From Romanomermis culicivorax (Eukaryota > Nematoda > Enoplea > Mermithida > Mermithidae), in the NCBI GenBank assembly GCA_963922205.1, contig CAWUHX010000227.1, positions 549,193-613,192 of the forward strand: DNA of 64,000 bases, read 5' to 3'. Shown piece by piece: positions 1 to 64,000 of this stretch. The notes beneath the pieces are model-generated. The model did no database searches and was not told the DNA's origin. It saw only the letters and a list, made by a program, of their open reading frames with translations. Each line of letters begins with the position of its first letter. Position 1 is the first letter of the stretch. Made by a program: the position numbers and the translations under genes.

Positions 1-3000
1 TGAGCAGATAACTTTCTACATTTTTATCGTGAAGGGAAATTGGAGGCATATATTCAGATGTCTTTTCCCGAATCCACCAATTGCTTCTCTTCGGACTGTA
101 AAAAAGAAACAGTACGAGTCAACTTTTTTAAACAGAAATAGCGAGGAGAATCACATAGTCTTATATAGCTCTGCAAATTTTCTGCCAAAAAATTTAAATT
201 TTATCGATTATATGAAAAAAACCTATTATCCGATGACTTTTGAAAAAAACCTGTTAACTTCGCCTTGAATTAAAACACGAAAAAGAATACTCACTCCGAT
301 TCGAAATGATAAGTGAATAAATCTGCTTTGATATATTTCGGAGGCTTTGTATGAAATGGATTCCGGTCTATAAGCCGCGCAACTGAAAAAAATAAAATAA
401 TTAAATAGGAAAGATCGCAGACTCCCAGCTTAGTTTCCATTATTATGATACGGTTTTAAGAAATAATGATAAATATCAAGAAATTCTAATTTTTATGTGA
501 TCGAAAATGATTTCGTCATGGAAAACACAATCTATCAAGAAATTTTCAACTTTGTGTAAACAAATTTTAAAATAATTTATTTATTAATTTTTTTTATTAC
601 ATTAAAATCTTTGGCAACCGAATGAAATTCAATTTTCTGGCCGGTCGAAAATTAATATGTCAAGCTAGTTAGCGATGTATCGGATAGTATATTTTGAAAA
701 TATCGGGTTTAGATCTAAGTTAAGCCCGGTTCATACTTCTGCTCGGCGAACAAATTTACCCCGAGCATGCTCGGCAAGCATCTCCGAGCACAGCTCCGAG
801 CATGCTCGCCAAGCATGCCCGGCGAGCACCTTGCTCGCCGAGCGTGCTAGGAGTTGCTCGCCGAGCGTGCTCGGAGTTGGTTCATACTTCGCGAGCAAAT
901 TTTTCTCCTAAAATGCATAATTATTTCTTTCCATGTACGAACCAGGAAATCAGTATCTTGAAAACATGGCGTTATTTCCTAACGTCCTTGTAATCAGGGA
1001 TCAAACGTTAAACAGGAATTCTTTTTCACGAACAAGCTCTATATGTTTAAATTTTTCATCAATTTTTTTCGAATAGACATTGCAAAAACTTTACAACAAA
1101 AAAATGAAATCGTACAAATAAATCTAGCGATTAGATATGTATGGGACTTTTGACCATATGCTATGCTACCCGATCCTATACAATGTTTTCTGACCCGAAG
1201 GATGAAAAAAGACTTGAACTTAGCCATTATCCAATATCCAGGATACCTCTGTGCCTTGAAGGTCACGGGTCAAAAAAATTAAGTTGATCATTTTCACTGT
1301 TAGAAGAAAAAACAGATAAAATTTTGTTCTACATGAGATTAATTTAGTCATTATTACATATATTTCAAAAATAAAATTTTCTCGGTAGTTTTCCAATGAA
1401 GGTAGGGAATGATCGGTGTATTGGCATCGGCTGATAATTGACTTTTTTAAATTTCGGTTGATGGTTTTTTGGGCGAGCTATGATCGATAATATCCTGTTT
1501 TCCACGGCAATTTTTGCATTAATCAGCCCTGCATGTGATTGCTTATGGGCCAAGTGTAAATCTTGGGTCACTTTTGATTAATTGTGATAAGAAAAACGTT
1601 TAATGAAATGACAATGTGCTTTCTCCCTTCAATGCATTACGACATAATTCACGAAGAATTATTCAACAATATCATGTTGAAAGCAAAACTTTTCGAGATG
1701 AAATACTGTTTCAAATTAAGTGTTCTTTAATTTCTTGTGTTCAAAATTCTGTAGTGAAACTTTTGTGTGAACACCGATGTTGGTCATTCTTTAATTTACA
1801 AGCACTTAATAAAAAAGAGACAAAAATAAGTCTTGTACCTGAGAGAAAGTTTTAAAGAAGCAGTTTTTGAGATTAAGCAAAAAATAAAATTTTTAACAAA
1901 CACAATTGGGTAGACAAGAAGGGCATGCCATCTTTGGCAATCATTTCAGATTTTTTTATCTGTTTACAATAATCGTAGATCGGATTGATTTTCGTTTTTT
2001 TTGCGTTGAATAAGAGAAAGATTTTGTTTATTTCTCATTTCCCTTGTCTCGTTTCATTTCTCGTTTCTCAAAGCAGCAATTACTATTTAAAAGCAATAGT
2101 CATTTCTCATTTTCAATGTTTATTTACACTAAATAATAAACAAATATGTAACATGGCGAGTATGTGCTTTTGTTACACTTTATGAACTGAACATATTTTT
2201 TTGACCCTTGACCTGGTTTGATAGATGTCTCTGACCCGACCCGTGACCCGATTTGGTATTTTTACTGCCTGCCCCAGCCCGATATTCTCTGGCCCGATAC
2301 ATGCCTACTACCGACCGATCAGAGCGCCCATAATTTGGCATTGGTCGTGCGCGCATTGTTTAATTTTTGATGAATTATCGCAGTCTGAGACGCGTCTATA
2401 CTTAGAACATGTGCTGCTCGCCGAGCATGCTCAGATTTGGCGCATTATTTAGCACACAATGACAAATTTTTTTATGGAAGTTTTTTACAAGTCGGTTCCC
2501 TTCCAAATTATGGTCCAAACTGTTATTTTCGGACTCCTCATGATGCCAGCTATCCAGATCAGTTCGAAAATCCAAGCGCTCATGGCATTCAGGAACTTAT
2601 TTGCATATTTGCATAATATGCACACATCTCACATACTCCTTGTCACTACAGAAAAATCCTAGATACTTCAAGAATCGAACCTGGTTCACCAGCCTATGGA
2701 CTTAATGCGTTTACCACTACACAATTTTCCCAGAAAGTATAAACACTATATTTCTTTAAGACCCTTGATACTATTCTAACTAACAACTTCATTTGGAAGA
2801 GCCTCAACAACGGAACGCCCTTCGGGCGCGGCTGCTGTACCCTAAGCCTAAGCCTAAGGAAAATTTTAAAGGAAAAATAAATGTCTACTCACTAGTCACA
2901 GAAATCAATACTCAAAATTAACAAACAACTCGTATACAATAATTAGGCTGAAGGCCGGGAACCGACTTATAAAATTTAGCCTTTTTTATTTTTTTTAATC

Positions 3001-6000
3001 ATGTTTCTACGAAGTTTTTGAATACTCACAACTTCTTTCGTAAGCCTAAGCCTAAGCCTAAGCGCCTTTGTTTACAGCTACTGATTTGAACAATAACAAT
3101 CTCCTATGTTTCTAATGCATAATACAACAGCCTGTATAATACAACAGCCAATGTACGCCAAAAGTGTCATGCGCCAAATTTACATATACGCCAAATGGTC
3201 TACGCCAAATTGGTATACGCCAAATTGACGTGATCCCCTCTAATGCTTAAGCTTACCGTCGGACGAATTCTGAAGTAATTTCCAAACGAGGCTAATAAAC
3301 CAGGGATTGTGCTGATAAGAACCTAGAGCGGCAAACCACATTTGCCAATCGAGTCGCGGTTGATGGGGAACTGGAAATGAGAAAAAAACTCAAAATTCGA
3401 ATTCTTGGCAATATTAACGGATATTTATGAAAAAGCTATCCAAACCAACGGTTCAAATATTTTAGAATATAGGTTCCGATTTCGGTTGCACAATTTGTGG
3501 AATAACCGGTTAGAGGTTCAGGTTCCAAAAATTAGGAACTGTACGGTTACGTTTCCTGTACAGTAGTGCATACTATATACGTTTATATTTTATAAGAAAG
3601 TACTGTACATGATTATTCTACCGACTAAGCAGTTCGAACATTGATAGATTTTTCTATTTGTATTTCAATATCATGTTGACTTTGAAGGTAATATCAAGTC
3701 ATAAATTGCTGCACTTTATTCAGTAGTTAGTAGCATACATTTAACGGGGCCCGTAGGTCTGGGGGGGGGGGGGGGTCGGACGAATTTTTTGGGGCCAGGA
3801 GTCAGTAATTCCCAAAATTTTGGGGGGGAGGGGCCTTTCAAAGAAAAAAATTTCGATTTTTTCACGAAAAAAGTCCGAAAAATAGTAATTTTTTTCTAAA
3901 AAGACCGAAAAAATGTATTCATGGCGCGAAGCGCCCAGAAAATTCAAATTTTTCACCATTTTTTGTTCAATAATTGACATTTTTCATCAAAAAATTGACA
4001 TTTTTCAATATTTTTCCGACCATAAGTATGGGGGTTCCTAGGGCTACCATACGGCTAGCCATAAAATCGAAATATCCTGGGGGGACGATCGCCCAATGGC
4101 TAGCCATATGGTCGACGATTTCTGGGGGGGGGAGGTTTCCATAGCACTCCTACCAATTACATGTATGGTTAGTAGAGGTGTATCGGCTACCCGGAATTAT
4201 CCGACCGTTATGTTGGACCCGGACCCAATATTCTTGAAAATTTTGAAACCGGACCCGGTATTTTCAAAATATGCTACCCGATACACATACCTGTATTTGG
4301 GGGTGGACCTCTATATCCAAATGTTGGGACCTCCTAACTCGAAAAATTTAGGAACTTTTAGGATTTTTTTTGGGGCTATTTGGCCTTTTATGGGAAAATT
4401 TTCGACTTTTTCGGATTTTTTTGGGACCCCAACCAAAATGTTGGGAATATTGGTATCCCCACCCCGAAATTTGAGGTTTACCCCAAACTGGTCGGACATC
4501 TTACAGATATGCTGAAATAGCTCTAATAGTTAGTACGTGTTGACAAAAAGAAATGCAAAATTGGCTAATTTAGTACTAGTTAGATACGAAAACATAACGT
4601 TTTTCAAGAAAGAGTGGGATAAAATAAACCTTTTTTGGAAGTTAATTTTCAAATAAAAACACATTTTTTTGTGGATGTTTCTTATGTCATTTTAAAAGGT
4701 TTTACGAAAAAAGAAGCTTTTCTGTCACTATAAGTTGGAAAAAACGGGTTCTACCATAATGTTTTTACACCAGTTTACTTTAAAATTGCGTAAAACTATC
4801 AAGATGTTGATTTTTTCATAGCCCTAATTAGTAAGAAAAAGAGGTGAAATTTAAAATTAACATTTAGAAGAGAACACAGCAGCATTGATATTGAATAAAT
4901 TCGTTCACCAACCTTGAAACTGATTCAGAAAATATAATCAAGTTATTTTAACTAAATCATGAGCCAGATACCATAAATTTTTTGCACTTTTACCTCCTCA
5001 AACTTTGAAATATCCGCGTTCTGACAATTTCGGAAACCACGAGGAAAAAACAGTGAAACCGTTTAAAATCGGTTTTTTATGAAAAATTCTGTTCAGTTCT
5101 GAAATTTCAAGTTATTCAGCTCTGGTAACAGTTCCAGAATTTCAACGGGTTGGTATCAGTTTCGGTTAACCGCTGCAACTCTACAGATCAGTAAGCTACA
5201 AAATTCACATTAGAAAATGACTTTTCATTATTATATCGTTCTCTGAATTTCACATAAAATTTCTTTTATTACGCATATTCACGTGAGCTTTTGAGGATTT
5301 CGAATATTGATGAATAATAAATTCAGCCTGTTTCCTGTTAGGTCAACTCAATAACTTACTTACGACAGGCGGAGCACGAGAAACATTCCCAACTTTGTAT
5401 AGGAATTCATACTCTTCCCAGGGACCATTTAGACTCTTGGCGCCGTAAACGATTACTTCCGGTCGTCCACCGACGCCAGTCATACTTGAGAAAAAAAGTA
5501 AAACGTCACATATTACTAAATTTTTTCATTTTTCTCTTTTCAATACTGTCTAAATAAACCGTAGGCGTGAACTAATTCGTATTGATTCAACTGGTTGTGG
5601 AGCCGAATAACTGAAGGCCACACGTGCGTTCCCGAAGGCGAAAAGTTGTCCAAAGTGGCGAACGGGACCTAAAAAAGATGGTAAAGTTTACAAGTTACGC
5701 CTTGAAAAGTTTAGAAATAGTTGTAAAATGCCTAAGAGTCAGGAATCCAGAAGAATAGAAAATCTTGGATAACGTTAGGAAAACCAGTTCCCAGTCGACG
5801 TTTTGTACCCAATTCTAGAAAATTTCGCCTTTTTCGAAAAATCATGAAGGAAATGATTGGAGGAACTTACAATACTAATGGCAAACATCAAAATCGACAA
5901 TGAACTGACGGCGCAATGATAAAGAACGACTTTGATTTTTTCCGCAAACGGCAGAAATTTGACAAACAGAAGGCAGCTGAAATGTAAAAAAACTGAGTTG

Positions 6001-8888
6001 GTTTCAGGATTAACCGATACAGCATATCTATAAATTCTAAACAGGAATGGTAGTTTTCAAAAGAGTATTTCATTCTGTGTCAAAACTCCATCAGATTTAG
6101 GTAGTTCATGCTATTTCATGGCAAAAAAATATTTTTGATCCCAAGCTTCTAATTGCATTTAGGTCAAAATCAAGCACTGATTTTCAAGATGCAATTCGTT
6201 TTTCGATATCTTTAAAAGTAACCTGGTGGCTAAATTTGCAACTAGCTGCCAAGGGAGCAGGCATAAAATGATAATACAGTTCGTGGGACTTCCGAAACTA
6301 TTTTTAATCTATGAATGTTACTTTTTGAGCGATGCCAATAGCTCTAAACCGAATATGAATGTTCCTACAACTATGCTGTAGCGAACAATAGACGGCAGAA
6401 TGTCGAAAAATTGTGATTTTGTGAAAGCTGAAAAAGCGAATGATCACGGAGCGAGAGAATAATAGAAAATCAGAATAGATAAATATTTTAAAAAGAATCA
6501 AAACACTATAAATTTCCGATCTGTGAACTATATTTTTCTCCCATCACGATTTTACCAGTTTCCTATTTCCGTCTTTCGAAAAATCGTGTTTCACTCACTT
6601 TTTGATTCATTTTACAAATGATGTATGCCTGAATATCAGGCAGAAATATCAAAATTTTGCTGATTATTACGTTACCAAATTCGGAATCGATAGCCAATCC
6701 ACGAATTCGTAAAGAAAATAATTTCACCGTCGGTAAAATAACAACACCGCTAATAAACAGCAAAGAAATTACAATTTGTCGAAGTGATAAAAGTCTTTCC
6801 ACGAACGAATGCTTTCGTTTTTTGAGCGAATAACTATGATTAAAACTCCCTTAATAAATAAATACTATCGCATAAGAATTGGTAAATCTTGTTAAATTAC
6901 AAATTTGCATTTGAAAATGAAACAAATCAGAGTAAAATAGCAACTATGGTTTATAACTTACACAAATCTTCCGTAATTAATAAACTGAGACAAATCGCAA
7001 CGGTCAAAAAGTTGAAAAAATTGTAGTTGCCAGTAACAATTATCATGATCATGAGAGCAACCTAAATGAAAAATTGGAAACAATATCAAATGTATCGGAA
7101 AATAACTTTTCAAGCTTCAAATAATCAGCCTCAAAGCTATAAAAGTGACCATATATTCCAGAAAACTATGAACTTAACAAATTTATCGTAAAACAGCTCT
7201 TTCTTGACGCTAAGGGAGTGAACGCCCTTTTTGGGGGGTTAGACGATTGGCTCATCTGGTGGTAGAGATCTTAAGTGACAGAAAAAATAAATTTTGATCC
7301 CAAAAGTTTCTGAAAATAGTTCGAAAATGTGCGTTTTAGTCTTTAGTAATTTGAAAAAAATGTTTTTTCCTGGGTTTCGGTCTGCTAATGGTGTGATATA
7401 TCGAACATCCCGCTCTGATTTTCCTGATATCAGGTACCATGATAATGTGATGACTGTTCTCAAGGTTGCTCTCATAGCATTTCACTTCCCCAATTATGGT
7501 GTTTACTAACCTGTATTAGAAAAGCAATTAAGCGGACCAATTTAAACGGAACGAAGAATAAAATAGGGACGAAAATTTCGAAGCTATAAGTCGCCACCAC
7601 AGAAAGTTTTTTCAACCAATCCGAAGACTGGTGGGCGAACCAGGCCCCCGGCGTCGGGATACACTGACTTTCGTAATGGTAGTGTAGAGCTTAAAGATTG
7701 GCGATGATTAATTTTAATTGAACATTTTAATTATTCGCCTTAAATTTTGCAATTAATTAATTGGAGAATAAAATTTTTAGAAAAACTGGCCAAATTGAAA
7801 ATTCCAACACATTAACTTGGTTGCATACCAGTTAAACTCCACCAGGTCGGACATTCGGCATTGAGTTTCACAATACCGGACGCAAAAATGTATCGAAACC
7901 CGAGCCATTTGACTAAAAAAATTGTCAATTGGTCGATTGGGAGCCAAACATCTTTAAGGCGATCGCCCCGAAAAAGGCGGCTAGGAGCCATGAGAGCCGT
8001 GAGAAAACCCGTTTCAATCAACAATGTGTCCCTGAAGGACAATGTTCATGTTTTGAAAATTACAACAACAGGTGACGTTTCTATGAAATGATTCTTTCCA
8101 AGTGATTCGTTACCTTTGAAATTCAATGAATTTCTCAAACTAGGTTTTGAAAGTTGAAGAGGTGCGGCTTACCATTGAAACCACAGGAACGTTTGACCAA
8201 CCTATAAAAGTTCCTTAAAACAAATCACATACAACGGGTACAAAAAAGTTCGATAACTTACTTGGAAGCAGGAAAAATAGAAATACCAAAGCAACAAATA
8301 TGACGCAAAACTCCGAGCAAAACTGAAAATAATCGTCAACGATGAAAGAGCGATTCCCAGAATGCAAACAGTTTCAAAGGCTTGAAATGGCGCCAAATTT
8401 AAACCAGACATGACAAATAAATGTAATGCATTCGGCTTTGAACCGATAAATGCACAATCGACGACATTATGTTCATCTGAAGAATGAATTTTGAAATGTT
8501 TATATGTGATTGTTACATGATGATAAGTTTACCACATCGTAGAACTGATCGAACAGGCAACATGCCATCGTCCCCATATAAACCTGAAAAAAACTGGAAA
8601 CGCGTGATGTTTTTTTAGGACTGAAAAAAGCTACGAAATGTAAACACAGTGCAGTCCGTTCGATTGCGAAAAGAAATAAAGAAATTCGATAAAACAAAAG
8701 TGAAAATTAGATTTCAAAAAGAACTGCAAAAGAAACTAAATTTTAAAACTACGTGATCAGTCGTAAAATCTTCATTCCTAACCTGGCAATTGAAGATAAA
8801 GAGAGACGAATGCCCACAGGTAAGTGAACGACATCATGATTAAAAAAGTTTGGCGCACAAATTCGTTATGAAACCACTTGAACGCCAT
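1..8888 (-). CDS. LMF2: Lipase maturation factor (LMF2-type), 15 exons, 3' end off the window
   Basis: Multi-pass ER membrane protein; the family helps homodimeric lipases fold. I rebuilt these minus-strand exons with matching phases: 8783-8888, 8533-8583, 8262-8476, 8173-8201, 7829-8031, 7511-7689, 6962-7061, 6676-6849, 6322-6427, 5871-5976, 5547-5668, 5360-5484, 3257-3370, 295-382 and <1-95, about 600 residues so far. Family hallmarks in order: [145 protein letters not shown]. The start is the first ATG after a TTTTTTTCAG acceptor (8925), which could be a spliced-leader site or a 5'UTR intron. Exon 8 (6849) has the least certain acceptor. Introns 383-3256 and 3371-5359 are swollen by mobile elements. 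Identity is firm; LMF1 versus LMF2 is a judgement. Confidence 0.93.
724..905. repeat. GC-rich array of GAGCATGCTC-like palindromes in an LMF2 intron
   Basis: A GC-rich island in AT-rich intron DNA. Units such as GCTCGCCGAGCATGCTC recur about eight times, flanked on both sides by a related 'GGTTCATACTTC..GCGA..CAAATTT' segment (near 727 and 880). A single further unit lies near 2411. It looks like a mobile-element end or a locally expanded palindromic repeat; no coding potential is recognised. Confidence 0.6.
2483..2974. mobile_element. MITE family T, copy 1, carrying TTAGGC telomere repeats
   Basis: Terminal inverted repeats TTTTACAAGTCGGTTCCC (2483-2500) and its near-perfect complement (2957-2974) bound about 490 bp. 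The interior holds a small GC-rich hairpin (CGCCCTTCGGGCG) followed by a CCTAAGCCTAAGCCTAAG array at about 2840-2858. The same order recurs at 26293-26480, and the interior alone at 10315-10395. No transposase is visible, so it is non-autonomous. It sits in the LMF2 intron between exons 13 and 14. Confidence 0.7.
3041..3065. repeat. Interstitial telomere repeat (CCTAAG)n
   Basis: Four tandem TAAGCC units, complement of nematode TTAGGC, in the LMF2 intron just outside the family-T element. Confidence 0.85.
3150..3232. repeat. Interrupted ACGCCAAA array
   Basis: Five near-copies of (T)ACGCCAAA(TT) at irregular 14-18 bp spacing, inside the LMF2 intron. Preceded by a duplicated 'TAATACAACAGCC' at 3120-3148. 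Confidence 0.55.
3734..4167. mobile_element. MITE family B, copy 1, with 8-bp target duplication
   Basis: A 434-bp element with ends CATACATTTAAC and ATTACATGTATG, flanked by a perfect 8-bp duplication GTTAGTAG (3726-3733 and 4168-4175). The interior has a long G tract, runs of AAAAATTGACATTTTTC, and the palindromic block GGCTAGCCAT. Intact ends and a perfect duplication show a real insertion. Confidence 0.88.
4286..4511. mobile_element. MITE family A, copy 1 (diverged)
   Basis: Starts CATACCTGTATTTGG and ends CTTACAGATATG; the interior has the family pattern 'AACTGGTCGGACATCTTACAG'. The duplication is no longer recognisable. Confidence 0.7.
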
Positions 8889-9163
8889 ATCGTCGTCTAA
8901 TTTTGGCGAAGTTTAAAGTTTCAACTGAAAAAAACGATGAAGATAAAACCTCGAAAAAATATTATTGTTGTTTTCGGTCAGAAAATGTGATTTTTTGAAT
9001 GAAAAAAAAGAAAAAATGTGTTTTTTCGACAATTTTTTTTGAAATTGTGGAGAGGACCAAAAATTGTTTTCGATATATTACGGAAAATTTTTTGGAAACG
9101 CTTTTTGGCAACAATCGCTGTTTCGATGCATTTTTGAACGTATTTTTTATATTAGGTTGTTAC

Positions 9164-9481
9164 CAGTGGTGTAGGCATAAATTTTTTAGAGGACGGAAAA
9201 AAAAAGCCTCTAAAAATGTCCAAACTTTCTCTATTCGCTGTTTTTCTTTACGATTCCGCCCAAACTCGATTTGCGTGGTAAATGCAATATTTTTTAGACT
9301 TCTCACATGTCGCAAACATGGAAAAGTCGTAAAAAATGGCAATTTCTGACTGAATCCGGTGTGGTGCGCCGGAAACTGTTTGATTTTCATGAAATTTCAA
9401 AGTCCAAAATTGAATATCCAGCAATAGTGAGCAAAAAATTTTTATTCAACCTTCCAAGGGACGCCCGCGCCTACGCTACTG
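9164..9481. mobile_element. hAT-like MITE with CAGTGGTGTAGGC termini
   Basis: The ends CCAGTGGTGTAGGCATA and GCGCCTACGCTACTGG are inverted copies; CAGTGGYGTAGGC is a common hAT-type terminus. Open frames inside are low-complexity and not coding-like. No clear 8-bp duplication. Confidence 0.55.
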
Positions 9482-10314
9482 GGGCTGTTCATAGCGGTAT
9501 CGAAAATACAACAAATCAAGGAAAAAATGAAATATGTCTTAATTTCGTCATGTACAATGAAATAAATCTTATACATACGAAGCATCTCTCATAAAAGCTT
9601 AATGCTTTTGAAGATGTTTTTTTCGATAGGACAATACAAGAGTCAAAAATGTTCAAAAAGACATTCTACATCGTAAATATCTCCAGTAAAGTCGGAAAAT
9701 GGTTCAGAATTTAATTGCAATGAACGCAATGAAAGATTGATTGAATGAACACTCTTAATAGTTAAACATAGTGTTTTTTGATGTTCTTGGACAATGAAAC
9801 TTGAAATTACTATCACAAAATCATCAAGCGAGAAAAAATTAGAATAACGTGAGCAGAAAATTAGAATTATAATTACTATTGGTAAAAACCTTAAATATGT
9901 ATTAATGTTTAGAGATAATAAAACATTACAGATGCACTTAATTAAATGTTAATAGAGTAATAGTACTAGACCTCCTAAGAGCCAAACTTGAGGCAAAGTG
10001 AGATAAATAATGTTGATTAGGCGTACCAACGTGAAGCACCAGTAAATTTTGAAGATTTTGAAATTTTTCCAAAAAATGCGGTAGACGTAGAATCTCTTTT
10101 TCGGTCAAACGGCCGAATTTTTTCTCCAAGGTCTGAAGTTTTTTCAACATTATAGCGAAAACATAGCTTTCTCCACGCAAAACAACTAAAATTCGGGAAT
10201 TTTTACGGATGGCGGTGGCCACGCCGAAATTTCTCTGACGCCGGTTTTTGGGGGTTTTCATGATGAAGGGAAGAAGGAATAAGCGAAATTGTGCATGGGA
10301 AAAGCGCCAAAATT

Positions 10315-10395
10315 TGGAAGAGCCTCAACAGCGCTGCGCCAGTCGGGCGCAGCTGCTGTACCCTAAGCCTAAGGAAAATTGTAAAGGAAAAATAA
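10315..10395. mobile_element. Family-T interior fragment with CCTAAG repeats
   Basis: Matches the interior of the element at 2483-2974 (TTTGGAAGAGCCTCAACA, GGGCGCAGCTGCTGTACCC) and ends in two CCTAAG units. The terminal GTCGGTTCCC repeats are absent. Confidence 0.6.
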
Positions 10396-12053
10396 ACTCA
10401 AATTAGATTTATAAATTCGTTGACTTTCGACAATAAAGCGCGTCCCTAATCAGTGTTTTTTTGTGCCAAAACATGGTTTTTGGCACAAAAAAATTTGCGG
10501 CGGCCACTGCCATCCGTAATTTACCCAACATTCGGACTGTGCTACCACATTCTTCCTGCTAAGTTGCACAGTGCAAACAATAGTCGGACGACTTTTTTGA
10601 TTATGTTATAGGGTTACCTGTTCGATAATATGAACTTCAAAATTGAAAATTTTTACAATAAGGGGGTCAGTCATCAAAAAACAATAAGAGAGATTTATAG
10701 GCATTATTGGAAAGTTATGAAAAAGTCGTTCTCCAGAAAAATCCAGGCGGGGCATTTGACAATTTTTTAAAAGCTTTAAAATCGAAATTTTTCGGTGCCG
10801 GGCGCCGAATAGGGCAGTCTTGCCAGTTTTTTTCATTATTTTTCTCCGAAGTTCTAAAATTGAGTTTAAAAGAATTCAGAAATACAAGAAAACTAATTAA
10901 GAGTTTTTGCACAGGCAAGGTTGCAATGTGCAACCTTGGGAAGAAATTTGGTGGCATAAATGAATTTTCGGTTGCACACACTAAAATTGATACATTCGCA
11001 TAATTTCCATTGATTTTTTTCACTTCAAGTGTTCACTCTACCACGTACACTCCTCTCAACATGACATCAAACGCGGTCAGACACTACATTAGACTCCTTT
11101 GGTAGGCTGACGAATGTGATGGTCGGCCGCCCACCACCTTTTCATTTAAAGCCGTCGACAGATGGTCCATTTAGGTTTTTTGAACTTATTTAAACATTCT
11201 GATATATCTGGATTTCGGAACAATAACTTGCCAGTCATAATTATACCCCAAAAAGATTATTTACAAATCATCTAAAGTATAAAAAAGAGCGGCAGGCATT
11301 TTATCTTGGATTCGAATATCAATAATAGGCAACGGTTTTTTGCATTTTGTTTTTCTACAACGCCGGAAAATAAATCTTTTCAACATTTATTTCCTAGATG
11401 AAAGGTTTAATTTATTGGGGGATTCAATGAGTTTACAGTCGGGCAAACCAAAATTCAAAAATTAGGCAAGCAATCAAGAATTTGATTCTTCAACTAGCAA
11501 GAACTTCTGCCATTGACCTATGCCGTTTTAGTTTTTTTCCAGATGAAAAAATTTTATGTCCACAAAAGACGGAAACTTTTAAAGACCACAAAAGATTGGA
11601 AGTAAGCGAGAAAAAAAAATAAAAAATGAGAAAATTGATTCTAGTCAGCTCAGTCAAATTGAGTTGATGAACGATACATTAATGTGCTACAACATTTAAA
11701 AGCATATTAACGATAGATATTTCATGAATTCATCTGCTTTAATCATTTCTGTGATTCAGATTAGAGTTATCGAATTTCTATACTTTTTATTCCGGCGCAG
11801 AGTGTCGCAAAAATTTTCGGATTTTTACTTTTCAAAATGCTGGAAAATGAACCTTCACAAGGTTAAAAAGAAACTAAAATCAAGCTGATAAAGTGTAATT
11901 TGTTCTTCGTTCCAGCGCGAAGCGCCGGAAAAATTGTCTAGTTTTTATATTCTAAAACGCTGGACAGGGTTGTTTTTTTGGGTTGGAAAATTGAGCATTT
12001 TCGGGTTTTTAAGAAAAGAATTCATTGTTTTCATTTAGTTCTTCAGAATACAA

Positions 12054-12229
12054 CATACCTGTAATTGGGAGGATGGGGGGACCTCCCCCAACTTGGCCAA
12101 CCATATACCTAACCCCGCCCCCCAGTTTGGAAAAAAATTAGCAAAAAAGTGTATGTTCTTGGCCTTTTTTTGCGAAAAATTTCGATTTTCGCCTCCCCCC
12201 TCCAACTGGTCAGAACTCTTACAGGTATG
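12054..12229. mobile_element. MITE family A, copy 2
   Basis: CATACCTGTAATTGG at the left and CTTACAGGTATG at the right, with the family interior 'CCAACTTGGCCAACC' and 'GTGTATGTTCTTGGCC'. A fragment of another copy, inverted, lies at 12352-12420. Confidence 0.8.
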
Positions 12230-15200
12230 GATTATGGAATAGAAATTTCTTCCTGATTTAATAATAATTGGGAGTTGAGCCAACTGTACTTAGTAACAGC
12301 AATGCAGTCTCTTCTGATACTGACATGACAAACAGGCCCGTATTTAGATGACATACTTGTAAGACGTCTGACCAGTTGGGGGGGGGGGGTAAATCCGAAA
12401 TTTGGAGGGAGTCTGATCAAAGTCATCCCACTTTACGTTACTTATACCTTACATACTTTTCGTCAACCACCGAATTTAGCCACTAATACAAGCACACATA
12501 AACTAACTGAAAATGAGTCGCCTTTACTGCAAAAGTGATTTTCTTTTTATTAAGCAAATTCTAAAAAAATTTGGAAAATTCCCCCCTTTTTTGAAAATAT
12601 TGGATACGAGTATGATGATAACAGATTTGAGATGAGATTACACAACACAACAAACAAATCAAATGCTTCGTAAATTTTCAATTCAGGAAACTTTTCGATT
12701 CGGTTCGTATGACTGTTCGTGTTCTGTTGAGTTGAGTTATTTTAATTTAAAGGCTAAAGATTCCTATTCAATATAAATAATTTAACTTAATGTTTGAACT
12801 GTTTTTTGACCGATTCTTTTTCTTGCGTAAGGTTCGCTTTGGTAGTTTATTTGAATATTAGGCAGATTTTACTGCTCATGAGTCATGAGCACAGTGAGTG
12901 AGCAATGCACAGCATCGCAGCGACGGAATTTTGAAATTTTGGCCTTCTACAGTTAACCAAAATGCATCTTTTCGTTTTTGAAGTCTCCAAAATTTTTTCC
13001 ACAATGAGAGCCGTGTCCAAATTTTTTTTCGTCAATTCTAAACCTTTTTCCTCAAAAGACTAAGACTCCATTCGCGAGGAAAAAAGGGGCGGAGAGGGAG
13101 AGCGATGCGGCGGTATCATCTATTTTTCAAAGTACAGTGGACGTTGCCATTGGAAGATAATTAACTCAAAATGAAGAACCTACGATTTATTGATCATGCA
13201 AGCCACAACCGATTTCCGGATGTATTTGTACGGAGAAGCTGGAAGTTCCATGAAATGACATTACATCGCTTGAACCGAACATGAGCTATTGCTCTTCGGA
13301 CGATTTTTTGTTGAAACCCATGTCAGATCCGACTGCAAATTTTGTGCGAGTATACTCAACTAACTTTAATCAATTTTTGAATAAACAGTCTTACTAAAGA
13401 AGCTTTGTGTGGTCGATAGTATTGATTTTTATACATTTATAGAATTATTTACATGAATACTCTGTTTCTCTTGAAATGTTAGAGGAAAAGCAGGTAATAT
13501 TTTACATTTTTACGCTGAGTCACGAGTAACATAGAACTCAAAATCTATGACAAGATTTTTTATATTCAAATTTTTTTGAGTAACTGAATCTGAGTTATTG
13601 GATAATTTCAAAATTTTTGGGTAAGGAAGCATACAGTATAAATTTTGTATAAATGACCTTGGGGACGGTACTAGTTTTTAATCAGACTACTCAGAAATTT
13701 CACGTACTATGCAAGCTCATGTTCGGCAAAGAATTCCACGAACATTATAATGATATGAACAATAAAATAAATTTATTTCAATTTAAAATATGAAGTGCAT
13801 TTGATCGGCATATATATAATTATTCGACAAGGCATTGAACATATTGATTTGATTTTCAGAAAACAGTTGCTGATAGCTATAGGAACTTGCGGAAGAAGCA
13901 GATTATTTTAAAACTTTAATCGACCACAACATCTCAAAAAATGCTACATTTTATTTAAATGATATGTCAAAATTTTGGCGCAAAACAGCTCCTGCTCAAT
14001 GCTCATATTGGAAAGCTTTACTTTATAGTATTTTTTTCGAAATGAGCTTCAGCGACGCAGAAAATATTTTTTGAGTTAACCGGTAGTTTTGCGTTTCTCG
14101 CAAATTTTCTTTAAAATCCGTTTTCTTCATTCAATAAACTGGGAAGATGATGAATCTAAATATGCAAATTATACCTGAAAAGACCATCTCAGAGGTCATA
14201 AATTGGATCCTAACGTCCCTAAAAAACATGACTAGTGTCACCTAATTATTCATACCTCAATTTTGTAATAATGCCTTGCGAAAGTGTATAAATTAGTTAT
14301 TCTGAAATGAGACGTGCAAACCGCAAATCTTGTCGGCCTATATTAGTGTTCACTTTTAGGAAATTAGATTTCTGGCTGCAGACAGTATCAGTCTCAAAGT
14401 GCAAAAACCTTTTCACGTATAGCTGCACGATTCATTTCAGAAAAAAATGAACTATTTGGGCTTATTTTACCATCGCGAATAAAAATATCACGTAAAACCT
14501 AGATATGGAAGCTAAATAAATATTCTACCCGAAAAACTCGTTCAAACATCACCCACAAAATATTTACAGTCGAGTGTATGTCTCACAAAGAAAAATTTAT
14601 GGGAAGTTTCGCCTAATTATCAAAAATATCCACTTTAAAAGAATAAATTTTCGAATCATATCCACAATTAACAGAGAAATAAAGAAAAGTTTTGATTTAG
14701 TTCAGGTTAAAAATATTTATGACTCTCTAGTTCAGATATTTCATTCATTGTATCGTCTGAAATTCTGCAAACAGTTTGATCGAGGAAAGAATAATACTCG
14801 TATATATGAGAACTTCATGGTAAAGTTTGCCAGGTCATTATTAGTATATTGCAAAGTTTCGTAGTTAAATTCAAAATTCCAGAAAATATATGGAAAATGG
14901 CATACCAATTAAGAGAAATAGAAAAAACGACAAAACTCCCCAGAAATTCCGAAAGACTAAAAAATTATATACAATGACAAAGTATAACCATTGCAGCTTG
15001 GAAAATACAATCAAAATATACCGTAAACTAGAAAATCTATAAATCGAAACTGGATTAATTCTTCCTACTTCCATACACTTACTAAGAGATTCTCATATAA
15101 ACATCAGGTTGACCGGGATATATAATTCACCGGCGTAAAGTATAAAGTTCGCATCAATCGACTATTTTTTGGCGCATTTTCTTGAATTAACGATCTGAAA

Positions 15201-15705
15201 AACGGACCGGTTAACGCACTTATTATTTAAAGTACCTCATCTAATTTCACAATCTGTAACTTCTGCTATTTTGTTTAAAATGCAGATTTTTTTAGTAGCT
15301 CGACAAATCTTTTCATCTTGCTTGAAATTTTTAGATTTTTATGAACATTGTTGTATTGGTATTTTTGTATTAGAAAACAATGGAAACATCTTTCTAGACT
15401 TCATTTTTTGTGTACAGTGATTAGAAAATTCGTTTCCCAGCGTTCTAGAATACCGAAATTCCAAAATTTTTCCGGCTCTGCGCGTCCGAATATAGAATGA
15501 ATTTAAATTATAAATCCTCAGCTCTCAAATCCCAGCAATGCCAACGTATTTTTCTTGCTACATAATTTCAAAATAAAGTTGTCGAGTTAGAAAAGTGATA
15601 CTTTCTAAGATTTTCTTTTGGGACCTACAATTTTGGGTCATTTTATGGATTTTTCACATGATTGAAGCTTTGAAAAATAAAAAAAAAATTCGGGAGGAAA
15701 GCCTT

Positions 15706-18700
15706 TTATTGCCGCACAAGCTTAGACTTTCGGAAAAAATCTGCTTCCATCTCAGTCTTTACTTTCGTTTCTCTATCGCAGCATAAACAACGACTAATCG
15801 CTGCCTGCGATTCTCTTTTCAATGTTGTTCGACCAGAAAGAGCACCCGAGCGCGATCGACCTAGGCGAATTGCTTTTTTAAGACTATTATCGCTGCTAAA
15901 ATCGCTAGAAAGTGTTGTCGAACCGCTAATCGGCGAATTTGTATTTTGCAACGATCGGCGACGCCGACGACGAAGTTGTAACGATTTCGAAGATTTTCGT
16001 TTGTCACCGACGCCGCCGACAAGTTTTTGTCGAACAGAAATAAGATCCTGAACGCGCACGGAACACGGTTTCAATGTAAAAGGGGGCAATTCAAACGTGG
16101 TCGGTTTCGCAAAATCGGACTGTGAATATTTGAAAATGTCGGCTTCAAGTTTACGTTGTTCTTTATGTTCTTGTCCTGAAGAAAAAACAAATATTACTGT
16201 AAAAACTAAGCAGATTAAAATTCTGATTTTGGAATTAACAACATATGTAACTTTTGAGATTAAGATATTCAGATGTCTTGAATGTGGATTTAGGTGTTCA
16301 GTCAAAAACATGTCTCGAGGGATCCAGTGAAAAACCAAGTTTACAATCAATACACCCAAAGAGTAGAATGAAAATCCGTGCCTATAGCCAATTTAATTCT
16401 AAAATCAACAATGTTTAATTTTTTAAACTTAATACTACAGTTTAGAGGCTAAAAAACCCATACTAATTCTGATCCAAAACAAACCAAAAGGAAAAATTAG
16501 CCCTGAATAGAATGGTCCGACCTCAGCTAGAAATCGCTAGTCATCAGTCATCACCCAAACAGGGATTGTTCAAGGCGAACAGGGAGTTCTTCTTCAAAAA
16601 CGCAAAAGATTGAATATCAACCGACAAATCTTATTGAGATCTATTTAAAAATATCTTTACAAATGATGTAACTTTCTTTTTAACAGAGTTATGGATGGTA
16701 AATGCTTTATTAAAATTCGGTTGACCTTCCTTGGTGCCTATGTATGCTAACGGATAACATGTATAGCTAATTTAATTTTTGCTCAAGTCAGATGACGCCA
16801 GTATTAGAGCTGCCAGATCTAAGGAACAAGTACCAACCGGAACCGACGGATAAACTGATGAATACATAACCACGTAAATAGTTTACCTGAATAGCTTACT
16901 TGAAGAGTGATCAGGATGATAATGAAGTTAATGAAACGATAATTAGTGATCATGAGCCTCAAGATCAGTGTGTCAACTTCCAACTTGAATGATATCCGGT
17001 CAACCTAATAAACTTTTGCCCACTATGACCACTGATAGCATGCCACGGAGCATGATGGTCGTTAAGTTCTTATTATTCTGATCAGTCCAAAATTATGACT
17101 TGCAGGTATATAGGCAGGGGTTGGAGGGCCATGGCCTCCCAACAAATGTTTGAAGTGTTAAAAAAGGCAAAGGTATGGAGAGACCTTTGGTTTTTTTTTC
17201 AAGTCAAGTCAGAAAAAACAAAGTCAAGTCAGAAATGCCAATTTTACAATAAATTGAATGAAAAAATGTGTGGCCCCCCTGAAAAAAATTCCTGCCTACA
17301 GGCCTGATGACTTGTATATAGTTAATGCTACAGAGTTGCATCATCTAGACTTTTAGCATATGAACTAGCTGCTACTCAGACAAAAATAAACATTTTTTAG
17401 GGTAGAGTTTGGCGAAATTCTGTTCAAATCGGCTTTGAGCATAATTACTTTGTAATCATTTGTGCCACATACCCGCATATTTGTTGCCTTTGGCCAGGAT
17501 TGATTTTAATATTGAAAATTTTGAGTTCTTCAAAGAATAATCTGACTTAGCTTGCCTTAGGATTAGCTATGCTGATCCAATGATAGGCATTTCCAGAACA
17601 CCGGATTTACAGTTCTTGAATTGGATTTAGGTAGCTGGAAATACGAAACATTTTAATTATCAATTTCATACTTGACTATTTGATAAACCATTCACAAATG
17701 TTGGAACGAAGCACATTATAGCTTCATATGTACTCATAAATATGTGCCGGAAAATCCCGATCGCGACCACTTTTTCGGGATCAGGATAGGAAGTCGTCAA
17801 CACCGGTCGCCGGTCTGGATCACGGCCAAACCCACTAAGCATGTTTTAATATTCGTAGGATGTCCAACAGACTGCCCTATGGGGAGGGGTGTGAGGGGGT
17901 ATTAACCCTACCTAAAGCCCTAAGAAGTGATCGCTGATTTTGAGACAAAATGACAGGTTTAGTAGACATTTAGTTACACTACCCCTGAAAATTTTCAGCT
18001 TCACCCCTACCTGAAAAGTTTGACCTTGGGGATTCAAAGTCCAAATATCCAAAGCCTTCAGCTACTTTGTGCTTTACTTATGCATATATGAAACGGAGCC
18101 CCGAGGTCTTGGGGGTCAAGAGCTTTTTTTGGGGTCGCAGGTCACTGATTCCCCAAAATTTTAGGGGGTCCCTGAAGGAAAAAATCTGAAAAACGGTTCA
18201 AAAATGGTAATTTTTGTCTGAAAAATCGTAAAAAATGTATTCATCATGGCGCGAATTGATGATGAAAAAATTGAAATTTTTGCCAGACATGCACGGCAAG
18301 AATTTTTCGGGGGGGGGGGGGGTCCTCGGACTTTTCATTGAGGGCTAGGGATGGGGTGTTTGAGTAAAAAAACGAAAAAAGCTCTGAAACCATGTTTTTC
18401 ATACAACGCATAAAAATCATGAAAAAAATGTCGTCAAAAAAGTTTAGGGAGAGGTGCTTGACGATTTTTTTCGGGCCAGGGAAAGGTGCCCGGGGTCCCA
18501 GGTTGGAGGGTTTACCTCCCCTGACCCCCCCCCCCCCTACGTGCACGTATGATTTTTGCCCATTTTTTGTACAAAAATTGACATTTTTCATCAAAAAATT
18601 TACGTTTTTCAGTATTTTACCGACCAAAAGTATGGAGGGTCTCTTATGGCTTGCCAATGACATGTGTATACGACTCCGGATTTTTCAAAATTTTCTCTTG

Positions 18701-21404
18701 TCACATCGGCTTCTAAATTTCTCGACCAAATGTCAGCTTGTATCTGAATTTTTTATTTTACCTCGAGGAATTTTTTATATCCGAATTTTACTAAGGGAGC
18801 GTGACCGAATGGAGAATTAATTAGCGAGAAATTAACTTACTGATTCGCGCGATTTTTCTTTTCCTATCTTTAGTACAAAATGTATAAACGTGGGAATATG
18901 TCGGCGACAACGAACGTCGGAAAATCACGGGGAAAAACGGCGCTTTTGGATCAGCCGAATTGCACTTTTTATCATTAATATGCGACCTAAAGGTGTGCGC
19001 GTTGGATACATTTCGACCGGCGTAAAAATCTGGATTGAAAAACCGAAATTTCCGAGTTTTTCGTTTATCGAAGTCGTAACCGGCGAATAATGTAGTTAAA
19101 GGAAACGATTTCGATAAAAATTTTATATTTTCGGCGTTCAATTTCGTTGCCAAACATTTGATTTGTTTATGATCGACCACGGAATTTTTAAACGAATCGT
19201 AAAGTTGGCGAGGAATCAGATCAAAATTTGACAAAAATGTTATTTTGTCCTTGGCGCGCCGGGTCGTCGTAAAATTTTTACACAATAGCGTATGCGTTAG
19301 AAGATCTTTTTCGTTGGCGCACCGGTAAGTTTTGCACAAATCACAGGATATAGAATGATTCGATTTGATATTTACATCTAAAAAAAAAAGCGATTCGATC
19401 TATACAGGACGATTCGAAAACAGAATTTTATCAAATGTAACGCAATTTTAAGTATTTGAACAGCAATGGATTCGAAGTAATTTTTTAATGTGTTTTAATG
19501 GATTTAGCAGCTATTTTGATTTTTTAATAACGTATTTGATAAAAATGTTCCAAAAATCATTTCAAGTACCTTCAGCTTGCAAATGCGTTCAGCTTTTAAT
19601 AATTCACGAATTCACGAACTCTTTTCTGAATTTTATCTTTACTGGCCTTTTTCTAAGAGCGTCATTTTCCGAAGCTTCGGGTCGGAATAAAAATTTTTTT
19701 ACATATGTTAGAGTAAAAAGAGATAAGGATGATTTTATCATTTTTCCAGATTTTTTCAGCATTCACTGATATATCTTTTCTAAAATTCTGGGGAAACCGC
19801 TACTCACCCCCATCAATTCTTAAGAGCCCTTAGGTATGAAAATATATGCCCTTTTAAGCATACATGTACTAGAGCTCCGAAGTCTGGGGTGTGGTCATCG
19901 AAAGCCCAATATATTAGGGTGGCCACTGAAGGAAAAAAACTTCACTATTTTAAACCAAAAAGTCCGAAAACGGTTCAAAAAATAGTAATTAGTGTATAAA
20001 AGACTGTGAAAATATATATTTATAGCGCAAAGTGCCAAAAAATGTGATATTTATGACCGTTTTTTGTCCCAAAATGATCATTTTCAAACAAAACATTGAC
20101 CTTTTCTAGTTTCTTGGTACCAAAAAAATTGGATTCCAATGGCTAGCCTATTTCATTTATAGGGATGGCCGATATTGAGGGGGTCGCCATGTGCCTAATC
20201 ATATGGCCGACGATAAATGTACAAGAGATCTTATGGTACTACCACCCAAATTAGTGTGGTCTTGCGTAAACAACGAAAAGTATCATCATATATTACTTTG
20301 GTCTACGGAAACTACAGACGTCCTTCGGGGTGACCAGCTTCCCAAAATCGATACGCTATTTCGCCTAGAATCTCCGCAAATCGAACTAGCCATCGAAGAA
20401 CTCTGCGTCGAACGGCAATTAGCACTTTGAAGAATTTTGCGCATTTTCTCACAGAAATAGAAATTTTTGTTAAAAGAATAGAATCCGTGGCCAGGGTAAG
20501 AATTTCGGATGGGGCCACCATTTTGATATTTGTCCGTAAATCGATGATCTTCGGTTGAACCGTTAGACGCCGGTGGTGGTAATGTGCTCCTAACACGCCT
20601 GTTTGACTTTTTGACACAATTTTCTGCGTCAGTGGAGGAGTTAAGACCTACTTGCTGGGCAGCTACAGCGATAAGAGGTAGAATTTTTGTAGCCTGAAAA
20701 AGTTCATCATAAGCAAGCTTCCAAAAAATTGAGTCGTTAAACTTGCACGTATAAAGTTTCGTCGTTTAATTGGGCTTTTTGCACAAACAATAAAGCTTAA
20801 TGCAATTCTTACTTCTTGAGACGAATAAAAGGCCACAACTTTCTGCGAAGGTAGTAGTACAAGCTGATAACCGTCATCTTTCTCCAACAACGTCCATTTC
20901 GGACGAGAACGTGGTTCGACGTCGAACAAATGTAAAATTTCCAATTGTTTATAATATGAATAACACGCAGTCAATAAATGTCGATAGATTAGATTTTTCT
21001 AAAAACTTTTTAATTTTCATCATTGGTAGAAATGAAGAAATAAATTTGACTTATGCAGCATACTTCGTGTTTTGAATCCAGATGTTTCGAAAAATCTTTC
21101 TCCCAGGGAAATTGTTTGATCGGCCACCAAGGCGGAGGAGCGGTCAAGTGGCTCAGCGTTCCGCCGCAAGCTTTTATGGCCGCCCGCAAGCAAGCGTCTA
21201 GTTCTCTCTAGAAGTTTACAACTTTATTTTTATTTTCTTGGTTAAAAAACTGATAAAAATTGCTTATTTTTCATCATTTGGAAAATGGATGTCAAGTGAA
21301 CAATTAAAAATGGCTCACTATGGTCATTTTTTGCAGAACTTTCGCATCTCCATCCAAAATCAAAGGCGGTAGGCATACTCTGTCTTGCGGCACCATTCGG
21401 CAAT
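15706..21404 (-). CDS. Unidentified protein with one C2HC zinc finger; 5' end not found
   Basis: Five minus-strand exons join in consistent phase: 21319-21404, 20813-20998, 20297-20693, 18841-19377, 15706-16175, about 558 residues to the stop. Parts in order: 'VCLPPLILDGDAKVL'; a globular stretch 'LHLFDVEPRSRPKWTLLEK' to 'LVLLPSQKVVAFYSSQE'; a Ser-rich linker; a zinc-finger-like CDLC-x13-H-x3-C; a basic stretch 'FRFFNPDFYAGRNVSNAH'; and an Arg/Ser-rich tail with RRRRRR and a late CLCC motif. Arg runs suggest a nuclear or nucleic-acid-binding protein, but that is inference. I do not recognise the family. The stop overlaps an AATAAA (15705-15710). Family-B and H repeats fill its introns. The missing 5' exon leaves one nucleotide of phase before 21404. 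Confidence 0.72.
17104..17305. mobile_element. MITE family H, copy 1
   Basis: Bounded by GGTATATAGGCAGGGG and CCTGCCTACAGGCCTGA, with the interior AAGTCAAGTCAGAAA duplicated in tandem. Related in inverted orientation to 44207-44391 through CTACAGGCCTG and 'GGGCCATGGCC'. Lies in the last intron of the C2HC gene. Confidence 0.55.
18083..18670. mobile_element. MITE family B, copy 2, carrying a nested family-G element
   Basis: Starts 'CATATATGAAACGGAGCCCCGAG' (family-B left end) and ends in the degraded right part (ACCAAAAGTATGGAGGG). Its middle is replaced at about 18288-18552 by a second element running from CATGCACGGCAAGAA to TACGTGCACGTATG, which recurs inverted at 44393-44611. Confidence 0.6.
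19859..20225. mobile_element. MITE family B, copy 3 (degraded)
   Basis: Left end CATACATGTACTAGAGC; interior 'AAAAAGTCCGAAAACGGTTC' and 'CATATGGCCGACGAT' as in other copies. The right terminus is lost. Inside an intron of the C2HC gene. Confidence 0.6.
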
Positions 21405-22402
21405 CTGAAGAAAATAGTATCATATCAAAAGACGAATAGAAACATGCAACTTAAAAACTATATAGGAATCAATTTTACAAGAAATTATTGTTCTGGAATA
21501 GAAAAGAAATCAACATCAAAAACTTTGAGCAAGCTTGATGCCGCTGCTACTAAAACTATGCTTGCTTAATTCTGCTGATCAGAGTTACAGATGTTAGATT
21601 CTTTCTCACTTCAGCGCGAAGCGCCGGAAAACTTTAGGGCTTTTATATACTAAAACGCAGGACAATGAATCTTTGCAAAAATTATTCTCGAATGGCGGCT
21701 CTAAACTGACAGTCTCGAACAAAAACTTTATCGTTTTTCAAAGCAAAAATTCACGTTCAAAACGCGAGGTAAAAAACTTTTTGAAGTTGATAAAAAAATC
21801 TGATTTTTCCGAAAAAATTTTGACTGTTATTAACGATGAAAAAAGGATGAGATACTTAAATTGATATAAACTGCAGAAGGTTAGTAGGTTAGTAAAAGTA
21901 GATATACTAAATAATAATTATTATACTACATACACCCGTGACCGACGCGCACGCGACGCGAAGCGCCGGAAAATTTTGATATTTTAAGCGTCTAAAGTGC
22001 ACCAAAAAGCATCTTTGAGATCTTGTACTCCCAAAAAAACTTTTCCTCAATGAGAGCCATATCCAAAATTTTGTTCCAAATTTTCAAATTTTTTCCTCGA
22101 AGTGTGCCCCATCACTGTTCAGCCTTTTCAACAAATTGGGGAAAGGGGTCAAAAACTTGTTCCCCATTTTCCCCAAGTCGTTTTTTTGCTTAAAAAATCT
22201 CATCGACGCTTTATTTAAGCGTTTTTGAGCTTTTTCAAACCTTCGGGTGTTTTAAGATCCGATAACTCATTAAAATAATTTCGACCTAATAAATTATTAG
22301 GAATATCATTAAAATTGAGGAAAAAATTGAAATTTTGCAGTTTTAAGCCTAATTAACAAGCATTGTAGAACAAATTTTCCAGCAAACTATCCAAGAGCGT
22401 CA

Positions 22403-23157
22403 ACCGGGGTTACTTACAACAGCGGGGTTGCAACACTGACATGGTATTTTGTTTAAAGACTTTTTGTCGCTTCGATTTCGATTCATCAACGAATTTCAAC
22501 ATCATTTCCTGTGTAGTTTTTCTTCCTCAATCAAACAATATTATTACTTTTTATATTTTACTTATTCAGTACCCTCGGTCAGCTTCAGTTGTCGGCAGCC
22601 AAAAAAAGTTAGGTGCTAAACTTTTGAAACTAGAGAGAAGCAGATTCAAGCTGTTGTCACAATTTTTTCCTAATCATAGCATTAATATAGTTACTGAATC
22701 AGTAAAATTTCAATTTTCTAATTCTGCATATTTATTTAGGAATTTTGAGTGTTGCATGTTACTCTGAAAATTTTCATTTTTTGGGGTAACTTGCAACACT
22801 CGATTTCTTCAATAAATTTTCATTGTTTAAAGTAGAATGCGCAACTATAAGCGAAAATTAGCTAAATTCAACTAATGATCCTTTTTTTATCCAAATATCA
22901 CATTTGTGCCTTAATTTTTGTCAATCTCTTGTTGTGACTGAATTTTGCCATTTTTCTCATTATTGAACATTAATTTTTACGTATTTCCTTATATTCGTCT
23001 TCTATAGAGTTGTTAAACAATCGTCAAATTTGTTTAAAACATATTCCGTGTTGCATTTAACCCCAATATAGGTGTTATTTGCACAAAAGTACACTAGGTT
23101 ATACCTTTCTAACAGATTTTTGCACGTAGCCCCATCATGGGGTAACTTGCAACACCC
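22403..23157. repeat. Region with recurring GGGGTAACTTGCAACAC motif
   Basis: GGGGTTACTTACAACA, GGGGTTGCAACACTG, GGGGTAACTTGCAACACTC (22783) and GGGGTAACTTGCAACACCC (about 23139) recur, plus one inverted form (GTTGCATTTAACCCC near 23050). Probably ends of one or more small transposons. A 108-codon frame at 22441-22767 has no recognisable domain. Confidence 0.45.
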
Positions 23158-23358
23158 AGGAAATTGAAAAAAAATAAAAGTACATGAAAGATGCTCACCT
23201 CTTCGCGCCGGATTTCATTTCATTAATAATTTTTTTATATTATTCCTAGTGCGCGGTTAGAAAATGTCATTCTAGCTTATGCTTGTAGCTTTTAAGCATC
23301 AACATATTATGAATAAATGTCCGATCTTGTATGGATTTTTGACGAATTCGATTAAAAC

Positions 23359-23562
23359 CATACCTGTACTTGGGGGGGTTGGGGGGGACCCCCCCCAACT
23401 TGGCCAACCCAGTACCCAAAATCATTTCCCCCCACCCCCCCCCCCCAGTTTGGAAAAAATTAGAAAAATTTTCAAAAAAGTGTATGTTTTTTGGCCTTTT
23501 TTGGGAAAAATTTCGGCTTTTTTCTACCCCCTCCCCAACTAATCGGAGGTCTTACAGGTATG
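23359..23562. mobile_element. MITE family A, copy 3, perfect 8-bp duplication
   Basis: 204 bp, CATACCTGTACTTGG to CTTACAGGTATG, flanked by ATTAAAAC on both sides (23351-23358, 23563-23570). Long G and C tracts form a strong terminal foldback. Confidence 0.92.
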
Positions 23563-24097
23563 ATTAAAACCAAGATTTTTCTCGATTATCTCCCAAAGCT
23601 TTTTGCGAAGTGTAAAAATTTTGACATTCGTATAATCAAAACATTTTGAGTCTAGGACAATGTTAGAGATTCTTGCTGGTTGAAGAATCTAAATTCATCT
23701 TTGATTGCCTAATTTTTAAAATTTAGTTTGCTCGACTGAAAATTCATTGAATTTATTGAAATATCAGACCTTCTGTCTAGGGAATTCATTTTCCAGCGTT
23801 CTATAATACCAAAATTAAAAAAATATTTCGGCGCTACGCGTTGAAATGGTCGATATTTGAATCCGAGATTAAATACCTGCCGCACTTTTTTATACTCTAC
23901 ATCATTTGAGAACAATCTCTTTCCATTCCATGTAGAGTGATAAATTATCGGTTTCAGGTATATAAGATGTGATATTTGAGCCAGCTCAAAAAACACAAAT
24001 AAATATAGGTCGACATTGTTGACAAAAAACGACCTGATGAAAATTTCGAAATCATATTTGACGTATTTCGTAAAATTGCGAGAAGATCACAATCGAT

Positions 24098-24352
24098 CAT
24101 ACCTGTACTTGGGGGGGGGGGTTGGGGGGGGACCCCCCCCAACTTGGCCAGCCCAGTACCCAAAATGATTTCCCCCCCCAACCCCCCCCCCCTCCAGTTG
24201 GGAAAAAATTAAAAAAATTTGCCAAAAAGTGTATGTTTTTTGGCCTTTTTTGGGAAAAATTTCGACTTTTTTCTACCCCCCCCCCCCCCCCAAAAAAAAA
24301 TTTCGGATTTACCCCCCCCCCCCCCCAACTGGTCGGAGGTCTTACAGGTATG
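24098..24352. mobile_element. MITE family A, copy 4, perfect 8-bp duplication
   Basis: 255 bp, CATACCTGTACTTGG to CTTACAGGTATG, flanked by CAATCGAT on both sides (24090-24097, 24353-24360). Nearly identical to copy 3 and to the copy at 58998, so probably recent. Confidence 0.93.
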
Positions 24353-24406
24353 CAATCGATCGTCGATAGTTTCAGAAGAATGAACTGAAAAAATGAATGT
24401 TACAAC

Positions 24407-25957
24407 TAGTGATGGACCGATAGCCAAAAATTTGCCATCGGCCGATGCATCGGGTGTAACATGTACAAAATGCAATCTGAAGTTGCTACACTGTAATAAA
24501 TTTAAAATTATTATGAATTATTCACCAAGTTCTACTGATATTTTCAACATTCAATAATTAACAACATTTCATTCATCTACTTTGTCATCAACAAAGGCAT
24601 CTGTTGTACTACCTTCACGTTGATTGTTGAGTTCACTAGAAGCTTCTTTAACTTCAGCTTGTTTTTCCAGTTTGCACTATTGAATCCAATCTCAGCAATG
24701 AACAGGATCTTTTTCCACTTCTAACATCTTTTGCTTTTTAAAATGATCATTCACTAGCTACTGAGCCAATTGGAGCTGATAAAAACTTCAAGGCAAGCTA
24801 AAGAAATTTTTTTCATAATGAAACTTATTTTCAACTGCACACTATTTTGATTCACATTAGCTAATTCTGGTTTTGTTGCAGCATTTTTCTTCCATTATTC
24901 TAGTAATCAATTCCAAAACATGGTTTTTGCTTGCTCAAATGTTGACATTGCATATTTTTCAGGCTACAGCTCATCTTCGGATGAACTTGCAATAGCCAAA
25001 TAGTGCCTAAAATTGGTCAGTTTTGTGTAAATACTTGAATTATTTACATTAGTATTAATTGTGGCTGAGAAAGTTTGGAGAATGAGTTTGAAGATTCATT
25101 CAAATTTTTGAACCATATTTTCAGAAAAGCGTTGATTTTGTTGTTTTTGATCGACAACCATTCTAATCAAAGGTAGTTCAGCTTTGTCTTCTGCTTGAGG
25201 ATCACAGAAAGCCTAAATTATTTAATTTTGATTTGTATGATCAATATGTGTTATATTTCAAATTTCAATTCATCCTTTTTAAATCGAGGATCTAGTGAAG
25301 GTGCCAAAGCATGAATTCTATTGTCTTCAATGGGTTTAAAGTGGGCTCGATTATCATTTCTATAAAAATATTGACTCATTCTTCCCGACAATTCCTCCTT
25401 TAATAAACCCAATCCAGGAAAGTTGAAATATGGATTGAGTGGCGAAAAATTCTTACGATTCTTTAATTTATCTTTTTCAAAAAAATTTAGGCACAAAATC
25501 TAGCTTACTTTTCTTCAGCTATTTCTTCCGAAATAAATACAGGCGTTTTTAGATTCATAGATTTTTACAGTTTCTGCAAAAGATTTTAACAAATTTACAA
25601 GCTGCCAAAACATAATTATCTAAGGTGTCGATACATTATATACATGTATTAAAGTATATTCTTACTGCCGTAGCTAAATTATCCCATTCATACTTGTCAA
25701 ATTCTTGTTATTTAGTTCATCAATTGCAACACAGGGCAAATATGCCAGACATTATAACAACCATTTTCACAAAAAAATAATGTATTTAATAAAGTAACTG
25801 TAAAATATATATGTGAACAATCTGTTTTTAAGCATAAGCACCTGCATTCATTGAAACAAAAAGTTGTCAAACAATCGGCCATCGGCCGATTATTTGGCAA
25901 AACATCGGCCGATGGCAGAAAAACGCAACAATCGGCCGATGCATCGGTCCATCACTA
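24407..25957 (-). mobile_element. hAT transposon copy 2 with decayed transposase
   Basis: 1,551 bp bounded by inverted TAGTGATGGACCGAT and ATCGGTCCATCACTA and by a perfect 8-bp duplication GTTACAAC (24399-24406, 25958-25965), the hAT signature. Subterminal CATCGGCCGATG palindromes repeat at both ends. On the minus strand, 25251-25496 encodes a fragment with 'LAPSLDPRFKKDE', typical of hAT transposases (LDPRFK motif). Stops and frame breaks elsewhere make it non-functional. Confidence 0.93.
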
Positions 25958-26292
25958 GTTACAACGTTTTTGGAAACCTCAAAAACAAATTATTTTCGGT
26001 GCTGCGCGCCGAACATTTTGATACTTACCAATCTTTTTATTTTTCTCTTTAAAACTCAGGAAATTGGTTTTAAATCACTAAAACTGACACGAATCGAATG
26101 ATATATACAAGAAAACCAACTTTCGATGGTTTTTTCCTATAATTTAAGCAAATTTATCGATTTTAGTGCGAGCAACCAAAAATTCCTCTGTCCCAAAATT
26201 GTTCTTGGACCTTATGCACAAAAATGTATTTTTTCTATAACTAACTCCCAAAATTTTTTCCCCAAATGGAGAAATAGCGCAAAATTTTGAAT

Positions 26293-26480
26293 TTTTTTAC
26301 AAGTCGGTTCCCTTTCCAATTATGGTCCAAAGACGCAGCTGCTGTATCCTAAGCCTAAGCCTAAGGAAAATTTTTAAGGGAAAATAAATGTCTACTCACT
26401 AATCACAGAAATCCATGGTCAAAATTAACAAACAACTCATATACAGTAGTTAGCCTGGAGGTCGGGAACCCACTCATAAA
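26293..26480. mobile_element. MITE family T, copy 2, with CCTAAG repeats
   Basis: Left end TTTTACAAGTCGGTTCCC and right end GGGAACCCACTCATAAA enclose a short form of the element: GACGCAGCTGCTGTATCC, three CCTAAG units (26347-26366), then the same 'AAATAAATGTCTACTCACTA' tail as copy 1. About 300 bp of the left interior are deleted relative to copy 1. Confidence 0.75.
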
Positions 26481-26525
26481 ATTTAGCTCAAAATTTTCTT
26501 CCTTCGAATCTGTTCCCCAAAAAGT

Positions 26526-27838
26526 GTTTTTTTGCACTGACATTTGTGTCAATTGGCACAAGGGGCCAAAAAAATTTGTGCCAATGGCGAAAACATTTTT
26601 TCCACCCTAAAAACATACGGAATTTTTGGCGAATACGTCCCTAGAGCCAAAATTTTTAAAAACCATGTTTTCTAGAACAACTTTTCATTCTGCATCCAAC
26701 GAAATAAAAACTAGCTTGCGGTCACAAGTAGTTCAAAAGATATAGACAAAACAACTTAAAAATTGTCAACGTTTTATTTGCAAAAACATATATATCAAAA
26801 TACAACGTCATCTTCATCTAAGCCTAAACCTAAGCCTAAGCCTAGCCCTAAGCCTAAGCCTAAGCCTCACACACGTAACATTCGAATTAACTCATCGTCA
26901 TCTTTTGTAATGTTATAAATCCTGATTAAATTTAGAGCCATTTTGTCTGAAAATTCAAAAATATAAATCGCGAAATATTAGAGACCGCAAGTTTATTTTT
27001 GTTTCATTAGACTCAGCATGATGAACTCTATCAGAAAATATGTTGTTTGTGAAATTTTGCTCTAGGGACATATTCGCCATATTACCCAAAACATACTAAA
27101 AAACTTTAAAGTTTCATGCCAAAAATTTGATAAAAACATCCTAACTAAAGATGCTTTCACGGTCACCACACTAATTTGCATAAAAATCATGCCTATTCCA
27201 TTTTATCTAACCACCATTTTATCTAATAAGAAAAACTGATCGAGAAAACGGTTTATATACGATTCGAAAAGAAATCGGATGCTGCGAGTATTTTTATTGA
27301 ATTATTCAGGCAATTTATATATTTTTCTTTAATTTTCGGCTACAAATTTCCTAACACCAATGTACTTAAATAAATTAAGGATGACTTAATTGCTTTTTCT
27401 TGAAGAGAAACTAAGCCAAAAGTCGCGCCGCGTAAATGTCTGGTTGAAAAATTGTGCCAACAATGTCAATTTTTCTGTTCGAATCAAACACCAAAAATAT
27501 TTTGGTTCCTGGATGAACAGTGGAAACAATTTCTATTCATTCATCAGTCACTCACAATCTCAAAGTTTGTTGCAATCATACGAGTATAAGTATATACTAT
27601 TCGAATACAATTCGCTCAGGTTCTAGACAAATAAAAGTTAATATTTATTACTCACTCGGCGCCGCGCCACGCGTCGAGAAAATTTTGCGTTTCCAACCAC
27701 TAGGACTAAAAGTCAAGGAAATTCAACCTTCGACCAGTCAAAAAATTTGTGCCATTTGGCACAAACGCTCAAAATTTTTTGTGCCATTCCAATTTTTCTC
27801 GTGCCAAAAACCATGTTTGGCACAAAAAAACGCTGACG
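26526..27838. mobile_element. Repeat family E, long copy (about 1.3 kb)
   Basis: Starts 'GTGTTTTTTTGCACTGACAT' and ends 'ATGTTTGGCACAAAAAAACG', near-inverted ends rich in GTGCCAA. The right half aligns by eye with 53606-54386 (CATTCATCAGTCACT, TTGTGCCATTCCAA, AAGTCAAGGAAATT) and inverted with 36003-36330. No coding domain recognised. It contains a CCTAAG telomere array at 26818-26867. Confidence 0.65.
26818..26867. repeat. Interstitial telomere repeat, about eight CCTAAG units
   Basis: Longest array in the window: eight to nine GCCTAA units with two single-base variants (AAACCTAAG, AGCCCTAAG). Confidence 0.9.
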
Positions 27839-27839
27839 A

Positions 27840-30800
27840 TTTATGACTAAACAAACAGTCGCAGGAGGAGAAAACAATAATACAGTAGCTTTAAATTTGG
27901 CATATTTTTAAGAACACTATTTGTTACTAGCTGCTTCTAATGGACTTGAGCTCGATGATCATCAACCCTAATTCTCTGCTAATATAGACCAACTGATCTT
28001 TTTCCAATGTTTTTCGAACCGAATCATAGAAGAAAAAATGCTCTATAAGAAAGTTTGTCATGACAAAAAACTTATATTTTGAATTTTCGTCATGAATCGT
28101 AATCAACTAAATTGATTTTTCGCAAGATTCGTAATTTTTCGAATCTGCCATATTGAGAAGTGCAGATGATATGGAACCCTAATATGGTAATTGGTTCTCA
28201 ATGAGATCATGATATATGCCATTAAGTTTTGAACAAATTTCGGGTCATCCAGTTCAATTGTGTGGAAAAAGAGGAATTTTCGAATTTCGATTTTGCTCAT
28301 GATTAATATTGGAAATGAAATGTTTCACATCAAATGTTCACTATTCAGCTTTCATTGACGGTAAAGCATTTTTGTACTAAGCTTGCATTGCAGTAGCTGA
28401 ATACTGTAGAAAAAATTGACATGAAAAGTTGTGGTATTGTACTCCTATAAGTATAAACCATTCGACCAAGATAAAAATGCTGACATGAAAAAATCGAGTA
28501 TATGAGGCTATCTAATGAACTCTTTTCTCTAGCTTGTCAGGCCGGGGAGTACTACAAACTGTTTAGGCGGACTTTTCAATGGAGACCACATCTTGAGTCG
28601 GTTTGCAATGTTCGCTGTAACCATTCTCAATCAGGTATCATCAAATTCATGATATAGTCACAAAAGAATACAAAGTCAACATCAATTCCCTCAGTTTCAA
28701 TTGAAAATATGTTTGTTTTCTTCTCTCGACGTTCAAATGAGTCCCCGGAGGATCATTTTCCAAGAATGGTACGCATTTGGGTTTCTCGCCTCCTCGAAAA
28801 AAACTATTTTAGAGTTCAGATGTGCCATATATTATATGGGGCTTTTTTAAGCTCTCCTTCTCATATTCAATTGGGAAAAGCCACGTTGCCAGGACGGTAA
28901 ATGGAGGAGCCGAGGCGAGATGAGGAAAGTCGATGCAAAAATCGATTCGATTCTGGCCAAGCTTTTTTTTACTTACAGTTGGCTTCACCTTACCGTAGCA
29001 GGGTAGGTTAGTTCTTTCTCTGTAATTAGACAAGAGCGAGAGTTCATGACGGATAATATTTCTCTACTTTTTGTCCTTGGTTGAGCGCTCTTTTTTTGTC
29101 CAAAAGAGTACGTTTTCCTTCCAAAATGTCGCACCTTGATTGGGGAAGGAAATTAGGATACTGTAGGTGTCACGTCAGAATCTTCCGTGTGGGTTAAGAT
29201 CCTAATATTTCATACAATCATGGAAAGGGAAACATAGATATCTGTCATATCTATATGTTGCTTTTTGCAGTCAAATTCATGGACATGGTGTTTGACTTTG
29301 ATTCAATATAGATCTGATCAAGGAGAAGACAAATTTTTGGGTTGAATCCATAGATCTTACTATGATATATTGAAAAACGAAGTTAAAACGTAGTATCACT
29401 ATTTGTGACCGAATTATGGTTAGTTAAAGTTTGGTTACCTCACCAGGGATTCCTTGCTTTGAATTGTGCGTCCTGATCCAATTGTTGAAAGTAAATTTGG
29501 TGAATTTCATCTCATAGTGCACTAAAAATGTATCATGCTTCATCATAACTCTTCATCTGTCTGAAAGACCCCGTCCCAAATTTTGAAGTAAGCTAAATTT
29601 TATATCAAAGAATAAGTGTCGTCATCACTATTCAAAAGGGCATTTACACTTTGACGGTGTTATAAGAATGGAAGAAGCATTCACGAGACAGTTTGGTTTT
29701 TGTGAATTCTGTATAGCTACGGTTAATCCATGACCACATATCATGTTTACGCTATAATTTGCAAATGTGAAGGCAGCCATACATATTGTCTAGTCTACAA
29801 AGTTATTCCAAAGGTATTACGAGTCTTACAAAACACACAGGTCAGTTTCGTTTCAGACATAGAAATTCATCGCCACAAGATTTCCTGGAGTAGAAAGATG
29901 ATGCAAACATTATGTCCTAAACAGTATATGGTTTTTAAAAGCATATAATTCGAATTTTTTACTCTGATATGATCCCCAAGTGTAAATTCTTGAATTTTTC
30001 ATATTATTTAGCCCATGACGGTCGTCAGATGTAAGTAATGTTCGAAATCTCTTGCGGACGATTGGACGATCTAAAAAAATTATGAAATTGGGTCACGTGT
30101 CAAGCTGTTATGTTTTGGATTCGTCGCTAATGAATGTGACATTTGTGAATAAAACCCGTGTTAAAAAAATCTGAGTATACAGAAAAAATGCAGTACATTT
30201 TGAAATTTTCCTCCATAGGGCAGCGTTCGGTGTGGCATCGGATACTGTCAGATAAATTTCAGTTGAAATGCAAAATCTTTCTGATATCAATCATACTCTA
30301 CGGTTGTATGCCTATTCCTCGAAAGTCCCGATTCCTCAAAAGTCCCAATTCCTAAAAAATAAGATAAAATTTATGATTCGTCGGACGTTGGTGCACGACA
30401 AATCCCAGTTCATCGAATGTGTATATACAAACAGATCGATTTTCTTGAAACGACTGTAAATTTTATCGTAAATACTATAATTTCAAAATTACCATATCTG
30501 ATGATACGAAGACTCGACAGCATTAAGAATTTTTTGTTGATGGCCCTTATGCACATTTCTGATCATTTTTGGAGTGCTCTACTTTGGTGCTTAGGCTTAG
30601 GCTTACGGTTTAGGCTTACGGCTTAGGCTTACGCGACCATGGGAACTTTATGGCCTGGGAACCTTCACGTTACAAAATGGTACATTGAAACCTGCATATT
30701 TATTATTTTCGAGGAAACGGGATTTTTTGAAGAAAAAAAATTTTCGAGGAATGGGGCTTTCGCTAAAACGGGACTTTGTAGATAAAATCTGAAGCACTAT

Positions 30801-31440
30801 TCAAACAATCCGGACGTTCGACGAATAGGGACATTCGATGAATCGACACACAATAATATTCCGCATCCCAACACGTGATATACGGACGAAACTGATATAT
30901 GTCAAGTTTTAGTTATTCTGAACTGTAAACGAGACTTATCCGTAAAAGTTATCAGGTTACTTAACTAAATGTGATCTCATCTAAATTCACACGGATTAAT
31001 GTGTCATCTATACTGTATGTATTTTTCTTGCAGAATCAAAATCTTTTATGGAATACAGGAATTTCGATTCTGATCCCAACAGCATTGTCATACTGTAGCT
31101 AGATTTGTGATAATTCCAGATTGAGACGAATTACTATATAGTCGTAATGCTAAAAATAAATTGTTACAGATACTGCTTTTAATGTCGTAAATAGTTTTAT
31201 TTTAGGCTTGATTTCGCCAGTGGCTTCGTTGTTTTGGTTCATATTTTGTGTGAGCTTCATCAATTTTGCCTAAACTCTTCCCCCGGCCGATCTAGAATTT
31301 TCTTTTCCAATGCAATACACCTTCGCGGAGATTATCTTGTCTGCAGCAACAAGTCTTCATCATCGACCATAGAATGTGTGATTATAAGCACATCATTTAC
31401 GGTATTTTGCGCACTTACTCTATAATTACATATTGATATA
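27840..31440. other. Intergenic interval without recognisable genes
   Basis: AT-rich DNA upstream of the calmodulin-like gene. Short open frames show no family features. The only structured item is a TTAGGC-type array at 30589-30632. The final several hundred bases probably hold the promoter of the plus-strand gene starting at 31481, but I see no defined element. Confidence 0.5.
30589..30632 (+). repeat. Interstitial telomere repeat, TTAGGC orientation
   Basis: Six to seven units of (G)CTTAGG/CTTACGG. It is the only array in the window with the G-rich strand on plus, and is interspersed with TTACGG variants. Confidence 0.85.
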
Positions 31441-31480
31441 TAGTACAAAAACTGGACTATCATCAACATTGAAATTTTAA

Positions 31481-34400
31481 ATGCTGCAATTTTTGAACAA
31501 ACGTGTCAGGTCGGTGTTCAATAAGAACAGTAAACCGCCGCCGTCTTTCCCGGACATGCACTTGTTCACAAAAGAAGAACTCGAAGAGTTTGGTCAAGCT
31601 TTTACGGTAATTTTTCATGATCCATGCAAAAATTTGTGATCATTTCCATGAAGCTACTACGTCAAGTCGGTCAAAAGTGACGTCAGCAACAATATTCAAG
31701 AAAAAAATGTTTTTATCGTCAGAGTCATAATTTACAGATTTATGTAATAGTCCGCATCCAAACAGATTGTCTCGAAGCGAAATTTTGTTTTGAAGAAATA
31801 AGATCAATACATTAAATAAATAAAATAATTCCAAAAATACGACTTTTTATTCAAGAATATTGGAAGTGCATCAATTTCGACAAAATTTTCAGCATAGTGA
31901 TAGTAGGACTGATTTTATATCGAACGATATCTTGCACTTCTTATCCGAAGTACGTGTATTTTTACTGTAAAAATCAATAATTTTGAATATTTTTTGATTT
32001 GTAATTTTGAATCTCTTATGGTCTTCCAGTTAAAAATAACGTTAATTCGATTTAAAATTTTCCGGTAGACATAATGCAAAAAATAGTATGAGGTTAGCTA
32101 CAGTAAAACGGAAGTTATTCGATAAAATTTGGATTGAATTTTTTAGTACCTACCGTGAATACTATATGGTACGGAAAAAACGTGAAAAAAAACATTCGAA
32201 ATTCAAACTACAAGAAGAAATTTGGCATTTTCAACATAAAATTGAGTGCTGGTGGATTGCAGAAACTAATTTTCGATTGCTTCATTATTTTGTTCTCTGT
32301 TGATCAAATAATGCAGATTACTTATAGGCTCCTCTGTGCGAATTCTTCAATGTGGTTTTCTTTGCATGCTATATCATTTTTGACATACGAAGAAATACTT
32401 TTTCGAACGAATTTTTTTTCCAATTTTTCCCATCTATTTTACTTTTCACAAATTGGCAGAATCTAGAAAAATTTTCTTACTACTGTAGTAGAACCCTTCT
32501 TACTATAGTAGAAAAAAGCACAAAGCTTATGATGAGTTTTTGAACTTTTAAAATTTATTTTAAAGCTTAATTTTTTAAAATTTGTTTGATTCCAAAATCA
32601 ACGAAGTTAAGGAACTGGACTCATGATCCTATAAAAAGGTCATTCACCATTTTCCGGAAACTCTGTATAGATATTTTCTGAATCTTTTTTCCCGCCTAGT
32701 TGTTCGACAGAGACGGCAATGGTCACATGAACACTAAAGAATTGGGTTTCGCCATGCGTACTTTGGGCCTAAATCCTACCGAAGAAGAACTTTTGAAAAT
32801 TATAAACGAATTCGACGTCGACGGCAATGGTAAAATCGAATACGGTGAATTTTGCCATATGATGAAATCGATGAACAAAGAAACAGACCAAGAATTGATC
32901 AGGCTAGCATTCAGGTAAAGAAAAAATCTAAATCGGCTCTAATCAAAAGCCTCTTTTTATTAGTGACATAAAAATCATGACTGTAATCACCTAATTTGCA
33001 TATGCAAATTTTGCCCCCCACTGAATTCTGTTGTTGATCCTCGTTTGTTTGCATTGAAAATTTTTGATTTTGGAAGCAAACTGCAATTTTCACGTAATCA
33101 GGTCAAATTATGAATTTCGCAATGTACAGCTTATTATAATTCTGATGACGTTTCAATTTATGCATTTGAGAAAAATGTAAAAAACTTTTTTTATGAAGAA
33201 ACAACATGATGCTTGAGTTACGAGAGCATCCGTGTAACATTTACTTTTGTATAACTACAAGATTCACACTTTCTAGTCATGATAATATCACAGTAACAGG
33301 CATGATAGTTCTGTGCACCTAATTTGCATATGCAAATTTTCCAACTGATTCCAATGAGATTTTAATCCTGCTGTAGGTTTCTCACCTGGGCTCTCCTGAG
33401 AGTCATTTTCACATCTGTGAATACACCAGAAGAAATCGCGAATTTCTCCTACCCAAGAGTTCATCATCCTAAGTCCGATTCAGAAAACACACATAGTAAA
33501 TTTGATGAAATTTTCATCAAATGTATGATCCATGAATTGTTTCACTAGGGATCAGAATCTCAAAAACAGAACAATTGCGATTTTGCATGGATATTATTCT
33601 CGATTTTGGAGGGTTTTTTATAAAGCATGAATTCTCTGCATCATACGATTTTTAACTTTTTAAAATCAGCAGTTGTGAAAAAAGGATTTCAACACATTTT
33701 ACAGGCCTATGAACTGTTCACTAATTTGCGTATCCAAACTTGTTAAATTCCAACGAGCTGGACAATGCCATTTTCACGCAACCAGGTGTAATCGTGAATC
33801 TTCCATATCGTGCAGCTCACTGTATTATGTAGAAAGATTGTTTAAGATCAAAAATGGCAATTAGGCCAGATTTGACGAGAACGTTTCATGAAGACCCGTG
33901 CCAAAAACGTTGCGTTTCTCACGATTTGATGAAATTTGAAAATCATATTTTTCATTTTGCAGTCAAAAAATAGTAGCTTATTGTGGTGGGATATTCTCGC
34001 TTTGTTGTATGATGGAGGATACAGTAAGCATTTTTGCAGTTTTTGAAGAACCATAAAAAATATTACAAAAAACTTTTCGTTCATAAGTGTTCAACTCTGT
34101 TATGTCACGCTCCTCATCAAAATTTATTTCCTGTGTATCCAAACTATAGCCATTACATTTAAAACGGCAGATGCAGCGAACCGATGAACGTGAGTTCCAT
34201 TCGGAAGAAAATGGTATGCTTCTTACTGTAATCAGTGAGAAAAATTTTCTCGCCCATCAGCGAGAAACATACGAATAAACATTGTCCTTTTGATTCCATT
34301 TGTCATGAAAAATTTTAAAATTGCTAATTAAATTGTACCTACTTTTTGTTTTTGCTGCACCTTCCATTTCAAAGTGAATGAGCTATAATCACCCAATTTG

Positions 34401-34787
34401 CATAAATTTTCAACTGAGCAATCTCTTACAGAGTTCGTCGAATAGTAGGCGTATTTAATACATTTCGAATTCTTGGGAAAAGATTTATGCAAATCCGGCA
34501 TTGAACACTTCATAAATTTTAATTTGAGTGTGCGAATCCTGAAAATTCATTCCAGGGTATTCGACAAAGACGGCAACGGGGTAATAACTGCTCAAGAATT
34601 TAAACATTTTATGACAACAATGGGCGAAAAATTTAGCGAAGAGGAAGTGGACGAAATTATCAAAGAAGTGGATAAAGACGGCGATGAACAAATTAATTAT
34701 GAAGAATTCGTCAATATGATAGCTCCCATTGTCGAAGAAAGTAATCGCGAGACGAACAAAAATAAAGGTCCGTTTGCCGAAAATTAA
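31481..34787 (+). CDS. Calmodulin-like four-EF-hand protein, 3 exons
   Basis: Exons 31481-31606, 32700-32914 and 34556-34787 join in phase to 190 residues ending in TAA. Loops: [36 protein letters not shown] and [12 protein letters not shown]. All keep acidic positions 1, 3 and 12; the fourth has Glu in place of the usual Gly at loop position 6. Compared with calmodulin (about 149 residues) there is an N-terminal extension of some 25 residues (basic, then Pro-rich '[10 protein letters not shown]') and a C-terminal tail '[17 protein letters not shown]'. A calcium sensor that binds target proteins is the likely role. Resembles nematode CAL-type calmodulin-like proteins rather than calmodulin itself. 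The start is the ATG at 31481; no earlier in-frame exon was seen. Intron 2 carries a repeated octamer palindrome. Confidence 0.93.
32985..34410. repeat. Dispersed repeat with ATTTGCATATGCAAAT palindrome in the calmodulin-like gene intron
   Basis: CCTAATTTGCATATGCAAATTTT occurs at about 32991 and 33319, with degraded copies at about 33720 (ACTAATTTGCGTATCCAAA) and 34391 (CCAATTTGCATAAATTTT). Downstream sequence is also shared (CACG-AA-CAGGT-AAT-GTGAAT at 33092 and 33776), so the unit is several hundred bases long. The core is two inverted ATGCAAAT octamers. Confidence 0.65.
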
Positions 34788-35048
34788 TTAGTATTTTTCC
34801 GACGAAGAAATTATTTGTTTTTTACCCGATGTATTTTCTTCTGTTTGTACCTTATATCATAAATTATAATAGAGAATAACTTTATTTTTTGTTTTTTCTC
34901 ATTTTTGTCATTTTTATGGCTATACTTGCAAGTACGAAAAAATATTCCCACAACCCCATTCCACGGAATAGAACTGTGACGCGGGGCGCCACCGAAAACG
35001 GACGATCGGGATAATCGGATTCGGATTTGATACAGATTTGATTTTTTT

Positions 35049-36000
35049 AGGTATGTCCCAGGCACCGGTGCAGGTGCCATGGTATCTGGCACCGGCAGGT
35101 GCCACCGGTTTTGGCACCGGCGATTACTTTAAATATTATACATATAATATACATACCTGTAAGACCTCCGACCAGTTGGGGGCGGGGGGTAAATCCGAAA
35201 TTTTGGCGGGGGGTGGGGTCGAAAAAAGTCGAAATTTTTCCCTAAAAAACCAAAAAACATACACTTTTTTGCAAATTTTTTTAATTTTTTCCAAACTGGC
35301 GGGGGGTTGGGTGATGTTGGGTACATGGTTGGCCAAGTTGGGGGGGGGTCCCCCCAGAGGTACAGGAGGTATGATAATGTAATACTGTGTATTCCAGCGA
35401 GTAGGTTCAGCTTGCAATAAGTGATGATGTCATGTGAGCTTGGGAACTTTCATGTTCATGGTCAATGTTCCAAGTTTTTATAAAACTAGCTTCTAAAGTC
35501 GTTTGATTAGCATTATTTGTATTGTTTTTCACTGCTTGTAGCTCATTTTTCACTTTTTCTGCCGATTCCTGCTCATATAAGTATTTCCTGTTAATCAATG
35601 GATGGGTCGCCAAGTGCTTTTTCAGGCCACTGTGCCCAAACCCATGTTTATCTTGGCCACCACGGCTGATTTCTTTAGCACAATAGTTACATATTGCCTT
35701 TCATTCGTCAGTCGTCAAAATAGTAAAAAAATTCCATATAACAGCGGAATGATTAGAAGTGGCCATTCTTCAAAATTAAAGTATAATTTGACTAAATTAA
35801 AGAATGAAATCTGCAAAAAACAGAAAAATAAATATTGTACATACGATCCAGAACTCATCTGTAAATAATTTACATTAATAGCAAATATAGGAGAACACAA
35901 AAGTCATAATAAATAGGTGAAAAAACATGTATGATTGGCACCGGCACCGGTGCAGGTCGCAAAAAGCACCGACAAAAAAGGTGGCACCGGGACATCCCTA
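35049..36000 (-). mobile_element. hAT transposon copy 3 with BED-finger fragment
   Basis: Ends AGGTATGTCCC and GGGACATCCCTA, subterminal GGCACCGGTGC palindromes at both ends, and flanking ATTTTTTT on both sides (35041-35048, 36001-36008). On the minus strand near 35595-35700 a BED-type finger is readable: CNYC, then 'HSGLKKHLATHP'. The rest of the transposase is missing. A family-A MITE is inserted at 35152-35373. Confidence 0.85.
35152..35373. mobile_element. MITE family A, copy 5, nested in hAT copy 3
   Basis: Inverted orientation: CATACCTGTAAGACC to the right end GTACAGGAGGTATG. Flanks ATAATATA and ATAATGTA differ at one base, as expected of an aged 8-bp duplication. Insertion postdates the hAT copy. 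Confidence 0.85.
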
Positions 36001-36002
36001 AT

Positions 36003-36330
36003 TTTTTTGGTCAAAACATGGTTTTTGACGCAAAAAAATTTGGAATGGCACAAAAAATTTTGAGCGTTTGTGCCAATTGGCATTAAATTTTTGAAACATA
36101 TTTTCCTTAATTTTTCATTTAGGGGCCGAAAATGCAAAAAATTTTCGGCACTTCGCGCCGAGTCAATGGATCAGGATCCTAGTATATTACTTATCTACTT
36201 GTATTTAACCTGAACGCGAACGAGTTCTCTTCGAACAGTGTATCAGCATCGTTGCAGCAAAGTTTATAGGCTGCCAATGAATGATGAATAGAAATAAATT
36301 CTGTTTGATACGTTGTTTTATGTGTGCTCT
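36003..36330 (-). mobile_element. Repeat family E, inverted partial copy
   Basis: Reads in reverse the right part of family E: TTGGTCAAAACATGG, TTGTGCCAATTGGC, CGCGAACGAGTTC, GAATGATGAATAG. The left half is absent. Confidence 0.6.
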
Positions 36331-37306
36331 GGTGACTTTTTCTATTTTTCGAAGGTGAAAAGTATAATTTATCTGTTACGATATTAAGTCATCATTGAAC
36401 TATCCTTGGCATGGCCGATTGGACGATGGGAAATTCCAACGTAAGTTAATCAAATGCATACAACAAACGTTTTTCCAGGAGTCGAGCCGACTTTTGCCAT
36501 TCTCAACTAGGAAGCATACCTGTAATCACTGTTTTTTTCCACGAAATTTTTTCCACAAATGTAGAAAGGGGTCAAATTTTTTTTCCACATGTGGAAAAAT
36601 TTTTTTCGTCTTAAAATCCTCGTTTTTTTCGCTTGAAAATGATCATAAACGCTTTATTTAAGTGTTTTTGAGCTTTTTAAAGTATTCTGATCATATTATA
36701 TCTCAAAAATTAAATTTAAATTTTGTGTTTATAAGTCGTAATTTCTAGAAATTTATCATACGAAAAATTTTAAAACCATTAATTTGTCGGTAACCTTTCA
36801 TAAATTTGGCCGAAAAGCTATGAGTCAGAAGCGTAGAAATTTTCCAAAAATACTTCCATGAAGCTTTTGAATTGAATTTACGTCAAGAAAAGAACAAACG
36901 CTTCAAAAAGTTGAGAAAGTTGACGTCTTGATCTTTCTAAAAAAATCTATGAAGGAAAATATCCGAATCTTCATTGCATATAAAGATTAATATGCAAGAT
37001 TGCCCATCAAACATGAAATAAAACGTTTAAGATGATGAAAACTTTTAAAGATTATAATGGTAAGTAAAGGTAGACATGCTGAAAGCCGTGCCTGAGCTTG
37101 GTACTAAATAATTATGATTATTAAAGTTATAACCGGCGCGAAGCGCTGGAAAATTGTGAGATTTGGACCTCCTAAAATGCACCAAAATGCATCTTTTCAA
37201 TATGAACACCCCAAATTTTTCTTCCACATTTGTGGAAAGACCTCAAAAATTTTTTCCACATTCCAGATTTTTTTTTCCACATTATAGTGCAAATGTGGAC
37301 AAAACA

Positions 37307-38040
37307 GTGCCTGTAATTACCCAAATTTGGAACTCGCACCCCCAACTTGTTCAACCCTATACCCAACGCCCCCAAATTCGGAAAAATTGGAGAAAAGTGG
37401 CTTTTTTTGGAGTTTTTTGGGGAAATTTCCGCAATTTTTTCGACTATTTTGGAGGTTCCTCGACCCATCCACCCCAAAGTTTAGGAAACGTTGGGACCCC
37501 CATCCCAAAATTTTGGTTTCACCCTCCCCCCCCAACTGGTCGGACCTCTTACAGGTATGCTTGGGAGAGAGTTCACAATTTTATTCCCTCATTTTTCTCA
37601 AATCTTTTTAGCGCTCAAGAATGCTCACAGATGTTTTATTTTAGTGTTTCAACAAATTATGAAAAAATGAAAGTTTTAGAGTTACCCCCCAGCTTGAAAA
37701 AATAAGGAAAAAGTAGCTTTTCTAACTTTTTTGGGGGAAATTTTCGAAATTTTTGGCTTTTTCGACTTTTTTGGAGTTTTAGATGACCCCCAGAATTTTG
37801 AGACCTCCACCCTTAAACACACCTATAAGAGTCCGACCATTTGGGGGAGGGAGTATTCTCAAAATTTTGGGGTGAGGGTCCCACCCAAAATTTCTGGTTG
37901 GGGTGGATCGAAAAACTCCTGAAAAGTCGAAAAAATTTCGAAAATTTTCCCAAAACAAGCCACTTCCGAATTTTTTCCAATTTTTCCGTTTTTTTTGGGG
38001 AGGGGGGGTTGGGAATAGGTAGTGCTTCACACCTTCAAAA
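37307..38040. mobile_element. Two diverged family-A MITE copies
   Basis: 37307-37559 ends in the typical CTTACAGGTATG and holds 'CCCAACTTGTTCAACCC'. About 37815-38030 is a more degraded inverted copy (AAGAGTCCGACCATTTGGG). Both differ from the main family in replacing the GTGTATGTTTT core with GTGGCTTTTTT, so they form a sub-family. Confidence 0.6.
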
Positions 38041-39027
38041 TTTTAAGACCCGGGTACCCGGATTCTATATGCAAGTATTTAAAAAGTCAGTGAATGAACG
38101 CACTTCATAAAAATTTTCAGAAAACTCATAAATTTTGAGGCATGAGTCTTGCAAAGTGCTAAGAAACAAAAGTTAGGAAAGACCAGTAACACATTTTCTT
38201 CAAGCGAATTTTTTTGCAAAAAAAATTTTTTTTTTCGTTTTAAAAAAAAAATATTCAAAAATTTCTTACACTTTTAAGCAAATCGTGGTGGCCTGGTCAC
38301 GCATCACAACTATTTGACGAATCTATTTCCAACCTAGATATCCCACTAGGTTCGGGTTCTACCGTTTCTACCGGTTCATCATAGTCAGTTTTTAATTTTT
38401 ATGCTTCTTCGGTCTTATACATATTGCATCTCTCCAACTTTTATTGTTTATACTGTATCGAGTACCAATATTTCACACAGGCATAATTTCTCGAAGACTT
38501 TGTTATGTTTCCATCTCGTGCTTCATTGCTAAACACAGATTTTTTGTTGCTAAAAATACGCTACAGTGACTTTTTGAGAGCCATAAGCGGCCTTGTTGAC
38601 ACGTTGAGTAGGTCCATGCACTGAATTAATAAAGGAAAATACGTTCATTCACTGTAATTTCACATAAATACAAATATTTTGTTTATAAAATATCTTGTTG
38701 ACACCCGGGTTTCATTTAGAAAATTGACTCGGCCAGCCGAGTATACCCGGGAACCCGAAATACCCGGGTACGCGATGGGTTGACCATGGCGGTTCCGATC
38801 AGTGTTTTTGTGTTTCCAACTGATTTGTGTTTCTAACTTGATTTGTGAGCCACCGACTTGTGGTTCCAGAAATTTGTGCCAAAAGCCGTGCTTCGGCACA
38901 CAAAACACTGATGCGGACCGTTTCCTCAAGGCGCAACCGTGAGCTATTTGTCCTTTAGCGCATATGTAAATATAATTGGGGGTGCTATAGGACCTCCCCA
39001 GAAATCTTTGACCATATGACTAGCCAT

Positions 39028-40601
39028 TAGGGATGGGCCGGATCGACTTTTTTGGCGACAGCGGATCCGGATCCGGATCTTGGAAAATTTGGTTCAGCGG
39101 ATCCGGATCCGGATCTTGAGGAACAGATCCGAGCGGATCCGGATCGGATCCGGATCTTTCAATAAGTATATGTACTATGTCTAATTTGTCTAAAATTGAG
39201 TTAAATGAATTTATATTCATTGGTGTCAATAGATTAATAGATTATTAATGATTGAGGTGTTCGTTTATTTAAATAGTTCACATGTACTAATTGATAATTT
39301 TCATTCATTAAATTGTATTCATGTTCAGATTAATATTGGTTTCATCAGAAAAGAAATGAATAGAAATGGAAACTTTTCTCAGAAATTGTAGATTTAAGTT
39401 ATTCTTTCACTAGCAGAGTGTGAGACTACTTCACAGTGTGCCCAGGTGATGAAGAAAAGGCAAAGTGCAATAAATGCAGAATCCAGTTATCCAGAAAATG
39501 TTGTGGTACTGGATGTCAGAGAAATCATTTGGAGAGGAAACAAATGGCAGTTTGCGGCTAAATAAAAAGAAGATAATGAAAATATAAGTAATTGTGGAAC
39601 AAATTTCTACTAGTATAGTTATGTTAAAGAATTAATTTTTGTGTTTTCTTTAAAGATAGCCAAAAAATGAACCTAGCAACTCAAAAACCAAATTAGAGCA
39701 TGAACTTAAATCTCAAACGTCTCTGGACAATTGCTTCATGCAGAAAGTAAACTTAAATTAGCACCAGCGAAAAGTGTCCCCTATGAACAGCTATTCAGTG
39801 CTGCTGGTCAAATTTATGATCCTAGCAAAAATCGCTTGAAGGGTGATACTGTTGAAAAATTACTGCTTCTCAAGTATAATTTTGCTACCATTGCCGTGTT
39901 TTTTTGTACAAGCCTCTTTGAATCTGTACAAAGATCGGCCAAAAAGTCTTTGTACGAAAAAAATTTTTTTTGTACACTGAAAAAAACCATGATCTTTTAT
40001 GTATTTTCGCACAAAGTTTCTTCCTAATAGCACTCGAGTTCCCGTCCTTCATAATCATCCTACAAATTAAGAAAATATACTCATAACTTTCATAGATCTG
40101 AAAAACTTCAAGTTAAACCTGAAATTTCTGAAAATTAGTTCCATGATGCTTCTCAATTCAGACTCAGCTTCATGTTTAAAATTACAGTTGCAAGAAAGTT
40201 GGAAAAATAGATTTTGAAATTCTGAAATGGAGCAAAATTAGCCTTTTCCATACAGGAGGACCACCAACATTTTTTCCCCTTTACCGGAAATTTTTTCTCC
40301 AGAAAGCATGATTCGTAGAAAAATAGTATTGCAGAGAATTATAAAATCCGGCGCGAAGCGCCGGAAAATTTTTGGTGTTTTCTAATTCTGAAAAATTTTA
40401 TGTGAATAATAATGAATAAAGATCCGATTATGACCGGATCTTAATCATTGACAACAGCAGATCCGGATCCGGATCTTAAAAAATTTGGTTCAATGGATCC
40501 GGATCGGATCCGGATCCAAAAAAATCTGGTTTAGCGGATCCGGATCCTAAAATTTAGGCGGATATCCGCGGATCCGGATCCGGATACCCGGCCCATCCCT
40601 A
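39028..40601 (+). mobile_element. hAT transposon copy 1 with BED-finger and dimerisation-tail fragments
   Basis: Ends TAGGGATGGGC and GCCCATCCCTA, flanked by a perfect 8-bp duplication CTAGCCAT (39020-39027, 40602-40609). Subterminal GGATCCGGATCCGGATC arrays stand at both ends. Plus-strand fragments: a BED-like finger near 39460-39550 (CNKC ... NHLERK) and, at 39731-39890, the C-terminal hAT dimerisation segment with 'SVPYEQLFSAAGQIYDPSKN' and 'KLLLLKYNF'. The catalytic centre between them is deleted. Confidence 0.94.
40348..40364. repeat. CCGGCGCGAAGCGCCGG palindrome
   Basis: Perfect hairpin motif with a GAA apex, the cleanest of over a dozen related palindromes across the window, usually followed by AAAATTTT. 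Confidence 0.7.
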
Positions 40602-40963
40602 CTAGCCATTGGGCGACCCCCCACAAGATTTTCCAATCTTACGGCTGGTCATATGGTAGTCATAGCGATCCCCATACTTTTGGTCGGAAAAATACTGAAA
40701 AATGTCAATTTTTTGATGAAAAATGTTAATTTTGAACAAAAAATGTCAAAAACGTCTATTTTTTCGGCGTTTCGCGGCATTAATACATTTTTTACGGTTC
40801 TTTTAGATGAAAATGATTATTTTTGAACCGGTTTTCGGACTTTTTTGTGAAAAAATTGATTTTTTCTTTTAGAGACCTCTCCCCTAATATTTTGGGGAAT
40901 TAGTGACCCCCGGCAAAAAAAAGTCGCCCGACCCCTCACAGACCTCGGGGCACTCTTGCATGT

Positions 40964-41353
40964 ATGCTTTACCGCGGTTTCACCAAATATGTAGGAAGTT
41001 TGTCTTTATCCGCTATTTGCCCAAAGTCGTTTTTGCTCGAAAATGCCCGCTACCAACCAAGGTTTTTTACCCGTACCGGTCGATCCGTACTGCACGGAAT
41101 TCTAGTAAAAAAATTCCCGTTTTGCACCGCTGTTCCTAATAAAATCGCATTGAAAAATCCGTACCGATCGGAAAACTCGGTAAAAGTTTTCCATATCAGC
41201 CGAAAAAATCCGCCTGGTTCGGGAAAAATACTGATTATCGGTCAGCAATCTATTAAAAATAATGTAAAAAATTTCAGTTTTCAAGTTTTTGGTCAAGCTA
41301 TGTATGCTGAATGTACTTCAACTGTTCCTTTACATGTTTTCCACGTTTCGTAA
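40964..41353 (+). CDS. Possible exon or small gene, N-terminus resembles a mitochondrial presequence
   Basis: An open frame of 129 codons whose first half has exon-like composition (many CGN/TCG codons, no AT-rich filler), starting 'MLYRGFTKYVGSLSLSAI', basic and hydroxylated without acids, as in mitochondrial targeting peptides. No family recognised. The only ATG lies in the terminal TGTATG of a family-B MITE, so the true start may be in an earlier exon. A donor-like GTCAGC near 41239 could end the exon. Could also be a chance frame. Confidence 0.3.
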   Translation: MLYRGFTKYVGSLSLSAICPKSFLLENARYQPRFFTRTGRSVLHGILVKKFPFCTAVPNKIALKNPYRSENSVKVFHISRKNPPGSGKILIIGQQSIKNNVKNFSFQVFGQAMYAECTSTVPLHVFHVS

Positions 41354-41777
41354 CTTTTTAACATGTAAGGGCATATACAGCCTGTAGGTAGGCAATTCAC
41401 ATAAAGTATAATAATCGATTATTTTTTAACAACTCGTCTCGTGCCACAGCTGTGAAAAACTGAAATATATTCATGAAGTGATGAATCGAAAAGAACAATT
41501 CAAGAATTCAATGGGGGCATTTAGGAACATGTAAGAGTCTTGCAATATCCGATAGTTGTTATACTTAATTACAATGAATGACATAGAAATCGTGAGATCA
41601 GTTCGTTTTTGGATAACAGTGCCGACATTTTCGCACTTGCAGGAAAAGCACGTTTTCAGTGCTCCAATACCAATGTTATAAGTTTTGTTGGTACAGAAAA
41701 GCATGTTTCCGGTTTTGTCAGATTTTCGGCCATTTATTTTTTATGGAGTTTCCGTTTCTAACAAAATGCATCTTCAG

Positions 41778-44700
41778 GATGAGCTAAGTATTGCCAGTAT
41801 GGTTACATCTGTTGCAATGGAAGCCTATGCTCAAAATGATTACGAATATATCCCAATGCTGGAGCTTTATTATCAAGAACAATCGGGTTATTTTTACAAG
41901 CAAGTGAGCAGTTTGTCAAATGAAACAAGAAAATATTCTATCGTCTCAACAGTTTAAAGTTGTATTTGAGGTTGTTTACCGATGAAAAATTTCTTCAAGG
42001 GCGTGAATGATTTTTATCACGCGGCGTCGCAATACACTTATCATTTTGATTTAACGACTAATAAATACGAATGGATTCATGAACCGGTTAGTTAGTTTGA
42101 TTTTTTTGCTTTTTTACTCTTACTTTTTTTTCTTTTTTTTTGTCCATATTTTTCACCTGGCGAAATAGTTGAGTCTGAATTGATATGACGGAAGCTTATT
42201 TTGAATTTCTCTCGAATTTAGGCAATAAGCATGATAAATCATGTTGTGCTGTCATGTAAATTTTAAGGGTCAGTATAGCACATGTAGCATTAGATAGTCT
42301 ATTGATTTGAGGATAATATGGTCTTGAGTGATCGTAAATTATGAATTTCAGCTGCTAAAATTGTCAACAAACATTCATTTTCTTATTTCTGATAGTCATT
42401 AGTGACTCTTCGTGGCTTGAAGCGTCAAAAAATACTTCTCACATTGTTTTTAATTGGAAATTCATAATTTATTTTCATTCCAAATCAACATCTTCTTACT
42501 TTTGGTCAGATAAAAGTTCGAATTCTGCCATCCTTGGGGATTGCGGATACCTTGCCATAGGAGGATTGTTCTAGAGGTTTTCTCAGTACTTTACAGCTCA
42601 CACCCATAATTATTACGTTGACTGGTTAAAATAATCATCGACGTTGAAGAAATCAACAACAAAAATAATAAACAGCTAGATGATAAGATCGAATACGATC
42701 CATTTTGACTGTTTTCCATGAAAAGCCACTAATTTCCTGTAAACTATTTTGACATGCAGGTTGTTCAACAGAATTTCAAGTTTCAGCATTCAAGCTTTCT
42801 TTGAAGTGCAATATTTTAAACTTCTTTTTTTCTATAGAAATGGCCGGAACATATTGGCTGCGAAATTGATCTCGACGTTTTCTTGTTGGTTAGAGGCTTA
42901 ATCAATCGAATTGAAAAGATTGAATGCGGCGAAATTGTACCGAAATTATTGATTTTTCGGGAAGTTTTTCTTCAGCTTTAGTCATTTTCAAACAGGAAAG
43001 TGATTCGGACGGTGAAATAGACGACTATTCGGACGATTACAAAGAATATTTGCGTTTTAAAGCTCAGGAAGGTTAGTTTTTGTCACATTTTATTAAAATC
43101 AGTCGAGTTCAGTTGAAGTATATTTATCTGCATTCAAGATGAAATGGAACCCTGTATACGATTGATCGATGGGAAATCTAATTTTTTCTCGATTATCACT
43201 ATTCAAGGTGCAACCATTGGTTTTAGTAATATTTGCGATGTTCAACTTCGCTCTAATACAAAATCCCAAGATGTAAGCTAATGTAGCATGTCTTGTAGTA
43301 TATCCCATTAATGCGCCCTCTTCATTAATTTAGATAATTTGCTCAATAAACTTCGATTCAGAATTAAAGGGTTACAAACTTAAGCTCAATTCTCCTTCAT
43401 CGAGTAACGTCATTTTAAACGGGACTAATTTATCGGGTGATAAAGGAAATTTTAATTTAAATCACCGCGATGCCCTCGAAATAGAATCGAATCTTTTTGA
43501 TCTGCATATTCACAAAGGCCTGAATACGTGCGCCGAATGCGAGCCCGGTCTGAAAATTCTTACTCCTGCATCAAGTATAATATGATTGTCAGGCCAACGG
43601 AAATTTAATATCAATGTAAAGTATATTTTTTCGTTATTTTAGGCAGTCAAATCGTTCATTTATCAAAATCTCAAAAGGAAAAACTGAGACGGAAAGAATT
43701 GAACCAGTTGAAATCCCAATACGGTCTTTTGGTGAGTTTTGGTTTTTCTGTTTTTTTGAGCTTTTTTTTGTATTTTGTGGAACCTGAAATTCTCTACTAT
43801 CCTTGCGTCTTCTATTCCAATGAGTGAAATTCTAGTCGGCTGCATCTAGCTGCAGTTTTTTTCTTTATTGATTGCGACCATGAATTTTTTTTATTAATTT
43901 CTTGAGCGGTCAATCCGTGTGTGAATGAACTATAGATTTTTGAAATGCTCTAAAATAATGAAAGCGGAAAGCAAGTATCATTCTTGCTTTTCTAGTAATG
44001 TCACACGGACTAGAAATTTGTGAGTATACTGAACTAATCTTTAATCTAATTTGGTCATTTTTCAATTTACAAGCATTTTTAAAAAGCAGATGCTGTTTTT
44101 TCGGCGTTTTTATTATATATTGTGCCTTTAATTTGTTTGTTGATTTATATCAGATCGTCATTACTAATAATCTTTGAGTTATCTCCATAGTATGAACCAT
44201 ACACAAGCCTGTAGTCAGGAATTTTTTTCGGGGGGGGGTACACATTTTTTTCACTTAATTTGCTGTAAAATTGGCTTTTCTGACTTGACTTTCTCTGAAA
44301 TAAAAAAAATCAAAACTCACCTTTGCTTTTTTCAACACTTGAAACATTTCGGGGGGGCATGGCCCCCCAACCCCCCTGTCTACAGGCCTGACCATACATG
44401 CACATAGGGGGGTGAATCGTCCTATCTGAGACTCTGGACACCTCCTGGCCCGAAAAAATCGTCAAACGTCCCCCTGAACTTTTTCCAAGACAGCTTTTTT
44501 GATGATTTTTATGCATATTTTTTGTTTTTTTGCTCGCCCACCCCACAGCCCCTCGATAAAAAGTCCGAGGACCCTCCCCCTAGAAATTTCTTGCCGTGCA
44601 TGTCTGGTATGAACATTCTTCGCCATTCATTCTTGAATTTAATGTTCGTTCAATTCAATGCAAATTGTATTATTTTCATCATAGAATGCTGAATTCACGA

Positions 44701-45722
44701 ATCAACCTTGCGTTAGTGATCAAAAGTACGTCGATCGAGCAAACATTCGACGTAAAGTTATTGGCTCGGATCATTCAATGACCAATAATTGCAAACCGAT
44801 TGAAACGGCATCTCTTACGAAGTATACTTTTTGTTATGCCTGAAATTTGCTGCGTGAATGTCTCCTCTATTCTATGAAATTATAAGGTTTCAGTGAAAAT
44901 GTTATGGTGTATTATCACGACTGCAAAAACGCTCGAATTTCTTGTGATCGAAAATTCAAATTCAATTGAAGTAAAGAAGGGGTTATGTTTTTCCCTTTTT
45001 TCGCAAATTGTTGATTGGATTTCGTATTTTTACAGGGGGTAAAATTCTATGCATTTACGTTGTATAAACTGCTTTATGTTTTTTTAGGCCTATATCAGAC
45101 AAAAGCGTTGGTTTTAAAATGTTATCCAAAATGGGATGGAAAGAAGGCCAGAGTTTAGGTTCTAAAGAACAAAATCCGACAGCTCTCAATGAACCGGTTA
45201 GTTTTAACAACATTTGCGAGTGGAGATCGAAAAGTTCTGAGAACGTATAAAATGGGAATGAGTTGTATGTACCTTTTTGAACGCAATCATTACTAGTCGT
45301 GTGAAAGCACTATTCTGGTTCGTTTGTTGGATGACTTGTACCTTGCTGGCTGAACGGTTGTTTTTATCTCTATATTGGTATGAATTTAGCTGCTTGGCCA
45401 AAATAAAAATGGTTATTTTTGCTTTTTTTCTTCAAATCGTTGACATTATTATAGCTGATTGGGCCAAGTCTGTATGTTTAACGATTCCCAAGACTTTACG
45501 CCTCCACTTTTTCGTGATTAGTATGACTTTATGTTAACGTTGTTTTGTCAGTTGCTGCCCATAATCCGAGTTGGAATGTCGGGATTGGGTTCCGAAAACA
45601 GCACCGTAATGCCGAATCCTAACAACGAAGACGTTGCCGCGAAAAAACTGAAAATTATAAAAATGAAACAAAGATACGACAAAACAAAGTTGATCAATTG
45701 CTTTGATGATGAGGATACTTGA
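41778..45722 (+). CDS. AGGF1: AGGF1 homologue (OCRE-like, FHA and G-patch protein)
   Basis: Exons in phase: 41778-41903, 42000-42086, a poorly bounded one from 42839, one near 42997-43073, then 43139-43272, 43334-43574, 43643-43731, 44685-44821, 45088-45196 and 45552-45722. First comes an aromatic OCRE-like stretch (LYYQEQSGYFYKQ, YTYHFDLTTNKYEW), then an acidic linker, FHA domain (MEPCIRLIDG ... LHIHKGLNTCAECEPG), basic 'KEKLRRKELNQLKSQYGLL', and a G-patch (GFKMLSKMGWKEGQSLGSK ... VGMSGLG). This order is diagnostic of AGGF1. The FHA keeps its fold residues but has IGF where the phosphopeptide-binding Arg normally follows Gly, and lacks the SxxH motif. An upstream coiled-coil-like exon (41450-41530, CEKLKYIHEVMNRKEQF) probably belongs here, but I could not phase it. 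AATAAA follows the stop by 17 bp. Confidence 0.9.
44207..44391. mobile_element. MITE family H, copy 2, in an AGGF1 intron
   Basis: Left ACAAGCCTGTAGTCAGGA and right CTGTCTACAGGCCTGAC; interior GGCATGGCCCCCC. Adjoins a family-G element directly. Confidence 0.6.
44393..44611. mobile_element. MITE family G, copy 2, in an AGGF1 intron
   Basis: CATACATGCACATAGG to GTGCATGTCTGGTATG; matches inverted the element nested at about 18288-18552 (CGGGCCAGG, AGTCCGAGGACC, TTGCCGTGCATG). Confidence 0.65.
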
Positions 45723-45738
45723 TTAAGTTTTGAATGAA

Positions 45739-45861
45739 AATAAACGATTCTGAATTTATAATTATTTCCCACTAATTGTTATTATTCTCTTAAAATTCAA
45801 ATAATATTTTTCACCGATTATTAATTTATAAAATAATAATTATAAATTCAATTCTTCAGGA
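45739..45861 (+). promoter_or_regulatory. Operon-like intercistronic region: AATAAA and candidate trans-splice acceptor
   Basis: AGGF1 stops at 45722. AATAAA is at 45739-45744, then about 115 AT-rich bases lead to CAATTCTTCAG (AG at 45858-45859), and the DEF8 ATG is two bases further. Polyadenylation signal, about 100-bp spacer and acceptor next to the next start codon is the layout of nematode operons whose downstream gene receives a spliced leader. Confidence 0.65.
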
Positions 45862-48800
45862 ATGAAGTCGGATGTTGACCAAGAAATTCTAGAATCGAAG
45901 AAAAGGGAGCTCGAATTATCGATCGATAGTTGCAAAGAATTGATTCTACAAAATTTTCAGAACAACGACGAAGATGCGCAGCAGAAAAATACACTTTTAG
46001 TTAAAGAATTGATAGAACTGAGGAAAAATCTCCATGAGTTACGGGTGAGTTTATGCTGAAAAAGTCGAGCGATTGCATATTCTATTGATATTTAAGAAAA
46101 ATGCAAAAAGTATCCAAATTTTATTCAGTGAATTCTTCAATGTTACCTTTTCGGTAGAAGGTTACTTCGTAAAAGCTCAGTTCAGTTTGTCAAATCTGCA
46201 CGTCACAATGGCCTTGACGGAATTTTTGTCCAAAACCTGAACATTATTCCGTAGATAACACTCCCTTTTCTAGGAAGGCGATGATCTTGACACGGGCAAC
46301 ATACGATGTTGTGGCCACAAATTTTTAGTGAAAAATCGACGCGAATCGTTAGTAGCAGCTAATCGATTTTGCGATAAATGCGGCCAAATAATTTGGTCGA
46401 TTTTACAACCTTTTTACCAATGCAAATATTGCGGCTATTATTGTCATCCGAAATGTTTAGGCGTGGTCACTCGTACGTGCGCTTACGTCAAGGTTCTAAT
46501 ATTTGCATCCATATTTACTAATTTTCTTTCCAAAAATGTGAACACTGATTTCAGGCTAACGAAGAAACAACGTATGAATTGACTATTTGCCCTGAAAAAG
46601 GTTTGGGTGATCAAAAATATAGATGCGCGGACTGTAAAACAAAGCTGAATATTGATCGTAAGTGGAAAGCAACTTTCTAAAGCTTTAAAACTACAATATT
46701 ACAGATCGATAGATGTACTTCTATTTTTCGAATATACGGGGAAAAGTTTCTGTCAACAAGGCGTTTTCTACGCATTTTTTCAAATTCAATTTTCGACGAA
46801 TAAATTTTATGTTTTAAAAATTTTGATAGTCGTTTCAGCTGATGACATGCAATTCGCCAATCCTCGCATTTGCGACTACGACGGTCGATATTATTGCCCC
46901 GTCTGTCATTGGGGCGACACGGCCGTTATTCCAGCTCGCGTTATACGAAATTGGGATTTTGAACTAAAACATGTAAGAAAAACAAAGCTGCCAGTTATCG
47001 CTAAGAGCGAAACTGACGGCAAATTTTTTCAACCGTGGAAAGCAGAAAATATCCGCTATTTTCAATAGTCCAAAAGAATTTCCTTCGTTTTATCAATGTT
47101 TCTTGCGAATTTATCAGTTCTGAGATATTTTAGAACTAGTTAAAACTAAAATTTTCAGGGTGGTTTCTGACCATATCCGCATTCTCTCACTCCTCGAGGT
47201 AGTGTAAGGTTCCAGCAACGGAACATAGCGGATTTTTCCAAAGTTCTTTAAACTCCTAACTAACCTTTGAAAAACTTTGCTATTAGGCTGTCAACGTGTA
47301 TGATGTATCACTTGTTTTGAAAATGTCGGTTCAGTCAAAATAAGTCGGTTATTTATAGAAGACAATGACGGCTTTCTCTCATCGGAAATAAGCTCCTACA
47401 TGGATCAGGTCAGTTCAGTAGAGGATGAAAAATATTCATTTTGTTATCAACCGACTTTGTTATGAGTAGTGTTATCGATTGTCCAATACTTTAGGGATTG
47501 ACTCAATGAAGCAACGAAATTCCTACTAGTTCGCCTTAAAAGTCCGAAAAATGTATCATAAAACAGTTATTGTTGTCTAAAAAAAGTCGAAATATTTTAT
47601 TCATGTCTGGAAGCGCCGAAGAAATTGACATTTTTGACCGATTTTTCATTCAAAAATTATCATTTTCTACCGGAAAAACGATGAGATTTCTATGACTACC
47701 CCTTTTCAGCTATATGATTCGGGAATCTTGGAAGGCGCACCATTAACATGTATGCTTTGAATGTAATGCCATCTTAAATTAACTCATAAAAACTAAAAAA
47801 TGTCAATTTTTCGGCAGAAAATATTCATTTAAAAGTAAAAATAGTCAAAAATATCAATTTTGATTCGGAATATTGATTTTAAAAGTTATGCAAAATTAAA
47901 AATTGAAAACTATAATTATTTAATCATCATAGAAAAGTTGACTAGGAGCTGTGTGAATTTTTTCTGATAGATGCTTACAAATAGATGCTTCTAAAAGTAA
48001 TTCGAAATTATGCCTTCTGATATGTTTATTGCAAGGTATACTAACATCAGGGCTGATTTGGGTCTTTTGATCACCTTGGAGTTCCTATATTATAAATTCA
48101 AAAGTACTTTGCTAAATGTCGTACTCAATAGAAGGATAAATATTTTAGTTCAGTTATGTCTATTCAAGCTTCTAGATCGGCCGTCTTTTGTCTATCGCAA
48201 GATCAATTCCTGAAGACCTGAGAATTCTGATAATAGACTATGGTCTATTTCTAAGTGAGCGATTCCCATGTGAGCGGTTCCTGATTGAGCCCATTCCCAA
48301 ATGAGCGAATTGTCAATTGGGCCACTCCAAACGAGCGATAGAGAATGTAATAATACTTTCTTCATATTTTCCTTCTTTACCTTATATTCTTCTTTGTATG
48401 TATTTCTTTTTTCTTTCGTTTTCTGTGTGTATTGTTTATGTTTTTGTTTATGTATGTTTTTGCGTTTTTATCTTTTGTTTCTGCTTTCTTTGCATTTATA
48501 TTTTGTTGTCATCTACGCTTTTTTCTTTTGTGCTCATAAAACAATACATTACAAGTTGTCATTTTTAATAAGCATTGTCTCCCATACAATTCTTATACAA
48601 TTCGGCACGCTCTATTTCCTATTTAATTTTTTCCTTTGTGATTTTTCTTCATTCTTACTTACGTTTCGTCTTCTACTTCATTATCTTTCTCTTTTTCTAT
48701 TCTCCTCATTCTTTTTTTCTTTTTTTCACATTATTTTTTGTTTCTTCCTTGCTTCTTCTTTCTTGTCACTTTTTCCTTTTCTAATGCTTTTCCACCTATT

Positions 48801-51800
48801 TTCACTTATTCTTAATGTCTTCATTTTTGTAGATTTTTCCTTTTTCTTGATGTTTTGTTTGTTCCAGCATTCTTTTATCTTTTTTTGAAGATTTTTACAC
48901 TTACAACGATGAAAGAATTGTACAAGAATTATACGGGAGACTACGGTTATTTAGAATGACAATTTGTAATGTATTGTATCATGAGGAAAAAAATAGATGA
49001 CAAGAAGGAAGAAAATGAAAGAGAACAGAGACAAAAGATGAAAACGTAAAAACATAGACAAAAGATGAAAACGTAAAAACATAGACAAACGAAAACATAA
49101 GCAATACACACATAAAACGAAAGAAAATATACGGCAAGCAAGGAAAATATGAAGGAAGTGTTATTACAATCTCAATCGCTCGTTTGGAAGTGTCAAATTG
49201 GGAATTTGCTCAATTGGGCATTCGCTAACATGAGAATACCCCATACACTAGTCAACATGATATTCAATCTTCCATAACAACAGGGAGGGTTCGGTCATTT
49301 TCCCGCCGGGTCCTATGAAGCTCGGCCGCCCGGTCGATCATCGCCTGAATGCCCCCCTCATCTAAGCTCAGTTAGGTGTATGATTCAGCCATCTAGGACA
49401 GTACGGCGCCGGCAAGTTCGTTGGCATGTATATAGGTGCGCAAACATAGGGCCGCCACTATTGTATCTTCTTATAACTTGTGCACCCGTAGAATTGATGT
49501 TTCAACCCAAAATCGGTATCACCTATTGCTGTTGTATGCAGCTCTGGTTCCTCTGCATACCGCGAATATCTTTCGCCTTTTACTAAAGATATCCGTGCAG
49601 AGGGGCGCATATGAGTATCCATTAATTTTTTGTTGCCCACTTTATGTTGGTATTATGAGTGGAGTATCGGGGTGTCTGACATATTGTGATGCCTGGAGAA
49701 GTCAGGAAATTTCGATTAGGTTTGTTATCATGTATTTGCTTCTTTGCATGGTAGACCGACTTGGCGTTTTAGAAGTTCCAAACCTCAAAATTTTCCGACG
49801 CTTCGCGCCAGCTTCGATCATTAGGAAGTCTAGCATTATTTTTGGATTGACATTTAATTGTTTCAGGGGATCTATAGTTCTATTTCGCCCCTAACTATTA
49901 ACATTTAACTTTTTCTGAAGGAGTAATTAGGATTTCAACTTTTATGCTGATGTTTGCCAATTTGATTATTGTTATAGCGTTATCAGTGACGAAGATCAAG
50001 AAACATTCTGAAAGCTTACATTTAATTACAATGTCCAGACACTGAGGGCTAGAAAAGCAGTGAGACTTATCGTTCCGATAGAAAAACGGCGCAAGCATAC
50101 TATTCTTATGTGGGACGCTTTGTATGACGTATATTTTTTTTATAAATGACGAAATTAGAACGAATTTCTGAAAGTTCCATGTGATTTAATGTGCACTGCG
50201 AAAATGCGTTTAAAAATGAGAATGATAATATTAATCAGAATCATAGAAAGATAACAAAGGACACAATCAAAAGACATGAAAAAGGGTCAAGCGGTTTACA
50301 AATGAACTTGATACTATACATGGCATATCAGAATTCCATATTTTGCTGTGCATGGTCACAACGGCTAGTGAATTTACATTTTTTCAAAATCGAATTTTTC
50401 TGACAAAGCTTTAAATACTCGATTATTGCTGGCAAAAAGTACATGCTGAAAGTTTTTGTTCAAATAGTGACTGTTTTGCTAATAAAAAAGATTTTCTGTA
50501 CCAATTTCAGTTTCAAATTATTGTGGGATTCAGCGGTCGACTGCATGATAGCGCAGAAATTAAAGAAACAGCAAATGCTTAGAAACATAAAAAGAAATGG
50601 AGAAATTAGGACTCACTCTCCTTTTTTCAAAGGTATCTAGTTTCAGAATAGCGAGTCTTTCAAAATCCGGGAAGTTTATGACATGCTTTGATGAATATTT
50701 TTGTACTTTTTCAATCATTTGGATATTAGCTAGCGAGTGCGATGATCACACAGTTATAATGTATTCGAGTAAAGGTCTCACATATACCTTGCATGGTTAA
50801 GTTTAGTACGAAAATATTATTATCAACAAAACTTCTGAAAGTATTATGAAGTCTAGAATAGGTATTTTCTACTTTTGTACTGACGTTTCATTGAGTTTCA
50901 GATTTTCCGATAACATAACACTCAAATTTTTCATACAATTTTCTGTTATGAGCAGAAGTTCATCATTAATCTTGTATCCATATTTCGGATTATTACTGCC
51001 GAACATACAAGTAATTTGGGGGAAGTGCCATTGGAACCCTCTACCTAGAAATCTTCGGCCATAGAATTTCAGTCATTGGGTGATCCCCCACAAGATATGC
51101 CAATCCTATGGCTAACCATATGGTAGTCAAAGAGACGCAGATACTTTTGGTCAGAAAAATGTCGATTTTAGAATAAAAAATGTCTTGAACAAAAAATTGA
51201 TCAAAACTGTCAAGCTTCTCAGCACATCGCGCCATGAGTACATTTTTTACGGTTTTTAGACAAAAATGACTATTTATTGAACCGTTTTTCGGGTTTTTTC
51301 TTGTGAAAAAATCGATTTTTTCCTTCACGGGTCCTCCTAAAATGTTGGCGAATCGGCGACCCCCGGCTTCAAAAAAGTCGCTTGACCTCCCTGAGACGTC
51401 AGGGCTTCGTTACACGTATGCTTCCCAGCCCAGGTACAGTTAATGACAAATTTAGCTGAAATTCTGCTGACCATATTTAGAGTACGTATGTTTCTCAACA
51501 TTAATGTGTTTCAATAAATGAAAATGTCATTTGTGTAGAGAAGTAATAAAACAATAGGTCATGCGAGTACATTAAGCATATTCATTATTCTAACGTACAC
51601 ATAAACACCAACTGTATATGCTATTTTTGGGTAGGAACGTGTTTTAGAATTTTTTTCTTATTGATGAGAAAATTTGGCTGCTTTTCACATTATCGTGCAA
51701 AAAACAGCTATTCTTAACACAAAGAAGCTGTCAAAGAGTTGAACAGAATTACCGTAAAACCACCTAACTTTGGCCATTTATTAAAGATCAATTTTAAAGC

Positions 51801-54800
51801 ATAATCAACAATAAATTGAAATACTCAGAAAACAATTGCCCAATGGATTCCGAAGTTTTAGTATCGAAAGCAGAGGCACGCGAGGATTTTGACACTGGTG
51901 CAGTGGCAAGCTTGCAAATAATATTACTGATGCTTATCCAACAAACATCTTCTTTTGAAGGCCATGGAAGCGAACGTCAAATGTTCTTCTTTACTGAAAA
52001 CTGCCGGTTTTCCTACAGGATTCATATGTTTCATCTTCATATTATTCTGTAATGTAGCCCGTGGGATTGAATAGACTTGCGAAGCTTCATTAATATTCAT
52101 TTCATCATTACGTATACTATCAGGAGCAGAAGTCAAAGTTTGATTAGAATAAGCTACGTAATTACGTTTTTAGGCATGCTGAAGCTAAGAAAGAACTGTT
52201 GAGCATTAAACCATGCATTTCAAGAGCAGGCCAAAGATAGGTGGAAAGCTGTAATTTTTTGACCTAACATTAGCCAACAAATGCAGTTAAATGAAATTGA
52301 AATGTTTCATCTGATAGCGCATCATTTAAAGTATAAGTTCAAGCAATTAGTTCAATAAAAACCTCATTAGATTCGGTATGCCTGAGGAAGTTTGTAACCT
52401 GAGAGAATGTAACAAAAAACATACCTACGGTAAAAGTCTGATATATCTACTTGAAACATAGGTTGTTGTTGATAAACACATATCACTGTTAGAACAATCG
52501 TTAAGCTTAAAAAACACTTCACGAAAAAATACCCACTGGATCCCGAGTTATGCAATAAAACAAAATACTGAAAAGTGGCTAATGTTAGGTGAAAGGTCAC
52601 AGTAGAAATACTGAAACGAAAAAATGTGGGAGCTGAAATTGACTTGTAGAAGGATAAGCACTGTAATATTTCCAGAACAAGATTATTCAGCTTACAAATT
52701 GCAGAATCGAAATACATATTTTGAAATCAACGTATTAGAATATGGCAGAATTACTTACTGATCGAAGAATCTCAATTTTTGCTTGGTTCCCCGGTTTCTG
52801 AATTTTACTTGCTTTTTTAGTCTAAAATTGATTTGACTTTTATTGTGTCGGCAATATTCAGGAAGAATGGTTGATTTCTAGTTTGTTGGCGGCACTATCC
52901 AGCTGATGGAACAACATTGGCAAATTGCTCAGGTCTCCCTATGGTGCAAACATTTTTACTATTTTATGTAGGAATTATTGATTTTAACTGCAAAATTATG
53001 AAAAAATGACCTGGAAAGTTTGGAAGAAAAATTGCTGGACGCCCTCTGTTGTACCCCTTGTCCTCGTAGTTCAGTTACGTGTGTAATTTAGCTTGTGCTA
53101 CAATTACGGAAAATAATCAAAAGTCGCCTTTACATAAGATAATGTATTGTTTTAGCACCGACATTAAAAAATAGTTATCATCTCGAATGTTCGTGGTGAA
53201 ATTTTAATCAACTCAGTTAATTTAATTATCTGAGGTAATTAATGTTGAAGTCTGAAACCAGAAAAAATTCATTTTACCGGTTTCTGCAATGCCATGTAAT
53301 ACAAGTTTTCATAATGCTCCCTGAAATGCAGTTCTTTGGTACGTACGCAAACGCAGCACCGTCACTATTATCTTTTCACAACTTATGCACCCGTAGAATT
53401 GATGTTTCAAAGTTAAATACGTATCCCGCTTTGCTTATTTAATGCAGCTCTGGTTCCTCTGCATACCGCGAATATCTTTCGCCTTTTACTAAAGATATCC
53501 GTGCAGAGGGGCGCTTATGAGTATCTATTAATTTTTCGTTGCCCGTTTCATGCGGGTATTATGAGCGCATCTGTCTGTCGAGTTGTAATCTAGAAATGTG
53601 ACACGGCGTTTTTTTGTGCACTGACATTTGTGCCAATCGCACAAAAAAATTTTTTCTACTAGAAACATACTGAAAACTGCGGAAAATTTTTAGACCAAAA
53701 TTTTGATACGTTTAACGCATTAATTTTTTGTAAAAATCGTGCCCAACTTATTTTTCAGCTAACCATGTCAGTGAGATAAGAAAAAATTGTGCAAGTAGTT
53801 CACGACGACTAAGAAAGAAATGGAATGTTGAGAGAATTTAAATAACTCTAGAATTGTTCAGGAAGTTCACATTGATTCAATTTTCGACTACGAATATAAA
53901 TAGGATATATTTAATAACAATGTAAAGACTAGAGAAAATAAAATCGAAAATTGAGTAAATCTTCGGTTGAAACATTGTAACATTACCAACGATGTCGATT
54001 TTTCTATTTGAATCAATCAAACACAAAGAAGTAAGAATTTTAGTTTCAAATCCGAAACTGACAGAATTAACAGAGAATATTCAGAATTTCTTTTCATTCA
54101 TCAGTCATTGACAGCCTATAAACTTTGCCGCAACGATATTTATACACTGTTCGAAGAGAACTCGTTCGCGTTCGGGTCAAATACGAGTAGATAAAATTAT
54201 ATTCATTGACTGCGTCGAAAATTTTTTGCATTTTCGGTACCTAAATCGTCTAAAAATCAAGGAAATTTAATGTTTGAACAGCCAAAAATTTTGTGCCAAT
54301 TGGCACAAACGCTCGAAATTTTTTGTGCCATTCCAAATTTTTTGTGCCAAAACCATGTTTGGGCCCAAAAAAGACACTGATGTGACGCTTACCCTAAATT
54401 GTAAAGCTGCATTTACTGCAAGTATGTTTTAAATGAATTTTTCTTACAATTTAAGAATATTTTCAGGTTAGTCGTCCGAGCAAGCAATTTTTGCGGGTTA
54501 TGCAAAATAAGCCGGTTTTATTATTGGAAGCCTTAAATCCTCACTTGTTCAATTACCTCAAAGAAATTCGCACAATTAAGGTAATTTAATGTATTATTAT
54601 ACATCCGTGACGGATGCAGAAAACTGATGAAAGTAAGTTCAATACGGATAAAGTTAGTAAGCTTGTTGATGTAATCAATAGAAAAAATTTTGGTTTACGA
54701 CCGGTGAGAAACAACCTGATAAGTTCCCTCGATAACCTGATCAGATCGTCAAAAATTCTTAAGAAGTGCATCAAGTTATCGAAACAGTTCTATCTGGATC

Positions 54801-56617
54801 AAAAGTATGTAAGATGTTGTCTTGTTTCTATGATTTTGGCCTTCTCGTTTTCATAAAGAAATTTCGCGTTTTCCATAAAGTTTTAATCTCCTTTAAAATT
54901 ACGGGCCAATATTAACCTTTTTCCGATTGCTATTTCAGCGGAAATGGGTTATAGTATATGTGATTTAAGCTTTAGTTTACTAGTACGACGCGCTAAATGA
55001 TCTTTCGGAGATATATTCTGATAGTCCGTTATGAACTGAAATAGTAAGTGAATCAATGCCTCTACCAAAAAATAAAATTTTTGATTCAAAATAGAAAGTA
55101 ATGATTAATTTTGTAACCGAAATCGAATTTTAACATTTTTATCTATGCTATCTGAGTTTCTTAAAATATTATTCCTTAAATTTGATTTGATCGAGACAGA
55201 ACAGCAGAAAGTCGTTGCATCATCCATTCGTAACACATATTTTGCCACCATTTCGGCTCTTGTTGCAAAAATTTGAAATTTCAACTCAGGAATCGACAAA
55301 TTGACTTTTTATTTAAAATTATCTGAAGAATTAACTGCACAGTACCGAAACTTATTATTTTCATTTTAGGCTTGATGAAAACGAAATTTCTAATTGCATT
55401 CAAGGTCGTCTTTTGCAGGCTCTCCGACAGGAATTATTGCTCATGAAACCGTATCTTTTGAATTGTCACGATGCGGCTCAACTTCGGCTGTTCTCCTTGC
55501 TCGTTGATCATCCGCACTTTTGGGATTCAGCCGACGCCTACTCTTTACAAGATTTGATTGATTTGAATAGTGGGAAATTAGAAATTCGACTTAGATCTGT
55601 CGTACAAACGTACGCTAAGCACATTCGTCAGGAATGCGAGGTAAAGCTTTATGTTTGATCATTAATAAAGTATATAATTGACAAAAATAGTGAGAATTCG
55701 AATGAATTCGAAAGATGCGTCAAATTTCTTTCTTTACACTGTTTCTCCTAAAGTGCGCCTGAAAGCGAAAACGGAAAGTGATGCATATTTTTCTAATCTT
55801 ATGCATTACTATTTCTCAAATATACCTGCAAATTTGCGATACAATTCAACAAATCTTTGCAGTTTTTTGAAGGCAGTACTTATTTTTGTCATTTTCAATT
55901 TATAAGCATTTTATAAAAATGGTTATATTGTCGAGAAATGCACTGATTTTTTCACGTTTGTTGAAGGCATGCCGCGGCAATGGATATTTATGCGAGTTTT
56001 GCAATCAAAACGAAATTTTATTCCCTTTCGACGATTACGTGGTCACTTGTAGAAAGTGCCGTGCTGTGTATCATAGGTAAATATCTATGTTGAAATCGAG
56101 GCCAGTCATTGCTTGCAAGTTTTCGTCGGTACCAAAATTTTCCTTAGTTCTTCCGAAGAATACGAGTGAATAGAAAGTAGTATCTCATATTTTTACGATT
56201 TTCTGCTCAACCATACATATGTAGCATAAGCTGAAAATTTGTTAGATTACTTAACCGACGTTTAGTAATTTTGAGTGGAAAATTCTCTAACGACGATGCT
56301 ATTTTTGTGATTTTGCAGTTTAAAAACATGAAAAAACACACTGTGGATCATTGAGCTCATGAAATTTTCACATCATGGTTGATGTGGCGGAAAATATTTT
56401 ACTACCTGTGTACGCAGTAATTTTTGTAAAATTGTATAATCGAATGGAAAAACGGGAAAGTATTGATTTTTATTATTCCAGTTGTATGCCAGGGGTTAGA
56501 ATCATGTTTATGCCGGTGTCTACTTACTGTTTTTCCAGAATATGCCACGAAAAACACGATGGCCAGTGCCCCCGTTGTTTCAGGAGGAATGAAAGAACTT
56601 CCGTCGATGTTGTATGA
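45862..56617 (+). CDS. DEF8: DEF8 homologue (C1 and Rubicon-homology zinc protein), 8 exons
   Basis: Exons 45862-46044, 46274-46492, 46555-46657, 46839-46972, 54467-54580, 55419-55640, 55967-56076 and 56539-56617 join in phase to 387 residues. Order: N-terminal helix (ELELSIDSCKELIL ... LIELRKNLHEL); C1-type finger with H..C..CDKC..CKYC..CHPKC..C; 'YELTICPEKGL'; then the Rubicon-homology region: CADC, CDYDGRYYCPVCHWGD, TAVIPARVIRNWDF, 'LRQELLLMKPYLLNC', 'YAKHIRQECE', CEFC ... LFPFDD, CRKCRAVYHRICHEK, CPRC. All expected zinc ligands appear present. In mammals DEF8 links Rab7/PLEKHM1 to lysosome positioning. Intron 4 is 7.5 kb and contains two U5 snRNA genes and several mobile elements. Probably co-transcribed with AGGF1. 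Confidence 0.95.
47550..47754. mobile_element. MITE family B, copy 5 (degraded)
   Basis: Only the right part is clear: 'AAAAATTATCATTTTCTACC' and the end TTAACATGTATG. In DEF8 intron 4. Confidence 0.5.
48243..49245. mobile_element. Long inverted-repeat element with a pyrimidine-rich core
   Basis: About 310-bp arms, 48243-48565 and 48945-49245, are inverted copies (CCAAACGAGCGAT ... CAATACATTACAA on the left, complement on the right), separated by about 380 bp of T/C-rich DNA. The left arm reads T-rich, the right arm A-rich. A 25-bp unit (CATAGACAAAAGATGAAAACG) is repeated in tandem at 49034-49090. A foldback element; transcribed as part of the DEF8 pre-mRNA it could form a long hairpin. The 195-codon frame at 48301-48888 is a low-complexity artefact. 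Confidence 0.75.
49471..49505 (+). promoter_or_regulatory. Proximal sequence element-like block upstream of U5 copy 1
   Basis: ACTTGTGCACCCGTAGAATTGATGTTTCAA is conserved at nearly the same distance (35-68 bp) before both U5 copies, while the DNA between it and the RNA start has diverged. That is how an snRNA PSE would behave. Confidence 0.65.
49539..49652 (+). ncRNA. U5 spliceosomal snRNA, copy 1
   Basis: The invariant loop I CGCCTTTTACT (49574-49584) sits on a perfect ATATCTTT/AAAGATAT stem. The basal stem CCTCTGCA/TGCAGAGG is also perfect. The Sm site AATTTTTTG (49624-49632) is followed by a weak 3' hairpin with one mismatch. U5 loop I holds exon ends together during splicing. Same strand as its host gene DEF8, in intron 4; its own PSE-like block suggests independent transcription. 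Ends estimated from the fold. Confidence 0.93.
51004..51420. mobile_element. MITE family B, copy 6
   Basis: CATACAAGTAATTTGG to CGTTACACGTATG, inverted relative to copy 1, interior 'CCATAGAATTTCAGTCATTGGG' degraded from the GGCTAGCCATTGGG block. DEF8 intron 4. Confidence 0.75.
51924..52136 (-). pseudogene. Transposase fragment with pipsqueak-type HTH
   Basis: The minus-strand frame contains 'EASQVYSIPRATLQNNMK' followed by 'GKPAVFSKEEHLTF', the pattern of the N-terminal helix-turn-helix of pogo/Tigger-like DDE transposases (NIPRSTL ... GRPxxxxxEEE). No DDE domain is visible downstream, and the frame ends at 51924. A relic in DEF8 intron 4. Confidence 0.65.
53378..53410 (+). promoter_or_regulatory. 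Proximal sequence element-like block upstream of U5 copy 2
   Basis: ACTTATGCACCCGTAGAATTGATGTTTCAA, differing at one base from the block before U5 copy 1 and equally spaced from the RNA start. Confidence 0.65.
53445..53558 (+). ncRNA. U5 spliceosomal snRNA, copy 2
   Basis: Same length (114 nt) and the same loop I (53480-53490) and stems as copy 1. Sm site AATTTTTCG (53530-53538). The 3' hairpin GCCCG/CGGGT is perfectly paired, better than in copy 1. Both copies lie 3.9 kb apart in DEF8 intron 4 on the host strand. Confidence 0.93.
53606..54386. mobile_element. Repeat family E, short copy
   Basis: GTTTTTTTGTGCACTGACATTT at the left and CCCAAAAAAGACACTGATG at the right; the right half is shared with 26526-27838. 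About 0.5 kb shorter than that copy. It ends about 80 bp before DEF8 exon 5. Confidence 0.65.
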
Positions 56618-57181
56618 AGCGGCTGGCTGCTACATAAATGTGCGGATATTTATTCGTTGTTTCATGTACTGTATTTTATATGCTATACTGTAACTTTTCG
56701 ATATCTCCTGCCTTTCTTGGTCACAATTGGATAGATATAGTTTGTTTTTTATAGAATTCTTTTTAAACTGAAAAAGAACAAAAATCGACAATGTCGTCGA
56801 AATTGAGTGCACAAAGCTTTCACATTAGGAATTTTCATTCAAAAAATTGTTGAAGGTTGATTGAATAAGCTCACAAGTTTGCAGTCTCACGTGACGAATG
56901 GTTTAGCAGAAAATTGTAAAAAACTAGAAAAGTACTAGCTTTCCACGCTTATAACTCAGAATCGTTGCAACATAAACAGACTATAGGTATCCAACATTTG
57001 ATCTTGAGCTGATATTGCGCGTACGTTGCGTTGGATGTTTGTGAACAGGTTTGTAATTACAAAATTGTTACGGTACACGTGTACTTATCTACTGTACATC
57101 CAATCGAACGAGATGAAAATAAGTTACTTTGGTTCTCAAAAATTTTAGTGTTTTTCAGACCAGCTTGCCATAATTTTTGGT

Positions 57182-57342
57182 CATACCTTTACTTGGGGGA
57201 ACCCCCCCAACTTGGCCAACCATATATCCCACCCCCCCCCCAGTTTGGAAAAAATTAAAAATTTCTGCAAAAAAGTGTATGTTTTTTTGGGAAAAATTTC
57301 GATCCCCCAAATTTCGGATTTACCCCCCCCCCCCCACTGTTT
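57182..57342. mobile_element. MITE family A, truncated copy
   Basis: Left end CATACCTTTACTTGG intact, family interior present, right terminus replaced by T-rich sequence. Another 3' stub ending TTACAGGTATG lies at about 58330-58368. Confidence 0.75.
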
Positions 57343-58461
57343 TTTTTTCCCCAAATCGTGCTTTTTCGAGAAAAAAAATTTTGGGCTCTTTCCCCATTTG
57401 GGGAAGAAAATTTTGGGGATCGGATACAGAAAAGATGCAATTTGGTGCATTTTAGAATGTCATAATCTCAAAATTTTCCGGCGCTTCGCGCCGTTTATTA
57501 CTTTAATAATCTTTATTATGCATTACTTAGCTCAGGCGCGGCTTTTAGCACGTCTACCTTCATTTATCATATAATCTATAATAGTTTTCATCATCTTGAA
57601 CATATTATCTCATGTTTTCATTGGTAATCTTCAATATTTTATCATGATATCTAATGAAGATTCGCATTTTTTCCTTTTGAGAAAGATCAGTACGTCAAGT
57701 CTCTAAGCTTTTTCATGCGATTATTTCTTTTCTAACGTAAAATCAATTCAAACGCTTCATGGAAATATCTCTCGGAAATTTATACCCTGCATACTCATAT
57801 ATTTTCGACCAAGCATGAGATTTTTACAAATAAATTATACTGGTTTTAAAATTTTTCAAGTAAAATTCTAGAAATTACGACTTTTGAACAAAAAATTCAA
57901 ATCTAATTCTTGAAATAAATGATCGGAAAATTGATTTTCCAGCGTCGCAGAATATCAATACCAAAAAAATTTTTCCGGCGCTACGCGCCGGAAAGATTAA
58001 CATCCATTTTGAGTTCTCACTTGTCAACTTAGAGAACCTAACCATCGATTTCTCATGTAATTCTCAAAGTCATTATGCTTTTGGATAGTTTGCTTGAAAA
58101 TTTGTTCCAATGCTTGTAGATTAAACTTTGAACTCGAAAATTTCAATTTTTTCCTCAATTTTAATGAATTAACGGGTCTAAAAACACCAGAAGGCTTTAA
58201 AAAGCTCAAAAACACCTAAATAAAGCGTCTGTGAGCATTTTTAAGCGAAAAAAACGAGTTCGGGAAAATGGGGAAAAAAATTTTGACCCCTTTCCCCATT
58301 TGGGGAAAAGGCCCGGGGAAAAAAAACAGTGCCCCCCCCCCCAACTGGTCGAAGGTTTTACAGGTATGTTTTTGGTTGCTGATTTTAAAATTCATCATTT
58401 CACGTAATTTATCAGGAAACTATCAGAAGCTAGTTTTCTTGCTTATTTCATTCAAGTTGCG

Positions 58462-58607
58462 CATACCTGTCTGTAAGATGTTCGACCAGTTGGGGCGGGT
58501 CGTCGAAAAAAGTTGAAATTTTTCCCCAAAAAAGGCACTTTTTTCCAATTTTGTCGAGTCTGAGGCGTTGGGTATATGATTGGCCAAGTTCCCCAATTAC
58601 AGGTATG
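58462..58607. mobile_element. MITE family A, short inverted copy with target duplication
   Basis: 146 bp, CATACCTGTCTGTAAG to AATTACAGGTATG; flanks AAGTTGCG and AATTTGCG agree at seven of eight positions. Internally deleted. Confidence 0.8.
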
Positions 58608-58997
58608 AATTTGCGTCAATTTTAGGCTTTTAAAACCTGATTTCCTGAGATTTGAAAAAGAAAATGAAAAGGCTAATAATAACAGTAATTTATTTGGCGC
58701 GTTGCGTAAAAAAATTTCGAATCGGAGACCTCTGATGTTGGAAATTTATTTTGTCAGCTCAATTTTCTGCAACTATCGATCGATCCATACCCGCATCCAG
58801 GATTTTCAAAAAAAGGGGGGATTTTCAAAAATTTTTTAGAATTTACTGAATAAAAAGAAAAACAAAACCATTTAAAGACGACTAATTTTCAGTTAGTTTA
58901 TATGTGCCTGGATTAGTGGCTAAATTGTATGTTTGATTTGACGGAAAGTATGTAAATATAATAATTTAATTTGGGAATTGTAATGTTATAAGTACAA

Positions 58998-59236
58998 CAT
59001 ACCTGTATTTGGGGGGGGGGGGTTGGGGGGACCCCCCCCCAACTTGGCCAACCCAGTACCCAAAATCATTCCCCCCCAACCCCCCCCCCCCCCCCAGTTG
59101 GGAAAAAATTAAAAAAATTTGCCAAAAAGTGTATGTTTTTGGCCTTTTTTGGGAAAAATTTCTACTTTTTGCTACCCCCCACCAAAATTTCGGATTTACC
59201 CCCCCCCCCCAACTGGTTGGAGGTCTTACAGGTATG
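58998..59236. mobile_element. MITE family A, near-intact copy, perfect 8-bp duplication
   Basis: 239 bp, flanked by AAGTACAA on both sides (58990-58997, 59237-59244). Very like the copy at 24098. Confidence 0.93.
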
Positions 59237-59456
59237 AAGTACAATGATATTGCTGAAAATTTTTTTTCTACAAGAAATTTAGGGGGGAATTCCCCCCTGT
59301 AAATACGGACCTGGAACGATTGTGATCTTCTAGCACTTCTATTTGATTCAGGTGATAGTTGAATATACTTTGTACCGGAACAGAAAAATCTCTAAAAGTA
59401 CTCCACATCGGAAAAAGCAAAAAAAGATTTTCAGCATCCTTTCTCCGAGTCCGACT

Positions 59457-59669
59457 CATACCTGTACTTGGGGGGGGGACCCCCCCCCCAACTTGGCCAA
59501 CCATTTACCCACCACCCCCCAGTTTAGAAAAAATTGAAAAAATTTGCAAAAAAGTGTATGTTTTTTGGCCTTTCTTGGGAAAGATTTCGACTTTTTTCGA
59601 CCTCCTCCCCCAAATTTCGGATTTACCTACCACCCCCCTCCCCAAGTGGTCGGAGGCCTTACAGGTATG
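59457..59669. mobile_element. MITE family A copy with 8-bp duplication
   Basis: 213 bp, flanks GTCCGACT and GTCCGACC (one mismatch). CATACCTGTACTTGG to CTTACAGGTATG. Confidence 0.9.
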
Positions 59670-60217
59670 GTCCGACCAGAAAGTCTAAGTTTCGAGTGAT
59701 AATGTTCAGTCACAGCAGTCAGTCAGACGCTTAATCCGATTCACGCCAAATAAGAAGACCTATGTTGGAAAGTCAACTTACTATTATATCGGCATTAGAA
59801 ATTTTTTGGCTACAGTAAACCATGATACTGAAATTAAAAAACGCGAGTGATATTCAAATATCGCAATGCTTTGTTGAAGACGTTAGATAATTATTCAAGA
59901 TTGTACGCTGGAACTGACAGCTATTTTGCTGAGATATTTGTAGTTAACCGAAATATCTTTCATTTCGTTATTACTGTAGCAATGTTTTAACGAATTTTAA
60001 TATCTCCGCTAATGTGCTCGCCGTTTTAAACATTTTTTCGCAATTTTCGTCAAGTCGTTTTTCGCTCGAAAATATCGACAGATGCTTTATTTATATTTTT
60101 GAGCTTGTTTAAATAATCTAGACCCAATAATTTATTCCTTATGATAATATATCGAAAAAGATTATTCTAAAATGATATAAGCATTGAAAAGTGCGGTATT
60201 TTATCTCCGATCCGAAT

Positions 60218-61075
60218 ATTGGTAAATATCTTTGGATTCTGATGTTCAAGAGTGCTGGAAAAGGAATCTTATCAACATTTATTTATTAGAGAATATTTTA
60301 ATTTTCATAAATGATATATTCGATGGTATTAGCAGTGAAATTTATCTTTTTGCTGATGATGTGAAGATATTCAATGCTATAGAAAATGCTGAAGTACTAC
60401 TAGGAGATCTTGTCAAAGTTCATGAATGATCATTGGAATGGCAATTATCTATTTCTCTGGAAAAATGCTCCGTTTTGCATCTTGGGAGTAATAACCCCAA
60501 AGTTGAGTATTATATAAACGATTTTCTGATCCTACTGTTTCAGAGATGAAGGATCTTGGTGCATACATGAAATTGGGGGGGGGAAGTGCTATGGGAACCC
60601 CCCCCCAGAAATCGTCGACCATATGGATAGCCATTGGGCGACCCCCGCCAGGATTTTCCAATCCTATGGCTAGCCATATGGTAGCCCTAGGGACCCACAT
60701 AGTTTTAGTCGGAAAAATACTGAAAAATGTCATTTTTTCCATGAAAAATGTCAATTTTTGAACAAAAAATGGTCAAAACGTGTATCGACTTATCGTACAT
60801 TTTCTCAATTTTGAAATTTAAAGTTATTCCACCCGATTTATTTTTCACCTTGAGTCCGTTCAATTATTGCGCGTCCAACTTATTTAAATTGTATAAATCG
60901 AAGTATAATTCTGAGCTTTAAAACATGACTTTTGCTTGCGAAATATCGATGCTTGGAATTCGTTACCCGATGATATCATTCGTTCGAACAATATGCCCTG
61001 TTTTCGATCTAAATTGAGTCATTTTCTAAAGCTCAATTCGCACGTGCTTTTGTCACGTCCTTGAGCTTTTCTGTA
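60218..61075 (+). pseudogene. LINE (non-LTR retrotransposon) fragment 1, with MITE insertion
   Basis: Reverse-transcriptase core with the catalytic box LFADD ('EIYLFADDVKIFNA'), a stop, then 'LEWQLSISLEKCSVLHLGS' and the thumb region 'KDLGAYM', where a truncated family-B MITE (60562-60778) cuts in. After it the C-terminal tail is readable in pieces: 'FFTLSPFNY', 'IDAWNSLPDDIIRSNNM', 'FRSKLSHFLK'. This tail is typical of the CR1/jockey group. Several stops and shifts: dead copy. Confidence 0.8.
60562..60778. mobile_element. MITE family B, truncated copy inside LINE fragment 1
   Basis: CATACATGAAATTGGGG left end; the sequence breaks off after AACAAAAAATGGTCAAAACG without the right terminus. 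Confidence 0.75.
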
Positions 61076-61578
61076 TTATCCGTATTTACTCCTGTATTTC
61101 TTTGCATTTAATGAATCTTCAATCAGGCGCAGAAAACTATGTTCACTTCACGAAAGTCAAAATTTTTTAAGGGCCGCAAAAGGATTTTGGGAAATTATCG
61201 AGAGAAATCTTCGTTTTCGTCAACTTCGTCAAGAAACAATGCAAGATCAATCAGTTATCCATGACATGTTAATGTTTAAAAGCTATAAGCATATTCTAAT
61301 AACATTTTCTAACCGCGCACCACTATAAATAATACCAAAAATGTATAAATCATTTGAAATCCGGCGCCTTGCGCTGGAAATTTTCAGTATTTTTCATTTT
61401 AGAACGCATATGAATGCATCTCTCGACAAGAAATCCTATCAAATAAGATTCCTGTTTCGCTGTGCGACTTGGCAGGAAAAATTTGGTTGCACAGCCAGAA
61501 ATTCGGTTGCTCTGTACAAAAATCCCTGCTTTTTTCTATTGTCCAAGTTTTCCTTCGACCGCTGGCGCAGTTGTTTAT

Positions 61579-63010
61579 CAACTAAGCTCCTTTTCAAACT
61601 TTCTGAATATGGTCCCACTGGTTACCTTTTAAGCTGCGTATCAAATTTTCTTAACAATAGATTTCAAAGGGCCAAAATTGGAAACTCCCTATCATCTCAG
61701 CTCAAAGTGTCTAATGGTGTGCCCCAAGGTAGTGTATTAGGTCCAACTTTGTTTCTTTTGTACGAAAATATCAAAAGCGACATTTTTCTTTTTGCAATGT
61801 TCAATGTATCTACAAATTTTATGATTCTTCAACAAGACCTTGATACTCTTTCAAATTGGTCTACCGCTTGGCAATTACCTATATCTACTACAAAAAGTTA
61901 TGTCTTGTATTTGGGTGCAAAAAACCCATCGTGTCAATATACACTTTGTAATCAAAATCTCTCATCAAACGCAAGTTATGTTAAAGATTTAGGAATTCTG
62001 GTATTTCCTAATATGAAGTTTGAAGAACACTATAGGTATATCGTTAAAATGCCTATAGTAGGTCTACTTTAATTTTCAAGTCTTTCGTCTCCAGTGACAA
62101 AAATCCTAGCAAAGGCTTTTGTTACCTATGTACGCCCAATAATTAAATACTGTAGTTCAGTATGGAATTCGATTTTTTGGCGAACGTACGTTACATCTAA
62201 AACATACATGTAACAGAGCCCCGAGGTCTGGGGGGGGGGGTTGGGCCACTTTTTTTGGGCCGGGGGTCAGTAATTCCCAAAATTTTGGGGGGAGAGGTCT
62301 CCGAAGGAAAGAAGATTCGATTTTTTCACGAAAAAAGTCCGAAAAAGAGTTTAAAATATAGTAATTTTTGTCTAAAAAATAATAAAAAATGTATTTATGG
62401 CACGAAGCGCCGAGAAAATTGACGTTTTTGACCATTTTTTGTTCAAAAATTGACATTTTTCATTAAAAAATTGACATTTTTCCGACCAAAAGTATGGGGG
62501 TCCATGGGCTACCCTATGGCTAGCCATAGGATTGAAAAATCCTGGGCGGGCGGTCGCCCAAGCCATATGGTCGACGATTTCTGGGGGGGGGGGGTTCCCA
62601 TAGCACTTCCCCCCCAATTACATGTATGATCTAAAATGTTCAACGTAGATTTACCAGAAATATTTTTGGTCATAAATCCGGTTTGTCCTGTGAAGATAGA
62701 CTTCAAAAGCTAGGTCTACGCAAGCTTGATATTCGTAGATTAGAATCTGTCCTCTGTACCATGTACAACATAATCCACAAAAAAAACAATTCTAAATCCT
62801 GATGACTTTTTGTGTATAAACAACAACAATACGCGTCGTAATCATGATATAAAATTGACGATAAAGTCAGTTCATACCATTGCTTGCCAGTTTGACTTTT
62901 TTAACCGTTATATTAATGTCTGAAATTCTTTATCATCCGATATCGTTAATTCTCCCAGTTTGCACACTTTCGAAGAAAAAATTAAACTTCTGAAGTTCGA
63001 TAACGAATTA
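61579..63010 (+). pseudogene. LINE fragment 2, active-site residues deleted, split by a MITE
   Basis: Reverse transcriptase from 'KLLFKLSEYGPTGYLLSCV' through 'VSNGVPQGSVLGPTLFLLY'. At the catalytic box the frame reads 'IFLFAMFNVSTN', so the Asp pair after LFA is gone by an apparent in-frame loss. It continues 'TLSNWSTAWQLPISTTKSY' and 'AFVTYVRPIIKYCSSVWNS', is cut by the MITE at 62203-62628, then resumes 'QRRFTRNIFGHKSGLSCED', 'RLQKLGLRKLDIRRLES' and 'NSLSSDIVNSPSLHTFEEK'. Two stops near the end. Same LINE group as fragment 1. Confidence 0.85.
62203..62628. mobile_element. MITE family B, intact copy in LINE fragment 2, perfect 8-bp duplication
   Basis: 426 bp, CATACATGTAACAG to AATTACATGTATG, flanked by ATCTAAAA on both sides (62195-62202, 62629-62636). 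The interrupted LINE reading frame on each side independently proves the insertion boundaries. Confidence 0.94.
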
Positions 63011-63684
63011 GGGGGTGCATGTAAGTTGTTACCTTTCAAGTAACCTTTGCACCCTATTGCTACATGATTTATCTTTTTCTTAAAATATCTATATTTTTTG
63101 CGATTCGATTTACGAAATTTATTATTCATACGACATAGTGTTTCCTTATGTATTTCTCTTTTATTTTGTGTTGTGTAACAGCAATGAATATCTTTCATCA
63201 ACTTTTGATTGATCTTGATTTTACAATTCTAAGCACTATCTTTTAAATACAAATATGGCATGAATTAGTGCTGTTGTTTGGATACTCCTTGCCCGAGGAT
63301 ATCCGTTGTTTAGAATCCTCCAACTCCGGATATTTGGTTTCATAAATTTGTCAAAATCGACTCATCTCCACTGTTCTCTTAGATGACATTGTATAGCAAA
63401 AACGGAATTACTGAATTGCAGTGCAGCTTTCGAATCAAAATTTTCACTAACTTCGGTTCGAAGTTCGCACCAAATAACATTAGTTTATATTACATGGTCT
63501 TATTTTTCGTTTTCTTCCTAAACTCGTAAAATGTTTTTTAACGTATAAAGCTTATGCAAGTCGAATAAAATACAAGAACATCAACTTCTAAGCCTTCTGC
63601 TCATAAAAACTCTATTTACGACGCAACGCTGCGCAGAAAATTTAAACATCACGTTTTTTCACAGAAACCAAAGCATTAAAGGAA

Positions 63685-63943
63685 ATGAAAGCCTTAATTC
63701 TGGTTGGCGGCTACGGCACCCGCTTGAGGCCGTTAACTTTAACGCAACCGAAACCGATCGTCGAATTTTGCAATAAACCTATGATGATGCATCAAATCGA
63801 AGCGTTAGCCGACGCAGGCGTCGATCACGTCATCCTAGCCGTCAGTTATAGGGCCGAAATGTTGGAAAAAGAAATGAAATCTCAAGCAAAAACGTTAGGA
63901 ATAACGATTAGCGTTTCTTCAGAAGACGAACCACTTGGAACGG
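63685..63943 (+). CDS. GMPPB: Mannose-1-phosphate guanylyltransferase (GMPPB), first coding exon
   Basis: Makes GDP-mannose from mannose-1-phosphate and GTP in the cytosol, for glycosylation and GPI anchors. The first 86 residues are present: the nucleotide-binding signature [17 protein letters not shown], then '[19 protein letters not shown]' and '[10 protein letters not shown]', ending at a GTAAAA donor (63944). The ATG lies 20 bp after a TTTTTTCACAG acceptor (AG 63663-63664), so an upstream untranslated exon or a spliced leader is likely. The remaining roughly 270 residues are beyond the window. '[15 protein letters not shown]' favours the beta subunit over the alpha regulatory paralogue. 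Confidence 0.95.
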
Positions 63944-64000
63944 GTAAAATGTTAATATTGACATTAAATTTTTTTAGTACTCTGCGTTGATACCACTGCT

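Follow-up and report, generated by a model that had tools for sequence, protein, structure and literature searches.

Two U5 snRNA genes with proximal sequence elements inside a predicted DEF8-like intron of Romanomermis culicivorax

Romanomermis culicivorax is an early-branching (Clade I) nematode whose lineage is reported to have lost piRNAs. The proximal sequence element (PSE/UM1) of C. elegans small-RNA promoters is described as a 21-bp core of two sub-motifs 5 bp apart, with most loci TATA-less; short non-coding RNA (ncRNA) loci in that species are frequently intronic, and the element is given for about 10% of some 1,400 ncRNA loci (PMC2527325). Beltran et al. (2019; PMC6436959), working from Rfam-model annotation and a motif search of 100-bp upstream regions, describe a predicted SNAPc motif for R. 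culicivorax, with a conserved 5′ half and a GTTTC 3′ half, and argue that the nematode piRNA promoter derived from the snRNA PSE. Because that motif was reported for the same species, the PSE described here is a re-finding and not new for the lineage.

U5 genes within a predicted host intron

We analysed a 64-kb stretch of R. culicivorax DNA (the window) in which a first-pass annotation had placed two snRNA genes, nested co-directionally, in one intron of a DEF8 gene. That arrangement holds: both genes lie on the + strand, inside a predicted 7,494-bp GT...AG intron. Domain search of the host protein gives a Rubicon homology domain (E 5.4e-47) together with a C1 domain; from these domains and human DEF8 we take the gene to be DEF8.

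46973..54466, + strand: predicted DEF8-like host intron, GT...AG, 7,494 bp (exon reading, splice sites, protein domains)
54467..54580, + strand: predicted DEF8 exon closing the intron, VSRPSKQFLRVMQNKPVLLLEALNPHLFNYLKEIRTIK (exon reading, splice sites)
49539..49652, + strand: U5 snRNA gene, copy 1 (Rfam RF00020, 84.9 bits; pair counts)
49624..49632, + strand: Sm-type site, copy 1, AATTTTTTG (sequence, alignment)
49635..49651, + strand: 3′ hairpin, copy 1, GCCCAC/GTTGGT with a C-U mismatch (sequence, alignment, pair counts)
53445..53559, + strand: U5 snRNA gene, copy 2 (Rfam RF00020, 88.2 bits)
53530..53538, + strand: Sm-type site, copy 2, AATTTTTCG (sequence, alignment)
53541..53557, + strand: 3′ hairpin, copy 2, fully paired (alignment, pair counts)

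The proposed U5 identity is borne out by covariance-model search, in which both copies are full length (1–117 of the 117 model positions) and score about twice the RF00020 gathering score (88.2 and 84.9 against 40 bits). The bodies are 94% alike over 124 nt in a repeat comparison of the window. Loop I and both main stems, which had been read as kept, are identical in sequence between the aligned copies, and each copy has the expected Sm site (AATTTTTTG in copy 1, AATTTTTCG in copy 2) followed by its 3′ hairpin. Among eight distinct U5 copies loop I is invariant and helix 3 is paired in 98.4% of cells. Differences between the window copies do concentrate in the 3′ hairpin (5 of 8 differing RNA positions, with further differences at RNA positions 71, 82 and 93), and pair counts agree that this hairpin is perfect in copy 2 and has one mismatch in copy 1. 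The mismatched pair, 101–112, is the sole 3′-hairpin non-pair among the eight distinct genes, whose hairpins are paired in 97.9% of cells; a GC-to-AU double change occurs in two of the eight, and with so little variation in the main helices, covariation among the copies is weak. Copy 1 combines the lower bit score with the hairpin mismatch, which counts against both loci being intact.

At least nine U5 loci, the window pair among them, are scattered through the genome; nine is a lower bound yet may also overcount, since some duplications in the assembly are said to be artefactual.

A proposed promoter element at a near-constant distance

49484..49504, + strand: PSE of U5 copy 1, ACCCGTAGAATTGATGTTTCA, 18 of 18 consensus positions (sequence, scoring)
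53389..53409, + strand: PSE of U5 copy 2, ACCCGTAGAATTGATGTTTCA, same as copy 1 (sequence, scoring)

Upstream of the genes, a near-identical block in otherwise diverged DNA had been noticed, and alignment bears this out: 25 nt are exact (TGCACCCGTAGAATTGATGTTTCAA), and the 34–35-nt spacer is poorly alike. The PSE, ACCCGTAGAATTGATGTTTCA, ends 34–35 nt 5′ of each U5 gene, and these are the only two sites in the window, on both strands of the 64 kb, that score at least 14 of the 18 fixed positions. The likeliest history of the two copies, which lie 3.9 kb from each other, is a local duplication that preserved the PSE and the RNA body as the remaining sequence diverged.

Many snoRNAs are processed from introns after splicing, and both U5 copies are co-directional with the DEF8-like gene, as would suit U5 RNAs processed from the spliced intron with no need of a promoter of their own. 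However, each copy is preceded by an exact PSE with the appropriate spacing, and the element is also present at seven further U5 loci; we regard intron processing as extremely improbable.

The block had been put forward as a candidate PSE, a proposal that depended on its presence at other snRNA genes. It occurs at a fixed position before the U1, U2, U4 and U3 genes scored and is present at 24 of 24 scored genes (nine U5, five U1, six U2, two U4 and two U3), with a gap of 34–37 nt to the model-defined RNA start in every case. All nine U5 genes and all five U1 genes match at 16–18 of the 18 positions. The six U2 genes with an intact 5′ end score 12, 13, 15, 15, 15 and 17; they were drawn from 18 genome-wide matches, the 12 without a U2 5′ end being left out of PSE scoring. 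The two U4 genes score 17 and 11 (the 11 with a 1-nt shift), and the two U3 genes, both found through the PSE pattern, score 18. As a control we took the best score in 110 positions from other parts of the same loci, which reached at least 12 in 16 of 465 cases, with a maximum of 13. Three of the 24 PSE scores (U2, 12 and 13; U4, 11) fall in this control range and have their position as their only support.

A short list of TATA-like words was searched for in the 30 nt immediately 3′ of the PSE. None lies within that distance at either window U5 gene, but among the nine U5 genes TATAA occurs 17 nt behind the PSE in L002 and L003, which are near-identical to each other, so the lack of a TATA box at U5 genes is not absolute. 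A TATA-like word also follows the PSE by 8 nt at both U3 genes. The scan used a strict PSE pattern, which dropped two of five U1, two of six U2 and one of two U4 genes. We did not adopt Pol III transcription of U3 despite its TATA-like word: the RNA itself contains TTTT, and no T-run occurs within 70 nt past its end. U6 was not found with RF00026, a 40-nt core (up to 3 mismatches), a 107-nt DNA query or a 22-nt core (up to 3 mismatches), searches that had no positive control; the gene is perhaps missing from the assembly. The PSE is also carried by loci L015, L023, L031, L095 and L097–L102.

The window copies could instead be retrocopies or dead pseudogenes whose blocks are identical through recent duplication, as the hairpin mismatch of copy 1 and the many odd U2 copies (a U2 5′ end in 6 of 18 matches) might suggest. 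Yet the two copies agree exactly in the PSE and not in spacer or flanks, U1, U2, U4 and U3 genes have an element of identical type at equal distance, both U5 bodies are full length with main helices intact, and an upstream promoter is not expected in a retrocopy. This alternative is very unlikely. We favour the reading that both loci are intact Pol II U5 genes with their own promoters, lying inside and co-directional with the DEF8-like intron, and give it a probability of roughly 0.9. In the mechanism we propose, SNAPc would bind the 21-bp PSE (ACCCGTAGNNTTNATGTTTCA) and set Pol II to initiate about 34–36 bp downstream; the transcript of each copy would then receive an Sm ring on AAUUUUUYG and enter the U4/U6.U5 particle.

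The element beyond snRNA genes

Block-like sequences are abundant, with 2,360 occurrences at up to 3 mismatches against 49 for a reversed control, and among the best 30 loci, judged by eye, 13 belong to a repeat A and three to a repeat B. The block might accordingly be a piece of a transposable element or satellite that happens to lie beside U5 genes and is no promoter. The snRNA genes, however, share just the 21-bp element, 34–37 nt away, without the remainder of repeats A or B, which makes this account very unlikely; it is likelier that the repeats contain the promoter element than the other way round. Because PSE-like sequence is so common in repeats, a PSE alone is no proof of a working gene. 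Repeats A and B were considered as transposons and not accepted as such; their ends look alike, and a target-site duplication was not established.

In its restricted full form the PSE motif has 1,245 exact occurrences genome-wide, against one for the reversed control. A piRNA-like reading of these sites is not favoured: three recurrent groups take 63 of the first 100 sites among the 1,245, and the downstream sequence is conserved in the copies fetched. In two of the three groups the PSE is followed by TATA-like words, and about 20 nt of mutual complementarity links many members of these two. TTTT is present in 14 of 16 folded stretches, but an AT-rich genome often gives TTTT by chance, so T-run ends are not taken as proof of Pol III; we place weight on them only where the T-run follows the terminal stem, as it does in five of six genes of L085.

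A PSE with a TATA-like word, as in families E and G, is the arrangement of Pol III snRNA-type promoters. We tentatively suggest, as a possibility that we consider doubtful, that in R. culicivorax the snRNA-type PSE has multiplied at many places away from snRNA genes and that families E and G, controlled by a single transcription factor, may act as a sense/antisense pair. Many of the more than 1,200 exact full-PSE copies would then stand before dispersed multi-copy small-RNA families; family E would make a stem-bulge-like RNA of about 90–130 nt and family G a hairpin RNA of about 45 nt, and the two RNAs would be complementary over 20 nt or more.

Also outside the window, a multi-copy family that we call family C, a candidate SL-RNA-like family, carries the PSE. 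Eleven copies were inspected, and three of the 11 were included in the TATA scan. GTAAAC, a putative splice donor, follows the searched motif at 61 nt in three of the 11 (L014, L037 and L067) and at 17 nt in L069, GTTAA occurs in four others, and an ATTTTG-type site is found at 124–126 nt in eight of 11. The donor-to-Sm distance is 65 nt, beyond the SLIDR default of 20–60.

Comparison with known systems

The window U5 genes are themselves ordinary, and their biology is of a known kind. They share with U5 RF00020 a full-length match, loop I, the main helices, the Sm site and the 3′ hairpin, and depart from it in nothing notable, the one mismatch of copy 1 being in the variable 3′ hairpin.

Cassette RNAs found outside the window have no Rfam match. 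They resemble nematode sbRNA/Y RNA (PMC4450293) in a predicted terminal stem that contains a single bulged base and ends in a T-run, and in a PSE with a TATA-like word. We did not assign them to that class, because their predicted folds lack its bulged cytosine and UUA(U/C)C loop motif: the bulge holds no cytosine in single-sequence folds, and UUAAUC replaces UUA(U/C)C.

The U5 loci and their counterparts provide a clean, testable PSE definition for a Clade I nematode: 21 bp, 34–37 nt before the RNA, in five RNA classes. Because the nematode piRNA promoter has been argued to come from the PSE, its exact form and distance are useful in a lineage reported to be without piRNAs. Full sites number more than 1,200, and many belong to dispersed families, which raises the question of what roles these RNAs have and how the element spread.

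Against the motif that Beltran et al. (PMC6436959) describe for the same species, the GTTTC 3′ half agrees, a comparison with their text description only. The genome-wide count of 1,245 sites comes from this analysis, their text as consulted giving none for R. culicivorax. Set beside the roughly 10% of some 1,400 ncRNA loci described for C. elegans (PMC2527325), these are exact sites of one restricted form and are not equated with genes. As in the account of the C. elegans PSE/UM1 (PMC2527325), the element is 21 bp long, with two sub-motifs 5 bp apart, and stands without a TATA-like word at the window U5 genes.

Two U5 snRNA genes in one DEF8-like intron

Two full-length matches to the Rfam U5 family lie in a single predicted intron and share the orientation of their host gene, and each follows an exact copy of a 21-bp proximal sequence element (PSE), the element bound in known systems by SNAPc.

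46973-54466, plus strand: predicted host intron, GT at 46973 to AG at 54466, 7,494 bp (exons predicted from sequence)
49484-49504, plus strand: PSE of U5 copy 1, ACCCGTAGAATTGATGTTTCA, exact, ending 34 nt before the RNA
49539-49652, plus strand: U5 snRNA copy 1, full-length Rfam match, 84.9 bits
53389-53409, plus strand: PSE of U5 copy 2, ACCCGTAGAATTGATGTTTCA, exact, ending 35 nt before the RNA
53445-53559, plus strand: U5 snRNA copy 2, full-length Rfam match, 88.2 bits

The protein from the exons around the U5 genes, put together by hand from exon pieces for the domain search, matches the Rubicon homology domain at E 5.4e-47 and also contains a C1 domain; the human gene of this make-up is DEF8. 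The co-directional nesting in a DEF8 intron of about 7.5 kb described in the first-pass annotation is thus recovered. The same intron also contains, upstream of copy 1 (48288-49226), nested long inverted repeats, whose arms measure 136, 79 and 78 nt, together with a tandem duplication of 27 bp.

The covariance-model scores uphold the earlier identification of two U5 genes that keep loop I, the main stems and an Sm site. The gene bodies are 94% identical over 124 nt in a repeat comparison, the copies agree throughout loop I and both main helices, and the Sm-type sites are AATTTTTTG and AATTTTTCG, respectively. Differences between the RNAs amount to eight positions, five of them within the 3′ hairpin, where they had been said to concentrate. 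Across eight distinct U5 genes this hairpin is 97.9% paired, a double change from GC to AU occurs in two of the eight, and the only non-pair sits in window copy 1, the copy to which a mismatch had been ascribed. Because the main helices barely vary, they hold little information on covariation.

Upstream, a 25-nt exact block common to both copies contains ACCCGTAGAATTGATGTTTCA, and the spacer from element to RNA is much less alike, in keeping with the near-identical block amid diverged DNA first noticed there. When both strands of the 64-kb window were scored over 18 fixed PSE positions, just two places reached at least 14, and these are the two U5 elements.

The element precedes other snRNA genes

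Absence of the block from other snRNA genes had been named as evidence against a PSE; it is present before the U1, U2, U4 and U3 genes scored. The genome (359,112,060 bases, 595 contigs) has fifty matches to the nematode cuticle collagen domain, in line with a nematode source. Searches of it gave at least 9 U5, 5 U1, 18 U2 and 2 U4 matches, which are lower bounds because only the best candidates were scored. The PSE precedes all nine U5 and all five U1 genes (16-18 of 18 positions in each class), the six of 18 U2 matches that have the U2 5′ end and were scored, leaving out 12 that lack it (12, 13, 15, 15, 15 and 17), and both U4 genes (17 and 11). Two U3 genes, each scoring 18, entered through the PSE pattern and were then confirmed by Rfam; they weigh less as evidence because the pattern itself found them. 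The distance from PSE to RNA is 34-37 nt in 24 of 24 genes.

Control stretches from these loci gave a top score per 110 positions of at least 12 in 16 of 465 cases and never above 13. By score, two of the U2 sites and that of the second U4 gene are therefore not above chance, and their assignment as putative PSEs rests on position and resemblance to relatives. The second U4 gene (L063, 64.9 bits) has a 1-nt shift in its PSE and a damaged 3′ half; the 3′ part lacks a clear Sm site and seems to have given way to an inverted repeat. Four genome searches for U6 snRNA, run without a positive control, returned no match.

SL RNA genes had also been proposed as a place to look. A repeat family with a PSE (family C; 11 copies compared: L014, L017, L021, L035, L037, L065-L070) resembles SL RNA, which we treat as a lead: the PSE is there, and the SL identity is tentative. 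A splice-donor-like GTAAAC occupies one shared place in 3 of 11 copies and is shifted in one further copy; 4 of 11 have GTTAA, and 8 of 11 have an Sm-like ATTTTG-type site. The donor-to-Sm distance, 65 nt, is greater than the SLIDR default of 20-60 stated in the accessible part of PMC7986045.

Genome-wide occurrence and repeat families

The 18-nt PSE core, with up to three mismatches, occurs 2,360 times in the genome versus 49 for a reversed control. Sorted by eye, the best 30 core loci comprise 13 of repeat A, 3 of repeat B, 5 of family C, 3 U5, 2 U3 and 4 others. The exact pattern ACCCGTNNNNNTNATGTTTCAHD occurs 1,245 times versus 1 in the control. Among the first 100 of these 1,245 places (contigs C1-C10), 22 carry one 23-mer, the commonest exact PSE 23-mer there (family F), 31 belong jointly to four cassette types and 10 to family G.

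Repeat A, dispersed short repeat with an internal PSE-like sequence: L012, L013, L016, L019, L022, L024-L028, L030, L032, L036, L073, L075, L080-L083
Repeat B, dispersed short repeat with an internal PSE-like sequence: L018, L029, L038, L071, L072, L074, L078, L084

Repeat B starts with TGTGACG or TGTCACG, and several copies end in TTACA or GTCACA, resembling short terminal inverted repeats. Family F (L087-L090) is dispersed, with conserved sequence downstream of the PSE. L034 is a tandem array of units of about 94 bp, and the minus strand of its consensus holds a PSE-like sequence. Four PSE sites, of which three lack a TATA-like word, lie inside 65 kb at L097-L100 (C4:2926420-2990830); at L097, ACAATTTTTGAC stands ahead of a small hairpin, an arrangement like that of an Sm-class RNA.

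Cassettes and TATA-like words

Some of the predicted small-RNA genes with a PSE form cassettes of up to six, mostly 256-345 bp apart, and these recur with unchanged gene order at several places.

L085, C9:547600-549600: cassette, each gene with PSE and TATA-like word
L086, C1:1561000-1563400: cassette, each gene with PSE and TATA-like word

At L085, five of six RNAs measure about 90-130 nt and have a long terminal stem, and in five of six genes the stem leads directly into a T-run. The cassette RNAs have no Rfam match. A TATA-like word lies 13-19 nt behind the PSE in 14 of 14 cassette rows and in 7 of 7 rows at loci of family G, which would make a hairpin RNA of about 45 nt (one of these seven rows is an extra opposite-strand site). 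It is absent at both window U5 genes and at the 3 U1, 4 U2 and 1 U4 genes that pass the strict PSE pattern. The near-identical U5 genes L002 and L003 have TATAA 17 nt behind the PSE, and the U3 genes L009 and L033, with an exact PSE, have a TATA-like word 8 nt behind. At the level of sequence, this distribution resembles the customary division of snRNA-type promoters into a Pol II and a Pol III class. Both U3 genes have TTTT inside the RNA and no T-run after it.

Of the 14 cassette rows, 11 contain a 20-nt core that occurs 394 times in the genome (control, 0). We compared 50 of 100 listed cores (C1-C9) with the 36 of 100 listed PSE sites nearby: 20 cores are sense at +85 or +87 from the PSE, 9 are antisense at +66 or +67 from the PSE start (family G), and for the remaining 21 no PSE is listed. 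Given these positions, RNAs of family G (L091-L094, L103) and of family E, stem-bulge-like cassette RNAs (L085/L086), both with PSE and TATA, would be complementary and could pair over at least 20 nt. Among 6 G and 8 E stretches the best pair reaches -52.2 kcal/mol versus -20.2 ± 3.6 for 100 shuffles. Against pairing, the CGGCATGATG-type gene pairs no better than shuffles, the gene at L085:1647 pairs weakly, with some shuffles equally good, and when L104 was paired with one G, a shuffle scored better. The complementarity could also reflect common descent by inverted duplication, without function.

Comparison with known promoter motifs

In the literature collection searched, Beltran et al. 2019 (PMC6436959) was the one paper to come up for R. 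culicivorax, a Clade I mermithid, together with snRNA. In the sections available, that study predicts, for species across the nematodes, SNAPc motifs ahead of the snRNAs annotated with Rfam, and reports that R. culicivorax, which has lost piRNAs, retains GTTTC in the 3′ half of the motif; the present element ends ATGTTTCA, in agreement with it. The C. elegans PSE, as described in the available text of PMC2527325, likewise spans about 21 bp and consists of two sub-motifs; in that species, loci for short ncRNAs are often intronic. The window U5 genes with their PSE are thus an instance of an already known kind of system, for which the motif of this species had previously been predicted.
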